NCBI RefSeq assembly: GCF_016889425.1
Contig: NZ_CP069513.1
Coordinates: 620,001-684,000 of the forward strand
DNA: 64,000 bases
DNA from: Corynebacterium amycolatum
GTDB taxonomy: Bacteria > Actinomycetota > Actinomycetes > Mycobacteriales > Mycobacteriaceae
Direction of reading: 5' to 3'
Both the position numbers and the translations under genes were made by a program. The stretch's first letter is position 1, and each line of letters begins with the position of its first letter. Shown here one piece after another: positions 1 through 64,000 of the stretch. A model generated the notes under the pieces. The model did no database searches, was not told the DNA's origin, and saw nothing but the letters and a program-made list of their open reading frames with translations.

Positions 1-940
1 CTTCGCCTGTCGGTGCTTCCAATAGCAACAGGCCTGGTTTATCTACTTCTTCGACAAGCTTTACTGCGTCAAGCTGAACTGGGTATGGGGTGGCACCAGC
101 GGGCAGGTCAAACCGAGCGCGAAATAGGTCATCCGCACTACTTTCCGGGCGAGGATCCCACGGATCAGGAAGATTTAACTTGTTGATTGCATCATCGCTT
201 CTGTTTGTCGACGGTGCATCAGACATCGACAGGGGGAATAAATCAGTATTCGAAGCAAGCCAGTCAGCCATGACCACAATGCCCGTCAGCAACATTTGCG
301 TTGACGCTGACAGTCCTTGTTCTCGGCGTTGTTCAAAATAAGTCGCCGTTAAACCTGCCCTTGTGGCCATGACGTCGAAGAATTCAAAACGAATCTGTTG
401 CCACTTTTCATCTTCGAGCTCCTCAACGAAATCTTCGGCAGAATGCAGCAGATTCTCATCGGGAAACTTGCCGTGATGGCCACCAATTGGTGCAACATAT
501 GTGTCGGCAGCATCTTCATCGAATCCATGGTTTTCCACCAACCAAACCCACAATGTATATGCGCCGACAGCGCCGTGGGGTGCTCCACGTAATTCTTTGG
601 GGGAAAGTGTTGTCGCAGCACCTAGCCCATACGAGCATACTCGGTCATACAGTTCGGGAACTTTGACGGAGAAAGCATACGATGCTTTCCCAATATCGTG
701 ACACCCAGCGTAAAAAGCCAACCATGCACGCGCCTGCCCCTTCGAGCCGAATTCATCGGTAAGTACTTGCCTTAGTGATTCCGGCAACCACTCATCCCAG
801 AGATAAAAAGCCACATCCTGGGAATCATTTAAATGTTGCGCGAGACTCAACGCTTCTTCGCGTTGCCGATCCCATTTAGCCCACTGCAAGCGGGCTACTT
901 CAGACAATGCATCCGCCAAGTTCGAGTCCATGTTCGACAT
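1..940 (-). CDS. cas3: CRISPR-associated helicase/nuclease Cas3, N-terminal part (cut by window edge)
   Basis: Open frame of 313 codons read from ATG 940 to the left edge with no stop. In type I CRISPR systems Cas3 is recruited by Cascade and degrades invading DNA. An HD nuclease domain is visible: CHDIGK near residue 81, GGHHGKF near 152 and MADWLAS near 222. The last residues, LLLEAPTGE, are the start of helicase motif I (Walker A), so the SF2 helicase domain lies outside the window. ATG 940 is the first Met; Met 931 is an alternative. The rest of a cas operon would lie to the left and cannot be seen. Subtype I-E is inferred from the nearby repeat-like sequence and the HD-first layout. It is not proven. 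Confidence 0.88.
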   Translation of the reverse strand, partial: MSNMDSNLADALSEVARLQWAKWDRQREEALSLAQHLNDSQDVAFYLWDEWLPESLRQVLTDEFGSKGQARAWLAFYAGCHDIGKASYAFSVKVPELYDRVCSYGLGAATTLSPKELRGAPHGAVGAYTLWVWLVENHGFDEDAADTYVAPIGGHHGKFPDENLLHSAEDFVEELEDEKWQQIRFEFFDVMATRAGLTATYFEQRREQGLSASTQMLLTGIVVMADWLASNTDLFPLSMSDAPSTNRSDDAINKLNLPDPWDPRPESSADDLFRARFDLPAGATPYPVQLDAVKLVEEVDKPGLLLLEAPTGE

Positions 941-1101
941 AACGACTCCGTCCGGCCGAACCTTTATCCGGCCTCTGTTCTAATCTCGAAGATAGCTCAG
1001 GCCTTAGTTTCATTCAATATGGAAACTACCCCTTTTTTTACCCCACATAATAAAACATTGCTGTTTAATCAATAGACTCGTCTGCAAGTGCCGCTAACAC
1101 G

Positions 1102-1125
1102 AAAAATCCCCGCTTTCGCGGGGAT
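1102..1125 (-). terminator. Intrinsic terminator of the PepSY gene, or a degenerate CRISPR repeat
   Basis: On the minus strand an 8-bp perfect stem (ATCCCCGC / GCGGGGAT) with a GAAA loop is followed by a T run. It sits about 75 bp after the PepSY-protein stop. The same bases match the CRISPR-like repeat at 1149-1176 at about 20 of 28 positions, so the terminator may derive from an old repeat. Confidence 0.6.
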
Positions 1126-1148
1126 AACATCGCCCCTCACAATAAAAC

Positions 1149-1176
1149 CGGAACATCCCCGCTCACGCAGGGAACC
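1149..1176 (-). CRISPR. Solitary type I-E-like CRISPR repeat remnant
   Basis: Read on the minus strand, these 28 nt have the layout of actinobacterial type I-E repeats: GGTTCCCTGC, a short loop, GAGCGGGGAT, then GTTCCG. One stem base is broken (CCCTGC where CCCCGC would pair). A second, more diverged copy begins 49 bp further towards cas3 (1100-1127), which leaves only about 21 nt as a 'spacer' against the usual 32-33. No regular array is present. I read this as an array relic upstream of cas3. Confidence 0.45.
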
Positions 1177-1197
1177 CGAGGGGCGACAGAACCTACA

Positions 1198-2526
1198 CTA
1201 ACCTCTCCGGAGCTTCCGCCAGGCCCAATCAATAATCACGAAGCCAACGAGCGTCACACCGAACAGTGGTGCAACTACCGAGTAGGCAATCAACAGCGCC
1301 ACAACAGCCGCTGCGACACCCGGGCGAATATCTCGCCAGCGCGTTGGCGACGGGAGCCTACCAGGACGACCACCGCGACCGCGCCCAAACCACATGGCGT
1401 ACCCGCGCACAATCATTGCCAGCAGAGCAACACCGATAAGCGCCAGGACCAGCTGATTCACCCACCCAAACAGGATGCCCATGTGCGCGTTAATCAGCCA
1501 TTCGGTCAGCTTTGCCGGCAGCGGCCAGTCCGCAAAGTGAATCCGGTCAACCATCGCTCCGGTCGACCCGTCTACGGTGACGGTCTCAATGCCCATCCGC
1601 CATTCCTCGCGGGCTTCCTTGGCCATCCACACCGTGCCAGCTTCCGGTGGTGTCAGTTCGACTTTCCCGGACAGCCCCTCGGCACGTGCGAGGTTCATAA
1701 CACTATCCGCCTCTGACCAGTCATAATTCGCAGGCGCAGTCGCAGTCACAGCTGGTTTCGGCGCGTACCAGTCCATCGTCTCGCGCAGCTTCGCGATGCC
1801 CGTTCCAGCCACCCACGACCACGTCAGGCCGGTGACGGTCAGGAACAAAAGTCCAACGCTGACCGCCACACCAACATTCGCGTGACGACGCATATGATGC
1901 GCCCTCTTACTTGTTCCCCGTGTCCGCTTGCGGCGCGAACGGTCCCACCAGAGCCAGAGGCCACCAATAGCCAGTGCGCCCATCCAGGATGCTGCTGTCT
2001 CAGAGTAGAGGCGACCAAAGTTGCTATCAATCCAGAGCCTGCGGTGCCCTTCCGAGATCCAGGCCCGCAGTGGCAGCGCCGCCGAGGAACCGTATTGCAC
2101 CAGGTCGCCCTTGATGCTCAGGTCGCCTGGGTCGACGAACACCGCATGCCGGTAGGACTCCGACTTCAACTGCTCATCGTTGAACATGACTCGCGTTGTC
2201 TGTCCCGGCTTTTCCGGGACCTGCACTGCGGTCACCGGCAGCTTAGGATGCACGCGCTGCGCGACCTCAACCTGCTTTTCCAGAGGCTGTGCGGGAAGGC
2301 CTGATGTTGCAGTTAGTTCTTCGTGGTAAACCACCTTTTCTATGCTCGGCGCGAGGGCATACGCCACGCCTGTGACAGCTGCAATAACGAGTAGCGGCGC
2401 AACGAGGATGCCTGCAACGACATGGATTCGGTGCAGTAATGCTCGTGGCCCACCATTTTTCTGAGTCTGTGCGACGGGGTTTGCGGCTGGCGTTCCAGCG
2501 GCATCGCCTGTGGCTATTGAAGTCAT
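1198..2526 (-). CDS. PepSY-associated transmembrane protein
   Basis: A 442-residue membrane protein of the PepSY-associated TM family (PF03929 type). After a short polar N-terminus comes LLHRIHVVAGILVAPLLVIA, the typical first helix with a conserved His. A periplasmic PepSY-like section (about 60-180), a second membrane helix (MGALAIGGLWLWW), a third helix near 215-240, another extracytoplasmic section and a C-terminal membrane pair follow. Relatives are often linked to iron or siderophore reduction at the membrane, but no iron gene adjoins this one, so the role is unassigned. It is a single gene, divergent from the aldo/keto reductase at 2673, and it ends just before the CRISPR-like sequence. 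Confidence 0.8.
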   Translation of the reverse strand: MTSIATGDAAGTPAANPVAQTQKNGGPRALLHRIHVVAGILVAPLLVIAAVTGVAYALAPSIEKVVYHEELTATSGLPAQPLEKQVEVAQRVHPKLPVTAVQVPEKPGQTTRVMFNDEQLKSESYRHAVFVDPGDLSIKGDLVQYGSSAALPLRAWISEGHRRLWIDSNFGRLYSETAASWMGALAIGGLWLWWDRSRRKRTRGTSKRAHHMRRHANVGVAVSVGLLFLTVTGLTWSWVAGTGIAKLRETMDWYAPKPAVTATAPANYDWSEADSVMNLARAEGLSGKVELTPPEAGTVWMAKEAREEWRMGIETVTVDGSTGAMVDRIHFADWPLPAKLTEWLINAHMGILFGWVNQLVLALIGVALLAMIVRGYAMWFGRGRGGRPGRLPSPTRWRDIRPGVAAAVVALLIAYSVVAPLFGVTLVGFVIIDWAWRKLRRG

Positions 2527-2672
2527 GCTCTATTAGTCGGACGAACCGCCTCACTTGTTCCCCAGCAAGCTCATTTTTATTAACTTCCAGGGGTAACCAT
2601 TTGGCCACGCGCCCCGTTGAAGGCCACCTCGTGCGCAACTATTCGTCGTAAAGCCCGCGTACCCTCGAACAC

Positions 2673-3710
2673 ATGGCTTATCCAGACGTGTACCACGCCA
2701 ATGACAACCGCTATGAAACGATGCCGTACAACCGCTCCGGCGACACGGGGCTAAAGCTTCCAGCCATTACGCTGGGACTTTGGCATAACTTTGGTGATGA
2801 CCGGCCGCTCGAGACGCAGCGTGAAATCCTGCGCACCGCGTTCGACCACGGCGTCACGCACTTCGATCTCGCCAACAATTACGGCCCACCACAGGGCTCT
2901 GCGGAGGCGAATTTCGGTCGCATCATGGCCAAGGATTTCGCTCCCTACCGCGATGAAATGATCATTTCCTCCAAGGCCGGTTGGTACATGCAGGATGGCC
3001 CCTACGGCTTCGGCGGCTCGCGGAAATACCTCGTGGCCAGCTGCGATGCCTCGCTGAAGCGCATGGGCCTGGATTATGTGGACATTTTCTACCACCACCG
3101 GCCCGACCCGGATACGCCTATCGAGGAAACCGTCGCCGCCCTCGACTTCCTCGTCCGCTCGGGACGCGCGCTCTACGTCGGCGTGAGCTCCTACTCCCCC
3201 GAGCTCACTCGCCGCGCACAGAAAATCGCCCGTGAGCTGGGCACTCCGCTGACTATTCACCAGCCGAGCTACTCCATGTTCAACCGCTGGATCGAGGACG
3301 AACTGCTGGCAACCTGCGCCGACGAAGGCATGGGCGTCATCGCCTTTTCCGCGCTTGCGCAGGGGCTTCTCACCGACCGCTATCTAGATGGCGTGCCGGA
3401 GGCCTCGCGTCTCGGCGCGCACAAGATGAACTCGGGGTTCCTCAACGACGACACGCTCACCGCCATCCGTGAGCTCAACGCCATTGCTTTACGACGAGGC
3501 CAGTCCCTGGCACAGATGGCCATCTCGTGGGTTCTTCGCCGTGACGAAGTGACCTCCGCCCTAATTGGGGCATCGTCGGTGGAGCAGCTGAAAAACAGCC
3601 TCGGAGCCCTGGACGCTGCGCCGTTTAGCGATGAAGAACTCGCGGAGATCGACAAGTGGGCCGTCGACCGCGGGATTAACCAGTGGCAGGGCGCTACGGA
3701 GTCTGTATAG
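2673..3710 (+). CDS. Aldo/keto reductase, YghZ/GAP-reductase type
   Basis: A 345-residue NADPH-dependent (beta/alpha)8-barrel oxidoreductase. The N-terminus (YHANDNRYETMPYNRSG, LPAITLGLWHNFGD) and DLANNYGPPQGSAE are typical of the YghZ / L-glyceraldehyde 3-phosphate reductase branch. Catalytic-type residues are visible: Asp and Tyr in DLANNYG, Lys in ISSKAGW and His in FYHHRPD. The cofactor-binding end is seen in ALIGASSVEQLKNSL. These enzymes detoxify methylglyoxal and related aldehydes; the substrate here is inferred. No clear Shine-Dalgarno sequence was seen before ATG 2673. The 3' end overlaps the convergent LLM gene by 17 bp. Confidence 0.9.
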   Translation: MAYPDVYHANDNRYETMPYNRSGDTGLKLPAITLGLWHNFGDDRPLETQREILRTAFDHGVTHFDLANNYGPPQGSAEANFGRIMAKDFAPYRDEMIISSKAGWYMQDGPYGFGGSRKYLVASCDASLKRMGLDYVDIFYHHRPDPDTPIEETVAALDFLVRSGRALYVGVSSYSPELTRRAQKIARELGTPLTIHQPSYSMFNRWIEDELLATCADEGMGVIAFSALAQGLLTDRYLDGVPEASRLGAHKMNSGFLNDDTLTAIRELNAIALRRGQSLAQMAISWVLRRDEVTSALIGASSVEQLKNSLGALDAAPFSDEELAEIDKWAVDRGINQWQGATESV

Positions 3711-4677
3711 CCGGCAGCACATACTCAATCAGCTCGTCAATCTGCTCTTCCGCATCGCGTTTAGAGGTGCGGAAGTTGATGCTGACGTGATTGATGCCGA
3801 GCTGTCGCTGGGAGTGCAGCAGTTCGATGAGCTTGTTGCGGCCAAGGCGGTACCCGAAGTGGCCGCCCTGCGCGGGTGCGTCGGGGTCTTCATGCAGGTC
3901 AATCCACAATGATTCCAGGAAGGGTTTGAAGACACCCTCACCGCACTCCTGGGCTACCGCCTCCTGCCAGTTGGCGATGTTTTTCTTCTGCATCTCCAGG
4001 CCTTTGTGATACATGAACCACCCGTCGGTATGAGCGGCTTTCCACTCCAGGCTCTGCTGGCATGAGCCGGTGGCCAACAGCGGAACTCGGCGTGCCAGCG
4101 GCTTGGGCACCACATCGGATCCGCCCATCTTCCCCTCGGACCACCGGATAGGCCGGTCACTGGTGCTGAGGGCCTTTTCATAGACCTCGATATGCTCGCG
4201 GAAACGCTCACCGCGCTTGCCTTTGTCCTGGTTAAAGGCGGGGAACTCCTCGGGTCGATCGCCGGTGGCAACGCCGAAGAGGAAACGGCCGTCGGAAAGC
4301 CTGTCCAGCGTGGCCGCGCGCTTAGCCATCACCAGCGGATGCTGAAAAGGCACGACGATTGCACCCGTGCCGAGTGCGATGTCGCTGGTGTGTGCGGCGA
4401 TGTAGCTGAGGTACATCCAGGGGTCGTAGACCTGGCCGACGTCGCCGAATGTTTCCACACGCAGCGGGATGTCGCGCGCCCACACTGCCGCGATGCCTGC
4501 GCGTTCGGCTTTCCGAATCAGCCGAATCTGATTGCTCAGCGCGTCCTTGGGTTCGGCTTCGGCGTCCTGCTCGATGGGCAGACTGAGCCCCACAGTTAGC
4601 CTGCCCGGCGCGAATGTGCGCTGGTAACCGGGTAGTTCGTCGATGGGCTTGTCCGAAAGATCAAACAGCGAGCTCAT
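3694..4677 (-). CDS. LLM-class (luciferase-like) flavin-dependent oxidoreductase
   Basis: A protein of about 327 residues in the bacterial luciferase-like monooxygenase superfamily, using reduced FMN or F420. Family signatures are the early strand RLTVGLSLPIEQ, AERAGIAAVWARDIPL, the IALGTGAIVVPFQHP segment and RLSDGRFLFGVATGD. The frame is open to 4803, but ATG 4677 (MSSLFDLSDKP) fits the family length and avoids overlap with the divergent gene at 4732. The 3' end overlaps the aldo/keto reductase gene. The substrate cannot be told from sequence. Confidence 0.87.
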   Translation of the reverse strand: MSSLFDLSDKPIDELPGYQRTFAPGRLTVGLSLPIEQDAEAEPKDALSNQIRLIRKAERAGIAAVWARDIPLRVETFGDVGQVYDPWMYLSYIAAHTSDIALGTGAIVVPFQHPLVMAKRAATLDRLSDGRFLFGVATGDRPEEFPAFNQDKGKRGERFREHIEVYEKALSTSDRPIRWSEGKMGGSDVVPKPLARRVPLLATGSCQQSLEWKAAHTDGWFMYHKGLEMQKKNIANWQEAVAQECGEGVFKPFLESLWIDLHEDPDAPAQGGHFGYRLGRNKLIELLHSQRQLGINHVSINFRTSKRDAEEQIDELIEYVLPAIQTP

Positions 4678-4731
4678 GGTGTTTAACGGTAGTACAGCTT
4701 GAGCCACGGCACCCGCAGTTAAGCTGGAACC

Positions 4732-5685
4732 ATGCTTGAGGATGCCATCATCGTCGGAGGCGGCCAAGCTGCCCTCGCTACCGCCTACTACCTGCACAAA
4801 CACGACATTGATCCGCTCGTTCTGGACAATCAGCCGGCTCCCGGCGGCTCCTGGCGCAATGTCTGGCCCTCAATGACGCTCTTTTCCACCCCGGGTTTCT
4901 CCAACCTTCCGGGCATCCAGATGCCCGATTATGACGGCTTCCCGCCCACTTCCCATGTGATTGATTACCTCAGCTCCTACGAAAAGCGCTACGAACTGCG
5001 CGTTCAGCGCCCGGTTAACGTTACCCACGTCACCCACGACGGCACCTTCCACCTCACCAGCGATGCCGGAGACTTCGAGTCCCACCAACTCATCGCCGCC
5101 ACCGGCAACCGCCCCTTCGTCCCCCACTACCCCGGCACGACCTCCGCAAAACAGTGGCATTCGGCCAATTACCCAGGCCCCGAGCCATTCGAAGGCTCCC
5201 GCGTTGCCGTTGTCGGCGCGGCGAACTCCGGCGCCCAAATCGCCGCTGAACTGATACTTTCCGGTATCGACACCACCTGGTTCACCCGCCACGAACCGCG
5301 CTGGATGCCCGACGACGTCGACGGTCGCGTCCTGTTCGAACGCAACCGTCAGCGAGCACTCGCCATCGCACGTGGCGAACCCGACCCCGGCCCCTCCGAC
5401 AGTATCGGCGACATCGTTGTCCTGCCGTCCGTCCGCAAAGCCCGCGACTCCGGTGCCCTCACCTGGACACCCATGTTCTCTTCGCTTGACGACGTCCACG
5501 CGGACCACCTCATTTGGTGCACCGGTTTCCGCCCCGCGCTCAGCCCCTTCCGCAGCGTCGACTCCGACCTCATCGAGTTCGTCGGCTACGGCGACTGGGT
5601 TGGCCCCGGTGCAGCCACGATTATGGGTGTTGGCCCCTTCGCTAAGCGCGCGGCTGAGCGGGTGGCTGCTCGACTGTCAGCATGA
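4732..5685 (+). CDS. FAD/NAD(P)-binding flavoprotein monooxygenase-like oxidoreductase
   Basis: A 317-residue two-dinucleotide-binding flavoprotein (CzcO/TrkA-like). An N-terminal FAD Rossmann motif, IIVGGGQAALATAYYL, is followed by NQPAPGGSWRNVWPS. A second Rossmann motif for NAD(P), VAVVGAANSGAQIAAEL, lies near residues 160-176. The ATG motif typical of these enzymes is seen as AATGNRPF. It starts 54 bp from the divergent LLM gene, and the two may share a control region. It overlaps the 3' end of the frameshifted acetyltransferase by 44 bp. The substrate is unknown. Confidence 0.85.
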   Translation: MLEDAIIVGGGQAALATAYYLHKHDIDPLVLDNQPAPGGSWRNVWPSMTLFSTPGFSNLPGIQMPDYDGFPPTSHVIDYLSSYEKRYELRVQRPVNVTHVTHDGTFHLTSDAGDFESHQLIAATGNRPFVPHYPGTTSAKQWHSANYPGPEPFEGSRVAVVGAANSGAQIAAELILSGIDTTWFTRHEPRWMPDDVDGRVLFERNRQRALAIARGEPDPGPSDSIGDIVVLPSVRKARDSGALTWTPMFSSLDDVHADHLIWCTGFRPALSPFRSVDSDLIEFVGYGDWVGPGAATIMGVGPFAKRAAERVAARLSA

Positions 5686-6164
5686 TCTGCATCAACATCA
5701 TGTCCAACCAACGCCCGTTCTTTGTCCCTACCTGAGGCAATAGCCCAACACGCTGGAAACCATACTTTTCGTGCAGCGCAATCGACCCCTCGTTGCTGCC
5801 GTCAATCGCTGCCACCAAAACGTGCTTTCCCGCCTCACGAGCAGCATCAATGGTCACCTGTAGAAGCGTCCCGCCAATGCCCCGGCCCTGAAAGCTCGGA
5901 TGTACGTAGATGGAGTTTTCCACTGTGTACCGAAAACCCGTCGAAGTCGCGAAAGTCACTAAAGGTGGCATATCCAGCGACTTCGTCGTCAAGCGTGGCG
6001 ACGAAAACCGGGTAACCCTTCTCCCAGTGCACCTCCATCCATGCAATGCGATTCTCCGCACTGACCGTGCCATCGTTCCAGATGGCGACGGTGTTGATCA
6101 CGGCCTCGTTGTAAATCTCCGCGATTGCCTCGGCGTCCTCCCGCGTTGCTTGCCGAATAATCAT
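5642..6164 (-). pseudogene. GNAT acetyltransferase of phosphinothricin-acetyltransferase type, frameshifted
   Basis: The N-terminal half (MIIRQATREDAEAIAEIYNE to SDFRDFDGF) and the C-terminal half (RYTVENSIYVHPSFQGRGIG to the stop at 5642) lie in different frames. They join cleanly if one base is removed from the four-base run at 5933-5936 (TTTT on the coding strand). The acetyl-CoA loop Q-G-R-G-I-G is in the second half. Phosphinothricin acetyltransferase relatives N-acetylate small amines or amino acids. Both halves look well conserved, so this is either a recent inactivation or a sequencing error. ATG 6164 is the first good start. Confidence 0.8.
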
Positions 6165-6445
6165 GGTTTTGCCCCGTTTTCTGCGCTGGTTTCTGCACTC
6201 CGCCTTTATAGATGCGAGATTATCAAGCTTCCGGTTTCGAACGGGTGTTTTATTTATATTTTTCCGCAACCCTCCATGCGTCACCCGCAAACAACCTGGT
6301 AGCAAACGCTTTTATGGTCAGCCGACATCTACAAAAACCATTCAAGATCTCTCATCATTTCTCTTTACAAGCCAGAATGACACCTGTACGATAGCAAGTA
6401 AGTTCGAAAGAAGGCCGACAACCATTGGAACACCAGGGGGATCCA

Positions 6446-8013
<1,568 letters not shown>

Positions 8014-8091
8014 CTAAAGGGTTGACTTTTCTCTTGGCCGACCAACCTACGCGCACCCTCCCCCACCCTGTCAACCCGTATCCTGGAAAGC

Positions 8092-9105
8092 ATGTCCGTG
8101 GCAGATGTCGTCCGCAAAACCGAGAGAAGAATCAACGCGCTGGCCGCCAAGCGTTCCAAAAACGCTGGTTGGGAACCGGAAATCATCGGATTCACCGGGT
8201 ACGGAAATGCAGAGCGCGTTCGCGTACTCGGCCGTGTCCTTATGAAGGATCCGGCCAAAAAACGAGACGAAGAACGAAACAAAAAACGCGGGTTTTGGCA
8301 GTTCTTTACCGTCGAACTCGCGGACTTTCCCGTCACCATCACTGCCGGCAATCGCACGGTGGAAACCACCACGGATAGCAACGGCTACATCGAGGTGCTG
8401 ATTCGGAATCACGGCCTCGAACCCGGCTGGCACGAGATCACCATCAACGACACTCCCGCAGAGGCCCTCATCCTCTCCCCGGAAACCAAATACGGCATCG
8501 TCTCCGATATTGATGACACTGTTTTGGTCACCATGCTGCCGCGCACCCTCATCGCCGCCTACAACTCCTGGGTCAAAGAGACAGACGAGCGCAAAGCCGT
8601 CGCTGGCTTCAGCGAGTTCTATGCGCAACTTCGCCGTCGTTACGCGAGCAAAACCGATGAGGACACGGACGTTCCCGTCATCTACCTTTCCACCGGCGCA
8701 TGGAACACCTTCGGCACACTAAAAAAGTTCCTGCACCGCAACAACCTGCCGAAGGGCCCGCTACTGCTCACCGATTGGGGGCCAACGCCCACTGGCCTGT
8801 TCCGCTCGGGCAAGGAACATAAGAAGGTGCGACTGCGGGACCTGTTTATTGACTTCCCCGAAATCAACTGGATTCTCGTCGGTGATGACGGCCAATACGA
8901 CCCGCTCATCTACGGCACAGCCGCGGCGGAGCATCCGGATAAGGTCGCGGCAATCGCAATCCGCAACCTCACTCCCAGCGAGCACGTGCTCTCCCACGGC
9001 ACCGCAGTGCCAATTGAAAAACTGGAGAACAAGGAGGTTCCATTCATCGAGGGTGCCGACGGCTTTAAGCTGCTCAAACAGATCGACCAACTGCCGCAAC
9101 CATGA
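8092..9105 (+). CDS. DUF2183 (App1-like) phosphatidate-phosphatase-domain protein
   Basis: A 337-residue protein with the HAD-like motif SDIDDTVLVT near residues 141-150, the hallmark of the DUF2183/App1 catalytic domain. Supporting blocks are PVIYLSTGAWNTF and LVGDDGQYDPLIY. The N-terminal 130 residues form a beta-rich region ending in EVLIRNHGLEPGWHEI. The yeast homologue App1 dephosphorylates phosphatidic acid; a role in lipid metabolism here is inferred. The stop overlaps the start of the next gene (ATGA), so the two are translationally coupled. Confidence 0.87.
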   Translation: MSVADVVRKTERRINALAAKRSKNAGWEPEIIGFTGYGNAERVRVLGRVLMKDPAKKRDEERNKKRGFWQFFTVELADFPVTITAGNRTVETTTDSNGYIEVLIRNHGLEPGWHEITINDTPAEALILSPETKYGIVSDIDDTVLVTMLPRTLIAAYNSWVKETDERKAVAGFSEFYAQLRRRYASKTDEDTDVPVIYLSTGAWNTFGTLKKFLHRNNLPKGPLLLTDWGPTPTGLFRSGKEHKKVRLRDLFIDFPEINWILVGDDGQYDPLIYGTAAAEHPDKVAAIAIRNLTPSEHVLSHGTAVPIEKLENKEVPFIEGADGFKLLKQIDQLPQP

Positions 9106-9794
9106 TCTACCTCCGCCAGGCCCGTATTCACGATGATGCCGAGCTCCCGGCTTACGTCGTAAAGCTCGCGTTGCCCTTCCCCATGGCCTTCACCACGCCG
9201 ATTACCATCTTGACCGGCGAAAACGGCAAGGGAAAGTCGACGGTGCTGGAGGCGTTGGCGTCGGCGATGGGGGTCGACACGGACGGCGGCTCGCGGTTTA
9301 AAACGCAGGAGCGCACCTCTCCGATTCCGCTCGCGCTGACCAAGCGCAATCCCCCGGATACGTTCTTCTTTCGCGGCGACGCGCACTTAAACCTCGCGCG
9401 TTTCTACGCATCGATCGGCAGCCTCCCCGGCGGTGACGGCATGGCGGATCTGACGAAAATGAGTCACGGCCAATCCATCATGGCGCTGGCCAAACGCCGC
9501 TTCGGTGCCGAATCGCTAATCTTCCTCGACGAACCCGAGGCCGGACTGTCGGTACTGCGCCAGCTGGAACTCCTCGGCCGTCTCGGCGCGCTCGCAGAAG
9601 CCGGCGCACAGATTATCATGGCGACGCATTCCCCCATCCTGCTCGCCGCACCGGAAGCAACGATCATTTCGCTTGACGACGCCGACACCACCCACTTCGA
9701 AGACACCCTCGCGGTACGGGCGACCAGGGATTTCCTAGCCGATCCCGTCGGCATCGCGGACTACATGGTGGAGCGTTTTACTTCGGATTCTTAA
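9102..9794 (+). CDS. AAA/ABC-type ATPase of the predicted single-domain family
   Basis: A 230-residue ATPase with Walker A GENGKGKST (about residue 42), the signature-like MSHGQS, and Walker B LIFLDEPEAGLS followed by the switch His in MATHSP. There is no membrane segment, so it is not an obvious transporter subunit. Stand-alone ATPases of this kind (AAA_21/YjgR-like) have varied or unknown functions. It starts inside the DUF2183 stop codon, and its 3' end overlaps the convergent MFS gene by 17 bp. Confidence 0.8.
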   Translation: MIYLRQARIHDDAELPAYVVKLALPFPMAFTTPITILTGENGKGKSTVLEALASAMGVDTDGGSRFKTQERTSPIPLALTKRNPPDTFFFRGDAHLNLARFYASIGSLPGGDGMADLTKMSHGQSIMALAKRRFGAESLIFLDEPEAGLSVLRQLELLGRLGALAEAGAQIIMATHSPILLAAPEATIISLDDADTTHFEDTLAVRATRDFLADPVGIADYMVERFTSDS

Positions 9795-11160
9795 GCCCCA
9801 GCGATGCCACGACGCCCACGGCCGACAGCGCCACCGGCAGCCACATGGCATCACTCATGGCGGTGGTGAAGTCGCCACGGTTGCTGCTGAGCGCCGCCGC
9901 CATGACGGTGGCAATCAGCGCACTACCCAGCACACTGCCGATCTGGCGGATGGTGTTGTACACACCGGAGGCAGCACCGGCGAGGATCGGGTCAATGTTG
10001 CGGGTCGCGGCCGTCGACAGCGTGCCCCAAATAAATGCGTTGGCCACACCGAATGCGGCGCCCGGCAGTAGCAGCCACAGCACGGAGAGGTCCTCGTGGA
10101 TGAGGTAGTGAAACCCGAGCATGCCCACCAGCGAGGACCCAAAACCGATCAGCGCGAACTCGCGGAACTTCAGCCGATCCAGCATTCGCCCAGTCCACGG
10201 TGCCATGACACCGGAAATCAGCGCCTGCGGCACGAGCAGTAGTGAGGCTTGGATGGTCGATAGGTCGCGAGCATTCTGGGCGAAGAGGATGATTGGGAAA
10301 CCAACCGCGACCACCAGCGCTCCCATCACGGCAATGGCCAACGAGGAGACGGTGAAGTTACGATCCTTAAAAAGGGACAGCGGCATCAGCGGTTCGGCCG
10401 TGGTCTTGGCCTCCCAGACCGTAAACAGGCCAAGAATCACCACACCGGCGGCAATCAGTGCCCAGATCCAACCGGACCAGCCGGCACTCTCCCCCTCCTG
10501 AATGCCGAAGACCAGCAGGAACATACCAATCGCGCTGAGCACAACGCCCAGATAGTCAATCTTGTTGCGGTGCGTCTCGAAGGTCGGCAGATAGCGGAAC
10601 GCAAAAACGAGCCCGACCACGCCAATCGGCACATTAATGAGGAAAATCCAGCGCCAACTCAGCAGCTGAATCAACACGCCACCAGCCAGCGGCCCCGTCA
10701 GCGAGGCAATTCCGGCCGCCGCGCCCCACAGCCCCATCGCCGCACCGCGATGCACCGGTGGAAACATCTGCGTAATCAGCGCCATCGTCTGCGGTGTCAG
10801 CAGCGCGGCCCCCAGTCCCTGCACCACGCGGGCAATGATCAGCATGCTTAACGACGGCGCCAACCCACACGCCAGCGACGCCAACACGAAGATAACCAAG
10901 CCCGCTACATAGGTGTGCTTGACTCCCCAGAGGTCACCGAGCCTGCCGGTAATAAGCAACGGCACCGCATAGGCCAGCAAATAACCGCTGGTCACCCACA
11001 TGACCTGGTTGAGCTCACCGCCCAGTTCATGCTGGATGGTGTTAATACCAACGGTGACAATGGTGGCGTCGACCAGAATCATGAAGAAGCCGAGCAATAC
11101 GGTCCACAGCGCTGGCCACGCCTTTTTGGGATCAAACTGAGTATTCAAATCTGTAGCCAC
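9778..11160 (-). CDS. MFS drug-resistance transporter, DHA2 (EmrB/QacA) family
   Basis: A 460-residue protein with about 14 hydrophobic helices, as in 14-TM DHA2 exporters. Signatures are LGFFMILVDATIVTVGINTI (first helix with the D in motif D1), YLLAYAVPLLITGRLGDLWG (motif A), and LTGPLAGGVLIQLLSWRWIF (motif C and the following RW-F block). It likely exports cationic or amphipathic compounds by proton antiport; the substrate is unknown. It begins with GTG 11160, divergent from the DUF1801 gene. No local TetR or MarR regulator is present. Confidence 0.9.
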   Translation of the reverse strand: MATDLNTQFDPKKAWPALWTVLLGFFMILVDATIVTVGINTIQHELGGELNQVMWVTSGYLLAYAVPLLITGRLGDLWGVKHTYVAGLVIFVLASLACGLAPSLSMLIIARVVQGLGAALLTPQTMALITQMFPPVHRGAAMGLWGAAAGIASLTGPLAGGVLIQLLSWRWIFLINVPIGVVGLVFAFRYLPTFETHRNKIDYLGVVLSAIGMFLLVFGIQEGESAGWSGWIWALIAAGVVILGLFTVWEAKTTAEPLMPLSLFKDRNFTVSSLAIAVMGALVVAVGFPIILFAQNARDLSTIQASLLLVPQALISGVMAPWTGRMLDRLKFREFALIGFGSSLVGMLGFHYLIHEDLSVLWLLLPGAAFGVANAFIWGTLSTAATRNIDPILAGAASGVYNTIRQIGSVLGSALIATVMAAALSSNRGDFTTAMSDAMWLPVALSAVGVVASLGLKNPK

Positions 11161-11200
11161 TCGAAGTCATGTTAGTTGATGGCACAGTAAAATCCAGACC

Positions 11201-11617
11201 ATGGCTGTTCAGCATATGACCGACGAAACCATCGCCGAGTTCTTCGCCGACCACCTCTCGCGCGTAGATGATGACATGCAGCGCGCGGTGGCTCTCGAGG
11301 TGCTCGAGTGGGTCCACGAAAAGTATCCTGAACTGGGCGTTCGAATCGCCTGGAGCCAGCCGATGTTCACCCTTGATGGCACGTTCATTATCGGCTTCTC
11401 CTACGCCAAGAAGCACATGGCGATTGCCCCGGAGCGCGCAGGTATTGAAAAGTTCGCCGACGAGTTCGATGCCCGCGGCCTCTCCTACGGCAAAATGATG
11501 GTCCGCTTCCCCTGGCCAAAGGACGGCAAGGCCGAGTCCATGCCGCTGGACCTGCTTGCCAAGATGATCGAGTTCAACATGGAGGACAAGCGTGGCATGA
11601 CCACGTTTTGGCGGTAG
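11201..11617 (+). CDS. DUF1801 (YdhG/iron-chaperone-like) protein
   Basis: A 138-residue protein of the DUF1801/YdhG fold. Typical blocks are ELGVRIAWSQPMFTLDGTFI, GFSYAKKHMAIAPERAGIEK and LSYGKMMVRFPWPKDGKAES. Frataxin-like Bacillus Fra belongs to this superfamily, but no function has been shown for this branch. It is a single gene starting at ATG 11201, 40 bp from the divergent MFS start. Confidence 0.82.
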   Translation: MAVQHMTDETIAEFFADHLSRVDDDMQRAVALEVLEWVHEKYPELGVRIAWSQPMFTLDGTFIIGFSYAKKHMAIAPERAGIEKFADEFDARGLSYGKMMVRFPWPKDGKAESMPLDLLAKMIEFNMEDKRGMTTFWR

Positions 11618-11876
11618 GCCAGACTCCAAACCAAACCCACCTACATCGCTAAATCCGCCAGGGCATCCTCATCAACAATGGCCGTCCACCGTCGGCCCGA
11701 TTCGATGATGCCCTCGCACTTCCGCTTACTCATCACTCGCGAGACCAACGTCCCAGCACTTGCGACTGCCAATACCGGTATTGCAATGGGTGCGGCCGGT
11801 ACGAGCGTGGCAATTGAAACGGCCGACGCATCCGACGACTTGTGGCCACGCTATTCACCTATCGATGCGCTGTAGC

Positions 11877-12032
11877 GTGTCCACAAGTGAATAGCGCATC
11901 GACAAGTGAGAGAGCCGGGCCCACAGCGTGCGCATAAGTGCCGAAAAACCATCGATAAGTCAGGAGAATCCATCGATAAGTGAGAGAAATACATCGACAA
12001 GTCCCCGAAACCTGGCCATAAGTGCCGGACAG
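11877..12032. repeat. 21-bp-period tandem repeat tract
   Basis: Five exact-period units start at 11928, 11949, 11970, 11991 and 12012; each holds AAGT at the same place (11936, 11957, 11978, 11999, 12020). Two irregular copies precede them (AAGT at 11885 and 11904). The unit consensus resembles CCATCGATAAGTGNNNGAAAT. An inverted copy lies just upstream (about 11837-11870, GACTTGTGGCCACGCTATTC). No gene is convincing in the 550 bp between the DUF1801 gene and tRNA-Leu. The minus frame reads as TYRW-rich heptads with no family resemblance. Confidence 0.8.
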
Positions 12033-12130
12033 GGTTAAGGGAGGGTTAAAGGACAAGCCAACAACCTCAGCTCAGCATCCGCCTCTGCTTCAACCCAAGC
12101 CCCACTCCAACCGCCACCGCAAACAAAAAA

Positions 12131-12160
12131 TCCTCGGAAGCTTTTACACTTCCGAGGATC
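12131..12160 (-). terminator. Intrinsic terminator after tRNA-Leu
   Basis: The inverted repeat ATCCTCGGAAG...CTTCCGAGGAT is followed on the minus strand by a run of T. It lies directly after the tRNA-Leu 3' end. Confidence 0.9.
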
Positions 12161-12168
12161 TTCGCTGT

Positions 12169-12251
12169 GGGCGAAGGGGGACTTGAACCCCCACGTCCGT
12201 AAAGGACACTGGCACCTGAAGCCAGCGCGTCTGCCATTCCGCCACTCGCCC
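12169..12251 (-). tRNA. tRNA-Leu (anticodon CAG)
   Basis: An 83-nt cloverleaf on the minus strand. The acceptor GGGCGAG pairs with TTCGCCC (one G-T). A long variable arm (GTGTCCTTTACGGAC) marks a class II tRNA. The anticodon loop TTCAGGT gives CAG, hence Leu. The T-arm GGGGGTTCAAGTCCCCC is standard. CCA is not encoded. It sits before fhaA, as a tRNA-Leu does in related actinobacteria. Confidence 0.95.
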
Positions 12252-12536
12252 GTGGGAACGAATAGAACTATAACACCCCGCGCTAATACACCACCAAATC
12301 CCCAGGCCAGCGCGCGTTTTTCACCACTTTTCACCACTTTTAAAACGTCTTTTTCGCACTTAGCAACAGCCACTTATTTCACAAGCGTCGTCACTATTTG
12401 ATAAACCTCAGCAGTTCCTAGCCCTTAACTGAAGGTGTAGGGCTCTATACTGTTGCTAAAGTATCGATAATTTTTATGCACATTTTTCACGTAACCCGCC
12501 GCGGTTTGGCGGGAGAAGGCGAATTTCTTTAGTCAG

Positions 12537-13436
12537 ATGGATTTCCTAGGACGCATCCGCAAGCTCGATAGCTCGCTTCAGCGCGGGCTCGACAACAGCT
12601 TTGCGCGCGTGTTCGGCGGCAAGGTTGTCCCGAATGAGTTAGAAGAATGCCTGAAGCAGGAAATTGAAGATTTCCTGATGCAGGACGCCAACGGTCAGTA
12701 CTTGGCACCCAATGATTTCCGCATTGGCATCAGCGCCGCCGATTACAAAAACCTCTCCGCATCAGAGCCCAACCTGCCGAATCAATTGGCTGACCGCATG
12801 ACGCGCTACTGCCGTAACAACGGCTGGGGTTTCACCGGTACCATCAGCGTCCACCTGCAGGCAGTGGAGTCGCTCCACACCGGTCAGCTGAAGACGGCCA
12901 GCACTTTCACCGAGGACACTGTAAGCACTTCGGAGTTCGTTCCATTCGACGACAGCGCTGATGATGCCAACACTGACGCAGCCCCGTCGCAAAGCGATGA
13001 TGAACCTCAAGCCGCCGAGACCTCTGCCGCCTACCACCCACAGCCGGAAGCTGAGCAGTTCCCCACCGCTTCCCGTCCCGCGCCTACCGCCGACCCGGAA
13101 GCGGCAACTGAGCTGAGCAACTCGGCCGTGGACGAAGACCAGTCCCAGGAAAAGACCATCACCCTGCTGTTGCAGGACGGCTCCTCGCGCGTATTCGAGG
13201 TGCGCCATGGTTCGAACATCATCGGCCGCGGCACCGCTTCCGACTTCCGCCTTCCGGACACTGGTGTTTCCCGCCAGCATGCCGAAATCACGTGGGATGG
13301 CCAGGATGCGGTGCTCGTCGATTTGCATTCGACCAACGGAACCATTGTCAATGGCGAACCCATTGATAACTGGCTGCTGGCCGACGGCGACGAGATCTCG
13401 CTTGGACATTCTGTTCTCGAAGTTCAGATCCGCTAG
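12537..13436 (+). CDS. fhaA: FhaA, DUF3662 and FHA domain protein
   Basis: A 299-residue cytoplasmic scaffold. The N-terminal DUF3662 domain (MDFLGRIRKLDSSLQRGLDN, residues 1-115) is followed by an acidic, Pro/Ala-rich linker (about 130-205) and a C-terminal FHA domain. Phosphothreonine-binding residues are seen in GSNIIGRG, SRQHAEI and HSTNGT. In mycobacteria FhaA binds the phosphorylated pseudokinase domain of MviN/MurJ and regulates peptidoglycan synthesis; that MurJ type is encoded at 54325-57927. It is the first gene of the kinase cluster. Confidence 0.95.
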   Translation: MDFLGRIRKLDSSLQRGLDNSFARVFGGKVVPNELEECLKQEIEDFLMQDANGQYLAPNDFRIGISAADYKNLSASEPNLPNQLADRMTRYCRNNGWGFTGTISVHLQAVESLHTGQLKTASTFTEDTVSTSEFVPFDDSADDANTDAAPSQSDDEPQAAETSAAYHPQPEAEQFPTASRPAPTADPEAATELSNSAVDEDQSQEKTITLLLQDGSSRVFEVRHGSNIIGRGTASDFRLPDTGVSRQHAEITWDGQDAVLVDLHSTNGTIVNGEPIDNWLLADGDEISLGHSVLEVQIR

Positions 13437-13467
13437 TTAAATCCGCTGATTTAGATCCGCTAAGTAG
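13428..13467. repeat. Short tandem repeat across the fhaA stop codon
   Basis: Three copies of ATCCGCT begin at 13428, 13441 and 13455, each followed by a similar AT-rich half (AGTTAA, GATTTAG, AAGTAG). The first copy includes the fhaA stop codon. It looks like a small slippage duplication. Confidence 0.6.
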
Positions 13468-13584
13468 TGAGGTTCACTAGATTCAAATGCCACTACCCTA
13501 GGTTTGCCGACACATTCCTGGAATAATTACGTCCGTGTGTTCGGTTGCGGACCCACCAGCTCTATATAAGGAGGTTCCTCGGAC

Positions 13585-14046
13585 GTGGAAGCTATCGTTT
13601 TTCTGCTTTCGCGCATCGGCGTGCTGGTCGTCCTGTGGTTTTTCATTTGGATGACGCTTCGCACCCTGCGTACAGAAACAATAGGTTCGGCTCCGCTGCG
13701 CCCGCTTCGGCAAACCAGCAGCGCTCCGGCCAAGCGTTTCCAGCGCTCGCAGACTCCACATCAGCTCCTTGTCACCTCCGGGCCGCTGGCGGGTTCGCGC
13801 ATGAACCTAAACAACCAACGCGACATCACTATCGGCCGTTCAGAGTCGAATGCCTTCGTCCTCAACGATGATTTCGCCTCGGGCCAGCACGCTCGCGTCA
13901 TCAACCGCGACGGCATCTGGTACCTGGAGGATCTGGACTCCCGCAATGGCACATTCCTCAATGGTCAGCGCGTGGAACAGCCGGAACGACTGGCTTCGGG
14001 TATGGAATTTCGTATTGGCCGTACAACTTTGAGGTTGCAACCATGA
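13585..14046 (+). CDS. fhaB: FhaB (FipA-like) FHA domain protein
   Basis: A 153-residue protein with one N-terminal membrane helix (IVFLLSRIGVLVVLWFFIWM) and a cytoplasmic FHA domain. The domain shows DITIGRSESNAF, SGQHARV and SRNGTFLNG, the residues that hold phosphothreonine. GTG 13585 is the start, with AAGGAGG at 13568-13574. In mycobacteria the homologue FipA/FhaB links kinase signalling to FtsZ/FtsQ at division. The 3' end overlaps pstP by 4 bp, so the genes are co-translated. Confidence 0.95.
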   Translation: MEAIVFLLSRIGVLVVLWFFIWMTLRTLRTETIGSAPLRPLRQTSSAPAKRFQRSQTPHQLLVTSGPLAGSRMNLNNQRDITIGRSESNAFVLNDDFASGQHARVINRDGIWYLEDLDSRNGTFLNGQRVEQPERLASGMEFRIGRTTLRLQP

Positions 14047-15398
14047 GTCTTGCTCTGAATTACACGGCCCGCTCTGACCGCGGCCTCATCCGACAGAACA
14101 ACGAGGACTCCGCCTATGCGGGTTCGCGTCTGCTCGCGCTTGCCGACGGCATGGGTGGCCACGCCGCCGGGGAAATCGCATCCCAGCTGATGATTGCGGC
14201 TGTCTCTCGGCTGGACAATGATCAGCCCGGCCCCGATTTGCTCGAGTCCCTGCGCAGCGCCTGCATAGAGGGCAATAATTCCATTGCGGATGAAATTGAG
14301 CAGAACCCCTCTACGCAAGGCATGGGCACTACGCTGACTGCTCTGCTTTTCGACGGCACCCGCCTGGGCATGTGCCATGTCGGTGACTCGCGTGGCTATC
14401 TGCTGCGCGACGGGGAGCTCATCCGCATTACCCGGGATGACACTTATGTGCAGTCGCTGGTGGACGAGGGCAATCTCACCGAAGAAGAGGCGGCAATTCA
14501 CCCTCAGCGCTCACTGATTTTGAAGGCTCTCACCGGTCGCCCGGTGGAGCCTACTTTGTCTTATCGCGATGTCCACGAGGGCGATCGCTACCTGCTGTGC
14601 TCGGATGGCCTGTCCGATCCGGTGTCCGCGGACACCATCAAGGATGTGCTCTCGGAGGGGACTCCGGACGAGGCCGCTACCAAGCTCATTGACTACGCGT
14701 TGAAGTCCGGTGGTCCGGACAACATCACCGTGGTGGTTGCCGATGTTGTCGATTCGTCGGCACGCACGCCTTACGAGCCCGCCCTGGCCGGTGCCCTGCA
14801 GAGTGCGGAGGAGGAACTCCCCCGCCCCAATACTGCAGCGGGTCGCGCGGCGGCACTCCGCCCGCGGAAGTCGCAGGAAATTGCAGTGACTTCGGCGCCG
14901 GAGAAGAAGGCTTCCAAGGGCAAGTGGCTAGTTGTTTCTGTGGTGCTGGTGCTGGTGGCCGGTTTGGTCGGCCTTGGTATTTGGGGCTGGCAGAAGAAGG
15001 AGTCGATGTACCATCTCGCGGTGGTTGACGGGCAGGTGCAGTTGATGCATGGCGTGCCCGGTAGTTTGCTGGGCTTCGATCTGCAAGAGCCGCATCAGTT
15101 CATCTGTTTGACCGATGACAACAAAGTTCAGCTGCCTCCGGCTGGGACGCCGAAGGAGAAGGTCGACTGCCACATCATGACGCCGGAAGATCTCTCGCCG
15201 GCGGCACGCAATTCGCTGGAAGGTCTGCCGGCTGATTCCTACGACGGTGTCAGCGACCAGATTGGCCGTTTGGCGGAGTCGGCACTGCCGGTATGTCTGT
15301 CCGTGTCCGACGACGACAAGGACGCAACTTCCGCCGACAAGAAGGATGAAAAGCTGGGTTCGAAGCCAGGAGTCAACTGTAGGCAGGTGCGAAAATGA
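14043..15398 (+). CDS. pstP: PP2C-family Ser/Thr phosphatase PstP
   Basis: A 451-residue membrane-anchored phosphatase. The PP2C domain (about 1-240) shows the metal-binding and catalytic motifs RQNNEDSAYAG, LADGMGGHAAGE, GDSRGYLLRDGEL, CSDGLSDPV and PDNITVVVADV. A linker leads to one membrane helix near 300-320 (WLVVSVVLVLVAGLVGLGIW) and an extracellular domain of about 130 residues. PstP dephosphorylates PknA, PknB and their substrates. It overlaps both neighbours by 4 bp. Confidence 0.96.
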   Translation: MSLALNYTARSDRGLIRQNNEDSAYAGSRLLALADGMGGHAAGEIASQLMIAAVSRLDNDQPGPDLLESLRSACIEGNNSIADEIEQNPSTQGMGTTLTALLFDGTRLGMCHVGDSRGYLLRDGELIRITRDDTYVQSLVDEGNLTEEEAAIHPQRSLILKALTGRPVEPTLSYRDVHEGDRYLLCSDGLSDPVSADTIKDVLSEGTPDEAATKLIDYALKSGGPDNITVVVADVVDSSARTPYEPALAGALQSAEEELPRPNTAAGRAAALRPRKSQEIAVTSAPEKKASKGKWLVVSVVLVLVAGLVGLGIWGWQKKESMYHLAVVDGQVQLMHGVPGSLLGFDLQEPHQFICLTDDNKVQLPPAGTPKEKVDCHIMTPEDLSPAARNSLEGLPADSYDGVSDQIGRLAESALPVCLSVSDDDKDATSADKKDEKLGSKPGVNCRQVRK

Positions 15399-16756
15399 GT
15401 GAAACTACCGCGAAGCGACAGCTTCGGATGAAGGAAATGCTCCTGCTGCTGCTGTCGGCAGGATTGTTGCTTTTGGCACTTATTTCGCTGGAACTGGCTC
15501 AGGGCAACTCTCTGACCGCCGATGTCTTTTACATCATTGGCGGATTCTTTGTAATCTTTGCAGTGGCGCATATCGCACTGACCTTTGTGGCGCCCAACGC
15601 CGATCAGGTGATGCTGCCGGTTGCAGCCACTCTCAATGCCTTGGGGTTGGTGATGATTCACCGCCTCGACCTGGCCAATGACACCTCGTTAGTGCGCAAC
15701 CAGATCATGTGGACCGTGCTCAGTGTCGCACTGTTTATCGGCGTGATCGTCCTGCTGCGCAACCATCACTCACTGTCGCAGTACTCGTATCTGCTGGGTC
15801 TCGGCGGCTTGATTCTGTTGGCGCTGCCGCTGGTGTGGCCGTCGTCGATTAATGCTGATGCCCGCATCTGGATTTCCATCGGCCCGTTTTCCATGCAGCC
15901 TGGTGAGTTTGCCAAGGTCATGTTGCTGATCTTCTTCGCACAGCTGCTGGTGAATAAGCGCTCGCTGTTCAATGTGGCGGGTAAGCGTTTCCTGGGCATT
16001 GATTTCCCGCGTGTTCGCGATCTGGGCCCGATTCTGCTGATCTGGGGCATCGCTACTGTCATCATGGCTCTGCAGAATGACTTTGGTCCGGCGCTGGTGC
16101 TCTTCGGCACTGTGCTGGCAATGCTCTACGCTGCCACCGGTCGTGGTTCCTGGCTCATCATCGGCATGGGGCTGGTGACCATCGGTGTTGTCGGTGTCTA
16201 CATGGTTTCGGACAAGATTCAGGCGCGAGTCACGCATTTCCTGGATCCGTTGGGTTCCTACGACGAGGGTGGCTACCAGCTCTCCCAGGGGCTGTTCGGC
16301 ATGAGCTGGGGTGGCATCGGTGGCACCGGTCTGGGTCAGGGCTACCCACAGAACATTCCGGTGGCACACTCTGACTTCATCCTCTCCGCCTTTGGCGAGG
16401 AGCTCGGTTTTACCGGTCTGAGTGCCATCATCCTGCTGTTCGCGATTCTGATTTCGCGCGGTATTTCGGCGAGCTTGGCGGTACGTGATTCCTTCGGCAA
16501 GCTGCTGGCGGCCGGCATCGCATTCTCGATGGCCATTCAGCTGTTCGTGGTTGCAGCCGGTGTTTCCAAGCTGATGCCACTAACCGGTCTGACTACACCG
16601 TTCATGTCAGCCGGTGGTTCCTCACTGCTGGCCAGCTACATCATGTTGGCCATCGTGCTGCGCGTCTCTGACGAGGCCAACCGCCCCTGGGGCATTCCAA
16701 GCACCCCTTCTGGCCTCAACGACAATGCCAACGCAGCTCAGGGGGTGAACCAGTAG
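15395..16756 (+). CDS. rodA: SEDS peptidoglycan glycosyltransferase RodA (FtsW/RodA/SpoVE)
   Basis: A 453-residue membrane protein with 10 or more helices. SEDS signatures are SINADARIWISIGPFSMQPG, PGEFAKVMLLIFFAQLL, ALQNDFGPALVLFG, YQLSQGLFGMSWGGIGGTGL and HSDFILSAFGEELGF. It polymerises lipid II glycans together with the class B PBP encoded next (pbpA). The start overlaps the pstP stop (ATGA). Confidence 0.96.
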   Translation: MSETTAKRQLRMKEMLLLLLSAGLLLLALISLELAQGNSLTADVFYIIGGFFVIFAVAHIALTFVAPNADQVMLPVAATLNALGLVMIHRLDLANDTSLVRNQIMWTVLSVALFIGVIVLLRNHHSLSQYSYLLGLGGLILLALPLVWPSSINADARIWISIGPFSMQPGEFAKVMLLIFFAQLLVNKRSLFNVAGKRFLGIDFPRVRDLGPILLIWGIATVIMALQNDFGPALVLFGTVLAMLYAATGRGSWLIIGMGLVTIGVVGVYMVSDKIQARVTHFLDPLGSYDEGGYQLSQGLFGMSWGGIGGTGLGQGYPQNIPVAHSDFILSAFGEELGFTGLSAIILLFAILISRGISASLAVRDSFGKLLAAGIAFSMAIQLFVVAAGVSKLMPLTGLTTPFMSAGGSSLLASYIMLAIVLRVSDEANRPWGIPSTPSGLNDNANAAQGVNQ

Positions 16757-18190
16757 ATGAATAAGACCATTCGCCAAATCTTTGTTGTCGTACTCGGGCT
16801 CTTCGTTCTTCTACTGGCGAACCTGACCTACATCCAGGGCTTCCAGCAGGATAAGTACGCCCACAATCCGCTGAATAGCCGCCAGTTCCTGGAGGAAAAG
16901 TCCAAACCTCGCGGCCAGATCACCACTGACGGCGACATTCTGGCCCACTCGGTCAAGGGCGAGAACGGCTTCTATGACCGCAGCTACGACACCGACCCGG
17001 AGGCATATGCCGCGGTGGTCGGATACCTGTCGGACATCTACGGCTCCGCCGGTATCGAACGCTCTCAAAACGGAATCTTGAACGGCAGCGACCCTTCGCT
17101 GTTTACTTCCCGCGCCCTCGACATGGTCACGGGCAAGGAACCTTCTGGGGCTTCCGCAGAGCTGACGCTGTTGCCGAACGCTCAGCGGACTGCGTACCAA
17201 CAACTCGCTGAACGCGGCTACGTCGGCTCCGCCGTCGCCATTCGCCCATCGACGGGTGAAATTCTCGCGATGGCCTCCACACCGTCGTTCAACCCGAATG
17301 ACATCGCGGCCGGCGACGAGAGTACCTGGCAGTCCCTCAATAACAATGAGGGCGCACCGCTGCTCAACCACGCCACTCAGCGTCCGCTGCCGCCGGGTTC
17401 CACTTTCAAGGTGTTGACCACGGTCACGGCACTGGAGCAAGGCGCCTCCCCGGACACCTCGGTCACTGGCGCACCGCAGATTACGCTGCCGGATACCACC
17501 ACCACGTTGGAAAACTACGGTGGCTCGACCTGTGGCGGGGCTACTACGACTCTCCGCCAGGCTTTCGCACAGTCCTGTAATACGGCGTTCGCGGAGCTCG
17601 GTATGCAGTACGGGGCCGATGCGCTCAAGGACGTCGCCAAGCGATTCGGCATCGGTGAGACCCACGACGACGCGGGCCTGCCGATTCAGCCCTCCACCGT
17701 CGGTGAGATTCCGGATCAGTCCTCGCTGGGGCAAACCTCCATTGGTCAGCGCGACGTGTCCTTTACACCACTGGACAACGCCATCATCGCCGCCACGATT
17801 GCCAACGGCGGCGTGCGCATGGAACCCCAGATCATCAAATCGGTGCGCGGTGCCGACCTCTCCGAGATCAAGTCCTTCAAGCCGATTGAAGCCGACGAGG
17901 CGATTTCGCCGGAGATCGCAGAAACCGTAACTGAGCTGATGCGCGGTTCAGAGTCACATTCGGGCGGTAACGGTTCGCGTATCGCCTCCAAGACCGGTAC
18001 CGCGGAACACGGTGCTGTCCGCGGCGAGTACGCGCCGCACGTTTGGTACATCGCCTTCGCTCCGGACTCCGATGTCGCCGTGGCCGTCGTCGTGGAAAAC
18101 GGTGGCGGTCAAGGCCAGGGCGCTACCGGCGCCTCCGTTGCTGCCCCGATTGGCCGTGCGCTCATTGACGCGGTCGAACAGGCGGGTTGA
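16757..18190 (+). CDS. pbpA: Penicillin-binding protein PbpA (class B transpeptidase)
   Basis: A 477-residue peptidoglycan transpeptidase with an N-terminal membrane anchor (FVVVLGLFVLLLANLTYIQG). A dimerisation domain is followed by the transpeptidase domain, with SxxK in LPPGSTFKVL, SxN in AQSCNTAF and KTG in ASKTGTAEHG. It starts directly after the rodA stop and is the expected RodA partner for wall synthesis. It is anchored in the membrane and acts outside. It ends 5 bp before the chosen pknA start. Confidence 0.96.
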   Translation: MNKTIRQIFVVVLGLFVLLLANLTYIQGFQQDKYAHNPLNSRQFLEEKSKPRGQITTDGDILAHSVKGENGFYDRSYDTDPEAYAAVVGYLSDIYGSAGIERSQNGILNGSDPSLFTSRALDMVTGKEPSGASAELTLLPNAQRTAYQQLAERGYVGSAVAIRPSTGEILAMASTPSFNPNDIAAGDESTWQSLNNNEGAPLLNHATQRPLPPGSTFKVLTTVTALEQGASPDTSVTGAPQITLPDTTTTLENYGGSTCGGATTTLRQAFAQSCNTAFAELGMQYGADALKDVAKRFGIGETHDDAGLPIQPSTVGEIPDQSSLGQTSIGQRDVSFTPLDNAIIAATIANGGVRMEPQIIKSVRGADLSEIKSFKPIEADEAISPEIAETVTELMRGSESHSGGNGSRIASKTGTAEHGAVRGEYAPHVWYIAFAPDSDVAVAVVVENGGGQGQGATGASVAAPIGRALIDAVEQAG

Positions 18191-18195
18191 TAAGC

Positions 18196-19674
18196 ATGGA
18201 TGCCCACCAAGTTCAAGACATCGTCGGCGACCGCTATCACGTCCGCCGTCTGCTCGGCCGTGGCGGTATGTCCACCGTCTGGCTTGCCGACGACGCCACC
18301 AGCGGCGAACTAGTTGCGATCAAACTTCTGAATCAGGAGTACTCGGACAACTACGAGTTCCGGCAGCGCTTCCAGAACGAAGCCGCTGCTGCACGCAGCG
18401 TCAACAGCCCAAACGTGGTGAAGATTGTCACGTACGAGGAAGGCGATATCGGCAGCCACGGCGCGTGTTACATCGTCATGGAGTACATCCGTGGCGAATC
18501 TCTGTCGCAGGTGCTGCAGCGACGTCGCACCCTGCCAGAGCACCTGATGCTCGACGTGCTGGAGCAGACTGCGCACGGCCTGTCGGCAATTCACGCTGCG
18601 AACCTTGTCCACCGCGACATTAAGCCGGGCAACCTGCTGGTGACGCCGGAGGGCACCGTGAAGATTACCGACTTTGGCATTGCCAAGGCCGCCGAAGCGG
18701 TGCCTCTGACGCGTACCGGCATGGTCGTCGGTACCGCGCAGTATGTCTCACCGGAGCAGGCGCAGGGCAAACAGGTAAGTCCGGCGACTGACATTTACTC
18801 GCTTGGCTGTGTCGCCTACGAAATGGTGGCCGGCGCCCGCCCCTTCCAGGGCGACTCCACCGTCGCGGTTGCCGTGGCACACATCAACGAGGCACCGCCT
18901 GCGTTGGCGCCGACGGTCAATCCGCATATCCGCGAACTTATCGGCATTATGCTGCGCAAGGATCCGCAGCGTCGCTATGCCGATGGCCGCGAGCTGGCAC
19001 AGGCTGTTTTGCGAGTGCGCGCGGGGCACCGCCCACCGCAGCCGCGTGGTGTGACCCCAACGGTGCACCGTCAATCCAACGCTGCCAACCCGGCGACCAC
19101 CGAACTCGGTGCCATGACGCGACCGCCCATGCCGGTGTCGCAACCACAGCAGCAGCCACAGCGGCCACCGCAGCAACCCACTCGGCAGCGAAAGCCGGCA
19201 AAGAAGCGCAGCGGCTGCGGTTGTGGCTGCGGCAGCATTGTGCTGTTGGTACTGCTAGTGTTACTGGCCGGTGCTATCGCTGTTGTCTATTCGCTGTCGA
19301 CAACCGGTTCACTGCCAACCATTCCAAACTTGGAGCAGTACATTCCGAACCAGTCACAGCAGCAAACCACGGAAGAAAACTCTGACTCCAGCAACGGTTC
19401 CGGTTGGTCGGACGACAATTCCGGTAACTGGGGAAATAACGACGGTGGCAGCTACGGCGACAACTCTGGTGAAAACTACGGTGGCAACAATGATGGTGCT
19501 TCTGACAGCTCCACTGAACAGGACACCAGCGAGACCGCCCCGGATACCTCCGAACCGACTCAGGATTCGGGCAACGACAATAGCGACGACTCCACTGGCG
19601 GTGGTCTGCCCGGCATTCAACTGCCCCCGGAAAATGGGTCCGGTAATACCTTGGGGACTCCAGATGCACAGTAA
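18196..19674 (+). CDS. pknA: Membrane Ser/Thr protein kinase PknA
   Basis: About 492 residues. The N-terminal Hanks-type kinase domain shows the Gly loop LGRGGMSTVW, the Lys in LVAIKLL, HRDIKPGNLLV, DFGIAKA and the activation-loop end GTAQYVSPEQ. A Pro/Gln-rich linker and a Cys/Gly cluster (SGCGCGCGS) precede one membrane helix (about 347-368). The outside tail is rich in Asn, Ser, Gly and Asp, with no PASTA domains. ATG 18196 is preferred over an in-frame TTG at 18187 that overlaps the pbpA stop. It acts with PknB on growth and division proteins. Confidence 0.95.
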   Translation: MDAHQVQDIVGDRYHVRRLLGRGGMSTVWLADDATSGELVAIKLLNQEYSDNYEFRQRFQNEAAAARSVNSPNVVKIVTYEEGDIGSHGACYIVMEYIRGESLSQVLQRRRTLPEHLMLDVLEQTAHGLSAIHAANLVHRDIKPGNLLVTPEGTVKITDFGIAKAAEAVPLTRTGMVVGTAQYVSPEQAQGKQVSPATDIYSLGCVAYEMVAGARPFQGDSTVAVAVAHINEAPPALAPTVNPHIRELIGIMLRKDPQRRYADGRELAQAVLRVRAGHRPPQPRGVTPTVHRQSNAANPATTELGAMTRPPMPVSQPQQQPQRPPQQPTRQRKPAKKRSGCGCGCGSIVLLVLLVLLAGAIAVVYSLSTTGSLPTIPNLEQYIPNQSQQQTTEENSDSSNGSGWSDDNSGNWGNNDGGSYGDNSGENYGGNNDGASDSSTEQDTSETAPDTSEPTQDSGNDNSDDSTGGGLPGIQLPPENGSGNTLGTPDAQ

Positions 19675-19727
19675 TATTCAGGTACAAGATGTTTTGGTGG
19701 AAATCCTTCCGAAGGGACTGACGAACA

Positions 19728-21782
19728 ATGTCTGGCAATGACGATCTCCTCTCCGGCCGTTATCGGCTCGGCGAGCTCATTGGCGTTGGCGGCATGTCCG
19801 ATGTTTACCGAGCTGAAGATACTGTTCTCGGTCGCTCTGTCGCGGTCAAGATGATGAGGGCCGACCTTGCCAGGGATGAGAACTTCCTCGCAAGGTTCCG
19901 TCGTGAAGCGAAAAACTCAGCACTACTGAATCACCCGTCTATCGTGTCGGTGTACGACACCGGCGAGACGGATAGCCCGATGGGGCGTGTGCCTTTCATT
20001 GTCATGGAGCTGATTCAGGGTGAGACGCTGCGTGACCTTGTTCGTCGTGAGGGGCGGCTCGACCCGAAGAAAGCCACGTCGATAATGGCATCGGTGTGTG
20101 ACGCACTGACGGCATCCCACCATGCCGGCATCATTCACCGTGACATCAAGCCGGCGAACATCATGCTGACCAACACCGGCAAGGTGAAGGTGATGGACTT
20201 CGGCATCGCTCGCGCGCTCGGTGATTCCACCACGATGACGCAGACTGCGGCCGTGCTGGGTACCGCGCAGTACCTTTCGCCGGAGCAGGCGCGCGGTAAG
20301 ACCGCCGATGCACGTTCTGATATTTACGCTGTCGGTTGCGTACTTTTCGAGGCTGTCACGGGCGCCCCGCCATTCACCGGTGAAACCCCTCTTTCTGTCG
20401 CTTACCAGCATGTTCAGGATCAGCCGCCGCGCCCTTCGGGGAAGCTCAACACCGACCCGAACACGGCTCAGGGCCTCGACGCGGTGCTGTTGACCGCGAT
20501 GGCCAAGGATCCGATGGAGCGCTACGACACCGCAGAGGACTTCGCCCAGGATTTGCGTCGTCTTGCACGCGGCGAGGATCCGTTGGCGCTGGCGCACCAC
20601 GGCGCGCATGACGACGACGCGAAGACCACCGAATTCCTTCCGGCAGCTCCGTCGGATGCTGAGACTCGGGTGACCCCTGCACAGCAGGCAACTCCGGCCC
20701 CTGTCCCTGCTCCCGCTCCTGAACCGAAGGAAGCAGCGGACCAGTCGGAGGCCCCTGCTCAGATCGCTAACACTGACGAGCCCGAGAAAAAGAAAGGCGG
20801 CGCAGGAAAGACTGTCGCGCTGGTGGCTGCTGCAATGGTGGCTCTCGGCGGTGTCGGCTACGGCGCCTACCAGCTCTTCAACTCGTCCACCGAGGTCGAG
20901 ACCGTTGCCATTCCGCAGGTCGAGGGTCTAAATGTCAATGAGGCAACGCAGGTTCTCGAGGAGGCTGGTTTTGTAGTCAACCGCGTCGATGAGCCGAACC
21001 CAGATGTCCCCCGAGACACGGTGATCGCCACGGAACCGGGTGTCGGATCGGGGTTGCCGCAGGGATCTCGCATCAAGCTGCGCGTATCTTCGGGCCCGGA
21101 GTTGACCAATGTGCCGGATGTGCGCGACAAACAGGCCGAGGAAGCTCGCCGCCTGCTCGAGGAGGCGGGGCTTGTCGTCAATCCAAAGCTGCAAGAGGAA
21201 CCGAATGAGGACGTTCCGCGCGGCAACGTTATCGAGCAGTCTCCAGCTGCCGGTTCTCAGGTATCGAAGGGAACCCGCGTAACCTTGACTGTCTCCTCCG
21301 GTATCGAGACCAAGACTGTTCCGGATGTCACTGGTCAGACTTTGGATTCCGCCCGCACGACCCTCGAATCCGCTGGTTTCGTTGTCGAAGTGGTAGAGGT
21401 GGACTCCGCTGAGAAGCAGGGAACCGTCATTGAGGTTCCGCAGAAGGGCTCGGAGCTCACTGTCGGTACGACGGTTGAGCTGCACGTTTCGCGTGGTAAC
21501 CAAATTAAGATGCCACGGGTTGAGGGACAGACCCTCAGTGATGCGGAGAAGGCACTCGCCGATGCCGGATTCGAGGGAACTATCCGCACCGAGGAAGTCA
21601 CCACGCTGGATCTGTCCAAGGTCGACCACGTGGAGAAGGCCAATCCGTCGGCCGGGTCTAAGCTGAACAAGGACGGCGAGGTCACCCTGCGTGTCTACCG
21701 GCTTGGGGTTGCTCCGGAGGGTTCTGAGGACGAGCCTGCGCCGGAACCTCCCCTAAGGCTGCCGGATTTGCTGCCTAACTAA
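19728..21782 (+). CDS. pknB: Membrane Ser/Thr protein kinase PknB with four PASTA domains
   Basis: A 684-residue sensor kinase. The kinase domain (1-280) shows IGVGGMSDVYRAED, HRDIKPANIML, DFGIARAL and GTAQYLSPEQ. A linker of about 80 residues leads to one membrane helix (about 363-384). Four extracellular PASTA repeats begin VAIPQVEGLNV, LTNVPDVRDKQ, TKTVPDVTGQT and QIKMPRVEGQT. PASTA domains bind muropeptides or lipid II, which links wall status to phosphorylation of CwlM, FhaA, MurJ and others. It is the last gene of the plus-strand cluster, convergent with the amidotransferase gene. Confidence 0.96.
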   Translation: MSGNDDLLSGRYRLGELIGVGGMSDVYRAEDTVLGRSVAVKMMRADLARDENFLARFRREAKNSALLNHPSIVSVYDTGETDSPMGRVPFIVMELIQGETLRDLVRREGRLDPKKATSIMASVCDALTASHHAGIIHRDIKPANIMLTNTGKVKVMDFGIARALGDSTTMTQTAAVLGTAQYLSPEQARGKTADARSDIYAVGCVLFEAVTGAPPFTGETPLSVAYQHVQDQPPRPSGKLNTDPNTAQGLDAVLLTAMAKDPMERYDTAEDFAQDLRRLARGEDPLALAHHGAHDDDAKTTEFLPAAPSDAETRVTPAQQATPAPVPAPAPEPKEAADQSEAPAQIANTDEPEKKKGGAGKTVALVAAAMVALGGVGYGAYQLFNSSTEVETVAIPQVEGLNVNEATQVLEEAGFVVNRVDEPNPDVPRDTVIATEPGVGSGLPQGSRIKLRVSSGPELTNVPDVRDKQAEEARRLLEEAGLVVNPKLQEEPNEDVPRGNVIEQSPAAGSQVSKGTRVTLTVSSGIETKTVPDVTGQTLDSARTTLESAGFVVEVVEVDSAEKQGTVIEVPQKGSELTVGTTVELHVSRGNQIKMPRVEGQTLSDAEKALADAGFEGTIRTEEVTTLDLSKVDHVEKANPSAGSKLNKDGEVTLRVYRLGVAPEGSEDEPAPEPPLRLPDLLPN

Positions 21783-21785
21783 CGG

Positions 21786-22457
21786 CTAGTGTGCCAGCAC
21801 ATCTGAGAAGGCGCGCTGGTACACGGCCTGCTGTTCCTCCAACTCCGCCAGGAGTTCCTCGGAGTACTCGCCACCGGCCAGGCGCAGCCAGTTGACGAGC
21901 ATGCGGTGCCCGTACTGGGTGAGCACCGACTCCGGGTGGTACTGCACGCCGTGAATCGGCAGGTCGCGGTGGCGCATCGCCATCAGCATGCCCGAATCGG
22001 TGAATGCCGTGGCAATGAGTTCCTCCGGCAGTGTCTTCGGATCGACCGTCAACGAGTGGTAGCGCGTGGCAATAAAAGGACTGGGCACATCGGCCAGCAC
22101 ACCCGTGCCGTCGTGTGTGACCGGGGAAGTCTTGCCGTGCAACAGCTCGTCGGCACGCACGACCTGCGCACCAAAGACCTCACCAATCGCCTGATGACCC
22201 AAGCACACACCCAACACCGGTGTCGGATCGTCCTGCCTGCTCACCGCGCGAATAATGTCCTCTGTCCATCCAGCATTGGACGGCTCACCGGGACCGGGCG
22301 ACAGTAGGATTGCATCAAATTGCTTTACGACGTCGTCAACATCGCGGAGACGCGCATCATCATTGCGCCAGACAGTCACCGTTTCGCCGAGCTGGCCTAT
22401 GTACTGGACCAGATTGAATACGAAGCTGTCATAGTTATCGACGACGAGAATCTGCAT
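21786..22457 (-). CDS. pabA: Anthranilate/para-aminobenzoate synthase glutamine amidotransferase subunit
   Basis: A 223-residue class I glutamine amidotransferase of the TrpG/PabA type. The start MQILVVDNYDSFVFNLVQYI is typical. The nucleophile Cys is in LGVCLGHQAIGE, and the His-Glu pair is in HGVQYHPESVLT. It supplies ammonia from glutamine to chorismate-using synthases. Because it lies next to pknB and away from a trp operon, a PABA (folate) or shared role is likely; this is inferred from the same position in mycobacteria. Confidence 0.9.
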   Translation of the reverse strand: MQILVVDNYDSFVFNLVQYIGQLGETVTVWRNDDARLRDVDDVVKQFDAILLSPGPGEPSNAGWTEDIIRAVSRQDDPTPVLGVCLGHQAIGEVFGAQVVRADELLHGKTSPVTHDGTGVLADVPSPFIATRYHSLTVDPKTLPEELIATAFTDSGMLMAMRHRDLPIHGVQYHPESVLTQYGHRMLVNWLRLAGGEYSEELLAELEEQQAVYQRAFSDVLAH

Positions 22458-22592
22458 AACTGGGAATTCTACTGCCTGCGAACTTCACTGGTAAGTTCGG
22501 ATGCAAAGTTTACAATTATGCATATACCGCGGGAGTGTAGATACCGCGCTGATCGCAACCTGCTGACCACAACCTAAGGAGTTTAAAGCGCT

Positions 22593-22862
22593 ATGCCTAA
22601 GGCAAAGATTGAAAGCACTAATTCACCACAATCCGGTGGCTCCTCCGTCAGCCGTACCCCGGTCAAGATCAACAGCACTCAGACACCGGTGTGGTACAAG
22701 GTGCTGATGTTCGGGTTCATGCTGATTGGTTTGGGCTGGCTGCTGGTCAACTACATCGCGGGTCCGCATATTCCGTTCATGGTGACTTTGAACGCATGGA
22801 ACTACGTCATCGGCTTTGGTCTTTTCATTGTTGGTCTGCTGATGACTATGGGTTGGCGTTAG
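22593..22862 (+). CDS. crgA: Cell division protein CrgA
   Basis: An 89-residue small membrane protein. A polar N-terminus of about 30 residues ([10 protein letters not shown]...[10 protein letters not shown]) leads to [20 protein letters not shown], then [20 protein letters not shown] and a second helix ending MGWR. This is the full CrgA (UPF0233) pattern. In mycobacteria it helps gather FtsZ, FtsQ, FtsI and CwsA at the septum and pole. AAGGAG precedes ATG 22593. It is followed by a strong terminator. Confidence 0.95.
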
Positions 22863-22887
22863 TCAGCTCTAATACACCGCACTCCTC

Positions 22888-22917
22888 AGGCGCATCCACT
22901 TTTGGATGCGCCTTTTT
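22888..22917 (+). terminator. Intrinsic terminator after crgA
   Basis: The stem AGGCGCATCCA / TGGATGCGCCT with a short CTTT loop is followed by TTTTT, 25 bp after the crgA stop. Confidence 0.93.
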
Positions 22918-23018
22918 CATACCTAAAAACCCAGGTCAATTCACCCCCGTCAATACACCCGTTTCCCACACCTTTTTCGGAGAATGGGGATTTCCCTCCT
23001 ATTGATCGCGCAAAAAAG

Positions 23019-23416
23019 TTATCCACAGAAACCTGTGTAACAATCATGTAATTTGTGGATAACTGTGGAGAGATTTCGTCCCAAAATTCTCACGGGTTAC
23101 ATGACAGAAACCGTAAAGCATGACAACTTTGGCTCTATCCCCTGTGTCCACAGTATCCACAGCCTGTGGATAATTCTGTGAACAAGTAACATAGTTGCAA
23201 GTCAACTTGTATGTAATTCCAATATTCTGCGGAGTTCGACCACTTTCGAACGCTGGTTCGTAAATTACAAGAATGGAATTATCCACACATGTGCACAAGT
23301 CTGTGGACAACTGTGGATTCTTGTAATTTGTGAAAATTGGGACCCGTAACGTGCTTCTTGGTCCATGTTCACCTAGGTGAACAGTGGAGTATTTTGTCCA
23401 CAGGACTGTGGACATG
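23019..23416. other. DnaA-box cluster (origin-like, gene-free region between crgA and ppiA)
   Basis: The 590 bp from 22918 to 23508 hold no convincing gene. Four exact DnaA boxes (TTATCCACA) lie at 23019 (+), 23054 (-), 23165 (-) and 23279 (+). Near matches (one mismatch) lie at 23153, 23302 and 23394, with weaker ones at 23144, 23177 and 23408. A 12-bp inverted repeat (AATTACAAGAAT at 23263, ATTCTTGTAATT at 23317) frames the central boxes. AATCATGTAATTT at 23042 recurs inverted at 40920 beside dnaA. The density equals or exceeds that of either region beside dnaA. Function is inferred: a DnaA titration or regulatory locus, or a second origin element. Confidence 0.85.
23367..23382. promoter_or_regulatory. 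16-bp palindrome GTTCACCTAGGTGAAC
   Basis: A perfect palindrome inside the DnaA-box cluster. A sister palindrome of the form GTTYACCTAGGTRAAC is at 43138-43153 in the dnaA-rpmH region. Its presence in both DnaA-box regions suggests a shared binding protein, which is not identified. Confidence 0.7.
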
Positions 23417-23508
23417 TGGAGAATCAACCCAATTTGCTACTACCCCCGCTACCCCTAAACACAACATTGAAGTTACGGGCCGTCGTAAAGCGAAAATGGG
23501 CATGAAAA

Positions 23509-23536
23509 AACCCGCCCGGAACAACCGGACGGGTTA
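23509..23536 (-). terminator. Intrinsic terminator after ppiA
   Basis: On the minus strand AACCCGTCCGG, loop TTGTT, CCGGGCGGGTT, then a T run. It lies 22 bp after the ppiA stop. Confidence 0.92.
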
Positions 23537-23557
23537 AAGAGCGTAGAAGCTAGCGGA

Positions 23558-24094
23558 TTACTTCTCGATGTCGATGGAGGTAATCACGACCGGCTCCAGC
23601 GGGCGATCCCAGTGATCGGTAGCCACACGAGCGATCTCGTCGACGACCTTCTTCGAGGCGTCATCAACGACCTCACCGAAGATGGTGTGAGCGCCATTGA
23701 GGTGCGGGGTCGGAACCACGGTGATGAAGAACTGGGAACCGTTGGTGCCGCGGCCGCCACACTTGCCGGCGTTTGCCATAGCGAGCAGGTACGGACGATC
23801 GAACTGGAGCTCCGGGTGGATCTCATCGTCGAACATGTAGCCCGGGCCGCCGGTACCGGTGCCCAGCGGGTCACCACCCTGAATCATGAATCCGGCGATG
23901 ATGCGGTGGAAAATGGCCTCATCGTAGAACGGGCCGGACTCGGTGCCAGAGGCGTTCTGACCCTTGTACTCCTTCGTGCCCTCTGCCAGGCCGATGAAGT
24001 TGTCGACAGTGTTCGGCGCGTGGTTGCCGAACAGGTCAATCACGATATCGCCATGGTTGGTGTGCACAGTTGCAGTAGCAGTCTTAATAGTCAC
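23558..24094 (-). CDS. ppiA: Peptidyl-prolyl cis-trans isomerase, cyclophilin type
   Basis: A 178-residue cyclophilin that catalyses proline isomerisation in folding proteins; no signal peptide, so cytoplasmic. Signatures are HTNHGDIVIDLFGNHAP, FHRIIAGFMIQGGDPLGTG and NGSQFFITVVPTPHLNGAHT (active-site Arg, Phe, Met, Gln and His region). GTG 24094 (VTIKTATATV) matches the usual corynebacterial and mycobacterial N-terminus. An in-frame TTG lies upstream at 24124. A terminator follows. The place next to the gyrase/crgA region is conserved in related actinobacteria. Confidence 0.95.
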   Translation of the reverse strand: MTIKTATATVHTNHGDIVIDLFGNHAPNTVDNFIGLAEGTKEYKGQNASGTESGPFYDEAIFHRIIAGFMIQGGDPLGTGTGGPGYMFDDEIHPELQFDRPYLLAMANAGKCGGRGTNGSQFFITVVPTPHLNGAHTIFGEVVDDASKKVVDEIARVATDHWDRPLEPVVITSIDIEK

Positions 24095-24398
24095 GTTCCT
24101 TAGGATACCGACCTTGGTGGCCAATTGCTCTTACTGGTGAGTTTCTCCGTGGCAGAAACCAGCGAAAATGTTTTTCAAGATAAGGAAAAGAGTTCTCCGT
24201 TGACCCCCATGAAGAGCAAATAGTGCCTAAGCTGGAATGTGAGCCTGTTGCAAATATTTCGACGCTAGGTCTAACTGGGCCCTAGCTCTTGGACTTAGAA
24301 GCATCTTGGTCTCAGAGGCACTGGCGCCGCAGCAGTATTAATCATTGATTGAAAATAAAAGGCGAAGCCTGTTGGCGATGCACTAATTAAGGAGAGTC

Positions 24399-25280
24399 AT
24401 GAACCCCAACGCAATCTCGCTGGCTGTCAAGGGACTGAAGTCCGCTTACGACAGCTACTCCGATTACCGGGACAAGAAGGCTGCAGAGCTCTACGACACG
24501 ATGCAGGAGGCTAAGAAGGTGGCAGCTGCACAGAACGAGGCTGCAAAGGACGCAGCATCCGATTGGGCAGAAGACGTTAAGGAAAAGGTTTCCGACGCTC
24601 GCGATCAGCTCGCTGAGCAGGCTGAAGAACTGACCGGCAAGGTTGAGAAGAAGTCCAAGGAGACCAAGAAGCAGGCGAAGAAGGCCGAGAAGGACGCTAA
24701 GCGCAAGGGCAAGAAGACTCGTTGCAAGGCTCGCTGCGAGGCTAAGAAGGCTGAAAAGAAGGCCAAGAAGGCTCGCAAGGACCTCGAGGTGCGTACCCAG
24801 AAGGCTATCGACAAGGTAACCGGTAAGGAAGAGCAGCGCGCCAAGAACGGCCGCATTGCAACCGCTTCCCTGGTCTTCGCTGTTGTTGCAGCAATCGTCG
24901 GTGTCATTGTCTGGAAGCTGCGCAAGGACGACAAGCTCCCGGTTGACCCAGCTCCGTACCAGCAGAAGGCCCAGGAAGTTAAGCACAAGGTCGAAGAGAA
25001 GGCCGCAGAGGTCAAGGAGACCGTTGAAGAGAAGGCTTCCGAGGCTAAGGAAAAGGCTGAAGAGGTAAAGGGCAAGGCAGCTGACAAGGCCGACGAGGCC
25101 AAGGGCAAGGCAGCTGAGGCCAAGGAGACCACTGAGGAGAAGGCCGCAGAGGCTTCCAAGCAGGCTCAAATCAAGGTCGACGAGGTCAAGACCGAGAAGA
25201 AGAACGCTGAGGACGCTAAGAAGATCTCTTCCAAGCCGTCCAAGCCGGCTCCGAAGCCGGGTCAGGCTCGCAAGAAGTAA
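24399..25280 (+). CDS. Lys/Ala/Glu-rich coiled-coil protein with one membrane helix
   Basis: A 293-residue protein of unknown function. Residues 1-145 are a highly charged helix rich in Lys, Ala and Glu. One hydrophobic helix follows (about 148-167, IATASLVFAVVAAIVGVIVW), then a second long charged part built of degenerate EEKAAEVKETVEEKASEAKE-like repeats (about 190-265), similar in style to LEA/apolipoprotein-like amphipathic repeats. The C-terminus is SSKPSKPAPKPGQARKK. Strong codon bias (AAG, GAG, GCT) suggests high expression. AAGGAG precedes ATG 24399. Topology and partners are unknown; binding to the membrane, DNA or wall polymers is possible. Confidence 0.85.
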   Translation: MNPNAISLAVKGLKSAYDSYSDYRDKKAAELYDTMQEAKKVAAAQNEAAKDAASDWAEDVKEKVSDARDQLAEQAEELTGKVEKKSKETKKQAKKAEKDAKRKGKKTRCKARCEAKKAEKKAKKARKDLEVRTQKAIDKVTGKEEQRAKNGRIATASLVFAVVAAIVGVIVWKLRKDDKLPVDPAPYQQKAQEVKHKVEEKAAEVKETVEEKASEAKEKAEEVKGKAADKADEAKGKAAEAKETTEEKAAEASKQAQIKVDEVKTEKKNAEDAKKISSKPSKPAPKPGQARKK

Positions 25281-25311
25281 ATAGGCGGCTAGATAGCCAA
25301 AAGCCTTTTCT

Positions 25312-25357
25312 CGCCCGATTGTCCTGTGCAGTAGATGCGCAGACGGTCGGGCGTTTT
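25312..25357 (+). terminator. Imperfect intrinsic terminator after the Lys/Ala/Glu-rich gene
   Basis: The long hairpin CGCCCGATTGTCCTGTGCA / TGCGCAGACGGTCGGGCG, with two internal mismatches, is followed by TTTT. It may also stop transcripts from the opposite strand. Confidence 0.7.
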
Positions 25358-25404
25358 GCTGTCTATATCTTCTTAGCTGTCGTGCGGTCTAATTCTTTGG
25401 CTCT

Positions 25405-25638
25405 TCAGCCTTTGTCGCCAAATCTCTTTTCGCTGAAGAAGAATATTCCCCAAATAATAAATCCGATGATTGGGAACAGTAACTGCACAAGTGTCCATGC
25501 AATTATTCGACTCGTCCTGCTTTTCCGGCGCACTTCAAAGATAATAACAATCCCCAAAAACCCGAGATAAATAATTGGGAAAAGCGTCCATATTAAATCG
25601 TAGTAGGTCGGAATTTCCACTATTACACCTGTCGGCAT
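25405..25638 (-). CDS. Small two-helix membrane protein, PLDc_N-like
   Basis: A 77-residue protein with two membrane helices (about 12-33 and 48-69) around a basic loop EVRRKSRTSR. The second helix, LLFPIIGFIIWGIFFFSEKR, resembles the phospholipase D N-terminal membrane motif (PF13396 style, P-x-x-G then aromatic). Small proteins of this type can serve as immunity proteins for secreted antimicrobial peptides. Its start overlaps the 3' end of the secreted-protein gene by 16 bp, so the two are likely one transcript. It is AT-richer than its neighbours. The immunity role is only a hypothesis. Confidence 0.65.
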   Translation of the reverse strand: MPTGVIVEIPTYYDLIWTLFPIIYLGFLGIVIIFEVRRKSRTSRIIAWTLVQLLFPIIGFIIWGIFFFSEKRFGDKG

Positions 25639-26236
25639 CCATTTTCGGCATTAACATCAGCTAAAACGTCGGTATGACCATTGGCATAACCAGTAAGTTT
25701 GATACAAGGATGCAAAGCCGGAAGTAGATGTACGAAGTCCACACCGTCTAGTAGCTTGAGGCCTATCTCTGAATAAGCTCGACCTGAAGTACCCGATGCA
25801 CGAGCCCCGCTATTCAAAACGCCTTGGTATGTATATCCCGGGGTTGATGTCTCCCCACCTTGGTTAGTAATTCTAACACTGGTTACTTTATTTCCTGACG
25901 AGCACCACTCCATCGACAACCAGGAAGTAGCAACTACGAACCCATAGTTAGATTTCCAGTCTTGATGATGGTTAGCAGTCCTGCAGTTGCCACTACTGCG
26001 CGTTGCAGTGACAACTGGAGCCGAAACACTTTGCTCTACTGAGGACGGCGACATAGCACGCAAAAAGACCGCTTTATCTTTTTTAGACAACGCATTATAC
26101 GTTTCTTGAGGATTCCCCGAATTCATTACCTCGTTTACCAGTACCGCCTCAGATCGACTTTCAGCAGAAGCAGTTCCCGTTGCTGTTCCGACAAAAGCTA
26201 GGGCAACGATTGCCGTTGCGAATAACCTTTTTTCAT
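25623..26236 (-). pseudogene. Secreted protein of unknown function; signal peptide put out of frame at a poly-A tract
   Basis: The body (about 167 residues from ATG 26126) is open to the stop at 25623. It has Cys residues (SGNCRTA, MEWCSSG, HPCIKL, ENGCRQV) and no recognised domain. Upstream, the same frame continues as RLFATAIVALAFVGTATG then TASAES, a textbook signal peptide, but has no start. The expected ATG at 26236, with GAGGTG before it, is one base out of frame. The break is at a run of six A on the coding strand (26228-26233); seven would give MKKRLFATAIV. This may be phase variation, inactivation or a sequencing error. It is AT-rich and sits beside an IS, so it was likely acquired. 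Confidence 0.6.
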
Positions 26237-26663
26237 ACTACACCTCAAGATTGCGGAATTCGGTCCTTGAATCAACACCGTTGTGCTTTCGATGTAACGG
26301 TCTCACGAAAGATTAAGAACATCAATGATTTCGCTGAAGTGTCCAATTGGTTACCTCTAAATGGAGGGATAATATTCAACACTGTGATTCGGTCCATCTG
26401 AACTGACAACAAGCACAATCTCAGTACCCGAAAGTGAATTTCCCAACCGATATTGTGTGCTTAAAAGCGCACTCCAGAATACTTCGCACTCAATACAATT
26501 TTGGCTGACCTGAACAATCGACATAAAACTAGACAGCATGGTCGACTTTGTGGCAGAACCATCTCAACGCGAACGAGGAACTGCTTCATTGAGCTCAAAG
26601 CTCGCATCAATGCCGGCATTCATAATGCCCACACGGTCTAGCAGGCTAAGTACACGACCACTA
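26237..26663. other. AT-rich spacer between the secreted-protein gene and the IS
   Basis: About 430 bp with no convincing coding frame on either strand and no RNA gene recognised. Base composition is AT-rich like the islet to its left. It should contain the promoter of the secreted-protein gene. A few short frames near 26540-26640 could be debris of an older insertion but match nothing I recognise. Confidence 0.5.
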
Positions 26664-26671
26664 GAATCCGC
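26664..26671. repeat. Target-site duplication, left copy (GAATCCGC)
   Basis: The 8-bp sequence directly outside the left IS end is repeated exactly at 28077-28084. Eight to nine bp is the usual duplication for the IS256 family. Confidence 0.93.
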
Positions 26672-28076
26672 GGGTTAAGTAGCAGAATGTGTGTCTGATT
26701 CTTGCGATTTCCGCAGATCAGACTATACAAATCGGGCTTGAATAAGGATTTAGTCCTTATTCGGGCCCGTTTCTCGTTCAATCCGCCGGAACGGCGCTTC
26801 AGTGTGGTAGCTGGATGCTGGTTAGCTTTGCCGGTGACACCAAACAGACCACGATGCCCCGTATGTACTGGGCAAATGAAGAAAAACGGCACCACCACAA
26901 AAGGAACGACTAGATGGCGGTGCCAGAACCCTGACTGTGGATCTTCCACCACCTACCGTCGGCCTGATCTGACTACAACCCGCGACTTCAAAGCGTTTCA
27001 CCGATACGTGACCTCCACGAGGTCACTAACCGAGATCGCCTGCGATGCCGGAGTCAGCAGATGGACCCTCGACCGCCGATTCGAACCGTTATGGCTCATC
27101 GATGTTCCCAACACTCCAGACCCCAACAGGGTCTACGACCAGATCTTCATCGACGGCACCTACACCGACGCCGGCTGCCTGCTCGTAGCAGCAAGCCACG
27201 ACCACGTCATCGCCTGGCACTGGGCCAAACGCGAGTCAGCCCACGCCTACACACAACTGCTGCGTGGTATCGCCGAACCGTTATGCGTCGTCCTCGACGG
27301 CGGCCAAGGCGCCTACTCAGCGATCAAAGCCTGCTGGCCCACGACCATGATCCAGCGCTACCTCGTCCACGCCCAACGCGTCATCCGTCGCTACACCACA
27401 TCACGGCCCCGCACCGACGCTGGCAAAGCGATCTATGCCCTGGCTTTGAAACTGACTAAGATCACCACCTTGGACCAAGCACGCGACTGGACACTACGCC
27501 TGCACGACTTCGGAGTGGTCTACAAACGGTTCCTCAACGAAAAAACACCGCTGCCAAAACAACATCGCACACTCGATAAACAGTGGGAATGGCCCCACCT
27601 GCGAGTCCGTAAGGCATACAACTCGCTTTTGCACTTATCGCGCAACGACTGGCTGTTTGCCTATCTCCAACCCCCGCCAGAAGCACTCGAACCGGCCCAG
27701 TGGGCAGCAACCACAAACAGCCTAGAAGGCGGAGTCAACGCCGGGCTCAAACGCATCGCTGATGCCCACCGCAGCAGATCCGGGGAACGACAACGCAAGA
27801 TGCTCGAGTGGTACCTGCACTCGAAAACGCAGCTGCCTGACGACCCACTCGAGATCGCCAGGCAGTGCAATTACGGACAAGATCAACTCGCCAAAGTTCC
27901 AGACCTTGTCCCAGAAGACCACAACACAGCCGACCAAGAAACAGGACGACCAGCCTTCTACGACAACGCTATCCCAACCGAATACCAACACAACATAGGA
28001 ATCCGCAAAGGCCCCATGCAATAAAAAGGGCCGCCCGGCGACACGCCGAGCGGACACACTTTTTGCTACTTAACCC
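26672..28076 (+). mobile_element. IS1249-like insertion sequence (IS256 family), complete
   Basis: A 1405-bp element bounded by 26-bp terminal inverted repeats (left 26672-26697, right 28051-28076; 23 of 26 identical; outer end GGGTTAAGTAGCA). It is flanked by an exact 8-bp duplication, GAATCCGC. It holds a single full-length transposase. Perfect target duplication and an intact frame point to a recent, possibly active insertion. It landed between the secreted-protein islet and the tRNA-Ala terminator, breaking no visible gene. Confidence 0.92.
26834..28024 (+). CDS. tnp: IS1249-type transposase (IS256 family)
   Basis: About 396 residues from GTG 26834; the open frame extends upstream to 26702, but the N-terminal zinc ribbon begins just after this GTG. 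The ribbon has paired Cys in PRCPVCTGQM and RWRCQNPDCG. A helix-turn-helix-like part follows (LTEIACDAGVSRWTLDRRF). The DDE catalytic residues fit FIDGTYTDAG, CVVLDGGQGAYSAI and TTNSLEGGVNAGLKR. IS256-family enzymes move the element by copy-paste through a circle intermediate. Confidence 0.92.
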   Translation: MTPNRPRCPVCTGQMKKNGTTTKGTTRWRCQNPDCGSSTTYRRPDLTTTRDFKAFHRYVTSTRSLTEIACDAGVSRWTLDRRFEPLWLIDVPNTPDPNRVYDQIFIDGTYTDAGCLLVAASHDHVIAWHWAKRESAHAYTQLLRGIAEPLCVVLDGGQGAYSAIKACWPTTMIQRYLVHAQRVIRRYTTSRPRTDAGKAIYALALKLTKITTLDQARDWTLRLHDFGVVYKRFLNEKTPLPKQHRTLDKQWEWPHLRVRKAYNSLLHLSRNDWLFAYLQPPPEALEPAQWAATTNSLEGGVNAGLKRIADAHRSRSGERQRKMLEWYLHSKTQLPDDPLEIARQCNYGQDQLAKVPDLVPEDHNTADQETGRPAFYDNAIPTEYQHNIGIRKGPMQ

Positions 28077-28084
28077 GAATCCGC
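28077..28084. repeat. Target-site duplication, right copy (GAATCCGC)
   Basis: Exact copy of 26664-26671, directly outside the right terminal inverted repeat. Confidence 0.93.
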
Positions 28085-28102
28085 GGCATTCCCAAAACGC
28101 AA

Positions 28103-28134
28103 AAAATCCCCCGGTCTTACGACCGGGGGATTTT
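28103..28134 (-). terminator. Intrinsic terminator after tRNA-Ala
   Basis: A perfect 14-bp stem (AAAATCCCCCGGTC / GACCGGGGGATTTT) with a 4-nt loop, then T on the minus strand. It begins 8 bp beyond the tRNA-Ala 3' end. Confidence 0.93.
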
Positions 28135-28142
28135 GTTCCTTG

Positions 28143-28215
28143 TGGAGCTTAGGGGAATCGAACCCCTGACCTCCTGCTTGCAAAGCAGGTGCTCTACCAA
28201 TTGAGCTAAAGCCCC
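28143..28215 (-). tRNA. tRNA-Ala (anticodon TGC)
   Basis: A 73-nt cloverleaf on the minus strand. The acceptor GGGGCTT pairs with AAGCTCC; the anticodon arm CTGCTTTGCAAGCAG has TGC in the loop; the T-arm is AGGGGTTCGATTCCCCT. CCA is not encoded. It is second in the gyrA-DUF3566-tRNA-Ile-tRNA-Ala order typical of actinobacteria. Confidence 0.96.
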
Positions 28216-28246
28216 GTACACCGAGCAATTATACCTTGTTCGGCAG

Positions 28247-28320
28247 TGGGCCTAGGAGGACTTGAACCTCCGACCCCTTCGTTATCAGCGAAGTGCTCTA
28301 ACCGCCTGAGCTATAGGCCC
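28247..28320 (-). tRNA. tRNA-Ile (anticodon GAT)
   Basis: A 74-nt cloverleaf on the minus strand. The acceptor GGGCCTA pairs with TAGGCCC; the anticodon arm TTCGCTGATAACGAA gives GAT; the T-arm is GGAGGTTCAAGTCCTCC. It lies 31 bp upstream of tRNA-Ala, so the two are probably co-transcribed. Confidence 0.96.
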
Positions 28321-28468
28321 CGTGGAACGAGATATAACTTAACCCGTAACCATCACACTTCACAAATCGCCTGTTCAGAGGCCTAAATATTGAGTTAAAA
28401 AGCAGTCATTAAGTAGTCATTATGGCTACTTCATAACCAGGTCACTGAAAATACCTCTGAACCAACGC

Positions 28469-28505
28469 GGCCCCGGAGCCACCGAACGGGGGTGACACCG
28501 GGGCC
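28469..28505 (-). terminator. Nested GC-rich hairpin after the DUF3566 gene
   Basis: GGCCCCGG / CCGGGGCC (8 bp) encloses a second stem (TCACC / GGTGG) around a CCCGTTC loop. It lies 18 bp after the DUF3566 stop. There is no T run, so it may be a processing or attenuation structure and not a classic terminator. Confidence 0.5.
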
Positions 28506-28523
28506 AGCGGGAGACTAGGCAGC

Positions 28524-28856
28524 CTAGCTGTCGTCGGCAAGCGAAATCTTGAGACCTCCGACGAGACCGCCGCACGCGTTGTAGATAACCGCGCCGAGGG
28601 CCATGAACCCAATCGACAGCACCCACCACAGCGCTCCTACAGCGGCCGCCAGGCCAAGGACAAGACCCGCGCTGATGGAATCCTCCCCGCCAATCATTTC
28701 ACTAATCGGAGCGAGCAATCCCATCCCGGAGAGCAAGAGGTAGAGCAGGCCAACCGCGGCAAGCCAGACGAGGAAGCCAATGAAGCCAGTGGCCGCCGTA
28801 ATGCGCATGGCGGACCAGGGACTCACCTTGTCGACTACCAAGTTAGTTTCGGCCAT
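28524..28856 (-). CDS. DUF3566 membrane protein
   Basis: A 110-residue protein from ATG 28856 (MAETNLVVDKVSPWSAMRIT). It has two membrane helices (FIGFLVWLAAVGLLYLLLSG and GLAAAVGALWWVLSIGFMAL) and ends YNACGGLVGGLKISLADDS, as in the DUF3566 family always found after gyrA in actinobacteria. GGAG within the gyrA end serves as ribosome site; only 4 bp separate it from the gyrA stop, so it belongs to the gyrA operon. Function is unknown. Confidence 0.9.
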   Translation of the reverse strand: MAETNLVVDKVSPWSAMRITAATGFIGFLVWLAAVGLLYLLLSGMGLLAPISEMIGGEDSISAGLVLGLAAAVGALWWVLSIGFMALGAVIYNACGGLVGGLKISLADDS

Positions 28857-28860
28857 GCGC

Positions 28861-31464
28861 TTACTCCTTCTCCGCCTCCGAGTCACCGGACTCGGCGGCG
28901 CCGGTGCTCTTGGTGGCGCCGGTGCGCTTCGGGACTACGTCCAGGGTTCCGGCCTCAGAGACCTTGGAAGCGGTCTCCTCACCCTCATCCTCAACATTGC
29001 GGTCGATAGCCAGCAGTTCCACGCCATCAGCGAGGTTGACCAGGCGCACGCCCTTGGTGGCACGCGAGGTGGCGCGAATCTCGTTGACGTTGGTGCGGAT
29101 GATGTCGCCGGCGGAGGTGACAGCGAAGATTTCGTCGTCGTTGTCGACCACCAGGGCGCCCATCAACGGTCCACGCTTCGGGTCGTACTTGAGCGTCAGC
29201 ACGCCCATACCACCGCGGTTCTGCGGGGTGTACTCGCTGAGCTTGGTCTTCTTGCCGAAGCCGCCAGTCGTGGCGACCAGCAGGTTGTGCTCTTCCTCGA
29301 CCACGACCATGCTGAGCAGCTTGTCGTCGCCCTTGAAGCGCATACCCTGAACACCAGCAGTGGCGCGCCCCATCGGGCGCAGTGCGTCGTCGGAGGCAGT
29401 GAAGCGAATGGCCTGGCCGCGCTCGGAGACGAGCAGCAGGTCATCGTCCGAAGAGCACAGACGAGCACCGATGAGGGAGTCGCCTTCGCGCAGGTTGATG
29501 GCAATTAGGCCAGCGGAACGAGCGGACTCGTAGTCCTCCAGGCGAGACTTCTTGACCTTGCCCTCGCTGGTGGCCAGCACCAGGTACGGGCTGTCCTGGT
29601 AGCTCTGAATCTGCAGCACCTCGGCGATACGCTCCTCCGGCTGGAACTCCAGCAGATTGGCGACATGCTGGCCGCGGGCAGCGCGAGTGGCCTCCGGCAG
29701 TTCGTAGGCCTTGAGGCGGTAGACGCGCCCCTTGTTGGTGAAGAACAGAATCCAGTCGTGCGTGGAGCAGACGAAGAAGTGGCGGACAATGTCGTCCTGC
29801 TTCAGATCCGCGCCGCGAACGCCCTTGCCACCACGGCGCTGGGCCTTGTAGGCATCGACCTTGGTGCGCTTGGCGTAGCCCGTGGAGGTAATGGTCACAA
29901 CCACGTTTTCGCGGGCGATGAGGTCCTCTTCGGTGACGTCGCCCTCGGCGGCCACGATCTGGGTACGACGGTCATCGCCGTACTTCTCCACTACCTCGGT
30001 CAGTTCTTCCTTGACAATGGCGCGCTGGCGCTCCGGGCTGGCCAGGATGTCCTTCAGGTCGGCGATCTCGAGCTCGATCTCAGCCAACTCGTCGATAATC
30101 TTCTGGCGCTCCAGGGCAGCCAGGCGACGCAGCTGCATCGCCAGGATGGCGTCAGCCTGAATCTCGTCGATGTCGAGCAGACCCATCAGGCCCGTACGCG
30201 CGGTATCGACCGTGGCAGACCGGCGAATCAGGGCGATGACCTCGTCCAACATATCCAGGGCCTTGACCAGGCCGCGCAGGATATGGGCACGCTTTTCCTT
30301 CTCGTCCAGGCGGAACTGGGTCCGTCGAACAATGACCTCAATCTGGTGGGCGACGTACAGCGTCACCATCTGGTCAATACGCAGCGTACGCGGCACACCG
30401 TCAACGATGGCGAGCATGTTCGCGCCGAAGCTGGTCTGCAGCTGGGAGTGCTTGTACAGGTTGTTCAGCACCACACGCGGTACGGCATCGCGCTTGAGCT
30501 TGACGACGATGCGCATGCCCCACTTCAGATCGGATTCGTCATCAATCGAGGCAATGCCCTGCAGACGCCCGTCCTTGACCTGATCTGCAATGTTGGCAAT
30601 CATGCGGTCCGGGTTGACCTGGTACGGCAGCTCAGTGATGACAATCGACTGACGAGTGCCCTCCTGCTCAATCGAGGTCACACCGCGCATGCGGATCGAG
30701 CCACGGCCGGTGGTGTAGGCCTCCTTGATGCCCTTATCGCCGACGATTTGGGCGGCAGTTGGGAAATCCGGGCCCTTGATGCGCTCCATGACCGCATCCA
30801 GCGTGGTCTTTTCATCCGCCTCCGGGTTGTCCAGGCACCAGTTAATGGCATCCGCGACCTCACGAAGGTTGTGCGGTGGGATGTTGGTGGCCATACCGAC
30901 GGCAATACCGCCGGAACCGTTCATCAACAGCTGCGGGACACGCGACGGCAGAATCACAGGCTCTGTCGTACGACCGTCGTAATTCGGCTGGAAATCGACA
31001 GTGTTTTCGCGAATGTCGCGCACCATTTCCATGGCCAACGGCGTCAGACGGGCCTCGGTGTAACGCATAGCTGCGGGGCCGTCGTCACCGCGGGAGCCGA
31101 AGTTACCCTGACCGTCGACAAGCGGATAGCGCATGGACCACGGCTGCGCCATGCGCACCATGGTGTCGTAAATAGCGCTGTCGCCGTGCGGGTGGTAGTT
31201 ACCCATCGTGTCCGAAACCGGCTTAGCGGACTTCACATAACCGCGCTCCGGGCGGTAGCCGTTGTCGAACATGGCGTAGAGAATGCGGCGGTGCACCGGC
31301 TTCAGACCGTCTCGGATCTCCGGCAGCGCACGGCCAACAATCACGCTCATGGCGTAGTCGATATAGCTCGACTGCATCTCTTCATTGATGTCGATCGGGC
31401 GAACCTGGTGGCCCAATACTCCACTTCCGAAGGATGAGCCGTCGTTGTTGTTATCGTCGCTCAA
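28861..31464 (-). CDS. gyrA: DNA gyrase subunit A
   Basis: An 867-residue type II topoisomerase subunit that breaks and rejoins DNA to introduce negative supercoils with GyrB. The catalytic Tyr is Y135 in [13 protein letters not shown]. The quinolone-resistance region reads [17 protein letters not shown] with S96 and D100, the residues usually seen in sensitive strains. The C-terminal beta-pinwheel carries the GyrA box QRRGGKGV. The acidic C-terminal tail is typical of corynebacteria. It is separated from gyrB by about 3.7 kb of other genes. Confidence 0.98.
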
Positions 31465-31648
31465 TGACTGCTTCCTTTACTTAAAAGAGGTTCGCATCCA
31501 TTCTACAGGGCTTTAGAACCCGTTTTACGACGCCGTGCGCAACTTTTCGATACCATTGTGGTATCAAATACTTGGTTTTCAAGCCTGATAGCGGAAACAA
31601 ACCAGCGCAGTTAGGAAGCGCGGCTAGGTAGCAAGGAGCAAGTGCACG

Positions 31649-31876
31649 ATGGCGATGACCTTAAGGCTCACGAAAGAACAGGACACCGCCCTGGCGCTGC
31701 TGGCGCAAATGGAGGGCGTATCCAAACACGAGGCCGTCATTCGCGCCATTGAATCTGCCGCCGCGAGAGCCCTTCAACAAGGCCAGGCCAGGGAAATCAC
31801 CGCAAGTGTGATTGATACCGACATGGCGCTGCTGCGAAAGTTGAGCTCCCCGAGCCCCCGGGGAGCAGAGGAATGA
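31649..31876 (+). CDS. Ribbon-helix-helix antitoxin-like protein
   Basis: A 75-residue protein with the ribbon-helix-helix pattern: a beta strand (MTLRLTKEQDTALALLA), helix, turn GVSKHEAVI and helix RAIESAAARAL. Such proteins bind operator DNA and neutralise a partner toxin. AAGGAG precedes ATG 31649. Its stop overlaps the start of the Doc-like gene (ATGA), a usual antitoxin-toxin layout. It is divergent from gyrA across 184 bp. Confidence 0.8.
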   Translation: MAMTLRLTKEQDTALALLAQMEGVSKHEAVIRAIESAAARALQQGQAREITASVIDTDMALLRKLSSPSPRGAEE

Positions 31877-32211
31877 GTGCGCCCCAAGTTCAGCCTCCCA
31901 GCGAGGCCGCAATCCTGGCGGCTACCGACGAACTGGTGGCCAAAGTGCCGGAATTGGCTGACGCTACGCTTGTGCGACCATGGGCAATCAGCGCCATTGC
32001 TGCCGCCAGCTCAGGTGTCATTGCTGGTCACCGCAGCTTTCCCACGGTTTCTGCGGCTGCACAAGCGGTCGCTTACGCAACGTTTCACGTGAAACCACTG
32101 AGTTTCGGAAACACCGCGCTGGGCGCACTACTTGCGCACATACTCCTCACCACTAATGGCGAAGAAGTGTCATTCACAGAGACATGGAAACTGGTCAAAA
32201 GCGGCATTTAG
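31873..32211 (+). CDS. Doc/Fic-like toxin with a degenerate active-site motif
   Basis: A 112-residue protein. The C-terminal half (FHVKPLSFGNTALGALLAHI, then NGEEVSFTE) lines up with Doc/Fic (HPFxxGNxR then helix and NGYxV). Doc toxins phosphorylate EF-Tu; Fic enzymes transfer AMP. Here the motif reads KPLSFGNTA: the catalytic His is Lys (K74) and the following Arg is missing, so classic chemistry looks lost. A parS site (32081-32096) encodes residues 70-75. It is translationally coupled to the antitoxin-like gene. It could be an inactive toxin, a divergent enzyme or a retained parS carrier. Confidence 0.65.
   Translation: MSAPQVQPPSEAAILAATDELVAKVPELADATLVRPWAISAIAAASSGVIAGHRSFPTVSAAAQAVAYATFHVKPLSFGNTALGALLAHILLTTNGEEVSFTETWKLVKSGI
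32081..32096. promoter_or_regulatory. parS site inside the Doc-like gene
   Basis: The 14-bp palindromic core GTTTCACGTGAAAC is perfect; the outer bases are C and C where T and A are consensus (14 of 16). It lies about 14 kb from the parAB sites, on the gyrase side of the origin. Confidence 0.88.
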
Positions 32212-32224
32212 CCAAAGACGCGGC

Positions 32225-34177
32225 CTAGTCGATTTTCCGGGTGAACGGGCTCGTCGGAATGCGATTACCGGACTCCAGTCGACCCGTGTAATACGCCGTG
32301 GCCTCACCTTCAGTCAGCTCGACCTCGTACCAGCCATCACGGACATAATCAGCCGTTCGGTCCTGCCCGCCGACGAGAACACGTCCCGCCACGTGCTCCA
32401 AAGTGACCTCCGGCAACTCCTTCGCCGTCTTGCTGAACACACGCAGGAAGCGGTCCGGGCCGCACACGGTAAGTTCGCGGTCTAGAAGTCCAATTCGCAG
32501 CTCTAATGTGCCGAGCACGGTGTGGTGCTCTACCTTGTTACCACTGTAAACAGCGAAAACAGCCTCACGGGAACCGTCGTTGACCAGCACAAGGTTGCCG
32601 TCTTTAAGGTAGGCGTGAAGCCGGTACGGTGTTGGCAGCGCGGTCGCCTGCTCGGACTCCTGCACTGGATAGTCACCGGCCGGCTCCGCCTCCCAGCGCT
32701 TCACAAACTCCGGTGCTGGCCCCGGCTGCTCTGGAAGCTGCATTCCCGCCGATGCCGAGAAGTCCAGCGTGGATACCAAATCACCACAGACTCGACGACG
32801 CCAATCAGTGATGTTTCCACAGTTCACGCCAGTGACCTGCTCCAGAAAGCGAATCACCGAAGTGTGATCGAAGACCTCCGAAGAAACCAGACCACCCACC
32901 GACCATGGTGAAATGACAGTCATCGGGACGCGGAAACCGAGCCCCTTCGGCTTGCCCAGGTACCACTCCCCCGGCTCATTCTTTGGCGGCAGCGGCGGCA
33001 CCACATGATCGAAGTAACCATCAAACTCGTCAAAGTTAATCAGGAAAACTGTCTTGGCCCACACTTCCGGATTGGAGGCCAACGCATCCAACAGACGATA
33101 GGTGATATTCGCCGACTGAATTGGCGAGGACGCTCCCGGATGCTCACTTTCCGCGGCCGAAGGCACAATCCAGGACACCTTTGGCAGCTTCCCGGATTCA
33201 ACATCCCGTCGGAAAGCGTCGGCTAGCGTGCCCGGCTGGCGGCGGTGCAGCGCGCGATCATAGAGATCCCGTTCCGCGTCAGGCAGCTTCTCCACAGCGG
33301 CATTCAGGCGATTGACCATCTCCTGTTGCTCTGTAGTTGGCGACATCCCATCGCCGAGTGCAGTAAGCAGCTCATAAAAACCGGTTAAATCGAGTCCCGG
33401 CAGTCCGGCCTCACGAATGACCTTGCGGCCAATATTTCGAAACGCGGCGAAGAAATCCAAATTGTTGTCCGTGTAGTTATCCCACTCCTGGTAGACGCGC
33501 CACGGCACCCCTGCCTCCGTGAGCTCCTCGGCATAAGTGCGCCACTTATACCCCGGGTGCGTCGGCTCGTACGCCGCATTGCCAACCGCTCCAGTCCCCC
33601 ACGGTTCCTTTCGGGTGTCACCCGAAAACAGGTAGTTGCGGTTCGGGCTTGTCGACGTAGGCATCGAGGAAAAGTAACCATCGCAGATGGTGAACGTCTC
33701 TGCGAGAGCGAATTGGAACGCAATGTCCTGGCGGTCATAGCAGGCCATCGTGCCCTTACCCTTGGCCTCGATCCAGCCGTTACAGCGGCCGCCGTTTAGT
33801 GCAACCTGCCCGTCTTCCCAACCGTGCGGCAGACTTGCGATGTACTCCACCGAGAGATCACCGCGATTAGCGGCGTTGCGGATTAGATATGGACTGACCC
33901 CACTCTGGTTGAAGACACCCGGTAAAGCGGAGTTGTCTTTGTACCCTCGCACACCTCGGAGCGTGCCGAAGTAGTGATCAAAAGAGCGGTTTTCCTGCAT
34001 CAACACGACTACGTGCTCAATTTGATCAAGAGAGCCAGCCGGTCGGGGCTGCGCGAGCGCGTGGCGCAGTGATGGTGGCAGCAGCGTGCTCGCAGCGGTG
34101 ACGGCACCGACTCCTGCGGCGGTCTGCAGGAAGTGCCGACGGGAAAATTCAGATATTTTTTTAGGTGATGTTGCCAT
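32225..34177 (-). CDS. plcC: Phosphocholine-type phospholipase C, Tat-exported
   Basis: A 650-residue secreted enzyme. The twin-arginine signal is FSRRHFLQTAAGVGAVTAAS. The phosphoesterase family domain (PF04185) shows VVLMQENRSFDHYFGTLRG, NYLFSGD, FDEFDGYFDHVVPP and FRVPMTVISPWS. A C-terminal beta domain of about 150 residues follows. It hydrolyses phosphatidylcholine or sphingomyelin and frees choline phosphate; in mycobacteria relatives are virulence factors. It is followed by an alpha/beta hydrolase gene on the same strand 47 bp upstream, so a lipid-degradation pair is likely. It is convergent with the Doc-like gene, with a 13-bp gap. Confidence 0.92.
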   Translation of the reverse strand: MATSPKKISEFSRRHFLQTAAGVGAVTAASTLLPPSLRHALAQPRPAGSLDQIEHVVVLMQENRSFDHYFGTLRGVRGYKDNSALPGVFNQSGVSPYLIRNAANRGDLSVEYIASLPHGWEDGQVALNGGRCNGWIEAKGKGTMACYDRQDIAFQFALAETFTICDGYFSSMPTSTSPNRNYLFSGDTRKEPWGTGAVGNAAYEPTHPGYKWRTYAEELTEAGVPWRVYQEWDNYTDNNLDFFAAFRNIGRKVIREAGLPGLDLTGFYELLTALGDGMSPTTEQQEMVNRLNAAVEKLPDAERDLYDRALHRRQPGTLADAFRRDVESGKLPKVSWIVPSAAESEHPGASSPIQSANITYRLLDALASNPEVWAKTVFLINFDEFDGYFDHVVPPLPPKNEPGEWYLGKPKGLGFRVPMTVISPWSVGGLVSSEVFDHTSVIRFLEQVTGVNCGNITDWRRRVCGDLVSTLDFSASAGMQLPEQPGPAPEFVKRWEAEPAGDYPVQESEQATALPTPYRLHAYLKDGNLVLVNDGSREAVFAVYSGNKVEHHTVLGTLELRIGLLDRELTVCGPDRFLRVFSKTAKELPEVTLEHVAGRVLVGGQDRTADYVRDGWYEVELTEGEATAYYTGRLESGNRIPTSPFTRKID

Positions 34178-34224
34178 AAGTATCTACGTTAAGAAGCGCA
34201 GATTACAGGTTGGAAAATTGCGGT

Positions 34225-35133
34225 TTAAATTTCCTCAATGAACCGCTCGAAGCGGTCAACCACAGCCTGCGGCTCACGCGCCCATCGGTTATGTCCCAGG
34301 CGCTGCTCAATGAACTCGTACTTCGCCGAATTCGGCAACATCCGCGCCAATGCCTGCGCCGACTCCGCCGGGCAGTCACGGTCACCGCCACAGTTCAGCA
34401 GCAGCGCCGGGGTGGTCACCTTAGGCATCTCAGCGGCATAGTCGATGTCCGCACCGCGCGGTCGCAGGAGACCCGTGCGCGAGAATCGCGCCCACTCCAC
34501 CACATGGTTACGGGCCTGTCGGCCGTAGCCGGCCACATCAAACCTGCCCGCTGGCCAATAACCCAGAATCTGGGACACTACCTGCATAAACGGTGCGCCG
34601 TAGCGAAGCCGCTTGTACTCGTTGCCAGTAAAACACTTGTAGTGCGGGGTACCGGAGCCAACCATCACAACACCAGCCACGTCCGCTTCCGGTCGGGCCA
34701 GATACAGCGAGGCAATCTGACCGCCCATGGAATGACACAGCAAGTAAACGGGTAACTTCTCCCCTGTGCTCTCCCCTGCCGCGAGGTGGTCAAACTCCTT
34801 GCGGGCCCGCGCCACGGCCAACGGGTAATCCACCGAGGCAAGATCCTGGTAGCCCCAGTTGTGACGGCGGGTGGCTACCGCCGTCTGGTTACCCTGGCCG
34901 CGTAACTCCGAGGTCAGGACGCAAAACCCTCGGCGCTGCAACTCTTGGGCAATTGGCCGGTAATAGCGAGCCCCCATGCCAAAACCCGGCCAAATAACGA
35001 CAATGCCCCGAGGCGTACCTTCGGGAGTCCGAAGCGCCATCGGGGTCACGGAGCCATCGGGCAATGTCTCCTGCACAATACGTGGCTCGACTGGCGGTTC
35101 CCCGTTGACCATGCTTCCTCGAGTATCTTCCAT
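34225..35133 (-). CDS. Alpha/beta hydrolase, monoacylglycerol-lipase-like
   Basis: A 302-residue Hydrolase_4/S33-type enzyme. The nucleophile elbow is LLCHSMGGQIASLY; the oxyanion region is IVVIWPGFGMGARYYRPIA; the acid is in NCGGDRDCPAES and the His in RLGHNRWARE. The start could be ATG 35133 or the later Met in SMVNGEPP. Relatives cleave monoacylglycerols. It sits just upstream of the phospholipase C gene with the same orientation and may act on the diacylglycerol or fatty esters released; this is inferred. Confidence 0.87.
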   Translation of the reverse strand: MEDTRGSMVNGEPPVEPRIVQETLPDGSVTPMALRTPEGTPRGIVVIWPGFGMGARYYRPIAQELQRRGFCVLTSELRGQGNQTAVATRRHNWGYQDLASVDYPLAVARARKEFDHLAAGESTGEKLPVYLLCHSMGGQIASLYLARPEADVAGVVMVGSGTPHYKCFTGNEYKRLRYGAPFMQVVSQILGYWPAGRFDVAGYGRQARNHVVEWARFSRTGLLRPRGADIDYAAEMPKVTTPALLLNCGGDRDCPAESAQALARMLPNSAKYEFIEQRLGHNRWAREPQAVVDRFERFIEEI

Positions 35134-35207
35134 TTCATAAACATTAATGGCTGAACTGAGGTTTTGTCAGGGGAACCGACAAGCCGATAACTAGACTAGG
35201 TATCGGC

Positions 35208-37262
<2,055 letters not shown>

Positions 37263-37536
37263 CTATTCTTGGTTCTCTCCCCGCGCAACATTCGTCAGCG
37301 CGCGAAAAATAGGCCAGCGGTCAAGCGCTATCGGCGCCAGCCAGAACTACATAGGACTACTAGATAGGTCTGGCTAGTTTGGATGCCGATAACGTCTCAA
37401 GAACCGCCTGCCGGTATTCTCCTGCCCATCTTACCCCAACGTAGTCCCCTACTGTGGATATAGCCGATGCGCTCAAAGGACCAAATTTCGCAGTTTTACG
37501 CATACCGATGCCTATTCGTAGACCGTTTACCGACCT

Positions 37537-38208
37537 TTACCCGTAAGTATCACGCGGTCCTCGGCCCTCGATGTGCAATTTGCCCTTGCGCCAATTCGGC
37601 GCTTTCGGCCCCAGCACCTTAATTTCTTCAACCACCCCATCCCCGACGCGTTCCGCGATGGACTTCAAAACCTGTCGCTGTGCTAGCCGCAGCTGTGTTG
37701 CCCATGCTGTCGATTGGCACTCGACCACCAAAGTGCCGTCCTTGAACTCCTTGACCTCGGAGTGTTCCGCGACAACTTTGCCGACCATCGAATCCCACTC
37801 CGTCATGATCACACCGTGGGCAATATGGATCTGCCAACCGCGATCAACTACTGCCTTATTCAGCACCGCACCAATCGGCGCAGGTCGACGGTCATATTTC
37901 CGGTACAGCCGAATCCCCGCCTCCTTCAACAGGCTCGGCGAAATTACCGTACCGGCACGATCTCGCACCACTGCTTGCGCTGCCCGCTGCTTATCGACGT
38001 CCGCAACAATCCCCTTCGCGGCCTTCACAGGCACACGGCTATCGAGGCCAGACCACGAGCCCTTCTTCTTCGGTGGCCGCTGGAGATTCGGTAACTTGTG
38101 ACCGCCCTCTTTAGCGGCATCGCGCATGCGGAAGAAAGCGTCGCTGATCAGGTCGTTTTCCTCTTCCGGTGAGTTATCCGACTCCATGTTCTCGACCATA
38201 CCCGTCAC
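37537..38208 (-). CDS. dciA: DciA-family protein (DUF721), helicase-loader candidate
   Basis: A 223-residue protein. A basic N-terminal tail is followed by the DUF721/DciA KH-like domain ([40 protein letters not shown]). DciA is the predicted ancestral loader of the replicative helicase DnaB in bacteria without DnaC. GTG 38208 overlaps the recF stop (GTGA), so translation is coupled to recF. It is in the dnaA-dnaN-recF-dciA-gyrB order universal in actinobacteria. Confidence 0.93.
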
Positions 38209-39404
38209 TCTTCCGCGACTGGTTTTTCATCCAGAAGCGAGATTCGCCCCTGCTCAGTCTGTGCCACCGTCACCGTGTGATGAGTCACCGAAGAATCCTC
38301 GACCAATGCCTGAGGTAACTCCTCTCCCACCGCCGAGGTGATTAACACCTGCTCAGCCTGCTGCGCGATTTCCATGAGAGCTTCCCGACGATGCCGGTCA
38401 AGCTCCGCAAACACGTCGTCAAGCACCAAAACCGGGTCGGGACCATCGGCACGGAGCAAAAAGTACGCGCCGAGACGTAGCGCGAGTGCAAAAGACCAGG
38501 TCTCGCCGTGGCTAGCAAAGCCCTTGGCGGGGTCATTGCCGAGAATGAGGTCGAGATCATCGCGATGCGGACCAACGAGACAGGAACCGCGCTCAATCTC
38601 CGCGGTGCGGCGCTCCGCCATCTTCGTCAGCAGCAATGCCTCCAGCAGCTCCGGTTCGCTGGGCAATGGCCCGCCATCCAGGCTGTCGACCTTCGGCGCA
38701 TAGGCAATCGTGGCTGGGCGCGAGTGCGGGGCAAGCGTGGCATAGGCCTCGCTGACATGTTCGGAAAGCTCGGCAATCAAATCTATGCGCGCAGCCATTA
38801 ACGCCGCTCCCACCTGCGCCAATTGCGCATCCCAGGTATCCAGCGTGCTCAGTGCGGCCTGCCCCTCCGAAGAAGAATAGCCACGGCGCAGCGTCGAGCC
38901 CGCCGACTTCAGCAGCGCATTCTTCTGACGCAAAATCTTGTCATATTGAATGCGGATACCGGCGGACAGTGGCCGTCGTAAAGCGAGCAAATCGTCGATG
39001 TAGCGGCGGCGGGAAGCGGGCTCGCCCTTAACCAGCGTGAGATCCTCGGGCGAGAAAAAGACCGACTTGACGATCCCCAGCAGCTCCCGCGGGGACTTCA
39101 GCCTCGTGCGATTAATCTGCGCCTGATTCGCGCGATGCGGATTAATGAGCAGATGCGCAGTCAGCTCGCGGCCATCATTGACCGCCGTCGCCGAAATGCG
39201 TGCCAACGGGGTCCCCGAACGAACCAGCGGAGCATCCATAGAAACTCGATGCGAACCGAGCGTGGAGAGATACCCAACGGCCTCGACGATATTGGTCTTG
39301 CCGTAGCCATTTTGACCGGTAAATACGGTAATTCCAGGCGTGAACTCGACTTCCAACCCCGGCCAGGAGCGGAAGTCCCGCAAGGACAAATACCGAATGT
39401 GCAT
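38205..39404 (-). CDS. recF: DNA replication and repair protein RecF
   Basis: A 399-residue SMC-like ATPase. The start [20 protein letters not shown] and Walker [14 protein letters not shown] are typical; the signature and Walker B lie in [11 protein letters not shown] and [13 protein letters not shown]. It loads RecA at single-strand gaps with RecO and RecR. It starts 9 bp after the dnaN stop and overlaps dciA. Confidence 0.97.
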
Positions 39405-39413
39405 AGCCGCAGA

Positions 39414-40604
39414 CTAGCCCGGCAGGCGCACAGGCATCAGCAGGTAAGTGAAGTCGGTCTCCGGCGTTGGGTAGAAGCCGTCCTCACCGAGCTCCGGAAT
39501 GGCTTCCGGCTCCGGAATGAGAATCGCAGGACGCGACGGCTGCGTAAAGCCCAGCAAAACACGATGGGAGCGAACAGCGCTGAGCCCCTCGAGCAGGTAC
39601 TGCGGGTTGAAGGCAATCAGAAGTGGTTCACCATAGAAGTTGCAGGCCACAGTCTCTTCTGCGTGACCAACCTCGTCTCCATGAGCGGAAAGGACAACCT
39701 GACCGTCGGAGAAGTCCATGCGAATCTGCGCACCGTGATCCGCCATCAGAGACACACGACGGATAGCATCCTGCAGCTGGTCAACACGGGCAACAGCCAT
39801 GGAGGAATGCTGCTTCGGCAGTAGCGGGCGGAACTTCGGGAACTCGGCGTCCAGCAGTCGCGTGGTAGTGCGACGAGGATCGGCGAGGATAGCCAGCAGG
39901 CCTTCGGAGCCGACCTCACGATCATCGGATCCGTCGCCGAATGCCAAGGTCACTGGCTCGCTAGAAGTGGTATCGAGAGTGCGGGCGGTCTCCGCGAAGG
40001 TCTTGGCCGGGATGAGCAGCTTGGTCTCACCCTCCGGAACCTGCTCCCACTCGAAACTGCGAACCGCCAGGCGGAAACGGTCGGTGGCAGCGAGAGTGAC
40101 CTCGTTACCTTCGGTTTCCATCCGGATGCCGGTCAGCATCGGCAGCGACTCATCCTTGCCGGCAGCGACAGCGACCTGACCAATAGCCTCGGCCAGCAGA
40201 GCGGCATCGACAGTGCCGGTAGCAGCCGGAGCTTCCGGTAGCTGCGGGTAATCCTCCAAGGTCAGACTTGGCAGCTCGAAGCGGGAAGAACCACAGCGAA
40301 CGATGACCTTCGTGCCATCAAAGTGCATCTCTACCTGCTTATTCGGCAGCTTAGAAACAATGTCAGAAACCAACTTGCCATTGACGGCGAAGCGACCGGG
40401 CTCATCGACCTCTGCGCTAATACGAATCTGAGTGGAGACCTCGTAGTCATAGCCAGCGAGCTGCAGACCATTGTCATCCGCGAGAAAAATCATGCCACGC
40501 AGAATCGGCTGAGTCGGGCGTGCAGGCAGGTTACGAGCAACCCAGCTCACCGCACCCGCGAGATCGTCCTTAGCCGCGCGAATACGGACTTCGGTCTGCT
40601 CCAT
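39414..40604 (-). CDS. dnaN: DNA polymerase III beta clamp
   Basis: A 396-residue sliding clamp. The three repeated clamp domains are visible; telling blocks are LAGAVSWVARNLPARPTQPI at the start, ATDRFRLAVRSFEWEQVP in domain two and a C-terminal FTYLLMPVRLPG. It tethers the polymerase to DNA. It is located after dnaA, separated by the 513-bp dnaA-dnaN region with DnaA boxes. Confidence 0.98.
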   Translation of the reverse strand: MEQTEVRIRAAKDDLAGAVSWVARNLPARPTQPILRGMIFLADDNGLQLAGYDYEVSTQIRISAEVDEPGRFAVNGKLVSDIVSKLPNKQVEMHFDGTKVIVRCGSSRFELPSLTLEDYPQLPEAPAATGTVDAALLAEAIGQVAVAAGKDESLPMLTGIRMETEGNEVTLAATDRFRLAVRSFEWEQVPEGETKLLIPAKTFAETARTLDTTSSEPVTLAFGDGSDDREVGSEGLLAILADPRRTTTRLLDAEFPKFRPLLPKQHSSMAVARVDQLQDAIRRVSLMADHGAQIRMDFSDGQVVLSAHGDEVGHAEETVACNFYGEPLLIAFNPQYLLEGLSAVRSHRVLLGFTQPSRPAILIPEPEAIPELGEDGFYPTPETDFTYLLMPVRLPG

Positions 40605-40919
40605 CGTTCCTCCACCGGTATTGGATGTCTGTTTTTAGCCGTTTATTAGCCGTCTTTTGTGTTGTCAGCGTGCTATGTCAGCACACATGACTGGAGTTAC
40701 AAAGATTCCATCGTACAACTCTACTGCAGACTGCCAAAGACCTCACTGGGATTCTTGTAGTCCGTCTAGTGCTTAATCGTAGTTCTTACTCGTTCTTGGC
40801 ATTTTTAAAGTTGTGCGCCAGAAGTTGCTTGCCCGGGGTTGTGCGCAGGCCCCCTTTTATCTAGAAGTTTCTAGAGATTTTTAAAGTCGGGAGTAGTAAT
40901 AGGGGGTGTGCACATTGTG

Positions 40920-41056
40920 AAATTACATGATTCCCGCTGGTCTTCACTGGTTTCGCGCTGTGGATAACCAGTGCGCCTAACTGTGGATAACTTGGGGTGT
41001 CTGTGGATAGTGTTCGGACTTCATCTTTCATCCACAAAATTTACGAGTTGTCCACA
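40920..41056. other. oriC: Origin region, dnaA-dnaN spacer with DnaA boxes
   Basis: The gap 40605-41117 has no gene. Exact DnaA boxes are at 40959 (-) and 40982 (-); one-mismatch boxes at 41002 (-), 41028 (+) and 41048 (+). The AT-rich stretch before them (about 40860-40930, with ATTTTTAAAGT and AAATTACATGATT) could be the unwinding element. AAATTACATGATT at 40920 is the inverse of AATCATGTAATTT at 23042. The dnaA-dnaN spacer is the working oriC in mycobacteria; the same is inferred here. Confidence 0.85.
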
Positions 41057-41117
41057 GCTCTGTGCACGGAAAAACCGCAGTTAATAACAAGAATTCCGCA
41101 CGCCGAACCCAAGGTTT

Positions 41118-42866
41118 TTAAGCCGTTCCACGAGCTCGATCTCGAATGCGTGTGGTCAGGTCGTTGACCTGGTCCTTTGAGGGCTTCTTCTCCTGAATTT
41201 CCTTAACAATCTTGCGTTCAGCGTGCAAAACCGTCGAATGGTCACGATTTCCGAACTCCCGGCCAATCGACGGCAACGAAAGCTCGGTGAAGGACCTCGT
41301 CAGGTACATCGCAATCTGGCGTGCATGAGCGACCGGGCGAGTCTTACCCGGGCCCACTAAATCTGCAACCGTTAGGTCGAAGTACTCAGCCGTGGTGGAG
41401 ATGATGATCTCCGGAGTAATCTGCACCTCGATTTCGTCGGCACCGAGGATCTCCTGTGCAAACTTCAAGGTCACAGGCTCATGAATCATGGATGCATGAG
41501 CGCTAATCTGCAGTAGACGCCCCTCGAGCTCACGAATAGAAGACGAGGTGTTCTCCGCGATGTACTGGAGTACATCATGCGGAACGACCAGATCAGATAG
41601 CTGTGCCTTCTTCGACAGAATTGCGATTCGCGTCTCCAAGTCCGGGTATTGCAGATCCGGATTGAGCCCCCACTGGAAGCGGGTACGAAGGCGATCCTCC
41701 AGAGTCTTAAGCTCCCGCGGTGGGCGGTCCGACGACAGCACAATCTGGTGATTGGACTGGTGCAGGGCATTGAACGTATGGAAGAACTCTTCCTGTGTAC
41801 CTTCCTTGCCCTCCAAGAATTGGATGTCATCGATGATGAGCATGTCCAAATCGCGGTAGCGACGCTTGAAGGATTCTTGGGCGTCGTCACGCACGGAATT
41901 AATGAAGTCGTTGGTGAACTCTTCCGAGGAAACGTAACGAACCCGCAGGTTAGGGTACAAATGCTTGGCGTAGTGACCAATGCCGTGGAGCAGGTGCGTC
42001 TTGCCAAGACCCGAACCGCCGGAGATAAACAGCGGGTTGTAGGTGCGCCCCGGAGACTCCGCAACAGCGACGGCGGCTGCAGCGGCGAACTTATTCTGCG
42101 GACCAATAACGAAGGTCTCGAAGGTGTAGTTCGGGTTGAGGGTTGGCTCCTCGAAAGGCATGCTCATCTCGGTTGGAGTGCCGTGGCTCTCGGAGCGGAA
42201 AGGACTTGTGACCTGGCGCTGATCAGCAATAGTCATCGGATTCTCGGCAGATGAGTGCGAAAGCCCCTGCGCCATTGAATCCACGGCGTCCATCGATCGG
42301 TGCTGTGACTGGGCACTTTGCTGATTATGGACATTTGGCTGATGCGTCTGCGGCACTTGTGGCATCTGTGTCGATCCCTGGTGCTGCTCGTGGAGATTGA
42401 AGTCGTTCGTATCTGCACTGGGGAACGGGTAGTTACGGCCAGACTGCTGCTGGTGTTGCTGGTTTGGCTGTTGACGCTGAGCCTGCTGCGGACGCGAAGC
42501 TGCAGATGGGGTCTGTCTCGAGTGCTGTGCAGATGGTTGAGTGGCCTCTGCTGCCTGGCTATCTTCAGCGTCGTCAGCAGGATCAGCAACGGTGATGACC
42601 GTTTCCAACTCCTCGCCGGTCAGCGAAGCTAAGACGGCCTCGATAATGCCCTTGAGCTCTTCTTTTACCAGCGCCTGCACCACTGGCGATTGAGTGCTGA
42701 GCAGGAAAAAACCTGGAAAGTCACCAGTGTGCGTCACTGACCGCAGCAGTGCCTTGTGTGGCGAGCGTAGTGGTGCAATACCCAACTCCGGCGCACCTTC
42801 TGGTGAAGTCAGGATAGAAACGACCTGCTCCCAGAGTCCACCTGGCAATTCTGGTTGTTCGCTCAC
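41118..42866 (-). CDS. dnaA: Chromosomal replication initiator DnaA
   Basis: A 582-residue AAA+ protein. Domain I (1-100) is followed by a very Gln/His/Ser-rich domain II (about 105-235). Domain III has Walker [16 protein letters not shown], Walker [12 protein letters not shown] and the sensor region [10 protein letters not shown]. Domain IV carries the DNA-binding signature [16 protein letters not shown]. It opens the origin by binding DnaA boxes, which flank the gene on both sides. Leftward transcription continues to dnaN and recF. Confidence 0.99.
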
Positions 42867-43048
42867 TGTGTGAATGTCCTTTTACATGTTTACGTTCATC
42901 AAATTTATCGAGGCGACCTGTTTTTGTGGAGTGTTTTCGGCATGGCGAGAGTGCCATATCTGCCCATTTGGGGGCTATTTCTTGTAATTCGCCCTGTGGG
43001 GTGTTTCTACACAAGGTGCTATACGCCCCGAGCAGGACTTCCACATGT

Positions 43049-43255
43049 TTGTCCACACCTGTGGATAAACATCGTCGCTAATTGACTAACAGTTTATCCA
43101 CAGTTTGCCCACAATGAAAAATAGCCCCCTAGTCTGCGTTTACCTAGGTAAACACGTTATTTTCCCTGCTCGCTGTGATTCATGGTGTGGAAGTTATCCA
43201 CAGCTGATTGGATAAACACCCTGTGGATTGCGGTGCATAGGTCAGTATTTCCACA
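43049..43255. other. Origin region, dnaA-rpmH spacer with DnaA boxes
   Basis: The gap 42867-43560 has no gene besides promoters. Exact DnaA boxes lie at 43060 (-), 43094 (+) and 43194 (+); near matches at 43049 (+), 43105 (+), 43222 (-) and 43247 (+). A CCTAGG palindrome at 43138 sits between them. The region likely carries the divergent dnaA and rpmH promoters, DnaA autoregulation and possibly part of the origin. Confidence 0.82.
43138..43153. promoter_or_regulatory. 16-bp palindrome GTTTACCTAGGTAAAC
   Basis: A perfect palindrome between DnaA boxes of the dnaA-rpmH region. It differs from the palindrome at 23367 only in one symmetric base pair (T-A against C-G on each arm). Confidence 0.72.
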
Positions 43256-43560
43256 GGTCAACATTGGTACCGTTGGAAAACTTGGAAAATGATTCTCCAG
43301 GTAAATCCGGCGTGTTGATTTGAATTTCTCGCTCGATTCGACGTAACCTATCTGGGTGTTTCATATCCATTGAGATATGAGTCCGAGCTCGTGCTTGGAC
43401 CCGACAGAACGCTTGTAGCTTTCATTCTGTCGGTAAGTAATTTTTCCGTGCATCACGGGAATGCGTCAGACGCATCGCTGCCTCGCACTCAAAGCGAGAG
43501 GTTTACTGCGGTGTGTTCAGCGTGGACTCGTGGTCGTTTGAGTTTCAAGGAGTGTCAACC

Positions 43561-43698
43561 GTGTCGAAGCGGACGTTCCAGCCGAATAACCGCCGTCGTG
43601 CACGCGTGCACGGCTTCCGTACCCGTATGCGTACCCGTTCCGGTCGCGCTGTTGTGGCAGCACGCCGCAGCAAGGGCCGTGCCCGCCTGTCCGCTTAA
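43561..43698 (+). CDS. rpmH: 50S ribosomal protein L34
   Basis: A 45-residue basic protein starting at GTG 43561 ([20 protein letters not shown]), the complete L34 sequence. AAGGAG at 43547-43552 gives 8-nt spacing. It is part of the large ribosomal subunit and first gene of the rpmH-rnpA-yidD-yidC cluster, divergent from dnaA. Confidence 0.98.
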
Positions 43699-43718
43699 GT
43701 AAGAGGACGCCGATTTCG

Positions 43719-44099
43719 GTGCTCCCTCAGAGCAATAAGCTGCGTTCTTCGCGTGACTTCACGGTCACCGTACGACGTGGACGCCGAATCGGACGCAAGA
43801 CGTTGGTCTTGCATATTCGTGACACCGCCGCTTCTGGCGGTGGAGATAAGACCGATACGCAGATTGCCAGGTTTGGTGGTCCACGTGTCGGTCTTGTCGT
43901 ATCTAAAGCTGTGGGCAACGCCGTGACTCGTCACGCTGTATCCCGCAAGCTCCGCCATGTTATGGCCGCGGCCGCGCAGGATCTCCCGTCCACTATGGAC
44001 ATTGTCGTTCGCGCGCTGCCCGCTTCTGCCACAGCCACCAGCCAGGAGCTGTCCCACGATGTGCAATCGGCACTCGCTACATACGAACGTCGGCGCTAA
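43719..44099 (+). CDS. rnpA: Ribonuclease P protein component
   Basis: A 126-residue basic protein from GTG 43719 ([20 protein letters not shown]). The RnpA signature is seen in [20 protein letters not shown] then KLRHVM. It helps the RNase P RNA trim tRNA 5' ends. It has a 20-bp gap from rpmH and an overlap with yidD. Confidence 0.95.
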
Positions 44100-44391
44100 T
44101 TCGCTTGACGACGGCCCCCTCGCCCAGGCCCCCGGTGCACGTGTGGCTGAGAGGGCGATTCTCTTCTACCGCCGTCGTATCTCTAATCTGAAGCCAACGA
44201 GCACATGTCGTTTTGAACCGACGTGCTCCGCATATGGTCTTGAGGCCGTGCGCCGCTTCGGAGCGATTCGTGGCCTGTGGCTGACTCTCCTGCGTATCTT
44301 CCGTTGCGCACCCTGGCATCCGGGCGGCTGGGATCCAGTTCCAGCTACATTCCCCGGCCTGGGTTCGTGGTTAAAGCGAATGCACAGGTAA
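44059..44391 (+). CDS. yidD: Membrane protein insertion efficiency factor YidD
   Basis: About 110 residues from ATG 44059, overlapping rnpA by 41 bp. The family core is [20 protein letters not shown], then [16 protein letters not shown], with the Cys pair and [14 protein letters not shown]. YidD is a small amphipathic inner-membrane protein that aids insertion by YidC, encoded next. A later start (GTG 44143) is possible, since the first 25 residues are not conserved. Confidence 0.9.
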
Positions 44392-44477
44392 CCTCTAGTA
44401 ATGCTTAGCCTTTGACCGGGCTTTGTAGACGAAGGCGCGAGTGCGCTGCCCCCTAAAGAACGGAGTGATCTTAGACC

Positions 44478-45626
44478 GTGCTCAATTTCGTGTATTGGCC
44501 GATTTCGGCCATCCTGTGGTTCTGGCATAAGGCCTCAGGTTTCCTATTCGATCCCTCCTCGGGTATCTCGTGGGTGCTGGCCATTATTTTGCTTGTGGTC
44601 ACCATCCGTATCCTCCTGTTTAAGCCGATGCTGAACCAGCAGCGTTCTGCCATCAAGATGCAGCAGCTCGCTCCTGAGATGCAGGCGATCAAGGAGAAGT
44701 ACAAGAATGATCAGCAGGCTCAGGCTCTTGCTATGCGCCAGCTACAGAAGGAAATGGGTGTCAACCCGCTCGGCGGCTGTCTGCCGATTCTGGTTCAGAT
44801 GCCTGTGTTCATCGGTCTTTTCCACGTGCTGCGTTCGTTTAACCGAACGGGTACGTCGGGCAATGCGCTCGGCATGTCGGTGGGGCAGAACTGGAATACG
44901 CCTAACTACATCTTCGGTGTAGATGAGGTGCGGTCCTTCCTGCTGGCTCGTGTGCTCAATGCTCCACTGTCCAGTTCGGTTGGAATGGGTGAGGATCAAT
45001 ACGCAGCCTTTACCGTGCCTGGTACGCCTGCAGACTTCACCCGCATGGACATCATGATCGTTGCTATCCCGCTGATTGTTGTCGCGGCACTGGCAACGCA
45101 CTTCAACGCTCGCATGTCTGTTGAGCGCACCCGTGCCCGCCAGGAAGCCGGCTTGGTGAAGCGCCAGGAAGGCCCTATGGGTCAGCAGATGGACATGATG
45201 AACAAGATGATGCTTTGGTTCTTCCCAATCATGATTCTTGTTACCGGTGCTTTCTGGCACATCGGTCTTCTTGTCTACATGGTGACTAACAACGTGTGGA
45301 CCTACTTCCAGCAGCGCTACATCTTTGGCAAGCTGGATGAGGAAGAGAAGGAAGCTGTCGCAGCCAAGAAGGCTGCTAAGCGCGAGGCACAGGAGAAGCT
45401 CGCTCCGAAGGTTGGCCAGAAGCCAATCAACCCCAAGAAGGGTGGCAAGCGCCAGGCAGCGCAGAATGCGCAGCAGTTGCAGTCTGGTGAGGCTTCTACT
45501 GCGAACAAGGCTTCTAGCCACCTTCCAGATGGTAATTCGGCGAAGGGACAGCAGGGTCCGGCTTCCAAGCCGGCGCCGGGACAGAAGCCCGCGAATCGGA
45601 AGAAACGGAAGCGCAAAAAGAAATAG
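44478..45626 (+). CDS. yidC: Membrane protein insertase YidC
   Basis: A 382-residue insertase of the Gram-positive/actinobacterial type without a large periplasmic domain. It starts at GTG 44478 (LNFVYWPISAILWFWHKASG). Conserved parts are RILLFKPMLNQQRSAIKMQQ (helix with the membrane Arg), NPLGGCLPILVQMPVFIGLF, IPLIVVAALATHFNAR and GAFWHIGLLVYMVTNNVWTY. The cytoplasmic tail (about 290-382) is very Lys-rich and could bind ribosomes. A terminator follows. Confidence 0.96.
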   Translation: MLNFVYWPISAILWFWHKASGFLFDPSSGISWVLAIILLVVTIRILLFKPMLNQQRSAIKMQQLAPEMQAIKEKYKNDQQAQALAMRQLQKEMGVNPLGGCLPILVQMPVFIGLFHVLRSFNRTGTSGNALGMSVGQNWNTPNYIFGVDEVRSFLLARVLNAPLSSSVGMGEDQYAAFTVPGTPADFTRMDIMIVAIPLIVVAALATHFNARMSVERTRARQEAGLVKRQEGPMGQQMDMMNKMMLWFFPIMILVTGAFWHIGLLVYMVTNNVWTYFQQRYIFGKLDEEEKEAVAAKKAAKREAQEKLAPKVGQKPINPKKGGKRQAAQNAQQLQSGEASTANKASSHLPDGNSAKGQQGPASKPAPGQKPANRKKRKRKKK

Positions 45627-45669
45627 CTGAAGTAGCACCACGCTTCGTCTACATAAGTTAATTACTCAG

Positions 45670-45700
45670 AACGCCCCGCATCAAATGCGGGGCGTTTTTG
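45670..45700 (+). terminator. Intrinsic terminator after yidC
   Basis: The stem AACGCCCCGCAT / ATGCGGGGCGTT with a CAA loop, then TTTTTG. It lies 43 bp after the yidC stop and closes the rpmH cluster. Confidence 0.94.
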
Positions 45701-45739
45701 TTTGCCTTAGTCCCCTCCCACGCAAACAACGTCGCTGTT

Positions 45740-45755
45740 ATTACAGATCTGTAAT
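45740..45755. promoter_or_regulatory. 16-bp palindrome ATTACAGATCTGTAAT
   Basis: A perfect palindrome in the promoter region between the yidC terminator and rsmG, about 40 bp before a parS site. It looks like an operator for a dimeric regulator; no binding protein is known from this sequence. Confidence 0.5.
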
Positions 45756-45795
45756 TTTCTCTGGAGCCTCAAGTTTGGCATCCATCCCCAGTCAA

Positions 45796-45811
45796 TGTTT
45801 CACGTGAAACA
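45796..45811. promoter_or_regulatory. parS site, perfect, upstream of rsmG
   Basis: TGTTTCACGTGAAACA, the full 16-bp ParB-binding consensus. ParB loads here and slides on DNA to organise the origin for ParA and SMC. Confidence 0.97.
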
Positions 45812-45838
45812 TCGCTGTTGCACTGTCGTACACTAGGG

Positions 45839-46582
45839 GTGTTGAAAAGCTCGACGAGTGACGGCACAGCTGCCCCATTGGAAAGGTTAGAGGAACTGTT
45901 GAGTAACTCCGTGAAAGATGTCGATAAGCAAGAAGCCTCCGCAGTTTTGGTCGATGCAGATCTGCGTTCGGTGATAGATACCGTGTTTGGAGAGAATGTC
46001 GATCGGGCATACCGCTACCACTCATGGTTGGCCGAGGAGGCGACAGTCCGAGGTTTGATTGGACCACGTGAAGCTCCAAAGCTGTGGGATCGGCACATTA
46101 TCAATTCTGCGGTAGTTGGAGAAGCGATAGGCAAAGGGCTTGTAGTTGCGGATATTGGTTCGGGGGCGGGCTTGCCCGGCATTCCACTTGCTCTAGCACG
46201 ACCGGATTTGAAGGTCATGCTTGTGGAACCATTGCTGCGCCGCACAACCTTTTTGAACGAAGTTGTGGAAGATCTTGAGCTGGACAATGTAACGGTAGTT
46301 CGCGGGCGTGCTGAGGAGAAAGTGGTTCGCGCTGAGATTGGCCAAGTGGATGTCGTTACCTCCCGCGCTGTTGCCCCTCTGGGGAAGTTGGCGGGATGGT
46401 CGCTTCCTTTAGTTAAATCCGGGGGCGCGATGGTTGCACTGAAGGGTGGAACTGCCCAAGAGGAAATCGATCGGGATGCAAAACTTATTGCAAAGGCGAA
46501 GGGAATTAATCCTCGCGTCGTAGAGGTCGGCGGATCCGTGTTGGGAACCTCGACGTACGCCGTGATTATCCAGAAGAAGTAG
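45839..46582 (+). CDS. rsmG: 16S rRNA (guanine-527-N7) methyltransferase RsmG
   Basis: About 247 residues. The SAM-binding motif is VVADIGSGAGLPGIPLALAR; other family parts are RYHSWLAEEATVRGLIGPRE, PKLWDRHIINSAV and VVTSRAVAPLGKLAGW. It methylates G527 of 16S rRNA; loss gives low-level streptomycin resistance in other bacteria. The start is uncertain: GTG 45839 is used, but TTG 45899 with GAGGA upstream also fits, as the first 50 residues are not conserved. It is placed before parA as in most bacteria. Confidence 0.93.
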   Translation: MLKSSTSDGTAAPLERLEELLSNSVKDVDKQEASAVLVDADLRSVIDTVFGENVDRAYRYHSWLAEEATVRGLIGPREAPKLWDRHIINSAVVGEAIGKGLVVADIGSGAGLPGIPLALARPDLKVMLVEPLLRRTTFLNEVVEDLELDNVTVVRGRAEEKVVRAEIGQVDVVTSRAVAPLGKLAGWSLPLVKSGGAMVALKGGTAQEEIDRDAKLIAKAKGINPRVVEVGGSVLGTSTYAVIIQKK

Positions 46583-46715
46583 GCTGTAAGCCCCACTTCC
46601 CCTACTCCACTGCGGATTCGTTTGTGTTTTGGTTTCGGCATTGAGGCGCGTAGTACCGTCGGGCTAGAGTGGGATAAGTATCGCGGTATGGCAAAGTCCT
46701 AGCGACCAAGGTGGA

Positions 46716-46731
46716 TGTTTCACGTGAAACA
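46716..46731. promoter_or_regulatory. parS site, perfect, upstream of parA
   Basis: A second exact TGTTTCACGTGAAACA, in the 279-bp rsmG-parA gap, about 130 bp before parA. It may also let ParB affect the parAB promoter. Confidence 0.97.
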
Positions 46732-46861
46732 TTTCCACAATCGTCGGCGTCTAACGGTTGTTGGGGCTTGATGATTACGCTTTTGCAGATAGTTACTAAG
46801 TTTAAATTCGCACTCCAGTGGCCATGATTGGTGATTGCTGTGCTTGTAAGGGGAATAGTTA

Positions 46862-47818
46862 ATGAGCCGGAAGTCCTGGCAAGACACACCCATTGCTGTG
46901 GCAGCTCAACGAGCGGCGCAAGTTAAGGCTCCGAACCGTTTATCGCTTCCACGCCCCGAGCGACCGCGTCGTATCACGATCGCCAACCAGAAGGGTGGCG
47001 TGGGCAAGACCACCTCGGCAGTCAACATCGCTTCGGCGCTCGCGCGGCATGGTCTCAAGGTTCTGGTCATCGATAATGACCCGCAGGGAAATGCTTCTAC
47101 GGCCCTGGGCATTGAGCATGTTTCCGGGACTCCTTCGACGTATGAGCTTCTCATCGGCGAGCTACAGATTGACGATGTCATCCAGCGTTCCCCTGAATCT
47201 GAGAACCTCTATTGTGTGCCGGCGACATTGGACTTGGCGGGCTCCGAGATTGAGCTGGTCTCGCTCCTGAACCGTGAGCGCCGACTTCTCGATGCAGTTC
47301 CAGATCAGTACTTGATCGACAATGGCTTCGACTTTCTCATTATTGACTGCCCGCCTTCGCTTGGTCTGTTGACGCTGAATTCGATGACCGCCGCCAACGA
47401 GGTGTTGATACCGATTCAGTGTGAGTTTTACGCCTTGGAGGGTGTGACACAGCTGATGAATAACGTGCAGATGATTCGTCAGCATCTCAATCCGGAGCTG
47501 CATATTTCTGCTGTGCTGCTCACTATGTTCGATGGCCGCACCAAACTGTCAGAAGAAGTTGCCAATGAGGTACGTAACTACTTCGGCGAGGTTGTTCTAC
47601 GTAATCTCATCCCTCGATCCGTGAAGGTATCGGAGGCGCCGGGATATTCGCAGACCGTAATTTCCTACGATCCAGGGTCTCGGGGCGCAGTTGCTTATCT
47701 TGATGCTGCAAAGGAATTGGCAACGCGTGGCGACTATTCAGCAGTTCCGGGGGGAAGTGCGATTGGGCAAAAGCCAGCTTCCTCCCCTACCCCGTCCAAT
47801 TCCACTGAGCCAAATTAA
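46862..47818 (+). CDS. parA: Chromosome partitioning ATPase ParA
   Basis: A 318-residue deviant Walker ATPase. Walker A is ITIANQKGGVGKTTSAVNIA (signature Lys before GK); VIDNDPQGNASTALG and DFLIIDCPPSLGLLT complete the site. The N-terminal 35 residues are basic. ATG 46862 follows AAGGGG. ParA binds DNA as an ATP dimer and pulls ParB-parS complexes; in corynebacteria origins move to the poles. It is followed by parB after 21 bp. Confidence 0.97.
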   Translation: MSRKSWQDTPIAVAAQRAAQVKAPNRLSLPRPERPRRITIANQKGGVGKTTSAVNIASALARHGLKVLVIDNDPQGNASTALGIEHVSGTPSTYELLIGELQIDDVIQRSPESENLYCVPATLDLAGSEIELVSLLNRERRLLDAVPDQYLIDNGFDFLIIDCPPSLGLLTLNSMTAANEVLIPIQCEFYALEGVTQLMNNVQMIRQHLNPELHISAVLLTMFDGRTKLSEEVANEVRNYFGEVVLRNLIPRSVKVSEAPGYSQTVISYDPGSRGAVAYLDAAKELATRGDYSAVPGGSAIGQKPASSPTPSNSTEPN

Positions 47819-47839
47819 AGCAACTAGGAGTAGTAACCC

Positions 47840-49117
47840 ATGTCGAATCAAAAGAAGGAGAACCGCAAGGGAGGGCTCGGTCGCGGTATCGCCGCACTGA
47901 TCCCAACTGCTCCGGCGGCTAACCCGTCGGTAGGTGAAAGTGCCGCGGATATTATTTTCGGTCCCCGCCGTACCCAGGGGGCGAAGCAGTATGGCAGTAG
48001 CGGAGTTGCCGACGTATTGGGCGCGGCCGCGACGGAATCCGGCACCTCGTTGCCTGAGAGGAAAAACGCCGGAAAATCCACAAAATCCGGGCAAAGCGAG
48101 CCGCATACTAATGAGGCGAATAAACGTCACAGTGACGATAACGCTATTGGTAAGTCTAGCAATGTTTCACGTGAAACAATGCCCTCGACGACGTCGGGAG
48201 TAGCGGACTACAGTGGCGCCGAGGCTGCTGATGTTGACACTACGGCCGCAAACGAGTTTGGCGCGACCTATCGCGAGGTCGATTTGAAGCTCATCACGCC
48301 GAACCCGAAGCAGCCACGAGAGGTCTTCGATGAAGAGCCCTTGAATGAGCTTGCTCACTCTATTCGTGAGTTCGGTCTATTGCAGCCGATTATCGTACGA
48401 CCAATCTCAACGGATAATCGTGCGGCAGCGCTCGAGGCAGCGCGCAAGGAAGATCCGAATGCGCTGCAACCCGAGTTTGAAATCATCATGGGTGAACGTC
48501 GCTGGCGTGCTTCTCAGCGAGCTGGAATTGACACGATTCCCGCCATCGTTCGCGATACTCCAAACCAGGACATGCTCCGCGATGCCCTACTAGAGAACAT
48601 CCATCGCGTGCAGCTGAACCCACTCGAAGAGGCCGCTGCGTACCAACAGCTGCTCGATGAGTTTGGTGTTACTCAGGCAGAGCTGGCGGATCGTATCGGT
48701 CGCTCGCGGCCCGTTATTACCAACATGATTCGACTCTTGCAGTTGCCGGTGGAGGTACAGCGACGAGTAGCGGTCGGTGTTCTGTCGGCTGGCCACGCAC
48801 GTGCCTTGCTTGGGGTCAAGGCAGGTAAGGAGGAACAGCAGCGCCTCGCCGAGCGAATTGTTGCTGAAGGACTATCTGTCCGTGCGACCGAAGAAGCAGT
48901 GACATTACTCAATGCAGGCGAGCGACCAAAGAAGCAGCACCGCGAGCCCACTCCGCAGCCGGAGGTACTCCACAATTGGGCTGATCGCCTGTCCAATTCT
49001 TTTGATACGAAGGTGACTGCCCAGATGGGCAAGCGTAAGGGCAAAATTGTCATCGAATTCGGCAACCTCGAGGACTTTGATCGCATCATGTCACTGATGC
49101 ATCTCGACGAAGAGTAA
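47840..49117 (+). CDS. parB: Chromosome partitioning protein ParB
   Basis: A 425-residue CTP-dependent DNA clamp. A long variable N-terminus (1-145) precedes the ParB/Srx domain: [35 protein letters not shown] and [15 protein letters not shown] (box with GERRWRA). [20 protein letters not shown] and a helix-turn-helix, [20 protein letters not shown], bind parS. The C-terminal dimer part ends [10 protein letters not shown] parS site lies within its own 5' part (48163-48178), at the end of the variable N-terminal region. Confidence 0.97.
48163..48178. promoter_or_regulatory. parS site, perfect, inside parB
   Basis: A third exact TGTTTCACGTGAAACA. It encodes NVSRET in the non-conserved N-terminal linker of ParB, so the DNA site does not disturb a domain. 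Confidence 0.97.
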
Positions 49118-49128
49118 ACCCGGTTACT

Positions 49129-50082
49129 GTGACTGAAGTATTCATCGAGAAAATCTCGCTGGCCGACATCGATGGAATCTATCCGGAGACGATGTTAAGC
49201 CTGTTTTGGGAACAGGGCATGGAGCATATCCGTACTGCAACTGCCCTAGCCCACTTCTCGTCTGAGCCGCGCGAACCTAATTTGGACCCTCGCAAGCCAG
49301 AAGAGGATGAAGCCCTCAACGGCGATTTAAAGCATTCGGACAGCCAACCCCCTATTCGGCCAACCGGAGCTAGTGAGAGCCCCTTAAATAGCGTCCTAAG
49401 CTCTGATTTAGCCGCCCAGGTGCGCTTGGAGAAGGAAGCATGGCTCAATACCGTCTACCTTTCCTGGGGGCCGTGCGGATATTCGCTACGGCGAAAGCCA
49501 CCGGCATCACGTATCGATGGGAAGCCTGAGACCGTCGGCACGCTCCTCTTTGCGCCCCCGCGCTTCTGCCCGACGACATTTTCCATGCCTTCCGGGCCAA
49601 TATCGCCGGATGCGATAGCGCTGACGAGTCTGCATTACAACGCTTTAGAGGTCGATGATGACATGCTCCGCGTTCTCATTGTGACCGCTCTGCACAAGCT
49701 CGCGCTGCGCGGGATCTCAGCGGTAGAGGCGTTTGGTTGCAGTGGCACAGCGGATTCTATGTCGGGACCCACGCCGTCATCGCCAACGCCTGACGACGGC
49801 ACGGAGAATCTAATCGCTGATTTCGAGGCGCAACTCGAAGAAAAGCTAAATCCAAAGCCGTGTATCTCAGATTCGTTGGCGGCGATTAACCATAACGCCG
49901 GTGATTTAATTCGTACGCGAACCCTTCTTGACTCCGGGTTTCGGGTGGTGACTCCACATCCGATTCATCCGAAACTCCGTATCGAGTTGGATGCGGAATT
50001 GGACTGGGATGAAGAAATCGGTCATGCGTTGGATCTAAGTGCGAAAGAACCCTTTATGCGCTCAAAGCTGTTCAGTCTCTAG
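49129..50082 (+). CDS. Conserved actinobacterial protein (Rv3916c position homologue), acetyltransferase-like
   Basis: A 317-residue protein starting at GTG 49129, 11 bp after parB. Its place between parB and cwlM matches the uncharacterised mycobacterial gene Rv3916c. The segment LNTVYLSWGPCGYSLRR, then VGTLLFAPPRFCPTTFSMPS and VDDDMLRVLIVTALHKLALR has a GNAT-like rhythm, and the C-terminus RTRTLLDSGFRVVTPHP fits the last GNAT strand. Two Pro/Ser/Asp-rich linkers (50-95, 203-225) split it. No clear acetyl-CoA loop Q/RxxGxG/A was seen, so the function stays open. Confidence 0.75.
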   Translation: MTEVFIEKISLADIDGIYPETMLSLFWEQGMEHIRTATALAHFSSEPREPNLDPRKPEEDEALNGDLKHSDSQPPIRPTGASESPLNSVLSSDLAAQVRLEKEAWLNTVYLSWGPCGYSLRRKPPASRIDGKPETVGTLLFAPPRFCPTTFSMPSGPISPDAIALTSLHYNALEVDDDMLRVLIVTALHKLALRGISAVEAFGCSGTADSMSGPTPSSPTPDDGTENLIADFEAQLEEKLNPKPCISDSLAAINHNAGDLIRTRTLLDSGFRVVTPHPIHPKLRIELDAELDWDEEIGHALDLSAKEPFMRSKLFSL

Positions 50083-50108
50083 CACCGGGTTACATAGGCC
50101 GGCCGTGT

Positions 50109-51293
50109 TTAGGCTTTTTCCTCTTCAATCAGCTGAGCAAAGCTGTAAGCGCCGGTCATTGGTTGCTCCTCTTCATCGCCCAGGTACAGACGCTTTACAG
50201 CGACAACGATAGATTCGGCAATTACGTCCCGCTGATCTGGGGAAGAAAGAATTGCCACGTCATCCTCATTGGTCAGGTAACCAACGGCGACTTCCACCGT
50301 GGGCATCCTGGTCAGACGGAGGAGATCCCAAGTACGGGCGTGCGAGCGGCAGTCCACCAGGCTCGTACGGGCAACAATTTCCCGCTGAATAAGGCCAGAG
50401 AGCTGTTCGCCCAGAATGGAGTTGGAGCCCTTCATCGAGCCGAAGTAAAAGGTCGCAATACCGCTGGCGCGGTTGTTGTGATAGTGATCAGCCTGCAGGG
50501 AGATGAAGATGTCAGCGCCAAATGCGTTGGCCATCTCAGCTCGATCTTCGATAGATGGGTTGTCGGTACGAGGACGAGACAGAATAGTCTCTGCACCCGC
50601 CGCGACAAGACGACCTTCGATGCGAGAGGCCAAATCCCAAAGAATTTCCTCTTCAGAAATCTGACCGTAGGGGCCGTCGACCACGACGCCGGGCTCCCCT
50701 GCCCCAAGGCCTGGATCAATGACAATGCGCTTGCCTGAGAGCTTAGGCCCCATCGTGCGCAGGATTTCCTTCTCGTGGAAAGCGTTTACCGAGCCACCAG
50801 TAACCCTTCTACCCAAGTAGCTGAGCGCTCGGAGAGTAACGGGGCCACAGATACCGTCGGGCTCCAACCCGTAATTGAGCTGGTATTCACGCACAGATGC
50901 ATCGGTCTTCGGGCCGAAGTGGCCGTCTACTCGGGCATCGTGGAAACCGAGCTCCTGCAAGGTAGCTTGGAGGACGCCCACGTCCTCACCGGTCATTTGT
51001 GACAGTGGATCGTAGGACAGTACGCGGGTGCCCAGAGTGTACGAAGCTTCTCGCAGTAGGCGCAGGGTGCTGTCGCGGATGATGCCGTCGGCATAGACAC
51101 CGCGGGACTGTTGGAACGCCAGGAGAGCGTTGCGCATATCCTCATCAAACAGGTCGTCGTCACCAGACCACTGAGGCGAGTTCTCCTCTGCAGCTGAGCC
51201 CTCCCAGTTGGGCAGAAGCCCAAGACGAGCCAGGGTAGAACGTACCTCGGCAACACGAGGTGACCTATCGCCCACCTTCAGAAACTCTGGCAC
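50109..51293 (-). CDS. cwlM: CwlM, N-acetylmuramoyl-L-alanine amidase-like regulator
   Basis: About 394 residues from GTG 51293 (VPEFLKVGDRSPRVAEVRST), which follows AGGGAG. Two peptidoglycan-binding domains (residues 8-75 and 90-160, with LQATLQELGFHDARVDGHFG) precede an Amidase_3 domain (KRIVIDPGLGAGEPGVVVDG to the end). No signal peptide was seen, which agrees with the cytoplasmic mycobacterial CwlM that, once phosphorylated by PknB, activates MurA and binds FhaA and MurJ. In classic amidases the first zinc ligand is a His in the DPGHGG-like motif; here it reads DPGLGAG, so hydrolase activity is doubtful. It is convergent with the Rv3916c-like gene. Confidence 0.92.
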   Translation of the reverse strand: MPEFLKVGDRSPRVAEVRSTLARLGLLPNWEGSAAEENSPQWSGDDDLFDEDMRNALLAFQQSRGVYADGIIRDSTLRLLREASYTLGTRVLSYDPLSQMTGEDVGVLQATLQELGFHDARVDGHFGPKTDASVREYQLNYGLEPDGICGPVTLRALSYLGRRVTGGSVNAFHEKEILRTMGPKLSGKRIVIDPGLGAGEPGVVVDGPYGQISEEEILWDLASRIEGRLVAAGAETILSRPRTDNPSIEDRAEMANAFGADIFISLQADHYHNNRASGIATFYFGSMKGSNSILGEQLSGLIQREIVARTSLVDCRSHARTWDLLRLTRMPTVEVAVGYLTNEDDVAILSSPDQRDVIAESIVVAVKRLYLGDEEEQPMTGAYSFAQLIEEEKA

Positions 51294-51704
51294 GAAAACT
51301 CCCTTCCGAACTCCACAATTATGTTCAGGCCGTTGTGGGGTTCTCACAACACTTAATCAGTATTACTGGCCAGTGAGCTAAACGAAACTTCAGTTAAGAA
51401 ACTTCGCGCACTCTCAGAGGATATGGTCAGCAATACCTCTTAAGTTGGCGGCAACCTGGTTCCTTCACGGTATTAAGGAAGACGTAAACCGCCATTTCCA
51501 GCAAGATTACCAGGTCGCAGGCGCGAATTGATTGTTACGAGGGCGCGTCGGCAAGCCCGACGGCAAAACCCCAGAACTAACTCTAAATCACAACCATAAC
51601 TTCAGTCACATCTTAATGGGGCGTGTCCAAGGAAGGTGGGAGAAGTGAAGTGACGGGTGAGCAGGTGCGACCTCGTATCGGATAAGGAGCAACCCCTGGT
51701 TTTT
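51294..51704. other. Gene-free gap between trxA and cwlM
   Basis: About 410 bp with no convincing frame. It holds the cwlM leader and a weak 6-bp hairpin near 51546-51562 (CGTCGG / CCGACG) without a T run. No repeat or RNA gene recognised. Confidence 0.5.
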
Positions 51705-52025
51705 TTAAAGGTGCTTCTCGATGAGCGCCGTGATTTCGCCCTTCGGGCGGATTCCGCGAATCTCTTCGACCTTCTTGCCGTCCTTGAATAGGAGCAGGCT
51801 TGGGATGGACATAATCTGGAACATGCCAGCCAGTGCACGCTCCTCATCGACGTTGACCTTGGCGATGACGGCCTTGCCATCGAGCTCGGTCGCAACCTCG
51901 TCGAGAACGGGAGCAATCTTCTTACACGGGCCACACCACTCTGCCCAGAAATCTACAAGTACCGGCTTATCGGATTCGAGGACATCGGACTTAAAGGTAT
52001 TGGCGGTGACAGTTACCGGAGCCAT
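51705..52025 (-). CDS. trxA: Thioredoxin
   Basis: A 106-residue thioredoxin with the active site FWAEWCGPCKKIAP and the cis-Pro loop MSIPSLLLFKDGK. It reduces protein disulfides with electrons from thioredoxin reductase, encoded upstream on the same strand (trxB). AAGGAG lies upstream of ATG 52025. In C. glutamicum trx genes are under SigM control; sigM is two genes upstream. Confidence 0.97.
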   Translation of the reverse strand: MAPVTVTANTFKSDVLESDKPVLVDFWAEWCGPCKKIAPVLDEVATELDGKAVIAKVNVDEERALAGMFQIMSIPSLLLFKDGKKVEEIRGIRPKGEITALIEKHL

Positions 52026-52418
52026 GAAATTCTTCTCCTTAGAATGAGCTCGTTTGAGTTCTTAGTGGTTTTGATTCGTGCTCTTGATTCTAATTTTTCA
52101 ACCTAGTTTCTTCAGTCTCGCGTACGGATTTGGCGCTAAAGGCGTCAAAAATTAGGGCTTCCGGTGGCGTGAGTGAAGTACTAAATTGTTAATTAATGGT
52201 GTTCTTGGGAACGCTGCGAGCGCTCGATGGGTGCGGGGCGGATCGGGCTATAACACGTCCCGCTGCGCCCTCATTGAGCGACAGCTAACAACAATTGGGC
52301 TGACTGACTATCGGGTACTCCCAATAGTTGGATGTCTGCAATCGTTGGCGTTATCCAACAATTGCACCGCCCCAACTAATAGCTGTTTATCCAGCTAGCG
52401 AGGCTACCCTGCTTTCAG
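52026..52418. other. Gene-free gap between trxB and trxA
   Basis: About 390 bp without a convincing gene. It holds the trxA promoter. Several short inverted motifs occur (CCAATAGTTGGA, CCAACAATTG, TAGCTG/CAGCTA at 52380-52397), none strong enough to call a terminator or RNA. It suggests trxA has its own promoter. Confidence 0.5.
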
Positions 52419-53357
52419 CTACCGAGCAACAGTTTCCAAGTAGTGCTCAGCATCCAGCGCGGCCTTGCAGCCAGAGCCGGCGGCGGTAATTGCCTGCTGG
52501 TAATGCGAGTCAACAACGTCGCCCGCTGCAAAGACACCCTTGAGGGAGGTCTGGGTGCTCGGAGCGGCTACCTGAATGTAGCCATTCTCGTCGCAGTCCA
52601 GCTGATTGCGAACCATCTGCGAACGTGGCTCGTGGCCAATTGCTACGAACATGGCAGTCACATCGAGGACGGATTTCTCGCCAGTGACGGTGTCTTCCAG
52701 CTCGAGACCGGTAACTGAACCCTTGTCCTCACCAAGAACCTGGGACACAACCTTGTTCGTCGCAAAGCGAATCTTGTCATTGTTCTGGGCGCGCTCAACC
52801 ATAATCTTTGACGCGCGGAACTCGTCGCGGCGATGGACAATCGTCACCGAGCGGGCGAACTTGGTAAGGAAGGTTGCCTCTTCCATCGCGGAGTCACCGC
52901 CACCGATGACGGCGATATCGTGGTCACGGAAGAAGAAACCATCACAGGTGGCACAGGCGCTGACACCGTGGCCCAGCAGTGCCTGCTCGCCCGGAGCACC
53001 GACATAACGCGGAGCGGCACCGGTTGCCAAGATGACAGCGTGAGCCTTGTGCTCTTCTCCGCCAACCCAAACAGACTTGATGTCGCCGGTGAGATCCATG
53101 CGATCAACAATCTCCATGCGCAGGTCAGCGCCGAAGCGCTCAGCCTGTGCGCGCATCTGATCCATTAGCTCTGGCCCCATGATGCCCTCGGAGAAACCTG
53201 GGTAGTTCTCCACGTCGGTAGTCGTCATAAGCAGACCGCCAAACTCGATGCCCTCGAACACCACAGGCTTCAGGTCGGCGCGGGCTGCGTAGGTGGCAGC
53301 CGTGTAGCCGGCGGGACCGGAACCGACAATGATCAGGTCGTGAACGATATCGCTCAT
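52419..53357 (-). CDS. trxB: Thioredoxin reductase
   Basis: A 312-residue low-molecular-weight flavoprotein. The FAD motif is [20 protein letters not shown], the redox disulfide [14 protein letters not shown] (CATC), the NADPH motif [17 protein letters not shown] and the C-terminal FAD part [20 protein letters not shown]. It passes electrons from NADPH to thioredoxin (trxA next). In mycobacteria the same order sigM-trxB-trxC-cwlM is found. Confidence 0.98.
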
Positions 53358-53525
53358 GAAGACTCCTATAATTTTTATCTCTCACATCACATGGCGCACA
53401 GTGATGCTCAGTAGTAAGCAAATTTTTCAGCTCCGGGAAAGAAATTACCGGAAACAGCTACCTCAACCAACGTGAGGTTAGCCATCTCTATTCCCCTCCC
53501 CTGTTTCTCCCCTGCTTCGCAGTTG

Positions 53526-54089
53526 TTAGGCCACCTGCACTTCTTCCAACTGTCGCCGAAGCGCACGACGCGCCCGCGCTCGTCGAGACTTCAACGTTCC
53601 GCTCGGTTGCCCAATACTGCGAGAGGTCTCTTGCAGCGAATACCCAAAGATGTCCAAGTACAACAGGGCATCCCACTGATCCGTTGGTAACTGCTCCAAT
53701 GCGGCGACCATAGTCACTCGTAGCGGAACATCCGGGCAGGGAATCGGCTGTGAACTCAGAAGCGTCTCAAAATCTTCGTCCTTATCGCACAGAGAAATCT
53801 CCCCGAAACGACCGCGGATGTGGTCAATACACGCATTCTTCACGATGCACGTCAGCCACGTCGCCACCGTAGAACGCCCGCGAAAACTCGCCGCCCCCGC
53901 AATTGCCCGCGCCAACCCCTCCTGTACCCCATCCAAGGGATCGAAATCATCCCGACGATATCGCCGCGCCATAGCTACCAACTGTGGGTAATAACGCTGT
54001 GCCAACACCGCGAACGCGCGACGATCCCCCGCCAGGTGCGCCTTTAATAACTCACGATCAACCTCGTCCGCAGATGCATGCTTTCGCAT
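53526..54089 (-). CDS. sigM: ECF RNA polymerase sigma factor SigM
   Basis: About 187 residues from ATG 54089 (MRKHASADEVDRELLKAHLA). Region 2 is seen in LAQRYYPQLVAMARRYRRDD and VATWLTCIVKNACIDHIRGR; region 4 in LEQLPTDQWDALLYLDIFGY then SLQETSRSIGQPSGTLKSRR. The frame is open to 54218; ATG 54176 behind AGGAG (short spacing) is the main alternative start. C. glutamicum SigM controls disulfide and heat stress genes including trx. No anti-sigma factor gene lies next to it. Basic C-terminal end. Confidence 0.9.
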   Translation of the reverse strand: MRKHASADEVDRELLKAHLAGDRRAFAVLAQRYYPQLVAMARRYRRDDFDPLDGVQEGLARAIAGAASFRGRSTVATWLTCIVKNACIDHIRGRFGEISLCDKDEDFETLLSSQPIPCPDVPLRVTMVAALEQLPTDQWDALLYLDIFGYSLQETSRSIGQPSGTLKSRRARARRALRRQLEEVQVA

Positions 54090-54324
54090 ACCGACGACGC
54101 CATAGTCCCCCAGTCGCCGACCCGCATGGGCTTTACGGTGACTGTCCCCAATTCGATTTCTTCCCCCAAAGTTCATGGCTCCTATGCAAACACGAAACCT
54201 GCGCTCTCCGCTTGGCAAAACTGCCGTGGAGACCGCGGGCTGTGGATGAATTTCAAAATGTCCCAGTAGCTGTGGATAACTTGGGACAACTTAAACTGTT
54301 GCCGCCTAAGGCAAGCTCAGAGCG

Positions 54325-57300
54325 TTATTCCGTACCACGCACCTGGATATCGCCAATTGCAACTGGCAGCAACGAATCCGGGGATTGCTCAGCCAGATTG
54401 CGGTCGCCGACAAGTGGGTTGTCCGAATCGGAATTCTGCGACTCAGCATCAGCATTCGTATCAGCATCGGTGTCTGAGTTGCTGTCGGCTACCGCTTCCG
54501 CAGCCGTCGGCAAGCTGGAGATCCAGACAACAAGGTTCTTCCACTCGGTGTCGCGGCTATCAATTTCGATAGTTGTCGTACCTGAGGTGGCGGTTGCGCT
54601 ACCGAGAACCGTTGTGTCATCCAAGTTCGTCGAGTCAGCATCGCGTAGGCCGCGAACTTCAATGTGTGCGCCCGGGGTCGCAGAGACCTTAAGCTCTCGA
54701 ATGGTTGCCGGTTCATCCAGAGTGACCCGAATACCAACACCAGGTTTAAAGTCCTCTGGACGATTGCCGAACTGGCTGAGGTAAGTAGAAGTTACCCAGA
54801 AGCTTTCCTCGTCATTATCGATGGTCAGCTCAGCCATGTCCGGATTGTCTGGACCTGCTGCCGGGTTGTCGGTGTCGGCCTGCCACTCGCTAGCGTCGGC
54901 AAGCGAGAGCGTCGTGACCGGAGCCGGGCCGCGTCGTACGGACTCGGAGTTAATCGGTGCGTCCGAGGAACGGTTAACCAGACCAAAGATGCCCGCGGCG
55001 ACAAGTGCACCGACAATGACTACGCCGACAACGACTGCGCCGGTGCTGAATGCGCGGGTGCGATTCTTGGTGTGATGAGCGTTTGATTGGGCTGCACCGC
55101 CGGCATCGACGGATTCGCGCGCACCGGTGTCGGGGTCGATTGCGAGAAACTCCGAAGAATCGGGGCCCAGCGCTGCGGCGCGCAAATCCTCGGCGAGCGT
55201 GCGAGCTGGCGACTCCTGCCCATTGAAGTTCTCCGGGCGTGTTTGCTTCGCGCGGTCGATGGCAGCAGAAATATCAGAGGGGATGTTCGTCACGCTGTAG
55301 AACAGCTCGTCGATGACTGAAAGCAACGCGCTGTAGTCCGAACGTTGCGAGCTATTGGGCAAAACGACGGGGAAAGCGTCGTAGATGTGGCCGTCGCTGC
55401 TGATTCGCAATTGTCCAGGCTTGTTTGTCAGGCCAAGGCAGCGCCCAGATTCGTGGGCGTCGGCGATCGTCTCGGCAAGTGATGCAACTGCGAGTGCCAG
55501 GGCATCCGGATGGGCGGCCTGATCGAACCGCTCAATACCGATACTGCTGGTCCAGTCGGCGACGATGAGCACCTCGGTGCGTGTCTTCGCCACGCTATGA
55601 ATCCGCGACATTCCGGCGCCAGCCAAGTCACGCAGCTCATTGGTCGTCGTGGCAATCTTCTGGGCGGCAGCCGATGGCGAAGTGTCGTAGTACGGCAGTG
55701 CAATCGTGTCGACGAAGACAAGTGCGACATCTGCGTTATCGGGATCTCCCATATCCATGGCGCGCCACAGGCGCAGACCTGGGTAGGTCGCGACTTCAGA
55801 ACGCAGACGGAAACGACCACCTGAGACCATCTCGCCGGGTACATAGCGGGTTGGGCGAGAACCCTGCGTCGGCATCGGCGGCAGCAGCGGCGAAGCGGTG
55901 AAGCCCTCGTTTGCCAGACCCGTGGCCTCGCCGATCAGGTTCGACGGGGCAATCGAGAAAGCATCAGCGGCGAAGCCACGTTCGCGCTCCATATCCTCAC
56001 GGTCGGCGACGGCATTGTCGGCTGCATGAGGCTGCGGAGCAAAGCGGCGTAGACCCGGGATGCGGCCGAGGAAGCCGCCCAGAACGCGGACCTCTTCCAA
56101 TGGAGCCTGAGCGAGGACCAGGCCGGTACCGATGAGGAAGACCACGCCGGTGACGATGGTCTGCAGCAGCACGCCGAAGGAACCGAAGAAATCGAACAGC
56201 ACAAGGTCGGTCAATGCGAATGCGCCCCAAGCAACGGCGACACCGACAAGCGACGCCCCCAGTGCCCACAGCACGGTGTGGACGGTCGCCTTACTGTCCA
56301 AGTGTCCGAGAGTGCGGCGCAAGAGCAAGAAGCCAATTACTGCGCCGGCGACGAAACCGAAACCGTTGGCAGCACCGAGCAACACGACGACGGTCTCATC
56401 GTCAGAAGCCAGACGAGGAGCGAAGAACGACAGAATCACCTTGACGGTGGTAATGCCGAGGATGATGAAAGTCGGGGTCCAGGCCTCTTCACGGGCGTAG
56501 AAAACACGCAAGTGCAAAAGCACGATGGCATATGGAATAAGCGAGAACGCCGAGAAGGACAGCGTCCAGCCAAGAATCTCCGCGGTTTCGCGGGGGAACT
56601 CCAGATACGCGAAAAGACCGACGGCGATGGGGCGGCCGAATGCGGTGAAGAAGGCGACGATCGGCACCAGCGCAATCATGGTCAGACGCGTACCGATGGA
56701 TAGATCGCGGACCACTGCCCCATCATTACCGTCGGCTGCATTGCGGGACAGTCGCGGCATGATGGCGGTCAGCAAGGTAACGCCGATGATGCCGTAGGGC
56801 ACCTGCAACAGCAGCCAAGCCTGCTGGTAAATCGTCGGCGCTGCCTTGGAGGCAGTCGAGGCAATATTGGTGGTGATGAAGTAACCAGCCTGGGAAATTG
56901 CCACGTAGGTGATAATCGCAACACCCATGCCGGTGAACTGTTTGATGCGGTCGTCGATACCCCACAGCGGACGCAAGTCAATGCCCGCGCGCTTGAGGTA
57001 GGGAATCATGATGGCTGCCTGAATGACGACACCCAGAGTGGTACCAAGACCCAAAAGCAGGATGTGCGGATCGGAGAGTGAACCGTCCGAATCCGGACTC
57101 AATTGGCCGGGCAGGAACAGATATAGCAAGAGCGTGGCAATGGCCACGACGTTGTTGGCGACAGGTGCCCACGCACCGGGTTTAAAGATTCCCTTGGTGT
57201 TTAGCACCGCCATGAGCAGCGCAAATATGCCGTAGAAGATGATTTGCGGCAATAATAAGAACGCAAATGACGTCGCCAGCGGAACGTTGACCTTACCGGC

Positions 57301-57927
57301 CTCGTTAAGGCTCAATCTGGTCAATAGTGGCGCACCTATCACTGCTAGCACCGTCACCACTGCCAACAGCGTCATAGAGACAGTCAAGAGACGTCTAATG
57401 AAGGCGGCACCGTGATCTGGATCCTCCTTCTCCGCGCGCACCAACACCGGCACCACCAGAGAAGTCAGCACCGCGCCGAGGACGATTTCCGTAATCAGGT
57501 TCGGCAGTGTGTTGGCGACGTTGAAGGCTGAAGCCACAGCCGGACCCAGCGTCGCGCCGATAAGCAGGTTTCGCAAAAAACCCGTAATGCGTGAAATCAG
57601 GGTAGCGATTGCCATCGAGCCCGTGGAGGCGACGATGTCCGAGTTCGACTGTTCCTGATTTGCGTCCGTCGTCGAGTCCGCGGAGGAATCGCCGGAAGCG
57701 GTTGCTGTCGCAGTTGCCGCCTTTGCCGGCGATGGTGATGCCGATTCCGTCATCGCGTCAGCGGCGGTATCGGCATTTGCCTTATGGCCGGATACGCGAG
57801 TTAGGTCCGGGGCCGCTTCGGCCGGCTGAGATTCAGCCGTTGGCCGCGCCGCCGGAACCGGAGCCGGTGGCGCGGGGCGACGAATGCGGCCTCGAAGTCC
57901 AGATTTATGCGCGTCTGAGTCAGTCAC
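54325..57927 (-). CDS. murJ: Lipid II flippase MurJ/MviN with pseudokinase extension
   Basis: A 1200-residue protein. Residues 1-90 are a Pro/Ala/Ser-rich cytoplasmic lead. The 14-helix MurJ domain (about 95-620) has ATLISRITGFLRNLLIGATL at its start. A cytoplasmic protein-kinase-like domain (about 690-890) begins VSGGRFRLRSEVATYPGLRL but lacks HRD and DFG motifs, so it is a pseudokinase. One more membrane helix (about 961-984) and a C-terminal extracellular beta domain (about 1010-1200) follow. In M. tuberculosis (Rv3910) PknB phosphorylates this pseudokinase and FhaA binds it to restrain lipid II export. It is encoded next to a DUF6049 gene as there. Confidence 0.95.
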   Translation of the reverse strand: MTDSDAHKSGLRGRIRRPAPPAPVPAARPTAESQPAEAAPDLTRVSGHKANADTAADAMTESASPSPAKAATATATASGDSSADSTTDANQEQSNSDIVASTGSMAIATLISRITGFLRNLLIGATLGPAVASAFNVANTLPNLITEIVLGAVLTSLVVPVLVRAEKEDPDHGAAFIRRLLTVSMTLLAVVTVLAVIGAPLLTRLSLNEAGKVNVPLATSFAFLLLPQIIFYGIFALLMAVLNTKGIFKPGAWAPVANNVVAIATLLLYLFLPGQLSPDSDGSLSDPHILLLGLGTTLGVVIQAAIMIPYLKRAGIDLRPLWGIDDRIKQFTGMGVAIITYVAISQAGYFITTNIASTASKAAPTIYQQAWLLLQVPYGIIGVTLLTAIMPRLSRNAADGNDGAVVRDLSIGTRLTMIALVPIVAFFTAFGRPIAVGLFAYLEFPRETAEILGWTLSFSAFSLIPYAIVLLHLRVFYAREEAWTPTFIILGITTVKVILSFFAPRLASDDETVVVLLGAANGFGFVAGAVIGFLLLRRTLGHLDSKATVHTVLWALGASLVGVAVAWGAFALTDLVLFDFFGSFGVLLQTIVTGVVFLIGTGLVLAQAPLEEVRVLGGFLGRIPGLRRFAPQPHAADNAVADREDMERERGFAADAFSIAPSNLIGEATGLANEGFTASPLLPPMPTQGSRPTRYVPGEMVSGGRFRLRSEVATYPGLRLWRAMDMGDPDNADVALVFVDTIALPYYDTSPSAAAQKIATTTNELRDLAGAGMSRIHSVAKTRTEVLIVADWTSSIGIERFDQAAHPDALALAVASLAETIADAHESGRCLGLTNKPGQLRISSDGHIYDAFPVVLPNSSQRSDYSALLSVIDELFYSVTNIPSDISAAIDRAKQTRPENFNGQESPARTLAEDLRAAALGPDSSEFLAIDPDTGARESVDAGGAAQSNAHHTKNRTRAFSTGAVVVGVVIVGALVAAGIFGLVNRSSDAPINSESVRRGPAPVTTLSLADASEWQADTDNPAAGPDNPDMAELTIDNDEESFWVTSTYLSQFGNRPEDFKPGVGIRVTLDEPATIRELKVSATPGAHIEVRGLRDADSTNLDDTTVLGSATATSGTTTIEIDSRDTEWKNLVVWISSLPTAAEAVADSNSDTDADTNADAESQNSDSDNPLVGDRNLAEQSPDSLLPVAIGDIQVRGTE

Positions 57928-57954
57928 ATGTCCTATTGTTGCTTAAAAGGGGGT

Positions 57955-60498
57955 CTATTTCCGAAAGTACTGTGACCGTTTTGCGGCAAAAAACCCACCA
58001 ACAGTGACGATGACGAGGGTCACGATAGCCAAAACCCCGACGGAAGCGCCGGATTGCACGGAAATACTCACTGATTGAGAAATAGGCGTGCCGCCAGGTG
58101 ATTCGAGCCACAACAACAGGTTGTGGGAATTGTCTCCACTATCCCGTGGCCGGTCTCCCTCTGGAGCATTGGTTGCCGGAGTGGATTCTGCATCATCACC
58201 CGACTTCGGAGTGAACTGAACAGTCACCGACCCCTTGGCAGGGATGGCGGCCTCATACTTCTCCTCCATCACCGAATCTCCAGCGCCGACGCGCACGAAC
58301 GCGGGAACCGGCAGCGGCAGACCATTGCGAGCCAGCACCGCAATCGGCGACAGCTGCGTTGCGCGGGTGTAGACACCGCCAGGAGCTACCAATGTCACTG
58401 AATTGCGCAGACGTCGAGTCATAACCAGTGCCTGGTCGCTGAGTTCTTCGCTCCGCCGCTGCACGTCAGTTGACTGCAGCTGATTTCGCCGGCCGAGAGT
58501 GGTAAACGAGCGCAGTAAGTCGTGCCGCAGGGGGCGGGTGAATTCATACCGCGTCAGCGCGACGTTGGGGTCGTTGGACATGATTGTGGTCAGGTCCGTG
58601 ATTTCGCGGGAGGCTATCCGAGCCTTCTCCACGAGCGCTTCACTCACCGGCGCGGGATCGGCGAACTCGTCAACTGGGGTAACCGAGCCCGCATCCAGGT
58701 CGCGAGCTGCGGCGGTGATGGAATCCATCAGCGGAGTCAGCTCAGCCAGGTTAGCGTCCACGGCTTTCCGAACCGCGGCCATGAAATCTTCAGCATCGCT
58801 AGCGCGTGGATCCCAACCGGACGGTGGTGCTGCCACCACAGCCGCGCGAGGGGCATCCGAATCAGTCAGTGATTGGAACAGAGTGCCAATCGCTGTCTGC
58901 ATCCGTGCAGCCTCGGAGTCGATTCGGAAATCGAAGCGTCCGAGCAGATTCGAATACGCCACAGTCTGGGGCGACCGTCCTGTTACAGCCAGAGAGGCTG
59001 TCAGTGCCCCAGAGAGGGCGAAGGCGCGGCTACCGTCGGCAAGCACACCACTGTGGCCAGGCCGTAGTGTCTGACCATCGGCGGTGATAGCGGTGTTGTC
59101 CGCGACCAATACGGTGGTGTCGTGCGCGGCTTCGGGCGGAGTGGGCGAGGGAGGCATCGTCTCGCCGGTATCTACGCGGTCTTCGAATGCGTGCTCCGGG
59201 GTGGTTCCGCTCAGAGCTGTCGCCGCCGAGTACAGCGGGGCGCTTTCCGACGTTACGTATCCCTCGGCCGGCAAATAGATACCCGGCAGTGTCTGAACGT
59301 CCAAATGCTTGGCGATGGTCTGCCGACCAGCGGCGAGTGCCTCCATGGAAAGCTCTTGATCCGCCACGCGAGCTACGGCGCTGGCATCGGTGCCGCCCCA
59401 CGGCAGTGACAGTGTGCATGTGTCCTGTGTGAGATCGTGCAGCCGGTTAAGCCAGTCGGCGGCATTGTCGCTGGCGGGCATATGCGTGAGATTGGTGTCA
59501 TCCGCGTTTCCCCAGGAATCCCGCAGTCGTGGCGAGGACTCCACAGGACTTGGGCGGCTGGTGCCAATCCAGTAGTCACGGGTCATCCGGGAGATTGCAT
59601 CGAGGGTCTCCGGGTCGATGGCGATGCATGTCGATTCCCGCAACCTCTCCCCATCGGGGCCGGCAAAGCCTTTTTCCAACGAGGTGAGCAAACCGTCGAG
59701 GCGGCCACCGCGTTCAAGAGATTCGGCCAAAGAATTGTCGGTGAGGATGAGATTCGGCGACGAGGGTGCGTCACCGGTCTCACCGCCGACCACTGGCACT
59801 GGCTGGCTGATGGGCCAAATCAGCGAAAACGGCACTGGGTCACGGCGGGTGGGCGCATCGGAATTGTCGGTCTCATCGTTGTCGTTCTCATCGCCGGCAG
59901 GCGGTTCCGGCTCATCACCCGCGGCTTGCGAATCCGTCACCGGTAGCAGTGCGCGTGTTTCCGCCAGCAGGCGGTCGATGTCATCTGCCGGTTGCCCGTT
60001 AGCGTTGATGAGCAGCGGAAACGTGCCGGCTTCCGTGATGTCGAGTCCTTCTGGGGCCGGTGCGGAGATAGGAACACTTAGCGTAACCTCACGCGTCTCG
60101 CCCGCTTTCAGCTCGATGGGGGCACTGAAGGTCCCAGCCACATCAAACACCGATTCAGGCTCAGCGAGAATCGTCCGCGCATCTGCAGAGGAAGCTAGTG
60201 CGCCGGCCCGCTGTGGGCGCAGCGCAACATTGCTGATATCCGCGTCGGAGGTGTTGTGCACCTGCACCTTGATGGTCAGTGTCGAATGTAGAGCCGCGAC
60301 ATGCGGAGTGAAGCTGGTTATCGAAAGCCGAAGGGGTCCCTGTTCACCGACTCGATTGGCACCACTGCCCCACAACTGCTCATCTTGCGCAAAAGCTGGG
60401 GGCGCAACGGTCGTCGGCAAGCACAGTATGAGCGCTGCGGTGGCGGCCGTGACTTTACGAACAACATTCCTTGGCAACTGCAACCTGAACATGCGCAA
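57955..60498 (-). CDS. DUF6049 membrane-anchored secreted protein
   Basis: An 847-residue protein homologous in position and layout to mycobacterial Rv3909. A signal peptide (1-38, VTAATAALILCLPTTVAPPA) is followed by a beta domain (LRLSITSFTPHVAALHSTLT), a large extracellular part and a single C-terminal helix (VGVLAIVTLVIVTVGGFFAA) with KRSQYFRK inside. It is exported and anchored at its end. Its constant pairing with murJ suggests a role in lipid II export or wall assembly; none is proven. It ends 27 bp before murJ starts. Confidence 0.88.
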   Translation of the reverse strand: MRMFRLQLPRNVVRKVTAATAALILCLPTTVAPPAFAQDEQLWGSGANRVGEQGPLRLSITSFTPHVAALHSTLTIKVQVHNTSDADISNVALRPQRAGALASSADARTILAEPESVFDVAGTFSAPIELKAGETREVTLSVPISAPAPEGLDITEAGTFPLLINANGQPADDIDRLLAETRALLPVTDSQAAGDEPEPPAGDENDNDETDNSDAPTRRDPVPFSLIWPISQPVPVVGGETGDAPSSPNLILTDNSLAESLERGGRLDGLLTSLEKGFAGPDGERLRESTCIAIDPETLDAISRMTRDYWIGTSRPSPVESSPRLRDSWGNADDTNLTHMPASDNAADWLNRLHDLTQDTCTLSLPWGGTDASAVARVADQELSMEALAAGRQTIAKHLDVQTLPGIYLPAEGYVTSESAPLYSAATALSGTTPEHAFEDRVDTGETMPPSPTPPEAAHDTTVLVADNTAITADGQTLRPGHSGVLADGSRAFALSGALTASLAVTGRSPQTVAYSNLLGRFDFRIDSEAARMQTAIGTLFQSLTDSDAPRAAVVAAPPSGWDPRASDAEDFMAAVRKAVDANLAELTPLMDSITAAARDLDAGSVTPVDEFADPAPVSEALVEKARIASREITDLTTIMSNDPNVALTRYEFTRPLRHDLLRSFTTLGRRNQLQSTDVQRRSEELSDQALVMTRRLRNSVTLVAPGGVYTRATQLSPIAVLARNGLPLPVPAFVRVGAGDSVMEEKYEAAIPAKGSVTVQFTPKSGDDAESTPATNAPEGDRPRDSGDNSHNLLLWLESPGGTPISQSVSISVQSGASVGVLAIVTLVIVTVGGFFAAKRSQYFRK

Positions 60499-61356
60499 TC
60501 ACCTCGGCGTCTGCCGGCCTGCTCGCTTTTCCGCGCGGGCGAGATCGGGCAGCAGATTGTGCGCGCGCCGGGCCAGTTTGCGTTCGTCAGCGTAGGCCAA
60601 CCGCTCCACCAGGGTGTCTACCGGGACCCACATGACCTGAGTGACCTCGGGGTCTTCGTCGTTCAAATCGCCATCGACATAGCGCAGAAGGTGATGGTGC
60701 ACGGTCTTGTGAATCCGCGTGCCATCGGAGACAAACCAGTAGTCAATCACACCGAGCTCCTCGATGACCTCGCCGCGAATGCCCGTTTCTTCCCACACCT
60801 CACGTTCGGCGGTGGAATCGAAAGCTTCGCCGGGCTCGACATGGCCCTTGGGCATCGACCACAGCAGGCGCCCGCGACGATCGTGCCGACCAATCAGCGC
60901 GACATAAATCCGTGACAGGTTGACTTTGCCGCCATCGCCGACCGCCTCAGCAAGCCCCGAGACGACCAGTCCGCCCGCCGAAGTCTCAATCGAGGTCTGC
61001 ATCGGCGCTGCATTTTGCGCGCGCGACGAGTGCGCACGGCGATTGTTCGTGCGCTTCGTCTGTGCGTGACGACGGCGATTGTTCCTATCCTGACCGTTCT
61101 TACGGCCACCGCGGTAGTTCGACTGCTTCGAGGGTCGTGCCGACTTCGGTGATTTGGAAGATTTCTTGGCGCCACCGGAGTTTGGCTTGGCCGATTTGGG
61201 GCCATTGGCACCGGAGCCACTACGTTTTGCGGAATTTCCGCTGGTAGTAGCGCTATTGGTGTTGGTGGACGCGGAAGCGTCACCCCTTCTGCGCGGTCGC
61301 CGACGACGTCGACGGCTCTTCGCCGCCGAGTTGTCATTGCGTACCACGTTGTTCAT
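60499..61356 (-). CDS. NUDIX hydrolase with long basic N-terminus (MutT4 position)
   Basis: A 285-residue protein. Residues 1-115 are low complexity and strongly basic (Arg, Lys, Ser, Asn, Gly) and likely disordered. The NUDIX domain (about 125-270) has the complete box [20 protein letters not shown] followed by TG. It hydrolyses nucleoside diphosphates linked to another group; the exact substrate is unknown. It matches mutT4 (Rv3908) by position. Its stop abuts the DUF6049 start, so NUDIX-DUF6049-murJ form one operon. It is divergent from the CCA enzyme gene over 40 bp. Confidence 0.92.
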
Positions 61357-61396
61357 TCCACTTAGACTACCGGGTTTATAGGTATAAGCGGGTATT

Positions 61397-62959
61397 GTGT
61401 CGGTCGTGACACAATCGACTCCTTCAACGACAAATGGTGACCAGCCCGGGGCGACTACACCTCACGGCGCTACTCCGGCGGCTGCTGATGCGGACCCACA
61501 GGTGCGCAGGACGGCAATGCTGGCAGTGGCGGATCAGGCGATTGCCAAGGAGTCGGAGATTCTCGATTCGCTGGCAGCTGCGTTTAGTGCAGCTGGCCAT
61601 CGTCTGTACCTTGTGGGCGGTTCTGTGCGCGATGCTCTCTTAGGGCGACTGGGCGTGGATCTCGATTTCACCACCGACGCACGCCCGGAGGTGACGCGCG
61701 CGATTCTTGATGACTGGGCGGACATTGTCTGGGATACCGGCATTGAATTTGGCACGCTGTCCGCAGAGCGGCATGGCCGTCAGGTGGAGATCACCACGTT
61801 CCGTGCGGATACGTACGACCAGGTCAGTCGCAATCCGGAGGTCACTTTCGGCGACACGCTGGAAGGCGATCTAATCCGCCGTGACTTCCGCTGTAACGCC
61901 ATCGCCGTTGAACTGCATGGCGACGGCACTCGCACCTTCCTCGACCCGCTCGGAGGTTTCGAGGATCTTGTCGCGGGTGTCTTGGACACCCCGGGGGCGC
62001 CGGAGGTCAGCTTTGGCGATGATCCCCTGCGCATGCTGCGTGCCTGCCGCTTCGCATCCCAGCTCGGGTTCGACGTGGCACCGCGCGTACTCAAGGCGTT
62101 GAAGGAAATGTCCAGCGAAATTGACCGCATCACGGTTGAGCGCATCTCCACTGAGCTGAACAAGCTCATCCTGGGGGCAGATCCCAGCCGTGGTATCGAC
62201 CTGATGGTGGAATCGGGGTTGGCCGACCGCGTGCTGCCGGAGATTTCCGATATGCGCATGACGCAGGATGAACACCGCCAGCACAAGGATGTCTATCAAC
62301 ACTCCCTGCAGGTCATGCGGCAGGCCATTGACCAGGAAGAACCCGGTGAACCGGACCTCGTGCTGCGCTGGGCGGCACTGCTGCACGACTGTGGTAAGCC
62401 CGCTACCCGCGCCTACAACGAGCAGGGCAATGTCACCTTCTACCAGCACGAGGTCGTCGGTGCGAAGCTGGTGCGTCGCCGCCTGCGCAAGTTGAAGTTT
62501 CCGAAGAAGATCAGCCATGAAATCTCCCAGCTGGTCTACTTGCACATGCGCTTCCACGGCTATGGCGAAGGCAAGTGGACGGACTCGGCGGTGCGACGTT
62601 ATGTCAACGACGCCGGAGATTTGTTGGAACGACTCAACAAAATCGTGCGGGCCGACTGCACGACGAGAAACCGTCGTAAAGCAGCACGCCTCGCACGAGC
62701 CTGCGACAACCTGGAAGCGCGAATCAAGGAGCTCGCTGAGCAGGAGGACCTCGCACGCGTCCGCCCCGATCTGGACGGCAACGAAATCATGGAAATTCTG
62801 GACCTGAAGCCTGGCAAGGAAGTCGGACAGGCCTGGAATTACCTGAAAGAGCTGCGATTGGAGTCCGGTCCGCTGGAGCGTGAGGATGCTATCTTGGCGC
62901 TGAAGAAATGGTGGTACGAGCAGTCCGGTGAGCAGGCTGAAAGCGAAAGTGAGAGCTAA
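61397..62959 (+). CDS. pcnA: CCA tRNA nucleotidyltransferase
   Basis: A 520-residue class II nucleotidyltransferase. The catalytic part shows [20 protein letters not shown] with the metal-binding DLD, then [13 protein letters not shown] and [17 protein letters not shown]. An HD domain ([12 protein letters not shown]) follows near residue 330. It adds or repairs CCA at tRNA 3' ends, needed here since none of the three tRNA genes encodes CCA. GTG 61397 ([10 protein letters not shown]) gives a 40-residue variable lead. It is followed by the YqgE gene with 1-bp overlap. Confidence 0.96.
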
Positions 62960-63600
62960 TGGCATCGATTAATCCGGAAAATCTCTATGGCGACCGGCTT
63001 TTTACCAGCCTCGAGCGCAACGACCCGGCCGCCGGTATGCTGCTGCTCGCAGCACCCGGCATGCTCTCGCCGGAATTCGCTCGTTCGGTGATTTTCCTCA
63101 TTGAACACGATGAGCACGGCACCCTTGGTGTCGATCTCACGCAGCGTTCGCAGACGCCTGTGCACAATGTGCTCGAGCCCTGGGCGTCACTGATGACTAA
63201 GCCGCCGGTGCTCTACGTCGGGGGTCCGGTCAACCAGACGCAGCCAATCTGCATTGGTGTGGTGCGAAATGGCGCTACCCTCCCAGAGGAGACCGACAGT
63301 ATTACCGGTGCACCGCTGATGGAACGCATCGCCCATAGGTTTGCGCTGGTCAACCTCGGCGCGGAGCCGGAGGATGTACGCGACCGCATCGATGGCGCGC
63401 GTATCTTCGCCGGTTACGCGGGCTGGGATCCAGGGCAGCTGGAAGAAGAGCTCGATCGCGGTGATTGGTACGTCGCCCCTGCCCTGCCCTCTGATGTACT
63501 CGCGCCTGCTGCCGCTGACATCTGGGGTGATTGCATGCGCCGTCAGCCCTGGCCGCTGCCGCTGTATGGCACCTACCCCGTAGATGTACGTGACAACTAG
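62959..63600 (+). CDS. YqgE/AlgH family protein (DUF179)
   Basis: A 213-residue protein of the YqgE/AlgH family. Signatures are GMLLLAAPGMLSPEFARSVI, LIEHDEHGTLGVDLTQRSQT, LYVGGPVNQ and IFAGYAGWDPGQLEEELDRG (the family's GYAGWxxGQLExE block). The fold is known, but the biochemical role is not. Its start overlaps the pcnA stop (TAATG), and the permease gene begins directly after its stop. Confidence 0.93.
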   Translation: MASINPENLYGDRLFTSLERNDPAAGMLLLAAPGMLSPEFARSVIFLIEHDEHGTLGVDLTQRSQTPVHNVLEPWASLMTKPPVLYVGGPVNQTQPICIGVVRNGATLPEETDSITGAPLMERIAHRFALVNLGAEPEDVRDRIDGARIFAGYAGWDPGQLEEELDRGDWYVAPALPSDVLAPAAADIWGDCMRRQPWPLPLYGTYPVDVRDN

Positions 63601-64000
63601 ATGAGTGAGCACATCAATGCCGAAGGAAACAGTGCCGCAACTAGTGACCGCAGCGACATAGCTGCCGGCATTCGGCAGACACTGCCCGTCGGCATGGGTC
63701 TCATTCCGCTGGGGCTCGCATTCGGCCTACTCATCGCACAGACTGGCTTAAGTTGGTGGTGGGCACCCATCTTCTCCTTCGTGGTCTACGCGGGGTCGAT
63801 GGAATTCCTCGCTGTCGGCCTGGTTATGGCCCATACGGGTCTGCTCGGCTGTGCCGTGACCTCGTTTATGGTCAACTTCCGCCACGTCTTCTACGGGCTG
63901 ACGTTCCCCCGCGACCGGATACAGTCTCGTCTCGGCCGCGCATACTCCACATACGCGCTTACCGACGAGTCGTATGCCATCGTCTCTGCGGCAAATCCGG
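63601..64000 (+). CDS. AzlC-family branched-chain amino acid exporter, large subunit (cut by window edge)
   Basis: The first 133 codons from ATG 63601 run off the right edge with no stop. LPVGMGLIPLGLAFGLLIAQ, VYAGSMEFLAVGLVMAH and MVNFRHVFYGLTFP are AzlC/BrnF hallmarks, followed by YALTDESYAIVSAANP. BrnF with its small partner BrnE exports isoleucine, leucine, valine and methionine in C. glutamicum. A partner gene (AzlD/BrnE) is expected just beyond the edge. Confidence 0.88.
   Translation, partial: MSEHINAEGNSAATSDRSDIAAGIRQTLPVGMGLIPLGLAFGLLIAQTGLSWWWAPIFSFVVYAGSMEFLAVGLVMAHTGLLGCAVTSFMVNFRHVFYGLTFPRDRIQSRLGRAYSTYALTDESYAIVSAANP

What the first reader, a model, noticed from the sequence alone, without database searches (positions are those of the whole stretch)
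22985..23430. A second, origin-like DnaA-box cluster about 18 kb from dnaA
Seen directly: four exact TTATCCACA boxes on both strands and several near matches within 400 bp of gene-free DNA between crgA and ppiA. The clustering is at least as dense as on either side of dnaA. A 12-bp inverted repeat (23263 and 23317) frames the middle boxes, and AATCATGTAATTT (23042) recurs inverted at 40920 in the dnaA-dnaN spacer. Inference: a DnaA titration site (datA-like), a DnaA-reactivating site, a relic of a duplicated origin, or part of a split origin.
Basis: partly seen in the sequence, partly recalled or inferred. Interest (0 to 1): 0.78.

Follow-up and report, generated by a model that had tools for sequence, protein, structure and literature searches.

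The report
Conserved DnaA-control site beside crgA
Next to the cell-division gene crgA, this Corynebacterium chromosome carries an expanded form of a DnaA-binding type of DNA site that most of its relatives examined keep in the same place, probably a control site for the start of chromosome copying rather than a second origin.

Summary
The crgA-ppiA spacer holds four exact and four one-mismatch DnaA boxes, the largest group of exact boxes in the genome. It is unlikely to be an origin: base skew changes sign near dnaN-dnaA, the window's only DnaA-trio run lies there, and the spacer sits between two convergent, terminated genes.

The cluster is the Corynebacterium form of an element fixed 3' of crgA. 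A profile search matched 149 of 151 family genomes. Of 139 listed best hits on crgA's contig, 129 lie within 400 bp 3' of crgA (median 33 bp). Box clusters also follow crgA in 31 of 40 loci from other families of the class.

The M. tuberculosis counterpart (Rv0010c-Rv0011c spacer) is a published DnaA-binding site of unknown role, described as having no obvious correspondence in other bacteria.

The conserved core is one DnaA box facing two of opposite orientation, as in E. coli DARS1/2 and not datA. I favour a DARS-like site acting on DnaA over titration, with modest confidence: box I-II spacing differs from E. coli, the same order occurs beside dnaA in 7 of 9 relatives, no biochemistry was possible, and 17 of 101 Corynebacterium genomes lack the site. 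I found no report of this conservation or box order.

The parts
22985..23430 (.). DnaA-box cluster, Corynebacterium form of the crgA-3' element
   Evidence: 8 boxes at up to 1 mismatch, 4 exact; R1 99.9 bits at 23154-23312; R2 34.1 bits at 23263-23312, the only R2 match in this genome at E<=1e-3
23153..23185 (+). Triad 1: box(+) 3 bp box(-) 3 bp box(-)
   Evidence: 1 mismatch in total
23279..23310 (+). Triad 2: box(+) 2 bp box(-) 3 bp box(-)
   Evidence: 0 mismatches to the degenerate box
23263..23280 (+). AATTACA-N4-TGGAATT, degenerate form of the interrupted palindrome AATnACA-N4-TGTnATT of other genera; it runs into the first box of triad 2
23186..23262 (.). A+T-rich spacer between the triads; 113-118 bp from box(-) to box(+) in 12 of 19 measured Corynebacterium loci; least stable 60-mer of the window starts at 23169
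23019..23027 (+). Outer exact DnaA box
23054..23062 (-). Outer exact DnaA box, preceded by GTAATT
23394..23402 (+). Outer box TTGTCCACA
23415..23423 (-). Outer box TTCTCCACA
23368..23381 (.). Palindrome TTCACCTAGGTGAA; the only other TTYACCTAGGTRAA in the genome is upstream of dnaA (window 43139)
22593..22862 (+). crgA (cell-division protein), usual neighbour
   Evidence: Pfam PF06781 109 bits
23558..24124 (-). ppiA (cyclophilin), convergent neighbour
   Evidence: Pfam PF00160
22888..22913 (+). Terminator-like hairpin after crgA
23509..23535 (-). Terminator-like hairpin after ppiA
40894..40902 (+). DnaA-trio run TAGTAATAG in dnaN-dnaA: points to the real origin, for contrast
   Evidence: only run of 3 or more in the window

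Best explanation
The cluster is a non-origin DnaA-control locus, the Corynebacterium form of an old actinobacterial site fixed at the 3' end of crgA. Shown by sequence: a core of one DnaA box facing two boxes of the opposite orientation, joined to an interrupted palindrome, kept beside crgA across the family; in this genus the triad is doubled about 114 bp apart and further boxes are added. Shown by others in mycobacteria: DnaA binds the counterpart in vitro and in vivo. Inferred: DnaA molecules assemble head-to-head on the triads, as on E. coli DARS, and the complex changes the state of DnaA (most likely ADP release, giving active DnaA), perhaps with a partner protein on the palindrome, so that initiation stays in step with growth and division.
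For: R2 matches 149 of 151 family genomes, in 31 of 31 genera. Of 140 listed best hits 139 share a contig with crgA; 129 (28 genera) lie within 400 bp 3' on the same strand, 9 more within 5.7 kb. Two or more boxes in the 400 bp 3' of crgA in 42 of 50 family and 31 of 40 other class loci, against 1.1% and 1.5% of background windows. Orientation 'one head-to-head pair, then same direction' in 46 of 50 and 29 of 40 loci, against 10 and 4 (same direction), 4 and 1 (tail-to-tail), 16 and 4 (alternating). The triad scan finds E. coli DARS1 and DARS2 and not datA, in line with PMC5742627. Mycobacterial DnaA binds the Rv0010c-Rv0011c spacer (IDAP-seq, EMSA; ChIP-seq of the M. smegmatis homologue), and rebuilt recurrent clinical changes there lengthen cells as dnaA mutants do, a phenotype the authors compare with reduced-activity dnaA alleles. 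Neighbours change (PH gene, rhomboid, ppiA) while the element stays.
Against: The box order is not exclusive: 7 of 9 relatives whose dnaN-dnaA spacer I hold have such a triad there too, and the 14 background triads in 795,500 bases all come from seven loci that reach dnaA, most of them beside dnaA; the dnaB cluster of this genome has it as well. Box I-II spacing is mostly 1-3 bp here and 5 bp in E. coli DARS. The triad definition was set after seeing the element and reading the DARS description. IHF- or Fis-like sites were not searched for. 17 of 101 Corynebacterium genomes lack a cluster in the 20 kb searched, so it is dispensable in the genus. The paper reports an unchanged initiation rate, and I did not read whether the site changes weaken or strengthen binding. 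DnaA binding in Corynebacterium is untested. 9 of 40 class loci have fewer than two boxes.
Confidence: 0.4

Rival explanations
1. DnaA titration or inactivation site (datA-like, or like the oriC-proximal clusters of B. subtilis and S. coelicolor): boxes copied soon after initiation soak up DnaA and prevent early re-initiation.
For: Close to oriC (18 kb here; crgA a median of 24.2 kb from dnaA in 129 genomes), so it is copied early. Largest group of exact boxes in the genome. Reviews report that such clusters in B. subtilis and S. coelicolor repress untimely initiation (passages). Head-to-head triads also occur beside dnaA in relatives, so they need not mean DARS.
Against: The essential datA boxes all point one way; the conserved core here is head-to-head. 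In the 50 family loci the element averages only 2.9 boxes in 400 bp. It stays with crgA in all seven genomes where crgA lies 72-865 kb from dnaA (G128 by its second-best hit). The published site changes resemble reduced, not raised, DnaA activity.
Confidence: 0.32
2. DnaA-dependent regulation of a neighbouring gene (crgA, or the PH-domain gene that follows in most genera).
For: Tight link to crgA even after rearrangement; in 44 of 50 non-Corynebacterium family loci the next gene of the three types searched is a co-oriented PH-domain gene.
Against: Here and in many other loci the next gene of those types is convergent (rhomboid in 31 of 40 class loci; rhomboid or ppiA in 20 of 26 named Corynebacterium loci), and here both genes end in terminator-like hairpins. 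In 40 of 71 Corynebacterium genomes the strong R1 match starts more than 1 kb from the crgA end. Rv0010c and Rv0011c expression is unchanged in dnaA mutants.
Confidence: 0.14
3. Second, backup or split origin, or a relic of a duplicated origin.
For: Least stable 60-mer of the 64-kb window. Shared 13-mers and a unique shared palindrome with the dnaA flanks. In other Corynebacterium genomes many of the listed weaker R1 matches fall beside dnaA (not counted). Triads also lie in dnaN-dnaA of 7 of 9 relatives.
Against: Skew breaks at window 39501, keto minimum 40616; the stretch between cluster and dnaN has the same skew (-0.029) as the 60 kb beyond the cluster (-0.032). DnaA-trio only in dnaN-dnaA, although only 4 of 9 relatives show one there. 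Five less stable 60-mers occur in the surrounding 184 kb. In this window R1 and R2 find only box pieces at the origin.
Confidence: 0.06
4. Chance box density in an A+T-rich spacer.
For: The spacer is A+T-rich (GC 0.455).
Against: Shuffles, genome-wide count, and conservation across genera.
Confidence: 0.01

Closest known systems
Rv0010c-Rv0011c DnaA interaction site of M. tuberculosis and M. smegmatis (PMC7738170)
   Same: 3' of crgA (Rv0011c = crgA), DnaA-box cluster, oriC-proximal; in two unnamed relatives the palindrome lies at the matching distance from the PH gene
   Different: Here much larger (8 boxes, two triads), no PH gene, between convergent crgA and ppiA; binding not shown in Corynebacterium. 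The paper saw no obvious correspondence in other species.
DARS1 and DARS2 of E. coli
   Same: Three-box core with box I opposite to boxes II and III; II-III spacing 3 bp here
   Different: I-II spacing 2-3 bp here (5 bp in E. coli); no IHF/Fis sites known; location near oriC; no biochemical test
datA of E. coli
   Same: Intergenic DnaA-box cluster outside oriC
   Different: datA's essential boxes share one direction and need IHF
oriC-proximal DnaA-box clusters of B. subtilis and S. coelicolor
   Same: Several boxes near oriC. Three loci of an unnamed family with 7-10 Mb genomes, Streptomyces-like by size, also carry boxes 3' of crgA (L131, L151, L152), though without the palindrome
   Different: Reported to repress initiation. 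Identity of the S. coelicolor H69 cluster with this site rests on recall and a cosmid name; the original papers were not held
oriC (dnaN-dnaA and upstream of dnaA) of this genome
   Same: Same boxes; shared palindrome upstream of dnaA
   Different: No DnaA-trio and no skew break at the cluster; no head-to-head triad at either oriC half of this genome, though 7 of 9 relatives have one in dnaN-dnaA

Membership tests
Counterpart of the mycobacterial Rv0010c-Rv0011c DnaA site | Directly 3' of crgA | tested here: met
   Window; 129 of 139 listed family best hits within 400 bp
Counterpart of the mycobacterial Rv0010c-Rv0011c DnaA site | Palindrome about 65 bp before the Rv0010c-like start | tested here: inconclusive
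Counterpart of the mycobacterial Rv0010c-Rv0011c DnaA site | Bound by DnaA | not testable with these tools
   Published for mycobacteria only
DARS | Three-box core, box I opposite to II and III | tested here: met
   not exclusive to this site
DARS | Same box spacing as E. coli DARS1/2 (5 and 3 bp) | tested here: not met
   2 and 3, 3 and 3 bp here; commonest 1 and 4 in the other family genera
DARS | Promotes ADP release from DnaA | not testable with these tools
   -
DARS | IHF and Fis sites in the regulatory region (DARS2) | not tested
   No actinobacterial equivalents were searched for
datA | Essential boxes in one direction | tested here: not met
   Conserved core is head-to-head; same-direction triples exist too in the large Corynebacterium clusters (15 of 26 named loci; 2 in the window cluster)
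datA | Stimulates ATP hydrolysis / represses untimely initiation | not testable with these tools
   -
Replication origin (oriC) | GC-skew switch at the site | tested here: not met
   Switch at window 39501
Replication origin (oriC) | DnaA-trio next to boxes | tested here: not met
   0 in the spacer, 1 in dnaN-dnaA; 0 of 9 crgA sites against 4 of 9 dnaN-dnaA spacers in relatives
Replication origin (oriC) | Easily melted A+T-rich stretch | tested here: met
   not unique in 184 kb

The most novel reading that the evidence does not exclude
Actinomycetes carry their own DARS: a head-to-head DnaA triad with an accessory-protein palindrome, present before the class split, kept beside the division gene crgA, and doubled in Corynebacterium. 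It recharges DnaA and ties initiation to division, which would explain the mycobacterial 'cryptic' site.
Probability: 0.26. Interest if true: 0.88.

Novelty: new variant of a known kind. Interest (0 to 1): 0.73.

Why it matters
How actinobacteria switch DnaA on and off is poorly known (my reading of the field), and a DnaA site near oriC that is under selection in tuberculosis strains was described as having no obvious counterpart elsewhere. Finding an element of the same place and make-up 3' of crgA in nearly every family genome searched, and box clusters there in most other class loci, lets its role be tested in harmless laboratory actinobacteria. Its E. coli DARS-like box order gives a concrete, refutable biochemical prediction.

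Tried and rejected
Second or split origin: judged unlikely on skew, DnaA-trio and setting. Chance: rejected. RNA gene: the only Rfam match for 22000-24500 is below the family cut-off and outside the cluster. Phage origin: no match in the phage collection for 22860-23560; plasmids not searched. Shared 13-mer AATCATGTAATTT as evidence of a duplicated origin: exact, but the other shared 13-mer is a box. Palindrome TTYACCTAGGTRAA as a genus-wide shared factor: rejected, present in 6 of 101 genomes. datA-like titration as first choice: moved to second after the orientation test.

Weak points: rows for A1 and A2 were chosen by hand; R1 and R2 match their training rows by construction (R2: 33 rows, of which 24 from the family set plus the window). 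One search lists best hits for 140 of its 149 positive genomes; where the other 9 (weaker) lie is not known. coordinates for L009, L013 and L015 were set by eye, and these three were left out of A1. For the triad counts Corynebacterium loci were searched over 4 kb and the others over 700 bp. One search looked for three neighbour types only, within 3 kb. One search was a script error, redone. No helical phasing was tested for the distance between triads.

Literature searches: (open-licence full text only). PMC7738170: abstract, sections 7, 9, 12 and passages read. PMC5742627, PMC4585315, PMC4285127, PMC3989709, PMC6265350, PMC3878966, PMC11260486, PMC13270200 and PMC8613195: passages only. The TA(A/G) consensus of DnaA-trios: recalled, and seen in a PMC5742627 passage. 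Smulczyk-Krawczyszyn 2006 and Okumura 2012: not seen, known through citing passages and recall. That crgA is SCO3854, and the start of Rv0010c, are recalled.

Full report
Setting and observation. The window is bases 620001-684000 of a single-contig 2,474,943-base Corynebacterium chromosome; its CrgA is identical to that of C. amycolatum SK46. The spacer between convergent crgA and ppiA carries 8 DnaA boxes at up to one mismatch, 4 of them exact. Forty exact boxes occur in the genome; no other 500-bp stretch has more than three. Both genes end in terminator-like hairpins that bracket the cluster.

Not the habitual origin. Over 184 kb the cumulative G-C minimum is at window 38937, the best single breakpoint at 39501 and the keto minimum at 40616, all within 2 kb of the dnaN-dnaA spacer (40605-41117) and more than 15 kb from the cluster. 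The stretch between the cluster and dnaN has mean skew -0.029, like the 60 kb beyond the cluster (-0.032) and unlike the 60 kb right of dnaA (+0.037). The only run of three DnaA-trios in the window is TAGTAATAG at 40894, in dnaN-dnaA; such runs were found in 4 of 9 dnaN-dnaA spacers of relatives and in none of the 9 matching crgA sites. The spacer does hold the least stable 60-mer of the window, but five less stable ones exist in the 184 kb.

Conservation in the genus. Of 26 named Corynebacterium loci fetched by CrgA, most show a dense cluster just 3' of crgA or a few kb further on. A 169-position profile (R1, 16 rows) gave a best match of 40 bits or more in 72 of 101 genomes. Of these 72, 70 start within 12 kb 3' of crgA, one (G068) lies about 20 kb 3', and one (G074) is on another contig, 50 kb from dnaA. 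In 40 of the 71 on crgA's contig the match starts more than 1 kb from the crgA end. Among the 28 other genomes that have crgA, 7 have a box cluster without a strong R1 match, 17 have none in the 20 kb 3' of crgA, and 4 end too soon; G092 has no crgA hit. Total: 79 with, 17 without, 5 undecided, of 101.

Conservation beyond the genus. I read 50 loci from the other 30 genera of the family; most have a compact element soon after the crgA stop codon, with majority sequence AATnACA-N4-TGTnATTCATCCCCA-n-TGTGGATAAC-nCC-TGTGGATAAC (40 of 50 hold the looser palindrome ACA-N4-TGT-NNTT). Two or more boxes fall in the 400 bp 3' of crgA in 42 of 50 family loci, 31 of 40 loci from 35 other families of the class, 7 of 9 loci L027-L035 (mostly Nocardioides) and 15 of 26 named Corynebacterium loci, against 1.1%, 1.5%, 0.9% and 7.2% of background windows. 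The looser palindrome is found in 16 of the 40 class loci. A 53-position profile (R2) matched 149 of 151 family genomes at E<=0.001, in 31 of 31 genera. Of 140 listed best hits, 139 share a contig with crgA; 129, from 28 genera, lie within 400 bp 3' of it on the same strand (median 33 bp) and 9 more within 5.7 kb. In the last one, G128, the best hit is 408 kb away but the second-best is 31 bp 3' of crgA. In the window's own genome R2 has one match at that threshold, 643263-643312, inside the reported cluster. The strict palindrome AATnACA-N4-TGTnATT occurs within 700 bp 3' of crgA in 21 of 50 family loci and only twice in the other 871 kb of those loci.

Neighbours change, the element stays. 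The nearest gene of the three types searched for is a co-oriented PH-domain gene in 44 of 50 family loci, a convergent rhomboid gene in 31 of 40 class loci, and rhomboid or ppiA in 20 of 26 named Corynebacterium loci. crgA lies a median of 24.2 kb from dnaA in 129 genomes; in all seven where it is more than 60 kb away (72-865 kb) the element is still within 0.9 kb of crgA (G128 by its second-best hit). This argues against a promoter for one fixed gene, and shows that outside Corynebacterium the bond is to crgA rather than to an exact distance from oriC.

Link to published work. PMC7738170 mapped DnaA in M. tuberculosis (IDAP-seq) and M. [quoted passage not shown] Rv0011c is crgA. [quoted passage not shown] Recurrent clinical changes fall mostly in a palindrome 65 bp before the Rv0010c start, and rebuilt ones mimic dnaA mutants (longer cells); neither flanking gene changes expression in dnaA mutants. 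This genome also has boxes upstream of dnaA (43049-43202) and upstream of dnaB (L9 gene-dnaB spacer, genome 700759-701094), so four of the five mycobacterial regions have a box cluster here.

Mechanism. PMC5742627 states that both E. coli DARS sites have a three-box core in which box I is opposite to boxes II and III with the same spacing, giving head-to-head contact, whereas essential datA boxes point one way. The scan finds that order in E. coli DARS1 and DARS2 (5 and 3 bp) and not in datA. In the window it occurs only at this cluster: two strong copies on the + strand (23153-23185 and 23279-23310) and two weaker ones on the other strand. Across loci the DARS-like order is present in 46 of 50 (family), 29 of 40 (class), 4 of 9 (L027-L035) and 23 of 26 (named Corynebacterium); same-direction triples are present in 10, 4, 1 and 15. 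Corynebacterium clusters are large, so all four orders are common there and the test is weaker (alternating 18 of 26, tail-to-tail 9 of 26). Against exclusiveness: 14 triads fall in the other 795,500 bases of 43 family loci, in seven loci that reach dnaA and mostly beside it, and 7 of 9 dnaN-dnaA spacers held have one; the dnaB cluster here has two. So the order marks DnaA assembly sites of several kinds in this group, and does not by itself prove DARS action. The box I-II distance is mostly 1-3 bp rather than 5, so membership in DARS is not claimed; the claim is that it may work like one. The reported resemblance of site changes to reduced-activity dnaA alleles fits a site that supports DnaA activity, but the direction of those changes is not established and initiation rate was unchanged. 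A titration role remains the main rival.

Verdict. Shown: a real, conserved DnaA-box element outside the habitual origin, with a typical order and spacing. Published for its mycobacterial counterpart: DnaA binding. Inferred: DARS-like effect, partner protein on the palindrome, coupling to division. In the papers that the ten listed searches returned and that I looked at, I found no report of the class-wide conservation or of the box order.

Noticed in passing
window 23368-23381 and 43139-43152: Palindrome TTYACCTAGGTRAA occurs only twice in the 2.47-Mb genome: in this cluster and upstream of dnaA. It is present in 6 of 101 genus genomes, twice in only three of them; binding protein unknown.
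   Followed up: partly
L114 (genome 700000-702000): A further DnaA-box cluster lies between the ribosomal protein L9 gene and dnaB, about 38 kb on the other side of dnaA; mycobacterial DnaA also binds upstream of dnaB.
   Followed up: partly
L022 4448-4735: In Corynebacterium sp. 74A the cluster uses TTATGCACA (5 copies) beside one exact TTATCCACA, as if the box sequence had shifted in this lineage.
   Followed up: no
dnaN-dnaA spacers of G105, G111, G112, G117, G118, G124, G152: The same head-to-head triad order as at crgA occurs in the origin spacer of 7 of 9 relatives examined, but not in this genome.
   Followed up: partly
whole genome: Exact TTATCCACA boxes are 10 forward and 30 reverse in the record; reason unknown.
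   Followed up: no
G128:C1:573178-573230: In this genome crgA lies 331 kb from dnaA, and the best R2 match is not at crgA but 408 kb from it and about 77 kb from dnaA: a possible second copy.
   Followed up: no
G156:C80:56592-56635 and G213:C68:43439-43482: Weaker R2 matches lie upstream of dnaA in two genomes of genus g5.
   Followed up: no
17 Corynebacterium genomes (G003, G009, G010, G013, G015, G028, G030, G033, G047, G054, G066, G076, G077, G079, G081, G095, G097): No cluster in the 20 kb 3' of crgA and no R2 match there: natural losses that could be compared for replication control.
   Followed up: partly
window 26702-28024: A 440-aa open frame that looks like an insertion-sequence transposase lies between ppiA and dnaN; identity not tested.
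   Followed up: no
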